Shown piece after piece: positions 1 through 28,882 of a DNA stretch of 28,882 nucleotides; within the stretch, counting starts at the first letter, position 1; each line of letters opens with the position of its first letter. Both the position numbers and the translations under genes were made by a program. The notes under the pieces are model-generated. The model saw only the letters and a program-made list of their open reading frames with translations. It made no database searches and was not told the origin of the DNA. This stretch comes from a virus, in IMG/VR virus record IMGVR_UViG_3300017756_000070, positions 1 through 28,882 of that record. The stretch is one strand, 5' to 3'.

Positions 1-113
1 AATAGTTTTAAATACACTTATCGGCTTGTTGGTTAAACGATAAAAAACTTAAAGATAACCAAACTTCTTAAAAGATTAAGAACAAAAAAAGTTCACGATA
101 GTTTTTTTTAAGA

Positions 114-140
114 TTGAGATAATCGCTAAAGCAGTATAAT
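114..140 (+). promoter_or_regulatory. Candidate sigma-70 promoter, plus strand
   Basis: TTGAGA at 114-119 is followed after 15 bases by a perfect TATAAT at 135-140. The spacing is short but tolerated by sigma-70. It would drive transcription rightward, against all genes in the window, into the gene-free spacer and the end of the lysozyme gene. The opposite arm gives TTGAGA-N17-TACTAT on the minus strand (319-291), a weaker match. Confidence 0.35.
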
Positions 141-202
141 AGCCTGTTGAAGTAATTACAAAATGCAAAGTAATTAATTGTTTTTGTAATGTGGAGATAC
201 AG

Positions 203-232
203 ATGATGAAACACAAGCGTTCTTATACATAA
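203..232 (+). other. Possible 9-residue leader peptide
   Basis: The frame ATG ATG AAA CAC AAG CGT TCT TAT ACA TAA encodes MMKHKRSYT. A GGAG at 193-196 sits six bases before the first ATG and nine before the second. It lies about 60 bases downstream of the candidate plus-strand promoter. Its size makes chance likely; it is recorded because ribosome-binding site, start and promoter line up. Confidence 0.15.
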
Positions 233-331
233 GTCTAAAAATTACATTCTAGAAAGATGATATTTTGGCAGAGTATCTTGTAGGCATACAATAGTAATAA
301 TAGCCTAGCATTATCTCAATCTTAAGAGAAA

Positions 332-766
332 CTAATTCTCTTCTATAACTAGTCGGTAGTTTCTATCGGCTCGTTTTTTTACTTGTACCGCATAAGTAGA
401 ATCTAACAACTCTTCACCAGCTAGTTCAAAATTTCTTTCTTCCATAGCTTCAAGCATCTTAGTAAATCTACACAATCTTTTGATACCAAGATTAAAACAC
501 ATATCTGCTAAGACTAATCTTACGTTGTAAGGCATGGATTGCCAAAAAGGTATGTTCCTATCTAAATCTGCAAAGACACCATCCATGTCATTCTTTAACA
601 TTAACTCGGCTTCATCAATAGATATGCCATTATCTTCAATATTACGCCCTGCACCAATTGTCCATTTTTGACTTGTACACTGATACATTTTAAGTTCCAT
701 GCCTTCATTCTTGATAAGCATTTCTTTTAAATCATCAATTAGTTCTTTGGTAACACCTGTTTCCAT
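332..766 (-). CDS. T4-type lysozyme (endolysin, GH24)
   Basis: This enzyme hydrolyses the peptidoglycan glycan strand at the end of infection. The family active site is visible: E21 in KNEG, then C30 and T36 in the TIGAGRN stretch. The spacing of 9 and 15 residues is the same as E11-D20-T26 of T4 lysozyme. Position 30, aspartate in T4, is cysteine here, as in many environmental phage lysozymes. The C-terminal half has the typical MCFNLG and STYAVQV...RADR signatures. There is no signal peptide, so it depends on the holin encoded directly upstream (ATG overlaps the holin stop at 766). It is the last gene of the lysis cluster. Confidence 0.93.
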   Translation of the reverse strand: METGVTKELIDDLKEMLIKNEGMELKMYQCTSQKWTIGAGRNIEDNGISIDEAELMLKNDMDGVFADLDRNIPFWQSMPYNVRLVLADMCFNLGIKRLCRFTKMLEAMEERNFELAGEELLDSTYAVQVKKRADRNYRLVIEEN

Positions 767-1188
767 TATGGTTTATATGAATCTTTAATGTTTTCTTCTC
801 GCATGTTGTTTCTTGCAACGCCTTTGAATTTTTCAAAACTTCGCATACCACCTAAACCCAACATTGATAATGTTAAAGTCATAAGACCTTCAGTATCAAT
901 ATCAGGTGGCACTATATCAATCGTAAATGTCCACACTACCCAATTCAGTATTGGTGCTAAAAAATATGCCCATGCTAATCCCAATGCGCATATCCACATG
1001 ATGGCAGGTCTAGCACCTGCGACAAAGATAGAACCATGTTTTGCTTGTGCTAGATTTATTTCATTTTGTGATTTTTGCAAATCTATCATTTGTGATTTGA
1101 TACTTGCTTCTAATTCCATACGCTTCGTTTTATCAGGTATGGCTTTACCGATTAAATCACTAATTGGTTTAAAAAATTTATCAATCAT
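766..1188 (-). CDS. Holin of the GTA/3TM type
   Basis: This is probably the membrane protein that forms the lesion releasing the lysozyme. A charged, helical N-terminal region (residues 1-50) is followed by the FVAGARPAIMW signature, a hydrophobic segment running to about residue 95, and a last hydrophobic stretch LMTLTLSMLGLGGMR ending in EKFKG. RP-x-W after a helical domain and the LGLGGMRxxEK ending are hallmarks of the GTA holin 3TM family. It overlaps the previous reading frame by 8 bases and the lysozyme by one, which suggests translational coupling. Confidence 0.85.
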   Translation of the reverse strand: MIDKFFKPISDLIGKAIPDKTKRMELEASIKSQMIDLQKSQNEINLAQAKHGSIFVAGARPAIMWICALGLAWAYFLAPILNWVVWTFTIDIVPPDIDTEGLMTLTLSMLGLGGMRSFEKFKGVARNNMREENIKDSYKP

Positions 1189-1561
1189 CTTCTTTGCCCT
1201 CTAATATGTTTTTTAATTTTTGTCGCTTTTCATAAGCAGAATCTTGGTGTAAGTCTTTATCAACTATCTTTTCTAATTTAAGAGATTCAATCTTGGTATT
1301 GCTGATATAACGCCATGTATAGCCATCACGACCATAAACACCAAAAACAGTAGTACCCATGCCTATTTTGATTATCATGGCTTGTTCGCCATCTAATAAG
1401 ACCTTATCGCCTTCGTTGAATTGTGAGTTTAGTTTGAATTTAAGACCTTTGATAAAAGATACCGAATAATCTTTAAGAGCAAGACCTCCTAAGACACTTG
1501 CTAGAAATATTGAGATTTCAACATAATATTCTTCAAGGTTCATTTCAAATGAAGAAAGCAT
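1181..1561 (-). CDS. Small membrane protein with MscS-like beta domain
   Basis: The protein has one hydrophobic segment near the N-terminus (about residues 13-33, ISIFLASVLGGLAL), then a beta-rich domain containing FNEGDKVLLDGEQAMIIKIG and later YISNTKIESLKLEK. GD-V-x-x-G followed by a glycine-rich strand and a (P/S)N-x-x-I turn resembles the beta domain of small-conductance mechanosensitive channels. The C-terminus is charged. It sits between the XhlA-like protein and the holin, so a role in lysis or membrane response is plausible but inferred. The first ATG (1561) overlaps the upstream stop; Met7 (1543), one base after that stop, is an equally good start. Neither has a clear Shine-Dalgarno sequence. 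Confidence 0.6.
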   Translation of the reverse strand: MLSSFEMNLEEYYVEISIFLASVLGGLALKDYSVSFIKGLKFKLNSQFNEGDKVLLDGEQAMIIKIGMGTTVFGVYGRDGYTWRYISNTKIESLKLEKIVDKDLHQDSAYEKRQKLKNILEGKEDD

Positions 1562-1781
1562 TGATTACTAATGAAGATAGTAGACCGATAACAATACCTG
1601 CTATCTGCCAAAGTCTTTTGTTTGTGGTGTTTATATCAGATTCTATAGAATCCAATCTGCGAAAGTTTTCTTTCCACTTTTGTTCACAAACTCTTTCATG
1701 CCTATCAAGGGCATTAGCTACTTGTTCAACTGTAGGTCTTTTAGTCGATTGTTTTTGTTTCGCTGTCTGCTGCTTCTTCAT
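1545..1781 (-). CDS. XhlA-like small membrane protein
   Basis: This 78-residue protein has a basic N-terminus, a central amphipathic, probably coiled-coil part (about 16-55, rich in R, E, K and D) and one C-terminal transmembrane segment (LWQIAGIVIGLLSSLVINAFFI). The layout matches XhlA/hemolysin-like lysis accessory proteins and other phage bitopic lysis proteins. Sequence identity to a named family cannot be claimed by eye. It overlaps the previous gene by 41 bases, a long overlap, and no strong ribosome-binding site decides the start; AGG lies immediately before the ATG. Confidence 0.6.
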   Translation of the reverse strand: MKKQQTAKQKQSTKRPTVEQVANALDRHERVCEQKWKENFRRLDSIESDINTTNKRLWQIAGIVIGLLSSLVINAFFI

Positions 1782-2010
1782 CCTGAATCATTGATTGTTC
1801 AAATCCTTTAATCAGAATGTTTTTATAATCACTAAGGCAGACAAATGAATCATAAGCATCTTGTAAAGAATTAAGTTGTTTTGCTGTTGCTCTTAATTTA
1901 AGTGCAATATCCCTTTGTTCGTCAGTCAGTTCAGAAGATTTATATTCTCTTTCATTAAAAGTAATGAGAGTCGGTTCTTCTGTAGACTCTATGTTTTTTG
2001 TTTCATCCAT
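1741..2010 (-). CDS. Small acidic phage protein of unknown function
   Basis: This protein has a strand-like segment (ITFNEREYKSSELTDEQ) followed by a long helix to about residue 70 and an acidic tail. The pattern of a short beta motif with 'x-F-x-x-x-E-Y-x-x-x-x-L-x-x-E' and then a helical hairpin resembles a short protein family commonly found near tail fibre and lysis genes of marine T4-like phages (DUF6447-like). I recognise the layout, not a function. It follows the 117-residue virion protein by 26 bases and overlaps the XhlA-like gene. Confidence 0.6.
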   Translation of the reverse strand: MDETKNIESTEEPTLITFNEREYKSSELTDEQRDIALKLRATAKQLNSLQDAYDSFVCLSDYKNILIKGFEQSMIQDEEAADSETKTID

Positions 2011-2036
2011 AGTTTATTGTACAAAAATTATTCTGT

Positions 2037-2390
2037 TTAGCCTATAGTTTTTGTTTGCACTACAGGATTTACCAATTCGTCAATCTGAGCATCAAGACCA
2101 GCTTTTATATTGGTAACTGCTTCTTCACCCATAGCTGCTTCAACCCAACCTTGTACGTCACTTGCAGTTAAATCTGCAAAAGCAGTAAAGTCTGATAAGT
2201 CAGAAGTATCTAAAGATTGTGTACCATATACTGAAGCAGTAGCAGGTACATCGTTACCTTGCATATCTTTTACAGTATTAGCATCATCTTCAGCGTTTAA
2301 TCGCCAATGTACGTTAAAGACAGTATCAGCGTTGCTGTCTATTTTTTTAACATCTACAGTTTTAACATCCCATGTATAGTTAATTGCCAT
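2037..2390 (-). CDS. Fibre-adjacent virion-associated protein (DUF7936-like)
   Basis: This 117-residue protein starts MAINYTWDVKTVDVK and continues with a VHWRLNA segment, a YGTQSL segment, FTAFADLTASDVQGWVE and a helical C-terminus. This order is typical of a small protein family encoded next to fibre genes in marine myo- and siphoviruses, usually annotated as structural or hypothetical. No catalytic motif is visible. The start is well supported: GAGG at 2397-2400 precedes the ATG by six bases, using the same GAGGTAAAA-type ribosome-binding site as the tail tube and capsid starts. It overlaps the preceding fibre gene by 11 bases. Confidence 0.7.
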   Translation of the reverse strand: MAINYTWDVKTVDVKKIDSNADTVFNVHWRLNAEDDANTVKDMQGNDVPATASVYGTQSLDTSDLSDFTAFADLTASDVQGWVEAAMGEEAVTNIKAGLDAQIDELVNPVVQTKTIG

Positions 2391-3219
2391 TTTTTACCTC
2401 GTTAATTTGTGTTTGTAAATCTTCTATTATAGCTTGTTGTTCTTGGATTGCTTTTGTTAATAAAGGTACTAATTTGCTTTGGTCTATGCCTTGATATTCA
2501 GGATTGCCTTCATCATCAACAGCATCCTTTGTGCCTGATATTGCTTCTGGAACAATATCTGAAACTTCATGTGCTAAAAATCCATCTACTATTTTGTCTG
2601 CATCAACTATAAAATTAAATCTTGCAGGTTTTAGTTGTTTAACTCTAGATAGAGCATCAAACTCATAATTAACATTTTCTTTAAGTCTATAATCAGAGGT
2701 AGTTCCAAAAGCAGTTCCAGAACCAGATGTTTGTATATAACCTACTTGTGCGGGTGTGCCGTCAGTACCATTTACAAAAGCCATAACATTTCTTGCTGCT
2801 GTGCCGTTACCACCGATTCTAATATTTCCCGCTTTTTTTATTTGTATGCCGTCTTGTGCTGCTAAATAACTAGCAGAAGTCATACCACATAAAATATCAC
2901 CAAGATAATTAATTCTAATTCTTTCTGAACCTGCTGTACCATCATAAATTGTGTAAGCAGAATTAGCACCGCCAATATCAATGCCTGTATAAAAAATTCT
3001 ATTTGGTGTTTGGTAATTAGTAGAAACAGAGCTACCTGAGTTTGTTGTTTGCATAAATGTAGCAGCGTTCCCAGAAGAACTAAACACATGAAGATTTGAA
3101 GTTGGACTAGAAGTACCAATCCCTACTCGTTCGCTACTGTCTATAGTGATAGCAGTAGCATCGCCATTATCAACAATGCTTGGCGTACTTGAAAGTTCTA
3201 CAGGTATTTTTGTTGTCAT
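2380..3219 (-). CDS. Tail fibre/spike with S74 intramolecular chaperone (short)
   Basis: The N-terminus carries fibre-shaft motifs (TAITIDSSERVGIGTSSP) and the C-terminal third is a peptidase S74 / endosialidase-chaperone domain: DYRLKENVNY, then FLAHEVSDIVPEA and a coiled-coil end (LVPLLTKAIQEQQAIIEDL). In this family the domain trimerises and cleaves itself from the mature fibre; the Ser before the cleavage is in TTSDYRLKEN. The gene begins with an ATGA overlap of the previous fibre gene and shares its N-terminal motif and C-terminal domain, so the two look like paralogues. It probably contributes to host-receptor binding. Confidence 0.85.
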   Translation of the reverse strand: MTTKIPVELSSTPSIVDNGDATAITIDSSERVGIGTSSPTSNLHVFSSSGNAATFMQTTNSGSSVSTNYQTPNRIFYTGIDIGGANSAYTIYDGTAGSERIRINYLGDILCGMTSASYLAAQDGIQIKKAGNIRIGGNGTAARNVMAFVNGTDGTPAQVGYIQTSGSGTAFGTTSDYRLKENVNYEFDALSRVKQLKPARFNFIVDADKIVDGFLAHEVSDIVPEAISGTKDAVDDEGNPEYQGIDQSKLVPLLTKAIQEQQAIIEDLQTQINEVKNGN

Positions 3220-4625
3220 GCTTCTAAGACCTCTATTCTAGCTTTCAAATCATCTATAATTTCTTGTTGTTCTTGGATTGCTTTCATTAGATAAACAGTC
3301 ATACCACTTGGGTTAAACCAATGTTTACCATCTATAGGATTTATTGGATATGCTTCTGGAAACTTATCTACTTCATTTTGTGCTATATAACCTTTTATTT
3401 CTTTTTTATTTTCATCACTTTTATATGTAAAAGTAGAAGGTTTTATATTTTTAAAACTTTCTAAAACATTTTCATCCCAATTTTTTACATTTTCTTTAAA
3501 GGCTATATCAGAACCACTTTGAGAAAAAGTTGTGCCACTTGAATTACTTAGTATGTAGCCATTTCCATTTCCAGAGCTATTAAATATATACAATGGAAAG
3601 TAATTATTAGATGAATCTGGTATTGTAACAAGTCCTGAATAACTACCACCGATATTTCCTATGTGTAAACCATGAGTAGCATTTGCATCTATTGAAACTT
3701 TATAACCTGAATGTGGACTTGTGGTTCCAATTCCAACCTTTCCAGAGCTATCAATTCTCATTCTTTCTGCTGCAACAGCAGATTGTGGTCTTGTTATGAA
3801 AACCAAATCTGCACCGTAATCACTATTTGTTCCATTCTTCACACAAGCGATACCTGTACCTGCGTTTACATGATAACCGTTAGCACTTGTGTAAAAAGCT
3901 AATCCAGAAGCGTTACTTGCAGCTCCTGTGTCATTTTTTATTACTTGAGTATGCCAAGATGAATCAGCCGCATTAAAAGTTGTGCTATCTGCAGTAGAAA
4001 TGTGTAATTTTGCGTTAGGAGAAGTAGTATTGATACCAACCTGTCCAGAAGAATCAATTCTCATTCTTTCTGCTGCATTTGTTCTAAAAGCCATGTGATT
4101 ATCAGCATGGTCATAACTGATTCTGCCTACATCATTGTCGTCAGTGTCGCCAAAATCTATAAAAGTTTCTGCTGTATTGGCAACATTAAATCTTAGCCCA
4201 TCTTGGTCTCCATGAGATATATTTAATTTCATTGAAGGACTTGAAGTTCCCAGACCTAAATTACCATTAGAATCAATACGAAATCTTTCTGCTGCATTGA
4301 CACCAAAACTTAAAGAATTATTACTATGGTTGTAGTTTAGATAACCTACATCGCTATCATCATTATCGCCAAACAAAAGCTGTATTTGTGAACTATTACT
4401 GCCTAAAAATTGTATTCCATGATTCCCTGAACCTTCTATAACAAGTTCGTCTGCATTAGCATCAGCAGAACCGCTTGACTCTCCAGACTTAACATGAAGT
4501 TTGCCTAAAGGTGAAGTTTCTCCGATTCCAACATTCTCACTACTATCAATCGTGATAGCAGTAGAATCAGAACTGTCTGATACACCTGTGTTTAATAAAC
4601 CTCTTGATACTTTTGTGATTGCCAT
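3216..4625 (-). CDS. Tail fibre/spike with S74 intramolecular chaperone (long)
   Basis: This 469-residue fibre has three to four copies of the shaft motif ERMRIDSSGxVGIGTTSP (ending each repeat block) separated by varied beta segments such as DNDDSDVGYLNYNH and DTDDNDVGRISYDH. A C-terminal S74 domain follows: SDIAFKENVKNW, GYIAQNEVDKFPEAYP and YLMKAIQEQQEIIDDL. S74 domains act as a trimerisation chaperone that is removed by self-cleavage. It follows the giant fibre gene by 9 bases and overlaps the next fibre gene by four. The repeat blocks suggest growth by internal duplication. Confidence 0.87.
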   Translation of the reverse strand: MAITKVSRGLLNTGVSDSSDSTAITIDSSENVGIGETSPLGKLHVKSGESSGSADANADELVIEGSGNHGIQFLGSNSSQIQLLFGDNDDSDVGYLNYNHSNNSLSFGVNAAERFRIDSNGNLGLGTSSPSMKLNISHGDQDGLRFNVANTAETFIDFGDTDDNDVGRISYDHADNHMAFRTNAAERMRIDSSGQVGINTTSPNAKLHISTADSTTFNAADSSWHTQVIKNDTGAASNASGLAFYTSANGYHVNAGTGIACVKNGTNSDYGADLVFITRPQSAVAAERMRIDSSGKVGIGTTSPHSGYKVSIDANATHGLHIGNIGGSYSGLVTIPDSSNNYFPLYIFNSSGNGNGYILSNSSGTTFSQSGSDIAFKENVKNWDENVLESFKNIKPSTFTYKSDENKKEIKGYIAQNEVDKFPEAYPINPIDGKHWFNPSGMTVYLMKAIQEQQEIIDDLKARIEVLEA

Positions 4626-4634
4626 TAGTCTATT

Positions 4635-7600
4635 TTACCCTATTAAATAACCTGAAAAAGAATTGAAATCTGCATAAAAAGTGAAACCATCTGTTGCTAT
4701 TGCACTACCAAATTGAACTTTAACAGTGTCATTTGCAGACAAAGATACGACTCCACTAGCCGCAATATTATTATAATCTGCGTTTGCACTCTCATCGTTG
4801 ATTGTATTATGTGGTGCGAAAATTATGTCATCAGAACCACCTGATGTTTTTACTAATTGACCTCTAAAATATCTTGCAGTCTTACTATTTGATGCAGGAG
4901 ATAGGAAAAAACTAAAGTGATACAGTCCTGTCACAGGTGCGGTAAATATACCTGTTGAAGCATTGTAATGAGAGCCAATATTGACTCTGGCATTACTAAA
5001 AACAAAAGTTTCTGAACCTGCTACAGTTCCATCTCCACTAAAAGTACCAGAAGTTGCTTCAAATGCAGGTTGGTATGGCATTGTTACACGACCTGCATTA
5101 TCTATAGCCATACGTTCAGTGCCACCTGTATCAAATCTAATTTTATCTTCGTCAGAAGATTCTTCTACTTGTACCTTAGTATCGCCATCTGCATCTGATA
5201 ATTGTGTAGCTGTGCTGATGTCAGTATTAGTAGCAGTAACAGCTTCTACTAAAACACCTGTTGGTGGTGCGGTAGAAAATGTCAGTGTTGTGCCACTAAC
5301 AGAATAATTAGACTTACTTTGATAAACACCATCAAAATAAACCGATACATTGTTTTCATGTACAGGTGCAGTTGATAACGTCAAAGTAGTATCACTACCA
5401 TCACCTGTCATAGTGTTTAAAGTATTGTTTGAACCGCCAACAGTAGTTGTAGAATGATAAACAGTTATGACCCTACCATTAGCAGGTGCAGTAGCAAAAG
5501 TTAAAGTTGTGCCAGATACTGAGTAAACATTTTGTGCTTGAAAGACACCATCAATAAACACCATTAAATTGTTTTCTGTGCTTGGTGCAGTGCTTAATGT
5601 AAAGGTAGTATCAGAACCATCACCTGTAAAAATGTTGGTGTCCATATTAGTTCCAGAACCACCACCGCTACCTGCAATTGCACCCCATTCTGTAGAATAA
5701 CCTTCAAACTGTCCTGTTTCAGAATTGTATCTGAACATACCAGCAACAGGACTACCATTTCTTTGTGATGTATTACCGACAGGTACTTTGATTGAATCAG
5801 TACCAGATAACGTCATGTTGGTAAATGTTGGACTGTCAGATGTTGCCACTGCTTGTCCAATAGAAACTGCTGTACCAGATACAGAAACGCCTGTACCAGC
5901 AGTTAAAGTAGTAATGTTACCTGTACCATCAAAACTAACACCATTAATGGTTCTAGCGGTTTCTAAGGCGGTTGCAGTACCTGCATTACCAGAAGCATTA
6001 CCTGTTACGTTACCTGTTACGTTACCTGTTACATTACCTGTAAGTGTATTTACAATAAGATTAGCTGCTGCATAACCTGTAGCACCTGTATTTACTGTAG
6101 TAGAAGGTACTGTTTGTGTATCAACAAATAATCTAAAAGTGTTATCAGTTGAAGCATCGTAAAATAAACCAGCATACTTGGTAGTCGCTGATTCTACATA
6201 CTTGCCATAGAATCCAAAGTCAGTTGAATTACCTGTATTGGCATTTGTTAAACCTGTAAAGTTGTTATCTGTAACTACAGAACCTGTTTGGGTTGTTGTA
6301 CCTGTTACAGTTAAATTACCAGATACAGTTAAATCGTTAGAAACAGTAACATCATTGGGTAAACCTACAGTTACAGTGCCACTACTTTCTGCGACTTCTA
6401 CTTCATTGGAAGTTCCTGAAAATGTTATTGTGCCACCTAAAGATGTAGCAGTTGAATTAGAACCATCCGATACTGTTATCGTACTATTTGCTAATTTAGA
6501 GTTTGCAATAGAACCTGCTAGTTGTGCATTAGTAATTGTTCCTGACAAACTACTTGTCGGATAGTTAGTTGCATCTGATAAGTCAAAAGCTGGTGTAGCA
6601 TCACTAGCACCTAAAGCTAAACTAACGCCACCATAAGATACAGTTGAATTAGCTAGTTTTGCATTTGCAATACTACCTGCTAATTGTGCATTTGTTATTG
6701 TTCCAGAAAGACTTGATGTTGGATAATTTGTGGCATCGCTTAAATCAAATGCAGGTGTTGCATCTGAAGCACCCAATGCTAATGAAACTCCACCAAAAGA
6801 TACAGTGCTGTTTGCTAGTTTAGAATTAGCAATAGAACCAGCTAACATTGTATTTGTTACTGTTCCTGAATCACCTGTACCAATTAAATTACCTGTGGTT
6901 GTCGGTAAAGTTAAAGTTACATTACCACTAAATGCTGAATGTGCTGGTGCTTGTAATCTTGCATAGTGTGCATTAGATACTTCACAATAAAAATCTATAT
7001 TAGATTGTGTACCGCCATTTTTGATTGCAATAGCACCTTGTGATATTACAACGCCATTAGTAGAACCACCGCCTACACCTAAAGATGTTGTTATTTCTGT
7101 GTCACTAGGCAAACCTATTGTTACTGCTGCGGTTTCTGAACCACTGCCTGATACTTCAATTTCATTGCTTGTACCAGCTATAGTGGCTATATAGTTGCCT
7201 GTTGTATCAGTGCCTAATGCAATTGAATTTGCTTGTATTGTAGTTGATATAGTAATACCAGCAGAACCATCAAAGTTTGCAGTACCAACCACATCACCAG
7301 ACAATGCTATTGCTCTTGCAGTAGTTAAAGTATCAGCAGAACCTGTTACATTTCCTGTGACATTACCTGTAACATCACCTGTCAAATTCCCTGTCACATT
7401 ACCTGTAACATTGCCTTCAAGATTAGCAACTAAAGTACCAACAGAATAACCTGTGCCACTTACATTTACAGTTGTAGTAGGTTCAGCTTGTAAATCTTTA
7501 AATAGTTTAAATTTGCCACTATCGTTTGCATCCCTAAATAAACCTGCATATAAGTCTTGTGAACCTGATGTATCGTATAAACCATAAAAACCTATATCTA

Positions 7601-9104
7601 CAGAATCAGCACCAGAATTATTATTAGCTAATTTTATGAGTGGGTCTTCAACAGATAAAGTTGCAGTGTTGACAGTTGTGGTAGAGCCATTGACAGTAAG
7701 ATTACCTGCAATAGTCACGTTGTCTGGTAAACCAATAGTAACAGCAGCAGTTTCAGAACCTGAACCAGATACCTCTATTTCATTACTTGTACCTGCAATG
7801 GTTGCTACATAATTACCTGTAGTTTTTGTACCTAGTGCTACTGAATCATCGTCTACAGAAGCTGCATTGACGTTTAACGCATTTACAAAAGATTGTGTAA
7901 CTCTGGCATCAATAGCAGAATTAGCTCTCGCATCTGTATAGTATAAATTAGAAGAACCTTCAGATACTGTATCAGTATCACCTTGTGTAAATGTCATTAC
8001 ACCTGTAGAAGAATTATAAGATAACTGTGCAGAATTTTCTGATATAGCTGCTCTTGCTCTAGCATTAGTAAAATATAAATTTGAACTGCCTTCGCTTACA
8101 GAATCAGTATTAAAACTTATATTGCTTGTGCCATCAAAAGAAGTACCATTGATTGTTCTTGCTGTTTGTAAAGCTGTAGCAGTAGATGAATTACCAACTA
8201 ATGCAGCAGTAACTTGATTAAAAACTACATCATCAGAAGTACCGACACTTTGCCCAATAGCAAAGGTAACACCATTACCTGATGCTGTAGAACTTACGCC
8301 TGTACCACCTAATAAAGATAAAGTTTCTGAATCAAGGTCAATTGCTATAGCAGTTGAACCATCTGATACATCTAAATCTTCTGCTGTTATTTGTGTATCT
8401 ACATAAGTTTTTATAGCTTTGGCAGAAGCTAAAGTATCATCGCTACCAGATACAGAACTAAGGTCAGTATCTAATACACCTGATTTTAAATTATCTACTT
8501 CTAAATTAGATACAGTGTTGCTATCTGCATCTATAGTTTTGTTTGTTAGTGTTTGTGTTCCTGTAAGAGTTGCAACTGTACCATCAATAGCAAGAGTTAC
8601 ATTATTACCTGATGCAGTTGATGTAATTCCAGTGCCACCCAATAATCCCAAAGATTCGCTATCTAGGTCTATACTTATAGAACTGCTGCCATCTGTTAAA
8701 TCTAGGTCTTGTGCAGTTACTTGCGAATCAACGTATGCCTTAATGGATTGTTGAGTGGCTAATGCTGTATTTGAATCTGAGCCTAAATTATCTTCGTCCA
8801 ATATAGTGGTTACCGTTTGACCACTACTGAAACTAAAACTTGTAACACCATTTACAGTACCACCATTTATATCAACAGTATTATCTGCTGTTATAGATAT
8901 TGGCAATGTAACCCAACCATTATTAGATGAGTTTCTTATTTTTAATAAATTATTAGAAGTATCTACCCAAATCTGATAGGCATATATAGTTGCAGGTTCA
9001 GAAGCAGAAGAATTATTTGATACAATTGCTTGTAGAGCATTGTTTAAATCTGCTCTAAAATTTGCACCTGATTGATTGTCAAGAACGTAATCGTGGGTAG
9101 CCAT
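4635..9104 (-). CDS. Giant repeat-rich tail fibre with C1q-like tip
   Basis: At 1489 residues this is the largest gene of the window. The N-terminus (MATHDYVLDNQSGANFRADL) resembles the virion-attachment end of marine phage fibres. The body is built of repeats: SEGSSNLYFTNARA-type blocks, a twice-repeated ATIAGTSNEIEVSGSGSE block, GNVTGN arrays (about residues 558-588 and 1020-1035), a 54-residue LAGSIANxKLANSTV repeat (about 753-861), and two GDGSDTT(F/L)TLSTAP beta modules. The last 130 or so residues have the C1q/TNF-like jelly-roll pattern: NIGSHYNASTGIFTAPVTGL, then YHFSFFL, and a final FSGYLIG. It probably reaches the receptor as a long trimeric fibre. No S74 domain is present here. Confidence 0.85.
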   Translation of the reverse strand: MATHDYVLDNQSGANFRADLNNALQAIVSNNSSASEPATIYAYQIWVDTSNNLLKIRNSSNNGWVTLPISITADNTVDINGGTVNGVTSFSFSSGQTVTTILDEDNLGSDSNTALATQQSIKAYVDSQVTAQDLDLTDGSSSISIDLDSESLGLLGGTGITSTASGNNVTLAIDGTVATLTGTQTLTNKTIDADSNTVSNLEVDNLKSGVLDTDLSSVSGSDDTLASAKAIKTYVDTQITAEDLDVSDGSTAIAIDLDSETLSLLGGTGVSSTASGNGVTFAIGQSVGTSDDVVFNQVTAALVGNSSTATALQTARTINGTSFDGTSNISFNTDSVSEGSSNLYFTNARARAAISENSAQLSYNSSTGVMTFTQGDTDTVSEGSSNLYYTDARANSAIDARVTQSFVNALNVNAASVDDDSVALGTKTTGNYVATIAGTSNEIEVSGSGSETAAVTIGLPDNVTIAGNLTVNGSTTTVNTATLSVEDPLIKLANNNSGADSVDIGFYGLYDTSGSQDLYAGLFRDANDSGKFKLFKDLQAEPTTTVNVSGTGYSVGTLVANLEGNVTGNVTGNLTGDVTGNVTGNVTGSADTLTTARAIALSGDVVGTANFDGSAGITISTTIQANSIALGTDTTGNYIATIAGTSNEIEVSGSGSETAAVTIGLPSDTEITTSLGVGGGSTNGVVISQGAIAIKNGGTQSNIDFYCEVSNAHYARLQAPAHSAFSGNVTLTLPTTTGNLIGTGDSGTVTNTMLAGSIANSKLANSTVSFGGVSLALGASDATPAFDLSDATNYPTSSLSGTITNAQLAGSIANAKLANSTVSYGGVSLALGASDATPAFDLSDATNYPTSSLSGTITNAQLAGSIANSKLANSTITVSDGSNSTATSLGGTITFSGTSNEVEVAESSGTVTVGLPNDVTVSNDLTVSGNLTVTGTTTQTGSVVTDNNFTGLTNANTGNSTDFGFYGKYVESATTKYAGLFYDASTDNTFRLFVDTQTVPSTTVNTGATGYAAANLIVNTLTGNVTGNVTGNVTGNASGNAGTATALETARTINGVSFDGTGNITTLTAGTGVSVSGTAVSIGQAVATSDSPTFTNMTLSGTDSIKVPVGNTSQRNGSPVAGMFRYNSETGQFEGYSTEWGAIAGSGGGSGTNMDTNIFTGDGSDTTFTLSTAPSTENNLMVFIDGVFQAQNVYSVSGTTLTFATAPANGRVITVYHSTTTVGGSNNTLNTMTGDGSDTTLTLSTAPVHENNVSVYFDGVYQSKSNYSVSGTTLTFSTAPPTGVLVEAVTATNTDISTATQLSDADGDTKVQVEESSDEDKIRFDTGGTERMAIDNAGRVTMPYQPAFEATSGTFSGDGTVAGSETFVFSNARVNIGSHYNASTGIFTAPVTGLYHFSFFLSPASNSKTARYFRGQLVKTSGGSDDIIFAPHNTINDESANADYNNIAASGVVSLSANDTVKVQFGSAIATDGFTFYADFNSFSGYLIG
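6522..6846 (-). repeat. Tandem 162-base coding repeat, synonymously recoded
   Basis: Two adjacent 162-base (54-residue) units lie inside the giant fibre gene, with a third partial copy continuing to about 6475. Comparing 6629-6522 with 6791-6684 codon by codon, the 36 residues are identical while 19 codons differ, including serine AGT/TCA swaps that change all three bases. The repeat therefore exists clearly at protein level and only weakly at DNA level. Confidence 0.85.
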
Positions 9105-9123
9105 AGCGTATTATATTATATTT

Positions 9124-9348
9124 TTAATCTGGTTTAGTCGGAAATACGATTGAATTTAAGTCATCATCATCTGTATAACTACTAGGTAAATCTCTTAGTT
9201 GTTGTCGGTAAGTTGCCCATTCTGTTTTTTTAGAATCTGATAAAGGTGCATCAGGCATTTGTGTCCAATCAGAATGATTCAGTAAATTATCTCTGATATT
9301 TCTTAAATACTCTAAAGTAGATGGTAAATTTTCTGAAGAATAATTCAT
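9124..9348 (-). CDS. Tail fibre assembly chaperone-like protein (Phage_tail_APC type)
   Basis: This 74-residue protein contains LRNIRDNLLNHSDWTQMPDA, then PLSDSKKTEWATYRQQLRDLPSS. R-x-x-L-L-x-x-S-D-W-T-Q followed by W-x-x-Y-R-Q-x-L-R-D-L-P is the signature of small phage tail assembly chaperone domains often found in or beside fibre genes. It sits between the gpJ-like hub and the giant fibre, as expected for a protein that helps fold or attach the fibre. Its ATG overlaps the hub gene stop by one base (TAATG). Confidence 0.8.
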   Translation of the reverse strand: MNYSSENLPSTLEYLRNIRDNLLNHSDWTQMPDAPLSDSKKTEWATYRQQLRDLPSSYTDDDDLNSIVFPTKPD

Positions 9349-12320
9349 TAGACCGATAAACCTATTGCTTGTACATAACCCTGTGAGAACCCTAAAGTAT
9401 TAGTACCTGTGTTTGGGTCAAAGTTTTTTAAACCTACATAAAAAGACACTATATAAGAAACACCGCCACTTAAATTTGCTGTTCTACCTACAATGTGTGG
9501 TGATAAAGAAAATGTACCAGTTCTTACATTACCTGCTTCTGTTTGTATTACATTATTGCTTGTTCTTCTTACTTCAAGAACGCCAATACTTTCTTCATCA
9601 CCGCCTACTATACCTACAGGATTTGCAGCCCCAAGAAAAGCATAAGGTTTTGTGCCAGAAAAAGATGGTGTTGTAAAAGTTTTTGAAGCTAATTGATACA
9701 AAGTATATGTACCATTTGTTCTAAAAGGACTGCTGTTAAAAAAACTTAATAAACTAGTGCTTTGACCAAAGTAAAAAGATATTACATTGTCTGTTGTAGT
9801 GCCATTTGTTTTATCACCTGTACCTACACCAATGTTACCTGCTGTACCACTTACAGCAATACCTGCAATGCTTAAACTGTTTGCAGCTATTCTACTAGCA
9901 TTCAAAGTTCCTGCTGTAATATCATCAGCAGATATAGCACCAAAAACACCTGATGCAGATGTCAAAGTGTTAGCAGCAATTTGACTAGCTGTTATTGTGG
10001 CACTTGCGATTTCACTAGCAGTTATTGTGTTAGCTTGTATTTTTGCAGCAGTTACTGCATCTGCAGCAATCTTGATTGTGGTTACTGCATCATCTGCTAA
10101 TTTTGTAGATGTCACACCATCATTAGAACCTGTTGAATCAGCAATAGTTACTGTAGTTACAGTGCCATCTTGCAAATCATTTGTTTTGATTGGTTTATCA
10201 CCAATAGTAAAGGTCAAAGTAGCAGGTGCAGATTCTGTACCCATGCTGTTTAGTGCAGATACACTAGCTACATAATTTGTACCAATTGGTAAAAAATTTA
10301 AATCAGTGAAATGCTTATCTACTATTCTATTGATTACTTGATTGCTTGAACTATCAACAATATTTATTCTGTATTGATAATAAGCAAAATCTGTAGGCAC
10401 ATCCCAAGATATAAAAGGTCTACCTGTGCCAGAAGAATTAGTATCAGTAAAAGCTAAATTGCTTGGTGCTTTGACTGCAAACTTATCTGGTGTATTGACA
10501 ACATCATTGACACCTTGTTGTGGTGGTACAGTCCAAGAATAAACGTCAAAGTATTCTAGTAAAGTTACATTTACAAAACCATTTGGTTGTAGTTCTAAAG
10601 TTTGTACTCTAAAGACTTTGCCACTGAATCCTAAACCAGCATAAGTAACATCTACTATGTCACCGATATTTAATTTATATATTTCTGGTGTACCTGTAAA
10701 AGTTACCGATGTTTGATTTCTACTTCTAGTTAATATTGCCTTGCCCATGTTAAATGCAATATAAGGACTTGTAATATGTGGAAACTGTGCAGTTATTTCT
10801 AATTCTTCACCGCCATCATCAGATGTATGATTTGGACTTGCATCATGTAAAACTGTTGCTGTATCTGGTTCAAAATTATTTTGTCCATTTACATATTCAA
10901 CAATTACCTTGTTTGCCTTTGCATCTTTGTTTCCATAACTTACTGAAATACCACTATCACCTATGATGTGACTGTCATTAATACTAAATGTAGAAGAACC
11001 AACATCTTCTATTTCTAATTCGTATTTGCCATCAATGTAATTGAAAATACCTCGCATATTGGCAAGTAATTCTCTAGCATTTTCAATTATATTTTGGTCA
11101 GGGTCTATGACACCATTGCAGTGAAATCTTGGTGATGTAGATAAAGCATTATTAACTGAACCATCAATATCATAATTTTGTGTCAAAGGATGTTGTGAAT
11201 CCCAAACAACTACATATTGATTAGCTGTTGCAAAAGGGAATCTATATTTATAAACCTCTGTAATGATTCTGTTGTTAACAATAATATTGCCACCATTATC
11301 TTTTAAAGTAATTTTTTCACCTACTTTAAATTTTCGCCAATCAGAAAAATTATCTATAAATGCAGAAGATAATCCTGATGTGCCAGACCATGCAACAGCA
11401 GCTTCATTACCATTAAAATCAGGATTGTTATTTGTTGCATCAGCAGTGTTAGCTGCACTAGAAAATGTAGATGTGTTTATCTTAGCTATAGGTAAGCCTT
11501 TACCATATTCATCATTAGTTATGTAATCCAAGAATGTAAGAGCAGGATTATTTGACCACTTATAAGTAGATACAGTGCCAAATGTTTGTGATGTATCTCT
11601 TGGGTCAAAAACTTTTTTACCTTGCACTTCTACAGTAAGTGTTGGTACTTGTCTAAACATACCGCCTGTATCGTAACGATACTTAGCTGCAATATAAGCA
11701 ATACCATTTAATTTATGATTGCTTGTCCATTTACCACTTGTAGATGCAATCAACATTGGGTCAGCAGTCTGCGTAGCTGCACCATGATGAAAATTAAATA
11801 CCATTCTATATACATCTGTTGGGTCAGAACCATTGCCTGTAACAGTTGTAATATTGCCTGTATTGTTTGCGGTATTTAAACTACCTGCACCAGAATTTAT
11901 TTTATCTGAGCCAATATAGTAACCATCTTTAAATCTATTTGAATCGGTAATCAAAGTACCATCAATCATAATAGAATCTTTATCTATACTTTCTATTTCT
12001 CCTACGCCTAAAGCATAAACCACGAATAAATCTTTGTTTTGATTTGCAGCAGTGTCCATATATACGATTTGTGCACCTACTCTTCTAGCACCATAAATGA
12101 CAGGTATCTTGCCACCTGCTGTCAATTTATTTGCAAGTATGCCTTCTGTTTTAGATTGTAAATTTTTTGCTAGTTCTTTTGCATTTAGATAGTTATTAAC
12201 ACCAGATGCTAATGTTAAAACTACTGCTGCTATAAAAACAGGACCACCAACAGGTGTAAAAAAAGCTGCTATACCCAATGCAAATGCAGTTAAATCTAAA
12301 GCTTTGTCAAAAAAAGACAT
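9348..12320 (-). CDS. Tail tip hub / host specificity protein (lambda gpJ-like)
   Basis: This 990-residue protein begins with a hydrophobic region (about residues 12-40) as in gpI/gpJ-type proteins. The conserved GGKIPVIYGARRVGAQIVYM motif (69-88) marks phage tail-tip hubs. A gp27/gp44-like middle part (PEIYKLNIGDIVDVTYAGLG and FSGKVFRVQTL) and a fibronectin-III-like domain (about 640-720, APSNLAFTD to ATLTFTI) follow. Next comes a stalk of short repeats (TTIKIAADAVTAAKIQANTI) and a beta-rich C-terminal end. It should close the tail tube, interact with the fibres and start DNA ejection. It is flanked by distal tail genes upstream and the fibre chaperone downstream, all overlapping by one base. 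Confidence 0.88.
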   Translation of the reverse strand: MSFFDKALDLTAFALGIAAFFTPVGGPVFIAAVVLTLASGVNNYLNAKELAKNLQSKTEGILANKLTAGGKIPVIYGARRVGAQIVYMDTAANQNKDLFVVYALGVGEIESIDKDSIMIDGTLITDSNRFKDGYYIGSDKINSGAGSLNTANNTGNITTVTGNGSDPTDVYRMVFNFHHGAATQTADPMLIASTSGKWTSNHKLNGIAYIAAKYRYDTGGMFRQVPTLTVEVQGKKVFDPRDTSQTFGTVSTYKWSNNPALTFLDYITNDEYGKGLPIAKINTSTFSSAANTADATNNNPDFNGNEAAVAWSGTSGLSSAFIDNFSDWRKFKVGEKITLKDNGGNIIVNNRIITEVYKYRFPFATANQYVVVWDSQHPLTQNYDIDGSVNNALSTSPRFHCNGVIDPDQNIIENARELLANMRGIFNYIDGKYELEIEDVGSSTFSINDSHIIGDSGISVSYGNKDAKANKVIVEYVNGQNNFEPDTATVLHDASPNHTSDDGGEELEITAQFPHITSPYIAFNMGKAILTRSRNQTSVTFTGTPEIYKLNIGDIVDVTYAGLGFSGKVFRVQTLELQPNGFVNVTLLEYFDVYSWTVPPQQGVNDVVNTPDKFAVKAPSNLAFTDTNSSGTGRPFISWDVPTDFAYYQYRINIVDSSSNQVINRIVDKHFTDLNFLPIGTNYVASVSALNSMGTESAPATLTFTIGDKPIKTNDLQDGTVTTVTIADSTGSNDGVTSTKLADDAVTTIKIAADAVTAAKIQANTITASEIASATITASQIAANTLTSASGVFGAISADDITAGTLNASRIAANSLSIAGIAVSGTAGNIGVGTGDKTNGTTTDNVISFYFGQSTSLLSFFNSSPFRTNGTYTLYQLASKTFTTPSFSGTKPYAFLGAANPVGIVGGDEESIGVLEVRRTSNNVIQTEAGNVRTGTFSLSPHIVGRTANLSGGVSYIVSFYVGLKNFDPNTGTNTLGFSQGYVQAIGLSV

Positions 12321-12871
12321 TAGTTTTTACCCCATGCAATATCTTTTTTTACTTCAGTTGCATATTCTAAGCCAATGTCACCAGTAGAAAATTCTTGTTG
12401 TGATTCGCTGGTATAATATCTGCCTTTTTTCAAAGACCAGTTTGCCCATTGAGAAGCTACAGTAATTGATAAAACGCTATCGGTATTATTTTCTTGTATC
12501 GCTACACTTCTTATTAGACCTGTAAAATAATTTATTGCACCTACTAAAGCATCAGATGTATTGAAATAACCAATATATATTTCTACCTCTTTATCTGTAA
12601 ATGCACCGCTTTGCACTAAGGTTCTTACTTCATCGCTTACATTTGAAAAAGATACATTTAACTCATTTACCTCTAAATCACCTGTTTCTTGAACACTGTC
12701 TACTCTTAAAAAAGAACCACCTGCTTCATAATTTTCTGAGTTGTAAGTTACATCAGTATAGAAATCAGTAAGTCTGTAGACAGTAGATAAATTTAATTTT
12801 ACTAAAAATGCAATCTTAGTAGATTCATTAGCAACTTCTGTTTGTAGTGCAGTAGATAAAGTTCTAGGCAT
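12320..12871 (-). CDS. Distal tail protein, DUF2163/gpL-position
   Basis: This 183-residue protein resembles the N-terminal part of DUF2163 / gpL-type distal tail proteins: FLVKLNLSTVYRLTDFYTDV, YNSENYEAGGSFLRVDSVQE, then a strand-rich LNVSFSNVSDEVRTLVQSG and EVEIYIGYFN. These proteins form a ring between tail tube and hub. Unlike lambda gpL, no C-terminal cysteine cluster for an iron-sulphur site is visible. It is bounded by one-base overlaps with the gpM-position gene and with the hub gene, so all three are probably translated in a coupled manner. Confidence 0.7.
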   Translation of the reverse strand: MPRTLSTALQTEVANESTKIAFLVKLNLSTVYRLTDFYTDVTYNSENYEAGGSFLRVDSVQETGDLEVNELNVSFSNVSDEVRTLVQSGAFTDKEVEIYIGYFNTSDALVGAINYFTGLIRSVAIQENNTDSVLSITVASQWANWSLKKGRYYTSESQQEFSTGDIGLEYATEVKKDIAWGKN

Positions 12872-13476
12872 TAGGTTACTACCTCTCTAACTTCAAAACT
12901 AATGTTGTACAAACCTGATGTATCTGTTGTAAACATAATCTCGTTGCTAGAAAGATAAACAGTCAATGAAGGTTTATTAACTGTAACCGCTTCATTATCC
13001 GCTAATGTCGTAACTAAACTAGGTGAGATTAAAACAGTACAATCACCAGAACTATCTGAATCAATATCGCTTTGCACCATATAAACTTTAGAATGATTTG
13101 CAAATTTTATTAGGTCACCTGCTTTAAGAACACCTGCGGTATTTGCATCAAAACCATCTAAGGTTATTGAAGCATCCGATGCACTATGTGCACCTGCAAC
13201 CAATATATCTGTTTGTGTTCTATTAGAGCCTAAATTGTCTGTAGGATATTGTATTGTAAAGTTTTCAAAGCCACCTTTTTGTTTTTGTAAAAAAGCAAAA
13301 ATACTTTGTGCTTCTACTTGTGTCATTGGTGGCATAGCTACAGTAAAAGAAAAAAATTGACCACCTATTTGTCTTGCTGTTTTTTTACCAGATAAAGTTT
13401 GATTCACTAAGACAGGTCTATTGTCTTGAAAATTAAGAGTTCTAAATTTTGGACTTGTAGGAAAAGAACCTGACAT
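12871..13476 (-). CDS. Distal tail protein, gpM-position
   Basis: This 201-residue, beta-rich protein contains FPTSPKFRTLNFQDNRPVLV, the segment FFSFTVAMPPMTQVEAQSIF and a 'GxFENFTIQYP' stretch. The order is typical of a conserved distal tail family encoded just after the tape measure of lambda-like marine phages. A PPMT-x-x-E-A-x-x-x-x-A-F segment describes the usual loop before a helix. The position, after the tape measure and before the gpL-like gene, corresponds to lambda M. It probably helps build the tail tip. I cannot name a closer homologue. Confidence 0.65.
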   Translation of the reverse strand: MSGSFPTSPKFRTLNFQDNRPVLVNQTLSGKKTARQIGGQFFSFTVAMPPMTQVEAQSIFAFLQKQKGGFENFTIQYPTDNLGSNRTQTDILVAGAHSASDASITLDGFDANTAGVLKAGDLIKFANHSKVYMVQSDIDSDSSGDCTVLISPSLVTTLADNEAVTVNKPSLTVYLSSNEIMFTTDTSGLYNISFEVREVVT

Positions 13477-14921
13477 TAAACTACACCCATCTTGCCTTTT
13501 GTATTCATAGCATTATTGATTATAGATGTAATCAAACCTTTTCTTGATGCTAACAAAGCATCAAAACTTGCAGCATCAACTGTGGTGATATTAAAGTTTA
13601 CAGTTGCACCCATGCCTTGTTCTTTTGTATGGTCTATTACAGTTTCATTAGGGTGTAATATTGCAGGAAAACCACCTCTACCATCTACACCGCCTGTTCT
13701 TGTTCCCATGCCTGTAAAACCACCGCCTTGAAAATTTTCCGATGCTTTTGTAAATACTTGTGCAAAAATATTATCATCACCAAATTTTGTTCCTAAAGCA
13801 GTGCCAACACCACTTAGTAATTTTTTTACAATAAACATTTTAATCATTTCTGAAACAACTGATTTCAAAACTTGTTGAGCTAAATTACCAAAATCTAAAA
13901 ATCCTTTTTTTGTTACATCAAAAAAGTTTGTGAAAGAGTTACTTAGAGTTGTAGATATAGCGTTCATTGCTTTTGTTTGACTTCTTGCCTCTTTGATGGC
14001 AATGCTTACAGCATTTTGAGTTTTTTCTAATTGTTTTAAAGCAGCTATTTCTTTTTTAATTAAAGTTATTGCCTCTGTTTGGTCTTTAAGACCTTGCCTA
14101 CTTATTTGTTTTTTATTCGCTTCATTAAATTTTTCTTGCAACTCTGTAGCTTTTATAAGTTCTTGTTGTAATTCACCCATTGTTTTAGGCACATCAATCA
14201 AACCAATTGCATCCATGAACAGAAGAACAGAATTAGCTGCATTAATAAATAAAGTTTGTATTGGTGCTAATATACTTCTTTTCAATATATTCATTGTGTC
14301 GTTAAATCTTTCTGCTCGTCTTATTGTTTCTTCATCTAAAACACCTGTTGCAGATTCTGCTAAAGCGTTCATAGCATCAGCACCATCTTTGACAAGCACT
14401 GCCATATCACCACCAACTTTTGCACCAAAAGCACCTGCAAGTAAAGCTGATTTACTAGCAGATGAGCCTACTTTTTCTAAAGCAGTAAAAAATTCTAAAA
14501 ATAGCTTTTCTGATTTTTTAGTTTTTCCACTTGCATCAAAAATTGAAATACCTAAATCTTCAAATGCTTCTTTTGCTAATCCCTTGCCTTGCGTTGCTTC
14601 ACCTATACCTTTAGAGAAAAACTTTAAGGCTTTATTAAATTTATCTGTTTCAACCCCTGCTTGTTGTGCTGCAAATTGATACTTCTGTAAAAATTCTACG
14701 CTAACATCAACAGCATCAGCAGTTTTACCTAAACTGTCTGCAATTTTTAAGGCTTCATCTCCGAATTGAACTAATTGTCTTACAGCAAAAGCACCAGCAA
14801 ACGCACCAGCTATTTTTTTCATAGCTTTTTGCGTATTGTCAATATTTCTATTTAACTTTTGAAATTCTCTAGCAGTTTTATCTTTTGCTTTGAGAACAAC
14901 ATTATATTTAGTTTCTGCCAT
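13476..14921 (-). CDS. Tail tape measure protein (short)
   Basis: This 481-residue protein sets tail length and probably passes into the host envelope with the DNA. It is helical throughout, starting with a coiled-coil region. A tape-measure signature follows (LLAGAFGAKVGGDMAVLVKDG at about 160-182), then a hydrophobic segment (APIQTLFINAANSVLLFMDA), a coiled coil, and the C-terminal GGFTGMGTRTGG...GGFPAILHPNETVIDH stretch seen in lambda-like tape measures. It is short for the family; at about 1.5 angstroms per residue it predicts a tail of roughly 70 nm. It directly follows the G/GT chaperone pair, whose frameshifted product overlaps its start by 14 bases. Confidence 0.88.
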   Translation of the reverse strand: MAETKYNVVLKAKDKTAREFQKLNRNIDNTQKAMKKIAGAFAGAFAVRQLVQFGDEALKIADSLGKTADAVDVSVEFLQKYQFAAQQAGVETDKFNKALKFFSKGIGEATQGKGLAKEAFEDLGISIFDASGKTKKSEKLFLEFFTALEKVGSSASKSALLAGAFGAKVGGDMAVLVKDGADAMNALAESATGVLDEETIRRAERFNDTMNILKRSILAPIQTLFINAANSVLLFMDAIGLIDVPKTMGELQQELIKATELQEKFNEANKKQISRQGLKDQTEAITLIKKEIAALKQLEKTQNAVSIAIKEARSQTKAMNAISTTLSNSFTNFFDVTKKGFLDFGNLAQQVLKSVVSEMIKMFIVKKLLSGVGTALGTKFGDDNIFAQVFTKASENFQGGGFTGMGTRTGGVDGRGGFPAILHPNETVIDHTKEQGMGATVNFNITTVDAASFDALLASRKGLITSIINNAMNTKGKMGVV

Positions 14922-15401
14922 TATTAATTTGCCTATTTTTTTCTTCTAAGTAAGCTAACCAACCTGTAAATTCAGATAAAGACATTTTTTCTTCTAAATC
15001 TTTAACTGTCATTTTTAACAGTTCTGCTAGATAGTATCTAGCATATAAGTCTTTATCTGTTTTTACTTTTTTTCTTGTTCCTCAACAGTAGGTGTAGACA
15101 TTATTTCTGTAGCTACTCTTGCTAAAACATCTTTATCTACACGATTCATCAAGGTATTTTTATCACCTACGTCAAAAAGTTTATTACCTTCTGCATCTAA
15201 CGCTTTATAAATTAAACAATAAGCCATTAACGCAACATCATCGTCTTGTGCATATTTTTGCAACTTAGACATTTCTGCAAGTGTTAATGGCTTAGTGTAA
15301 ATTGTAAGTGTTTCTTCGCCATCATCAGTCCATTCTGGTATTTTAATTTCTTTAATTTCTAAAGAATCAAAATGTGCTTTTGCTTTATCAATCAGTTTCA
15401 T
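14908..15401 (-). CDS. Tail assembly chaperone gpGT, -1 frameshift product
   Basis: Slippage by -1 at A AAA AAG (15072-15066) removes the in-phase TAA and continues for 52 codons to a TAA at 14910-14908, giving a 164-residue fusion. The added T part begins VKTDKDLYARYYLAELLKM and contains MSLSEFTGWLAYLEEKNRQI, the EF-x-G-W-x-A-Y pattern familiar from phage T extensions. The reading frame is open exactly from the slip site into the tape measure start. In lambda, gpG and gpGT coat the tape measure while the tube polymerises. A separately initiated T peptide from the ATG in LLKMTV is the alternative. Confidence 0.8.
15063..15401 (-). CDS. Tail assembly chaperone gpG
   Basis: This 112-residue helical protein has IPEWTDDGEETLTIYTKPLT at its start, then a helical body with MAYCLIYKALDAEG and LFDVGDKNTLMNRVD, and a TPTVEEQEKK end. 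The 'W-x-(D/G)-x-x-x-x-x-(I/V)-(Y/R)-x-(P/K)-x-(T/S)' beginning and the position between tail tube and tape measure fit tail assembly chaperone G of lambda-like phages. Its last codons are the slip site GAA AAA AAG followed by TAA. It starts one base after the tail tube stop (TAATATG). Confidence 0.82.
   Translation of the reverse strand: MKLIDKAKAHFDSLEIKEIKIPEWTDDGEETLTIYTKPLTLAEMSKLQKYAQDDDVALMAYCLIYKALDAEGNKLFDVGDKNTLMNRVDKDVLARVATEIMSTPTVEEQEKK
15066..15072 (-). promoter_or_regulatory. Programmed -1 frameshift heptamer A AAA AAG
   Basis: The zero-frame codons GAA AAA AAG TAA place the heptamer A AAA AAG in the right phase for tandem -1 slippage, the same sequence used by E. coli dnaX. 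The -1 frame stays open for 52 codons. The zero-frame stop immediately after the heptamer would add to pausing. I did not identify a strong downstream pseudoknot. Confidence 0.85.
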
Positions 15402-15402
15402 A

Positions 15403-15789
15403 TTACGCTGTTGAAGTTGTTAAGCCACCTGAACCTTGTAAAGTAACACTAGCCTCAACTAATCCGTCAAAAGCTGCTGACCTAGTAAAGCCAGTTACAA
15501 TTGCAGAACCATTATAGTAAGTATCACCTGTTGAAGTACCTTCAGGGTAAACTTCTAAAGTAACAGTTGAGCCTACAGATAGTGCAGTTTGTGCAGTGTC
15601 AGTTTCATCAAAAAATACGTCTACAGATGCTGTAAATTGTGTAAGTGTAGATAAGTAACTTCTAGAAGAATCGCCCATTGCAGTTTTTTCTACAACATCA
15701 TCACTTTCTTCTAAAGAGTAAGACCTTACTTCAGCAACAGTATTAGCACCGACTTTGATTACGCCTTCGCTTCCTTTATGTACCGCCAT
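15403..15789 (-). CDS. Major tail protein (tail tube)
   Basis: This 128-residue beta-rich protein begins MAVHKGSEGVIKVGANTVAE and includes SLEESDDVVEKTAMGDSSRS, FTASVDVFFDETDTAQ and a C-terminal VEASVTLQGSGGL strand. The order of 'G-x-V-K-x-G-x-x-x-(V/I)-A-E-V', a 'V-x-x-T-x-M-G-D' turn and 'A-x-V-x-x-x-L-x-G-x-G-x-L' at the end is typical of siphovirus tail tube subunits. The ribosome-binding site is good: GAGG at 15799-15802, nine bases from the ATG. It is 128 residues, at the small end for tail tubes, and is followed directly by the G/GT chaperones, as in lambda (V then G). Confidence 0.88.
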   Translation of the reverse strand: MAVHKGSEGVIKVGANTVAEVRSYSLEESDDVVEKTAMGDSSRSYLSTLTQFTASVDVFFDETDTAQTALSVGSTVTLEVYPEGTSTGDTYYNGSAIVTGFTRSAAFDGLVEASVTLQGSGGLTTSTA

Positions 15790-15919
15790 TTTCTTTTACC
15801 TCTTTTTTAGAAGAAGATTTAATGGTTGCTTCTTCTTTCCAACCTTTCTTTAACAGACTTTCAACTTTTGAAGGATGAGCATCTATTGAAGTTTTGCCAT
15901 CTGGACTAAATAATTTCAT
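15776..15919 (-). CDS. 47-residue protein before the tail tube
   Basis: A short frame starts at ATG 15919 with GAGG at 15925-15928, five bases upstream, and ends in TAA at 15778. The product starts MKLFSPDGKTSIDAHPSKVE and continues SLLKKGWKEEA, then a lysine/serine tail. 'SPDGKTSIDAHPSKVESLLKKGW' has the feel of a real folded unit: a strand-turn, then a helix ending G-W. It fills the otherwise empty interval between tail terminator and tail tube, and overlaps the tube start by 14 bases. It resembles in layout the small protein after the capsid gene (17125-17337). Function unknown; a virion decoration or assembly role is a guess. Confidence 0.72.
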   Translation of the reverse strand: MKLFSPDGKTSIDAHPSKVESLLKKGWKEEATIKSSSKKEVKENGGT

Positions 15920-15921
15920 AT

Positions 15922-16368
15922 CTACCTCGCTACGTCAGGATTTTGTTCCTGACAATAATAGTTAATATTAAAGCTGAGTGTTGCAAAACCTACAGGCTTT
16001 TCACCTTCAGCGTTAAATTCTATTTCAGTTGACTCAAGAAAAGCATCTTTTGCCAAACCATTTATAGTAGTGTCTGCTGCTATTGCAGCTTCTACTTCTT
16101 TGCATATTGTATCAACTGAATCATCAAAATTGGTAGTTGCTTTTACATAACATTCTACTGCCACTGTAAGATTTCTTTCTAACAATCTATTACTACCAAT
16201 CACAACAGGTTCAGATTCTTCTGACTTTGTGTAAATTAATAAAGCAGGTAGATTACTATCTTCTAATTGATAAACCCTACTTTGAAATACATTACTTCCT
16301 GTTGTTGTTAAACCTGTAAGAGTAGTGCCAATCTGTTCTCTTATTTGTTGTCTTAAATGATTTGCCAC
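15922..16368 (-). CDS. Tail terminator (lambda gpU-like)
   Basis: This 148-residue protein begins with a helix (MANHLRQQIREQIGTTLTG), then strands with VYQLEDSNLPALLIYTKSEE, an amphipathic helix around DDSVDTICKEVEAAI and a final strand (FATLSFNINYYC). 'V-(Y/F)-x-x-x-x-x-x-x-LPA-(L/I)-x-(I/V)-Y-x-x-x-E' is the signature of minor tail protein U and related tail terminators. gpU caps the tail tube when its length is complete and joins it to the head. It follows the gpFII-like genes as in lambda (FII, Z, U), except that Z is missing from the interval. Confidence 0.82.
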   Translation of the reverse strand: MANHLRQQIREQIGTTLTGLTTTGSNVFQSRVYQLEDSNLPALLIYTKSEESEPVVIGSNRLLERNLTVAVECYVKATTNFDDSVDTICKEVEAAIAADTTINGLAKDAFLESTEIEFNAEGEKPVGFATLSFNINYYCQEQNPDVAR

Positions 16369-16721
16369 TATATTTCCTCTAACATAAAGCTACTGAAACC
16401 TGTTCTATCTGCTTGTACATTTACAATTGTATAATTTTTTGCAGCAACTATAGTATTGCCATCAGTATCTTTGATTGCACTTACAGCTAAAGTGTTACCG
16501 AATACTGCATTAGGTGCATCAACTGTACGACAATAGGCTACAGGTTTTGTGCCTTCTGTGCCTGTACCAAAATCAGTTTCAAAATATTCGTTATTGATTA
16601 TTATATTTATTGTTGATTGTTGACTTGAACTGTTTGTAAAAACAGCAGATACGCCATGTCCTGCAACACTATCAAAGTAACCTGCCATGTCTTCTTCTGT
16701 TTCCATTTGATAGATTGACAT
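16368..16721 (-). CDS. Head-tail attachment protein, gpFII-like (copy 2)
   Basis: The protein has 117 residues, the same length as lambda gpFII. It has an N-terminal helix (MAGYFDSVAGHG), then strands VSAVFTN, STINIIINNEYFET, an AYCRTVDAPNAV segment, GNTLAVSAI, and a C-terminal YTIVNVQADRTGFSSFMLEE. The pattern 'G-V-x-A-x-F-x-x-x-x-x-x-x-x-x-I-x-x-x-E-Y-F' and the V-x-x-D-x-T-G-F ending matches the gpFII fold, which joins heads to tails. It is clearly paralogous to the gene just upstream (VKNVQPDNTGFVELILEE ending). Which copy acts as the true connector cannot be told by sequence alone. Confidence 0.72.
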   Translation of the reverse strand: MSIYQMETEEDMAGYFDSVAGHGVSAVFTNSSSQQSTINIIINNEYFETDFGTGTEGTKPVAYCRTVDAPNAVFGNTLAVSAIKDTDGNTIVAAKNYTIVNVQADRTGFSSFMLEEI

Positions 16722-17125
16722 TATTGTTCCTCTAAAATTAATTCTACAAAACCTGTGTTATCAGGTTGTACGTTTTTTACTTTGAATATTGTTTCAGGTT
16801 TCAAGACTGAACCTTTGTTGGTTGTTATTGCATTGACTGTCAAAATATCATCATGCGATATATAAGGTACATCAGTTGCTTTGACTAAGGCTCTTGGTTG
16901 ATAACCAGCAACAGCAATAGAATCTCCTTGTATATCAAAATATTCTTGGTCAATTATAATGTCAATGTTAATTGAATCTCCCGAATCAATATCAAACCAT
17001 GTATCAATAAAGCCAACACGAGTATCCCAAAAAGAATTTTGTACTTCATTGAATACAGCAGTTACGCCAAACCCTGTTGTTGAATCAAGGTAAGCATTAA
17101 AATCTGCTGCACTTTCAATTGCCAT
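16721..17125 (-). CDS. Head-tail attachment protein, gpFII-like (copy 1)
   Basis: This 134-residue protein aligns along its whole length with the next gene: FNAYLDSTTGFGVTAVFNE against MAGYFDSVAGHGVSAVFTN, INIDIIIDQEYFDI against INIIINNEYFET, and KVKNVQPDNTGFVELILEE against TIVNVQADRTGFSSFMLEE. It carries an insertion of about 17 residues (VQNSFWDTRVGFIDTWFDID) after the first strand that copy 2 lacks. This pairing suggests tandem duplication followed by divergence into two connector-ring components. It begins with a TAATG overlap of the upstream gene and ends the same way. Confidence 0.72.
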   Translation of the reverse strand: MAIESAADFNAYLDSTTGFGVTAVFNEVQNSFWDTRVGFIDTWFDIDSGDSINIDIIIDQEYFDIQGDSIAVAGYQPRALVKATDVPYISHDDILTVNAITTNKGSVLKPETIFKVKNVQPDNTGFVELILEEQ

Positions 17126-17337
17126 TACTTACTTCTTTTTTTAGGAGAAGGAGTTTCAGATTTTTCTAAACCAACACTTCTGTCAGTTTTCTTTTTTGTT
17201 TCTTTGACAGTTGATAATTCAGCTTTTTTATAACCAACAAGAATAGCACCTTCATCATCAGAAAGTTCTACTATATCACCTGCTTTAACTTTTTTATTGT
17301 CAGCTAAAGTATCTGACAGTATTAAATATTTTTTCAT
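17125..17337 (-). CDS. Small basic protein downstream of the capsid gene
   Basis: The start at 17337 gives a 70-residue protein beginning MKKYLILSDTLADNKKVKAG, with DIVELSDDEGAILVGYKKAE and a lysine-rich C-terminus. It resembles a family of small SH3-like proteins encoded next to capsid genes. This start has AAGGTGAT, three bases before the ATG, a strong match to the 16S rRNA tail. The frame is open further up to an ATG at 17403 that overlaps the capsid stop, but that would put the codons of the extra 22 residues through the terminator hairpin at 17355-17387, so I reject it. It may be a head completion or decoration protein; no function is proven. Confidence 0.72.
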   Translation of the reverse strand: MKKYLILSDTLADNKKVKAGDIVELSDDEGAILVGYKKAELSTVKETKKKTDRSVGLEKSETPSPKKRSK

Positions 17338-17354
17338 TTCATCACCTTTTTTAG

Positions 17355-17387
17355 AAAAGGCGGTAGACAAAATGCCTACCGCTTTTT
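17355..17387 (-). terminator. Hairpin terminator/attenuator after the capsid gene
   Basis: A perfect 7-bp GC-rich stem, GCGGTAG with CTACCGC (17360-17366 and 17376-17382), closes a nine-base loop. It is extended by A/T pairs and has CTTTT after it on the transcribed strand and TTTTT on the other. It starts 16 bases after the capsid stop codon. Such a hairpin would give extra capsid mRNA over downstream genes, or protect the 3' end of the processed capsid message. It is the strongest intrinsic-type hairpin I found. Confidence 0.72.
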
Positions 17388-17402
17388 CAGTTGTTAGTGT
17401 CA

Positions 17403-19979
17403 TTAACTAGCTGTACAGAAAGATACCGCGTGTCTGACATTTACATCAAGACTTTGTAAAGCCACAACTCTTACAGTACCAGAAGTGCTGTTTGAGTAAG
17501 GGTCTACAACAATATCTAAGCCTGAGAACATACCTACTAATAAGTCTTGCATGTTACCGAAAACGTAATTGTTAGCAGTAAGTTGTGCAGAAACTACAAC
17601 AGGGTAACCATTAATCTCATTGTTAGCTAAAACAAATTGACCAGAACCACTGTCTTTAGTAGTTGTTTTCAAAGTACCTGCATTAGTTGGGTGTACGATG
17701 TATACAAGTCCACCTAATAGTGCATTATCAACAGCTACAGCAGATTCCATAGAAACCATTTCAGCAAAAGTTGGTGCAGCAGCACTACTTAAAGAAACAG
17801 TGTTTACGCCTGTAGTGTTAGTAATACCTGTAGGGTTACCACTTGAACCAGAACCTTCTAAAGCTGCATTATCAATTGCAATAGCCATTGAACCAGCTAA
17901 GTCATTTCTAATTAAGTTTTCAACATCTAAAGATGATTGAATCATTAATTGTCTAGTTACATCAGTGAAAGCACCTAAAGTTTTAGGACTCATAGTGACT
18001 GAACCAATAGTCATTTCTGATTCACCAGCAGCACCGCCTTCAGAAGAAATAAAAGCTGCTGTAGAAGCTGCTGTTTTCTTCGGAATTTTGACATCGCCAG
18101 ATAGACCATTAAGAATAGTTGCATTCTGCATAACAGCAGAAGAGTTTCTTAATACGTCAATGAAATCACCTGCTCTGAAGTCTTGACCAATAAGGTTAGA
18201 ATCATCAGATGCGTTCATGTCACGTTGACCCCAATTAGCAAGAACTTCTGGTGGTAATAAAACACCTTGTGCTGTTTTACCATATAGCTCACCTGCTGCT
18301 CTTGAACATTCAAATTCAAATGCTGCATCTTCTTGAGCCTTGCGGTCAGTAGGGTTAGCCATTGCATTAATGGCTCTTAAAATGCTAAATCTTTTGGTTT
18401 CTTTTTCAGTTAAACCGATTTCAGAAGGAGTTTCTAAAGGCTCGTCATTAGAAATATTTTCTAACAATACTCCTCTAAATTCTTCTACTGATAAACCATC
18501 GGAAATAGCTTGGTCAGCTAAATCTCTTTTGTTGTGTCTTGCAGCTAAGTCAAGAATCTCTTTTGAGTTTCTTTTAAACTCTGCTTTAGCTTCAACAACA
18601 GCATTAGATTTAACCTCGTCAAGATTTATTTCTTGTACTTCATTTTCCATTTTTTTTACCTCTTTATGTAAAATGTTTTGGTTATCTTTAGAACGACCTA
18701 CGCCAACTAATCTACTCTGGTCAGCAGGAACGCTTACAGAAGATACTTCCATAGGTGTCCAACTAGCACGATAATAAGTTTCATCGTCTTTGCCTGTACG
18801 TTCTAATTTATCTACTCTGTAGCCAACAGATATATTCATTCTTATACCGTCTACTACGTCACGAAAAACTTCATCAGCAAGTGAACTTCTTCCGAACCTC
18901 ACAACAGCAATTGTCCTTTTAGCTGTCTCATCAAGTTTAAATTCCTCGATTACACCAATTTGTTTAGTCATATCATGGTCTAACAATAATGGTGCTCGTC
19001 CACTAGAAATAAACTCCATGTTTACTTCACCAGCACGATGTCCTAGTACTTCCATACCAAAACTTCTCTCAACAGGTTCTTCTGATGATACGCCTATGCG
19101 GACTCTCCTATTTTCTTCATCGATTCCAGAATTACGCGATAAGTCAATCAATCTATATTCCATAGAACTATCAACCTTACGTTCTTCTTCATCTTCGTCA
19201 TGGTAAGAACTTTCGTCCATTTCCATATCCATTTCTTCCGACTCATCCTCAACTTTCTTAAATTCAATGATTACAGAATCATCTGTTTCAGAAAAATTAA
19301 GGATATGTCTATCTTCTTTGTTTTCAATATCCATGCTTTTTTCCTCTTTATCTTTGGATGACATTGGATGCCCTTCAGGCAATAAATCTGTGTCATGCTT
19401 TCCTGAACGAAAGCGACCATTACGCAAGGCATATAGAAAGGAATTTATCCTTGCTGCTGCCCATTGCTCAGGACTACTGACCGAAGGTCTTACAGAAGCT
19501 GGATTAGTCTTATAAGCACCAATCCCTCTTTCGTAAACTTTTGATAGTACACCGACTGTAGTTCTTTTTGACTTCACATCGCCTACTTCTTCATTATGTT
19601 CTTTTACTTTATTCTTAATCATTTCAAGAGCCTTGCCTGATACTGCTCTATTTTCTTCTTCCTTTTTCATTTTTTCTACTAATCTTCTAGACCAAGAATA
19701 ACCTGCATCACCACCCCATAGTGCCCATGCAATACGACCATTAGAAGGATAGCCATCTTCACCAGCACTAAATCCTTCAGCTTCTTTATCAACTTCATGT
19801 CTACTAAAAAAGCTAAACATTCTTTTGATAGTATCATCGGATAAATTTTCACCAGCAACTATTTGTCTTGCTCTAACAGCACCTACTCTTGTGCCACCAC
19901 GACCAAATTCTTCTCGCCATTCAAGACCTTTTTTTGCTTCAGCTTTCATTCCAGCATTAGGAATCGCCATCGTCATCAC
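17403..19979 (-). CDS. Fused prohead protease-major capsid protein with extra N-terminal domains
   Basis: This 858-codon gene holds four parts. Residues 11-105 contain GLEWREEFGRGGTRVGAVRA and FFSRHEVDK, and 138-205 contain VYERGIGAYKTNP, WAAARINSFLYALRNGRFRS and DLLPEGHP; both are modules common in phage head proteins and unassigned. Residues 270-430 are an S78/U35 prohead protease, with H335 (LLLDHD), S384 (MNISVGY) and E411 (WTPMEVSSVSVPAD). Residues 444-858 are an HK97-fold capsid with an N-terminal delta-like helical region and GVLLPPEVLANWGQRD, then VKIPKKTAASTAAFISSEGG. Internal Shine-Dalgarno/ATG pairs precede M216 and M444. The first codon is GTG; ATGs at 19976 and 19970 are likelier starts. 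The gene overlaps the portal gene by 23 bases. Confidence 0.9.
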   Translation of the reverse strand: MMTMAIPNAGMKAEAKKGLEWREEFGRGGTRVGAVRARQIVAGENLSDDTIKRMFSFFSRHEVDKEAEGFSAGEDGYPSNGRIAWALWGGDAGYSWSRRLVEKMKKEEENRAVSGKALEMIKNKVKEHNEEVGDVKSKRTTVGVLSKVYERGIGAYKTNPASVRPSVSSPEQWAAARINSFLYALRNGRFRSGKHDTDLLPEGHPMSSKDKEEKSMDIENKEDRHILNFSETDDSVIIEFKKVEDESEEMDMEMDESSYHDEDEEERKVDSSMEYRLIDLSRNSGIDEENRRVRIGVSSEEPVERSFGMEVLGHRAGEVNMEFISSGRAPLLLDHDMTKQIGVIEEFKLDETAKRTIAVVRFGRSSLADEVFRDVVDGIRMNISVGYRVDKLERTGKDDETYYRASWTPMEVSSVSVPADQSRLVGVGRSKDNQNILHKEVKKMENEVQEINLDEVKSNAVVEAKAEFKRNSKEILDLAARHNKRDLADQAISDGLSVEEFRGVLLENISNDEPLETPSEIGLTEKETKRFSILRAINAMANPTDRKAQEDAAFEFECSRAAGELYGKTAQGVLLPPEVLANWGQRDMNASDDSNLIGQDFRAGDFIDVLRNSSAVMQNATILNGLSGDVKIPKKTAASTAAFISSEGGAAGESEMTIGSVTMSPKTLGAFTDVTRQLMIQSSLDVENLIRNDLAGSMAIAIDNAALEGSGSSGNPTGITNTTGVNTVSLSSAAAPTFAEMVSMESAVAVDNALLGGLVYIVHPTNAGTLKTTTKDSGSGQFVLANNEINGYPVVVSAQLTANNYVFGNMQDLLVGMFSGLDIVVDPYSNSTSGTVRVVALQSLDVNVRHAVSFCTAS
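18648..18662 (-). promoter_or_regulatory. Internal ribosome-binding site and ATG before the capsid domain
   Basis: Inside the fusion gene, AAAGAGG lies exactly eight bases upstream of the ATG for Met444, which opens the capsid part (MENEVQEINL). The spacer is TAAAAAAA. The same GAGGTAAAA style of site precedes other genes of this phage (2390 and 15789). It would allow a separate 415-residue capsid precursor to be made in excess over the fusion. Confidence 0.65.
19332..19346 (-). promoter_or_regulatory. Internal ribosome-binding site and ATG before the protease domain
   Basis: AAAGAGG precedes the ATG for Met216 (MDIENKEDRHIL) by eight bases, with spacer AAAAAAGC. This lies between the DLLPEGHP module and the protease domain. 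A free protease-capsid product of 643 residues could start here. The same spacing as at Met444 argues for preserved gene starts at ancient junctions. Confidence 0.55.
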
Positions 19980-21441
19980 CGCCTTGTATGGTAGGTTCTA
20001 CAGGTAACTTAGTACCAAAAGGTTGGTAAGCTATTTCAATACCATATTGTTTAGCCAATTCAACTTCTTTTTGATGCTGTTCAAACAACTCTTCTGTATC
20101 TCTGCCATAAGCAGCAGATATATCTGAGTAAGTCATCGTACCATTTTGTAAACCTAAGACACTTGATTGCATTTCTTTTAGTGGGTCAATCCAAGAAAAA
20201 CTTCTTGGTATGTAATTTATAGAACGTGCAAATTTATCATATTTAGAAATAGGTAAATTTATGTAGCCACTAGATATAGCCATTTCTAACCATGATTTAA
20301 ATATTGGGTCAATAAAGTGTTCTATAACAAATTGTTGATGCAATTGAAACATTGACCTATCTTCTAATGCACCTTGTCTAATTGAAGAATAATTAACACT
20401 TGTTAAATCATTAGACAAAGCGTGATAAGAAATGTTCAAACCTGATGCAATACTTCTAAGTACTGATGTTGTAAAAGATTCAAATGCAGATGTTGGATGG
20501 TTTGGGTCAAAGGCTTTGAAGTCCATACCAGCAGGTAATTGTTCAAATGTACCTGCATTAGCATTAGTAACAGGATTGAATGTATCTTCCATGTCATCAT
20601 CACCCACATAGCCATCACCATCTTGACTAACAAAGAACCCCATCTTAGATGCACCAACCCTTGCTGCTACTATTTCAGCTTCTAAGTAACCATTGAGCAT
20701 TTTTACATTACTCATTGCAGTTGCAATTAAAGATACACCTCTTGTTTGTTCTGCTCTACTTGGTAAGTAAGCATGTATAATTTCATCTGCTGGTACTCTA
20801 ATGTATTCGTTTTGATTTACATAAGTCCTGTCGTAAGGATGATTTTTATATAAGTGATAGGCAACAGGCTTGTCATTAGCATCAACTTCAACACCCATTT
20901 TAATTCTATTGCCATTCTTTGCATTGTCATTTTTCTTTTCATCTAAATGGTCAGCTTCTAAAAATTGTATTTGAAAGCCAAAAGGACTGTTTGGATTTTT
21001 AATTTTTCTAATAAGAACTTCACCATCCCTTGCTAACGATTCAATAAATATTTTTTGACAATCTAAAAATGACATTCTGCCATTAGCTGTGCAATTACCT
21101 ATCTGTGTCCATTCTTTCCATGCTCTTTCAATTAATAAATTAGCACCTATATCTAATGATTGGTCATCGTTTCTTGCTTTAGCTGATATTCTTATACCAT
21201 GCTTACCAATAACATTAGAAACCATAAGATTTAAATATCTTGCAATATAAGAATCGTTTCTAGCTAATTCTCTTGCTCTATCTCTAAGCAATCTAATATT
21301 GTCTTTTACTTCTTGGTCAGCAGATGTAGATGAAGTTAGAAAGTCACCAAACAATCTACCTGTGTTTGCACCTTGATAACTTCTTTTGAAAGTTTGTTTC
21401 TTTTTAGGTTTTCTACCTATTATGTTGTCGTACCAAGCCAT
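19957..21441 (-). CDS. Portal protein (lambda family)
   Basis: This 494-residue protein forms the dodecameric ring at the head vertex through which DNA is packaged and ejected. Typical lambda-family portal stretches are visible: YQGANTGRLFGDFLTSSTSAD, RARELARNDSYIARYLNLMV, NVIGKHGIRI, FIESLARDGEVLIRKIKN, IQFLEADHLDEKKN and a LNISYHALSNDLTSVNYSSI stretch before a FKSWLEMAISSG segment. Its length is close to gpB of lambda (533). It starts with TAATG over the upstream stop, and its acidic C-terminus (GGDDDGDS) overlaps the protease-capsid fusion gene. The gene order, terminase, gpW-position protein, portal, protease/capsid, matches lambda. Confidence 0.93.
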   Translation of the reverse strand: MAWYDNIIGRKPKKKQTFKRSYQGANTGRLFGDFLTSSTSADQEVKDNIRLLRDRARELARNDSYIARYLNLMVSNVIGKHGIRISAKARNDDQSLDIGANLLIERAWKEWTQIGNCTANGRMSFLDCQKIFIESLARDGEVLIRKIKNPNSPFGFQIQFLEADHLDEKKNDNAKNGNRIKMGVEVDANDKPVAYHLYKNHPYDRTYVNQNEYIRVPADEIIHAYLPSRAEQTRGVSLIATAMSNVKMLNGYLEAEIVAARVGASKMGFFVSQDGDGYVGDDDMEDTFNPVTNANAGTFEQLPAGMDFKAFDPNHPTSAFESFTTSVLRSIASGLNISYHALSNDLTSVNYSSIRQGALEDRSMFQLHQQFVIEHFIDPIFKSWLEMAISSGYINLPISKYDKFARSINYIPRSFSWIDPLKEMQSSVLGLQNGTMTYSDISAAYGRDTEELFEQHQKEVELAKQYGIEIAYQPFGTKLPVEPTIQGGDDDGDS

Positions 21442-22058
21442 TATGTTAAATCTGTAGGGTTAAATGATTTTTGTGAACCAAATTTTACTTTGATTGTATT
21501 ACCTGAACCATGACCATTCTTAATTCTAGTCATCTTCACTTCTTTTAAATATTCTGCTTTATAAGTATTTCTAAACGTCATCAATTCATCTACAGACATT
21601 CTAGATAAAGAACGACCTGCGATACTCATAGATGATTGGTCAATTGTTGCTCTGTTTTCAATGACAGCTTCAATTGCATCTAAAACAACTTTCGCGTGAC
21701 TACGAACTGATGCAGTAGTTGTTGCATAGTTTTGTTGTATCTCTGTAAAACCTTCACCAATTTTTATTCTGGCATTATCAGATGACCTTTGTATGTAAGC
21801 TATCCAATTGTAATTACCAGCAGTGTATGAAGTGGTACTTGTTGTTGAGATAATGTATTCATCATTTGCTTCTGTTGCGGTCAAAGTAAAATTACTTGCA
21901 GTAGAACCATCTACTAAATTAAATTCATAAATCAACGCGTAAGCTGCTGTAGGATAATCAGTTGCAAGGTCTATTCTTTTCCATGCCCAAAAATCCCCCA
22001 ACTGTAATTCAGTAGGTTCTTTAGATGGAAAATTTGCAGAATCAAATAAGTTGCTCAA
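21441..22058 (-). CDS. gpW-position head-tail joining protein with an Ig-like N-terminal part
   Basis: This 205-residue protein lies exactly where lambda has gpW. The first part (about 20-110) is beta-rich (AYALIYEFNLVDGS, YIISTTSTTSYTAGNYNWIA) like a small immunoglobulin-type domain. The second part (about 120-180) is helical, ending with SLSRMSVDELMTFRNTYKAEYL. That helix-turn-helix stretch recalls gpW, which is mostly one small alpha/beta unit. Such an extended version is common in marine siphoviruses. It starts with TTG: GAGG at 22066-22069 lies seven bases upstream, and no ATG is available nearby. Confidence 0.65.
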   Translation of the reverse strand: MSNLFDSANFPSKEPTELQLGDFWAWKRIDLATDYPTAAYALIYEFNLVDGSTASNFTLTATEANDEYIISTTSTTSYTAGNYNWIAYIQRSSDNARIKIGEGFTEIQQNYATTTASVRSHAKVVLDAIEAVIENRATIDQSSMSIAGRSLSRMSVDELMTFRNTYKAEYLKEVKMTRIKNGHGSGNTIKVKFGSQKSFNPTDLT

Positions 22059-22095
22059 GCAATAACCTCACAATTGTTAGATACACTTGCAAGAT

Positions 22096-22101
22096 ATTAT
22101 A
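22096..22101 (-). promoter_or_regulatory. Candidate -10 box upstream of the head operon
   Basis: In the 76-base interval after the terminase gene, a perfect TATAAT is on the transcribed strand about 35 bases before the TTG start of the gpW-position gene. The -35 region is weak (TTCTTA, 18-base spacing). The interval is otherwise AT-rich with no hairpin. It would serve as a promoter for portal, capsid and tail genes, or as a phage-specific late promoter. Confidence 0.3.
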
Positions 22102-22134
22102 ACTTATATTGTTTCTAATTAAGAAAACATTTTT

Positions 22135-23961
22135 TTATTTCCAATTATTTGCAAAGTTACCTCGACCTCTATCTATTGGCAATCTTTGTTTTCTTGGTGG
22201 CGGTTTTGGTTTAGATTCTTCGTTTAATATTTTTGTTTCAATGACATCAAAGTTGGGATTCAAAATATAAATAGCAGCAAAATTATAAACCATTGTATCC
22301 AATGCTTCGTTTCTATCTCTAATTTGTTTCCATGCCATTGTCGGTTTACCTCTGACATATTTAGTAATTCTTTTTTCTGCTGTTAGTTGTTTGAAATATT
22401 CTTCATCTAAATCAACAGGAAAATGTATCGTACTCATTTCTGCATCTGCTGCTAATCTTGCAAAGATTGCTTCTTTAGCTGTATCTGTACCAACAGGATA
22501 TAAAACAGCTTTATTCTTACCAACAAAAGTAGGTCTATTAGCAATTGGTTTACCAGCTTGACTAGCACCTTTGATTGCAAAAATTCTTCTGCCTTGTCTT
22601 GGTTTAGTGAAATGGTACACCTGATTTGTATGATGACCACCTGAATCAATACAGGTACAAGATATTGGTAAGACCCTTCCTGATTCAGTCCTAAATCTTT
22701 GTTTTAAATAATTATCTAATTCTTGCCAGACGTTAGGTGCATTTGGGTCACCCCATAATATTTTGTAATCTACTACCCAACATTCATAAGACTTACCCCA
22801 ACCGCAGGTCTGTATTTCTAATCTATCTTTTTGTGTATCAATACCTGCGGTAAGCACTAATATATCTTCTGGCAAATTTGTGTAATCGTAATTTAATCTT
22901 CTCTGCAATAATGTTTCATGCTCTAACGAATCTCCTTGTTCTTCCCATGTTTCTCCTAAAGCAGTATTAATAAAAGTCTTTAGTGTTTCTGGTTGTTTCT
23001 TTGCTTCTAAAAACGCTGTTGCCATTTCTCCCCATGTAGACCAAACAGAATACAATTCTGAGATATGAAAACCAGCAGTGTTATGTGTCGGTGCAGATGC
23101 AATCCATTCACCATGTTTTAACATCCATTGTTTTTTAGATTCATCAATTAGTGAGCCACAATTTTCACAAGCATATCTTGCTGTTTCTGGTTTATCTTCT
23201 TCCCAAATAACATTCTTCCAAACTAATTTTTGTTTATGGTCACATTCAGGACAAGGCACATAATAATATCTTTGGTCAGATTCTAAGAAAGCTGCTTCTA
23301 TTCTTGATAAGCCTTTTACAGTTGGTGTAGAACACATATATATCTTTCTATTAAAAAATGTTTTGGTTCTTGCTATTGCTAATTCAGTTGGGTCACCTTC
23401 TGTACCAGCAGAAGCATCATATCTATCTACTTCGTCTAATAACAAAACTCTAATAGGTCTTGAAGCTAAACCTGATGCAGAATTAGAACCAACAATAGTC
23501 AAATGACCTGATGGGAACTTTTTATGTAAAACTGTATTTCCTGAATCTCTGGTTCTTGCTTCTTTAAAACATTCTCTAATCTTTTCTGTATCACGAATCA
23601 TTGCAGATAATCTATCTTTACTAAATGCTTGACCCATTTGCAAAGTAGGTTGGACTATCATCATTGGTGATGGGTCTTGGTCTACATAGTAAGCAATGGT
23701 ATTTAAAATTATTTCTGTTTTGCCAACTTGTGAAGATGACATAACTACAATTCTTTGGATATTAGGTTCGTTAAACACATCCATTATCTCTTTTTGATAA
23801 GGACTTCTTGATGTATTCCATGCACCAGCTTCTGCGGATGACTCTGGTGATAACTTTCTATACTTGTCTGCCCATTCAGATATCTTCAGATTGGATGGAC
23901 TCTTCCACATCTGATTCACTTTCTGTAATAGATTTTCTATATTTTGCTGGTATACCTTCAT
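22135..23961 (-). CDS. Terminase large subunit (GpA type)
   Basis: This is the packaging motor and cos nuclease. ATPase: a Walker A-like SSSQVGKT (75-82) and Walker B LLLDEVDR (173-180), with coupling motif CSTPT (210-214). A Cys4 zinc site is formed by C237/C240 (CPECDHK) and C265/C268 (CENCG). Nuclease: D375 in GIDTQ, D439 in CIDSGGH and D555 in EALDTMVYN. The N-terminal ISEWADKYRKLSPESSAEAG stretch is typical of GpA. The first ATG (23961) has no ribosome-binding site; Met18 (23910), before WKSPSNLKI, agrees better with the family N-terminus and cuts the overlap with the small subunit from 86 to 35 bases. GpA-type terminases make cohesive ends, so a cos site is expected nearby; I could not point to one. 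Confidence 0.95.
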   Translation of the reverse strand: MKVYQQNIENLLQKVNQMWKSPSNLKISEWADKYRKLSPESSAEAGAWNTSRSPYQKEIMDVFNEPNIQRIVVMSSSQVGKTEIILNTIAYYVDQDPSPMMIVQPTLQMGQAFSKDRLSAMIRDTEKIRECFKEARTRDSGNTVLHKKFPSGHLTIVGSNSASGLASRPIRVLLLDEVDRYDASAGTEGDPTELAIARTKTFFNRKIYMCSTPTVKGLSRIEAAFLESDQRYYYVPCPECDHKQKLVWKNVIWEEDKPETARYACENCGSLIDESKKQWMLKHGEWIASAPTHNTAGFHISELYSVWSTWGEMATAFLEAKKQPETLKTFINTALGETWEEQGDSLEHETLLQRRLNYDYTNLPEDILVLTAGIDTQKDRLEIQTCGWGKSYECWVVDYKILWGDPNAPNVWQELDNYLKQRFRTESGRVLPISCTCIDSGGHHTNQVYHFTKPRQGRRIFAIKGASQAGKPIANRPTFVGKNKAVLYPVGTDTAKEAIFARLAADAEMSTIHFPVDLDEEYFKQLTAEKRITKYVRGKPTMAWKQIRDRNEALDTMVYNFAAIYILNPNFDVIETKILNEESKPKPPPRKQRLPIDRGRGNFANNWK

Positions 23962-24403
23962 TTACTAATTCATCTAAGGCTTCATAAACCTTTTCTTTAA
24001 TAATTATTTCAGCTTCTGCATATTTGTCTACTGTAATTACTTGATGTGCAATCCTTGATGGTAATCCTAATAGTTTTGCTCTTACATTAGCAATGTAATC
24101 AATCCAAGTAGATTGCACTAAATCAGCAGGTATTAGTTCTGCTTCAAGTTCTGATACTTCTAATTCTGCCTTATTTGCCTGTGCTCGTGTCAATCTGGTT
24201 TTTTCTTCTGCAATATCACCAGAACCTGTTCTTTTGTTGTAACCACCTAGTTGTCTTAGATAATTTATATAATTTTTACGACAAACATCTAAATCCATTG
24301 GGTTTCTACCAATTTTTACATCGAGAACGCCCTTTTCGACTAATTTACTGATAGAAACCACTGATAAGTCTAAATGTTCTGCAACTTCTTTCCTAGTAGC
24401 CAT
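23876..24403 (-). CDS. Terminase small subunit (Nu1-like)
   Basis: This 175-residue protein starts with a winged-helix / helix-turn-helix domain of the Nu1 type (MATRKEVAEHLDLSVVSISK, then a wing around GVLDVKIGRNPMD). A linker with AEEKTRLTRAQANKAELEVS forms a helix that in related proteins docks onto the large subunit. Acidic residues dominate the C-terminus (ESESDVEESIQSEDI), which overlaps the large-subunit frame. In lambda the small subunit binds cosB and hands DNA to the large subunit. The start (ATG 24403) has AGAAG, about 12 bases upstream. It follows two tiny basic proteins. Confidence 0.88.
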   Translation of the reverse strand: MATRKEVAEHLDLSVVSISKLVEKGVLDVKIGRNPMDLDVCRKNYINYLRQLGGYNKRTGSGDIAEEKTRLTRAQANKAELEVSELEAELIPADLVQSTWIDYIANVRAKLLGLPSRIAHQVITVDKYAEAEIIIKEKVYEALDELVNEGIPAKYRKSITESESDVEESIQSEDI

Positions 24404-24488
24404 ATTTTCTGTTTCTTCTGTCCTTTTGTTGCTTTTTAAGTTCTTTTAGCTCTTTTTTTGTAATTTTTTTTTGATGTGACTGCTTCAT
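24393..24488 (-). CDS. 31-residue lysine-rich peptide
   Basis: This frame opens one base after the stop of the 48-residue basic protein and runs into the terminase small-subunit start, overlapping it by 11 bases. Its product begins MKQSHQKKITKKELKELKKQ and is nearly all charged helix (K/R/E/Q). The tight fit between two genes suggests real translation by coupling, but the low complexity and A-rich DNA make the case weak. It could simply be a relay that hands ribosomes to the terminase gene. Confidence 0.4.
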   Translation of the reverse strand: MKQSHQKKITKKELKELKKQQKDRRNRKYGY

Positions 24489-24489
24489 C

Positions 24490-24636
24490 TTACTGTTTCT
24501 TAGATATTGTCTTTTTCATAGCACGTCTTTTGTGTTTATTGATGCTACTTGTTTTGATTTTACGCTTACCAATGCTTGTTTTCTTATACTTGTGCTTGAT
24601 AGCATCAAACTTAGTTGCTTCTCTTAATTTAGCCAT
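24490..24636 (-). CDS. 48-residue strongly basic protein before terminase
   Basis: This protein begins MAKLREATKFDAIKHKYKKT and continues SIGKRKIKTSSINKHKRRAM; more than a third of its residues are K, R or H, with hardly any acidic ones after residue 11. That composition suggests nucleic acid binding. It lies just before the two terminase genes. A six-base-stem hairpin, GGTTAA-AAA-TTAACC (24640-24654), covers the place where a ribosome-binding site should be, so translation may be controlled. The gene is below the size usually annotated. Function unknown; I think it is real because of its position and non-random composition. Confidence 0.6.
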   Translation of the reverse strand: MAKLREATKFDAIKHKYKKTSIGKRKIKTSSINKHKRRAMKKTISKKQ

Positions 24637-24728
24637 AGTGGTTAAAAATTAACCATTTGTAAAATTTCTGTCGCTAAAAAAATACCGACGTCGCGAATAA
24701 CCCATGTAATATAGCCAGAAAGAACCTA
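24637..24728 (-). other. Interval with two overlapping tiny frames
   Basis: Directly after the gpZ-like gene, an ATG overlapping its TGA opens a 27-codon frame to 24649 (starts MIGSFWLYYMGYSRRRYFFS). A second frame without a standard start reads GYITWVIRDVGIFLATEILQ, which looks like a membrane peptide. The GC-rich core CGCGACGTCGG stands out from the AT-rich surroundings. I cannot decide which, if any, is expressed. Confidence 0.3.
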
Positions 24729-25319
24729 TCATTTTGCCCTAGCTATCTCCTTTTTTATCTTTTCGTCTAAATTTCTATTAAACTTGCTTTTAATGTAACC
24801 CTTACCTATCTTGAAGAAAGGGAATCTTGGTTGATAAGTTACATCTGTTTCTAGACCATATAAAAGTTTGACCTTATTTTTTTTCATTCTTTGATAAATA
24901 CCATTTACACCATTGATAGTGCCTTGGAATTGTTTGTTGTTTTTTATTAAACCGCTTCTCTTACCTGCTACATTTCCAAACTTATTTAGCTTTTTATTTT
25001 TTGGAAACGGTACTGCAATGTTTGGTGTACCTTGTCTAACACCACCATCTATTTGAAAACCTAAGTATTGTGCTCTGATAGGATGGATATACAAAACACC
25101 CAACAGTTGAGAAACTTTTGACTCAGCTACTAAAAAACCTTTCTTAGTAAATGGCGTAGGTCTATCTAATTTTTTATCAGCTTGTTTCATCATTTCTTTA
25201 CGCAAACCAAATAAGGTTTTGTTAATAGCATCATTAGTTGCTCTACCTAATTGTTTCTTTTGAAAGAAAGATAATTTCTTTTGTAATTCTCTGGCGTTAG
25301 ATTCAATACTAATATTCAT
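24729..25319 (-). CDS. Possible minor tail protein Z-like protein
   Basis: This 196-residue, very basic protein starts with helices carrying LGRATNDAINKTLFGLRKEM, a pattern ('R-A-x-N-x-x-x-x-x-x-x-x-R-x-x-(M/A)') shared by lambda gpZ-type proteins, whose usual length is about 190. A strand-rich middle (YLGFQIDGGVRQGTPNIAVP) and basic C-terminus follow. gpZ in lambda acts at the head-tail joint and in positioning the DNA end. If the assignment is right, the gene is displaced: it lies before the terminase genes and not between the FII and U genes. An alternative is an unrelated basic protein linked to the nuclease gene. The start lacks a clear ribosome-binding site. Confidence 0.45.
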   Translation of the reverse strand: MNISIESNARELQKKLSFFQKKQLGRATNDAINKTLFGLRKEMMKQADKKLDRPTPFTKKGFLVAESKVSQLLGVLYIHPIRAQYLGFQIDGGVRQGTPNIAVPFPKNKKLNKFGNVAGKRSGLIKNNKQFQGTINGVNGIYQRMKKNKVKLLYGLETDVTYQPRFPFFKIGKGYIKSKFNRNLDEKIKKEIARAK

Positions 25320-25321
25320 AT

Positions 25322-25373
25322 TTGGTGGTGACAGTTACAGGAGAAAATCAAGGGAGAGAATAACCGCCACCAA
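25322..25373 (-). repeat. Inverted repeat between the HNH and gpZ-like genes
   Basis: TTGGTGG (25322-25328) and CCACCAA (25367-25373) can pair, with two further pairs allowing one G-U, around a 34-base loop. It fills almost the whole gap between two genes. No U-run follows, so it is not a standard terminator; a nuclease recognition or RNA-processing structure is possible. Confidence 0.4.
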
Positions 25374-25378
25374 TGCCA

Positions 25379-25858
25379 TTATATATTTCTTTCCTTATGT
25401 TCAACAATATTTTTGCACCACCAATAAAGCTGTGCATCATTGAGTGTCGACTTCATAAAGTTAACAGTACGACATACTAACTGTATATTGCCTACCACAT
25501 AACCTTTATCGGAATCTTTTCTATCAATTGAACAAGCATAATCTGTACTACCACCGCCACGATGCCATGTCATGTTTACACCTGATAAGTTACAACGACC
25601 TTTCTGTTCATCCCATAATTTAAAAATATAATCTACTTCTATATCCCATTCGATATCTGATTTTCTTCTACTGGATTTGAGTTGTGTATATAAAAGATTT
25701 AGATAGGTATATGGTGTTTGATTCTTGGCTTTAACTCTTTTCTCTTGTGTACAAGTCCTACATTCTGTTCTTGCATACTCACCTTTGCTATTGCTACCTT
25801 GTTCAAACATGTCTGTTGATAAGGTTCGTAAGCAATAACTACATTTCTTTTTGCTCAT
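25379..25858 (-). CDS. HNH-family endonuclease
   Basis: This 159-residue protein has two Cys pairs in its N-terminal part (C6-x2-C9 and C33-x2-C36), making a zinc knuckle, then an HNH-like core: GRCNLSGVNMT (87-97), SIDRKDSDKGYVVGNIQLVC (110-129) and VNFMKSTL (132-139). 'S-(I/V)-D-R-x-D-x-x-K-G-Y-x-x-x-N-x-Q-x-V-C' is a well known phage HNH signature. It could be a free-standing homing nuclease, or a packaging partner: HK97 gp74 is an HNH protein that supports terminase cutting at cos. Its place near the terminase genes supports the latter, with four small frames between. It overlaps the upstream gene by 20 bases. Confidence 0.82.
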   Translation of the reverse strand: MSKKKCSYCLRTLSTDMFEQGSNSKGEYARTECRTCTQEKRVKAKNQTPYTYLNLLYTQLKSSRRKSDIEWDIEVDYIFKLWDEQKGRCNLSGVNMTWHRGGGSTDYACSIDRKDSDKGYVVGNIQLVCRTVNFMKSTLNDAQLYWWCKNIVEHKERNI

Positions 25859-26342
25859 TAGTCTTTTTGTAAGACGTTATTGTAGGCAATAAACCTTGTT
25901 TTGTTAATGTTATAAAGTTTTTAAAGTTATGCACATCTATCATGTTTAGCAGTTCTTCGCTAGATACTACTACTGCATACTTTCCAAACTGCTGTTGTAC
26001 ATTTTTTTTGCCCTCATTATTCTTGCAAACAAACACTTCACAATTTGTATCTACATGCTTTAATTTCCAAACATCTACAGGTAATGGTTTAACACCTTCT
26101 TTTTCTAATTGTTGCTGCAATGCTTTGTAACCACGATACATAGACATAATCTTTTTCTCTGCATCTTTGGCTTTCTCAGGAAATGATAAAACAATGTTGT
26201 ATCTAATCTCTGCATCAATAAATCTTTTCTGAAAATCTATATTTACTAATCTTACAGGTTCATCTACACCATAATCAGAAATAAGCTGATTTTTCATCTT
26301 ATAAATCTCTTCTATCGTTTTTTGTAAAGAATCGTTAAACAT
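25839..26342 (-). CDS. Unknown protein downstream of the heptamer array
   Basis: I do not recognise this 167-residue protein. Residues 1-30 and 55-85 look helical (MFNDSLQKTIEEIYKMKNQL; SFPEKAKDAEKKIMSMYRGY), with a strand-rich middle (VDVWKLKHVDTNCEVFVCKN; GKYAVVVSSEELLNMI) and a basic C-terminus. It has two cysteines and no zinc motif. It is the first gene after the non-coding TACACCA/TGGTGTA array and overlaps the HNH gene by 20 bases. A role in binding that array, for example as initiator or regulator, is an attractive guess that the sequence alone cannot support. Confidence 0.6.
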   Translation of the reverse strand: MFNDSLQKTIEEIYKMKNQLISDYGVDEPVRLVNIDFQKRFIDAEIRYNIVLSFPEKAKDAEKKIMSMYRGYKALQQQLEKEGVKPLPVDVWKLKHVDTNCEVFVCKNNEGKKNVQQQFGKYAVVVSSEELLNMIDVHNFKNFITLTKQGLLPTITSYKKTNEQKEM

Positions 26343-26363
26343 AAAAATTTACTGTATTTAGTG

Positions 26364-26473
26364 TGGTGTATGGTGTAGTCATATAAGAATATGACACTAC
26401 ACACACCATAATGTGCACCAATGGTGTATTAAAGCACACCAAAATTACACCAAAAATACACCATAATACACCT
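26364..26473. repeat. Array of TACACCA/TGGTGTA heptamers (candidate origin or operator)
   Basis: Nine close copies of one heptamer fill this gene-free stretch. On the plus strand: 26402 (CACACCA), 26414 (TGCACCA), 26435 (CACACCA), 26446 (TACACCA), 26457 (TACACCA) and 26467 (TACACCT). Inverted copies (TGGTGTA) start at 26364, 26371 and 26422. Neighbouring direct copies are 10-12 bases apart, or 21 where an inverted copy intervenes, so they face one side of the helix. A 6-bp dyad TCATAT/ATATGA lies at 26379-26394. It sits between the primase-helicase and the next gene. Confidence 0.75.
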
Positions 26474-28323
26474 TAATTATTAAAGTCTTGTATATCATAA
26501 TCTTTATTAGCATCAATATATTGATAACCACCTTGCGGTGATTTTTCTAATTTACCTTCTTCAACTAACCTTTTTAGTATTTTTGCTAACGTATTGATAT
26601 TAATATCAGTAATCTTTTCTATCTCTTTTCTTTGCACCCATTTGTATTGTGGTTCATCTTCTGCATTTTGTATCATCTTGATAGCTGCAACTACTTTCTC
26701 ATCATTAGGATTGTTTTGTCTTTCTACAGGTATTTCATCGGTTTCTACCAATGCACCAGACGTAATATCTCTAATCGCATCAGTATAAATTTTGAATTCA
26801 AAATTCTTATCCTTTAAAGGTATGCCATCTTTGATTAGTGTTTGTGATAACTTAACAAACATTTTATCTTCTTGGTCAGTTCTGTTTACTCTAAATTCAC
26901 CATCTACAGCAGCAGGTAATACTGATGAACCCCTTGCCCTTGAATGATTACCATGTCCAGAATGATGAACGATAAGTATTGTTGACTTAAACGTATCTTT
27001 TAAATCATCAACCCTTTCAATAAAAGCGTTCATATCTTCTGTACTATTTTCATTGCCAGACCCACCACCAAAGTTTCTAGCTAACGTGTCTATAACTATT
27101 AGTCCTATATCACCATAATTATCTTCAGCTTCATAGATTGTATCTTTTAATAATTGATGGTCTTTATCATCTAATAATCTTGCACCCCTAGATGACATCA
27201 ACAAAGGCATTTCAGTAACATCTCTTTCATGTATACCGCCATAAGCCCACACCCTTTTGCTGATATTTAAAATTCCTTCACCTGCCAGATATACAACAGG
27301 ATGTTTTTCTGCTCTTTGACCATGCCATTCTTCACCTGATGCTACAGATGAAGCCATATCTACAGCAATAAATGACTTACCTGACTTTGGTGCACCAAAC
27401 ATAGCTACAACAGTTTCTTTTTGTAAAACATTATGAATCAACCATTCTGGTTCTTTCATGTTCTTCAACATCTCACCAATTGGTAATAACTCTAAACTAA
27501 CTCTATTTCTAACAATATTCTTTTCACAATATTCGATAAATGCTGCTGATGATGTCCAATGTTCTCTGATATGTGCATCCCATAAATCATCTTTTTCTTT
27601 AAACTGTCTTGGTATCTTGACTACTTCTACAAAGGTACAAATATCTTTTAGATGTTCTTGTAAATCTGTTGACATCTTTTTACCTTGTTCATCATTATCA
27701 GGAAAGATATATACCTTTCTATCTTTTAAAGGAGACCAATCGCAATTTTGCCAATTAGATACACCGCCATGATGACAACAGATATCACCATCATAAATAG
27801 CTTCGCCACCTAACATAGCTTTCTCACCTTCAACTATAACTACAGGTTCAGTAGGCTTTCTGTCTGATACATAGATAGGCAGTTTGCCTTCTGGTCTACG
27901 CATGAGCCATTCATTATTGACTTTGTTAAATGGTGCATATTTTTGTTTGATTGCATGACCTTCTGGGAATCGCATGACACAAAATGATTCTGAATACCTA
28001 ACAAATATTTCTGCTTCTTGTTTAAAGCGAAACATATCTTTATCATTGTATTTTCTTACAGGTTTATTGGATTTATTTTGTACAGGTGTATCTACAGGTT
28101 TGTAATCTTTTAGAAAATCATCAGGGTCTAAGCCACGACTTTTAAGAAACTCAATAAGTCCATAACCAACATCATTTTCAAAATCAAAGAAAGTTCCTGA
28201 ATTTAAATCCAATGCGAGTGAGCCTTTTCTATTAAATCTCCAATGAGTAGAAGATTTGCTAGTAGGCTCACCTAAGATTTGTACCGCAACTTCAGGTGCG
28301 ATTTTCTCCCAATCTAAGTCCAT
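26473..28323 (-). CDS. Primase-helicase (TOPRIM plus RecA-type ATPase)
   Basis: This 616-residue replication protein joins several parts. The N-terminal primase-like segment (WRFNRKGSLALDLNSGTFFD) is followed by a TOPRIM domain with VVIVEGEKAM (161-170) and FPDNDEQGKK (207-216). A RecA/AAA_25-type helicase core follows, with Walker A FGAPKSGKS (309-317), Walker B LIVIDTLAR (408-416) and the HHSGHG motif (453-458). A winged-helix tail ends it (WVQRKEIEKITDININTLAK). No zinc-binding Cys4 motif is seen at the N-terminus. It should unwind the fork and prime DNA synthesis. It begins 3 bases after the SSB-like gene and is followed by the heptamer array. Confidence 0.88.
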   Translation of the reverse strand: MDLDWEKIAPEVAVQILGEPTSKSSTHWRFNRKGSLALDLNSGTFFDFENDVGYGLIEFLKSRGLDPDDFLKDYKPVDTPVQNKSNKPVRKYNDKDMFRFKQEAEIFVRYSESFCVMRFPEGHAIKQKYAPFNKVNNEWLMRRPEGKLPIYVSDRKPTEPVVIVEGEKAMLGGEAIYDGDICCHHGGVSNWQNCDWSPLKDRKVYIFPDNDEQGKKMSTDLQEHLKDICTFVEVVKIPRQFKEKDDLWDAHIREHWTSSAAFIEYCEKNIVRNRVSLELLPIGEMLKNMKEPEWLIHNVLQKETVVAMFGAPKSGKSFIAVDMASSVASGEEWHGQRAEKHPVVYLAGEGILNISKRVWAYGGIHERDVTEMPLLMSSRGARLLDDKDHQLLKDTIYEAEDNYGDIGLIVIDTLARNFGGGSGNENSTEDMNAFIERVDDLKDTFKSTILIVHHSGHGNHSRARGSSVLPAAVDGEFRVNRTDQEDKMFVKLSQTLIKDGIPLKDKNFEFKIYTDAIRDITSGALVETDEIPVERQNNPNDEKVVAAIKMIQNAEDEPQYKWVQRKEIEKITDININTLAKILKRLVEEGKLEKSPQGGYQYIDANKDYDIQDFNN

Positions 28324-28326
28324 TAT

Positions 28327-28869
28327 TTAAAATGGAATATCGCCTGAATCTAATGTATCTAATACAGGGTGTGTTTCTTTGGTGTCACCATCCGACTTGG
28401 GGAGAAAATTATCAGATGGAGTGGACTCAACCTGAGTGTCAGATGGTGACGTGTCGTACCCAATACTTGGGATGACAAACTCAGCAGGTCTATCTTTAAA
28501 ACCTGCAAATTCAAAGTGTGGGATAGAAGTGCTTCCTTTCCCTATGTTAATGCTTTCTGAACCTGTCCATTTAACGACAGGCAGTTTATCTTTGTTTTCT
28601 GGTTTCTGTGATTCAGTATAAAAACTAGAACCCATTTCTTGAAAACCTTTAAATTCACCAAAACTATGTCTTTGCCATAAAGAAACTGATTGTGTGATGT
28701 TTTGATTGCCTTCTACATATTTAGGCAAAACCCAAACTGAAAAGGCTTTTTTATATTCTTCGTCTGGTCTTTCAATCGGTGTAAATAAATCCTTTTGAAA
28801 AACATACGAGTATCCTTCTGCGGCAGAATACTTACCCCAGCCAATTTTTATTGTATCTGTATCTACCAT
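28327..28869 (-). CDS. Putative ssDNA-binding protein with SSB-like C-terminal tip
   Basis: This 180-residue protein has a beta-rich first two thirds (IGWGKYSAAEGYSYVF; SVSLWQRHSFGEFKGFQEMG; IPHFEFAGFKDRPAEFVIPS) with aromatic and basic residues, then a low-complexity acidic tail ending VLDTLDSGDIPF. Bacterial and phage SSB proteins end in an acidic tip with D-I-P-F, which recruits replication partners. Combined with the place just before the primase-helicase, this argues for an SSB. The core is not a recognisable OB-fold by eye, so an SSB-mimicking replication accessory protein is the alternative. The upstream region is cut by the window edge. Confidence 0.6.
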   Translation of the reverse strand: MVDTDTIKIGWGKYSAAEGYSYVFQKDLFTPIERPDEEYKKAFSVWVLPKYVEGNQNITQSVSLWQRHSFGEFKGFQEMGSSFYTESQKPENKDKLPVVKWTGSESINIGKGSTSIPHFEFAGFKDRPAEFVIPSIGYDTSPSDTQVESTPSDNFLPKSDGDTKETHPVLDTLDSGDIPF

Positions 28870-28882
28870 GAAATAATTGACA

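Follow-up and report, generated by a model that had tools for sequence, protein, structure and literature searches.

The window, a stretch of 28,882 nucleotides of viral DNA (IMG/VR record IMGVR_UViG_3300017756_000070), contains on its minus strand, from 19979 to 17403, a single open reading frame of 858 codons without interruption, as an earlier note had claimed without naming the strand. This frame is very likely a composite head gene in which translation starts at three conserved sites, so that three nested products would be made, the capsid precursor in excess and the longer products co-assembling with it. The genes around it are lambda-like: those for terminase gpA, for a head-tail joining protein and for a lambda-family portal lie upstream, and those for head closure, the tail terminator and the tail lie downstream. 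The features of the gene are collected in Table 1.

Table 1. Domains, translation signals and predicted products of the composite head gene (positions are those of the window).
Feature	Positions	Strand	Residues	Remarks
Full-length product from ATG-4	17403..19970	-		855 aa, 93.6 kDa; modules A and B, protease, delta domain, capsid
Start candidate GTG-1	19979	-		Weaker than ATG-4
Shine-Dalgarno AAGGCGGTGAT before ATG-4 (19970)	19975..19985	-		-10.7 kcal/mol, near-perfect
Module A, helical, PHROG 2859	19650..19970	-	4-110	Swapped in relatives
Module B, DUF5824	19365..19622	-	~120-205	Pfam PF19141; retained where module A is swapped
Internal Shine-Dalgarno 1, AAAGAGG	19343..19349	-		8-nt spacer to ATG-216
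Internal start ATG-216	19332..19334	-		Predicted protease-capsid product, 643 aa, 70.0 kDa
Head-maturation protease domain	18696..19163	-	~273-428	PHROG 617, 4523, 80, 3244; T4 gp21 fold match
Internal Shine-Dalgarno 2, AAAGAGG	18659..18665	-		8-nt spacer to ATG-444
Internal start ATG-444	18648..18650	-		Predicted capsid precursor, 415 aa, 43.8 kDa
Delta-domain-like region	18204..18650	-	444-592	Presumed removed on maturation
HK97-fold capsid domain	17406..18203	-	593-858	PF05065, E-value 1.1e-39; PDB 8gta, E-value 6e-43

All 858 codons are open, but translation probably does not begin at the GTG (19979). The ATG at codon 4 is preferred, because it is preceded by the near-perfect Shine-Dalgarno (SD) sequence AAGGCGGTGAT and because pairing to the anti-SD is strong at this column in all 11 of the 11 representative relatives that have a methionine there. 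In the same neighbourhood, the head-tail joining gene (21441-22058, minus strand) is listed with a TTG start and has a clear SD sequence upstream (TGTGAGGTTATTGC-TTG). Each of two consecutive small genes at 16368-17125 (minus strand) has a match to the lambda FII-like head-closure family (PF05354 / PHROG 82), and the pair may have arisen by tandem duplication. A terminator-like hairpin (17360-17382, minus strand) is located right after the capsid gene, within the 5' part of the next gene, and may set the level of capsid mRNA above that of the downstream genes; in phages Mica and Mano, too, a terminator is annotated directly after the capsid gene.

The charge of the product is split, residues 4-215 being basic (pI 9.5) and the remainder of the fusion acidic. 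The accessory amino-terminal modules that had been proposed are indeed present and number two, module A and module B; a PDB fold search with these modules gave no significant match. The carboxy-terminal part is homologous to HK97-fold major capsid proteins, including gp5 of HK97 itself (E-value 1.7e-4). The mature capsid chain of R4C (PDB entry 8gta) aligns to the fusion only from residue 596, and the delta-domain-like region is therefore presumed to be removed, consistent with the loss of an amino-terminal delta domain on maturation. Residues 270-856 match the fused protease-capsid family PHROG 617 as a single open reading frame, with an E-value of 5e-141.

The protease had been called S78-type, an assignment that holds in part. 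The curated Pfam S78 model PF04586 does not match it at an E-value limit of 1, and a Pfam search with residues 216-443 returned no significant protease name. On the other hand, the PHROG head-maturation protease families 80 and 3244 match with E-values of about 1e-6, the best fold match in the PDB is gp21 of T4 (probability 1.00, E-value 0.018), and many predicted prohead proteases match in a fold search of BFVD. His335 and Ser384, which do not vary across 39 sequences, are candidate catalytic residues of what, from these fold matches, would be a prohead protease.

The AAAGAGG motifs lie exactly eight nucleotides before the codons for Met216 and Met444, as the earlier note had stated. When the gene was recoded synonymously, with the protein fixed and the codon usage of the gene kept, two such AAAGAGG-8-ATG sites also arose in 69 of 3000 recodings (2.3%); the window alone is therefore insufficient for a claim of internal starts. 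Single-sequence evidence is modest, and it is the comparison with relatives that carries the claim. The signal at Met444, AAAGAGGTAAAA, is also used as the SD sequence of the major tail protein gene of this phage (-7.2 kcal/mol). Around the Met216 and Met444 starts, the mRNA has less structure than is average for the gene (+1.3 standard deviations). In an AlphaFold2 model of modest overall quality (pLDDT 64), Met216 is located in a low-confidence linker between the helical amino-terminal part and the beta-structured protease, and Met444 follows the protease; both linkers are presumably disordered.

An alignment was made of 80 viral contigs and seven cultured phages, with statistics calculated on 22 representatives of less than 85% identity. 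Anti-SD pairing energies were computed against the 16S tail and compared with 2000 draws of synonymous recoding. The mean energies are -8.1 (Met4), -6.9 (Met216) and -5.5 kcal/mol (Met444), against -2.2 kcal/mol at 496 other ATGs, a comparison set that includes the Met4 column. The corresponding z values are -9.4, -8.1 and -9.5, with none of the 2000 recodings as strong at any of the three positions; as the aligned sequences share ancestry, these z values overstate the independent evidence. No anti-SD excess is present at 14 other methionine columns, so that of all positions tested only Met4, Met216 and Met444 stand out. These control columns and the changes of register described below are the arguments least affected by shared ancestry.

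Methionine is present at position 444 in 22 of the 22 representatives and at position 216 in 17 of the 17 marine ones, while the surrounding linker residues vary. All aligned relatives have ATG at Met444, and nearly all except the cyanophages have a purine-rich SD sequence before it. This sequence occurs in differing codon registers (AAAGAGGT, AAGGAGATT, AAGGAGAAC, AAAGGAGTG and TTGGAGGAT), so that the peptides encoded over it range from KEVKK-M, NEVRE-M, TKVEI-M and HKQVRN-M to KEIK-M, SKENT-M, QRSDP-M and LEDVT-M. Because the motif is kept in different registers (KEV, KEI, SKEN, QRSD), it is the nucleotides and not the amino acids that are conserved. Over the Met216 SD sequence, the peptides of the marine group are KEEKS, KEDKS, NKEKA and NDEVKS. 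The glutamate codon at position -4 from Met216 is GAG in 15 of 15 cases, compared with 218 of 1329 glutamate codons (16%) overall. The Met216 column reads GAGGGCCGCACC-ATG in CRP-821, AGAGGATCAGGAA-ATG in S-CBS3 and AAAGGAACGAATAAA-ATG in CRP-406, and GAGGATCAGACC-ATG in CRP-811, where the assignment is uncertain. On the evidence of the alignment, the internal SD sequences are under selection at the nucleotide level. Conserved in-frame internal SD sequences with their start codons, which characterize a nested in-frame head gene, are thus found here, and the comparison strongly supports the proposal of preserved internal gene starts leading to nested products with a common carboxy-terminus. The earlier note had counted homologues without the GAGG/ATG pairs as evidence against this proposal; most homologues keep the pairs, while the cyanophage-type genes lack the Met444 SD sequence and in a few others it is weak.

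In the amino-terminal part of four relatives (L040, L071, L076 and L084), another module takes the place of module A while module B is retained, and both internal starts survive this replacement upstream of them. A further domain is inserted in the amino-terminal part of L010 (4010-5035) and L084 (3206-4333); it ends in YYYCVNHxGMGxKI, and the L084 copy matches tail-fibre and virion families. In Salinibacter phages, this alternative module and module B precede a likely prohead protease and the capsid protein is encoded by a separate gene. An example is Salinibacter phage 15_1 (L261:3110-7109), where related modules are fused to a likely S78 protease. Matches to the module were found in 183 Salinibacter phage records. 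The recurrent linkage of modules and protease hints that the modules act during head assembly or inside the head, a function that is a guess.

A wider collection comprised 258 loci with the capsid core; 223 of them count as fused, the criterion being an open frame that reaches 230 residues or more upstream of the core. Reading frames were taken from the first ATG that follows a stop, which at several loci is upstream of the likely start, and those coordinates serve for alignment only. An SD sequence with ATG is present in the linker between protease and capsid of VP882 (AGAGGTGCAGAA-ATG), RcRhea (AAAGAGGAAACCGCT-ATG), phiHAP-1, ECO1230-10 and R4C, as well as of PPpW-3, Persinger, Arya and PT1. 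It is weaker in Mica, Mano and Alexa, doubtful in FoX2 and MQ-4, and weak in several further contigs. The cyanophages S-CBS3 (L006), S-CBS1 (L007) and S-LBS1 (L008) have the ATG corresponding to ATG-444 with no SD sequence there, although they use SD sequences at other genes. Among 85 representatives outside the marine clade, the anti-SD excess of the linker has a z value of -3.5, a level reached by no other tested protein stretch; the effect is moderate, with 56% against 40% expected at -5 kcal/mol. One of the pattern scans used HKEVKKME, which is able to favour the Met444 motif; later capsid-only patterns gave an effect in the same direction. By this survey, the capsid start is widespread, not universal, among fused genes, and the Met216-type start is limited to genes with amino-terminal modules before the protease; elsewhere the gene begins there. 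Compared with CRP-821, CRP-823 has one T more (L004:3709), which separates the modules from the protease-capsid part and leaves the SD-ATG of the downstream reading frame intact. Either this T is a sequencing error or the nested product is naturally separate in this phage. At L207:2294-4350, protease and capsid are in different frames near the linker, which may be a sequencing error, and the capsid ATG with GAAGGAAGG upstream is intact.

In unfused relatives, the candidate start of the capsid gene mostly lies 69-81 residues before the conserved core, at several loci at -75 with an SD sequence, and Met444, at -77, is near this position. The idea that three ancestral genes lost their stops therefore fits the capsid part, with unfused starts about 75 residues before the core; the amino-terminal part looks instead like shuffled modules. 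The protease model found no S78-like protease adjoining nearly all the unfused capsid genes, so a simple fusion of adjacent genes is unsupported for them.

Initiation at ATG-4 would give the full 94-kDa fusion, initiation at ATG-216 a 70-kDa protease-capsid protein without the amino-terminal modules, and initiation at ATG-444 an ordinary HK97-type precursor of 44 kDa (delta plus shell domain), in excess. The two longer products would co-assemble through their capsid parts, bringing a minority of protease, with or without the modules, into the prohead, where the protease would then cut off the delta domain and itself. Ribosome use of the internal starts, the relative amounts of the products and their co-assembly are what we infer here, and much capsid with few proteases is a reasonable inference from internal initiation. 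Computed pairing is strongest at Met4 (-10.7) of the three starts, so SD strength alone does not predict an excess of capsid; such an excess would have to be due to translation coupling or to something else about the start regions. It is improbable that the full fusion is the only product, a single polyprotein cleaving itself at the junctions with protease and capsid at 1:1 and the SD-like motifs incidental. The fusion does contain its own protease, and cyanophages retain the fusion without the Met444 SD sequence; the presence of only the mature capsid part in the R4C virion suits a polyprotein and is compatible with internal initiation as well. Such a polyprotein would, however, put hundreds of proteases and modules into every shell, and it leaves unexplained the conserved SD spacing, the register shifts and the invariant methionine at both junctions, as well as the match to the gene starts of unfused relatives.

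It is a general proposal that internal SD-like motifs slow ribosomes, and both motifs here are at domain boundaries. That they act at the linkers to let the domains fold stepwise, and are not start sites, is nevertheless highly improbable: pausing requires no ATG, yet the methionine is invariant at a fixed distance, the mRNA there lacks structure, as it does at starts, and the third signal, which equals these two, belongs to the true gene start. A capsid message from an internal promoter, replacing internal initiation on one mRNA, is decidedly unlikely as well. One promoter-like match of 9/12 is present on the coding strand just past Met216 (19327-19300), but promoter-like sites are no commoner than in shuffles (6 versus 7.6), so the scan leaves the explanation unsupported. 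Such a capsid message would still need the Met444 SD sequence, and a promoter would supplement internal initiation rather than replace it.

The nested layout proposed here resembles that of C and Nu3 of phage lambda, where translation starts a second time, in frame, inside a protease gene and yields a shorter product that shares its carboxy-terminus with the longer one; in lambda, the nested product is a scaffold, the capsid protein has a separate gene and the protease family is different. The packaging genes next to the fusion in the window are also lambda-like. In HK97, a delta-domain capsid precursor (gp5) and a prohead protease (gp4) are encoded by separate genes. The tripartite capsid gene of Gifsy-2 combines a ClpP-type protease, a middle domain and an HK97-type capsid in one open reading frame; its sequence has GAGGAG nine nucleotides before an ATG at residue 221, close to where the protease part ends, and no A or B modules. 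The window protein lacks such a ClpP-type amino-terminal protease, its protease being of the S78/gp21 head-maturation type.

The PHROG 617-type fusions (VP882, phiHAP-1, ECO1230-10 and R4C) contain the same protease-capsid fusion, homologous over residues ~270-856, and most have an SD sequence with ATG in the linker, as here. They are without amino-terminal modules, hence without a Met216-type site, the gene starting at the protease, and their annotation names a single 'major head protein'. The paper on the R4C structure presents the mature capsid and says nothing in its text about a protease or cleavage (PMC10276861); the papers searched on R4C and its relatives make no mention of an internal start. 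The nearest cultured relatives are the CRP-822-type roseophages of pelagic Roseobacter. Four of these (CRP-811, CRP-821, CRP-823 and CRP-406) share this gene order and have module A, module B or both in fusion with the protease-capsid part and, as here, an SD sequence with ATG at the capsid junction; the gene is annotated simply as major capsid protein, and the paper on these phages mentions neither protease nor fusion (PMC12629253). A literature search, with most subscription papers outside its scope, found no earlier report of internal starts in protease-capsid fusions.

Fusions of protease and capsid are of a known kind, as are the capsid family and head genes nested in frame. Judged by the comparison of relatives, the conserved double internal starts combined with swappable amino-terminal modules are a new arrangement that annotation has missed. 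We lean slightly towards the view that fused protease-capsid genes of tailed phages are mostly multi-start, a single mRNA yielding capsid precursor in bulk from an internal start together with a few protease-containing chains, with SD strength setting the protease dose per head. The modules, found upstream of the protease in unrelated phages too, are candidate new head-interior proteins. The fusion is present in many phage and prophage records, with one product annotated; if internal initiation is true, the capsid precursor and its amino-terminus are misannotated in those records. A fused protease would then enter the head on its own capsid domain, with a copy number set by the strength of its start site, which would be a simple genetic answer to the need for few proteases and many shell subunits per head.
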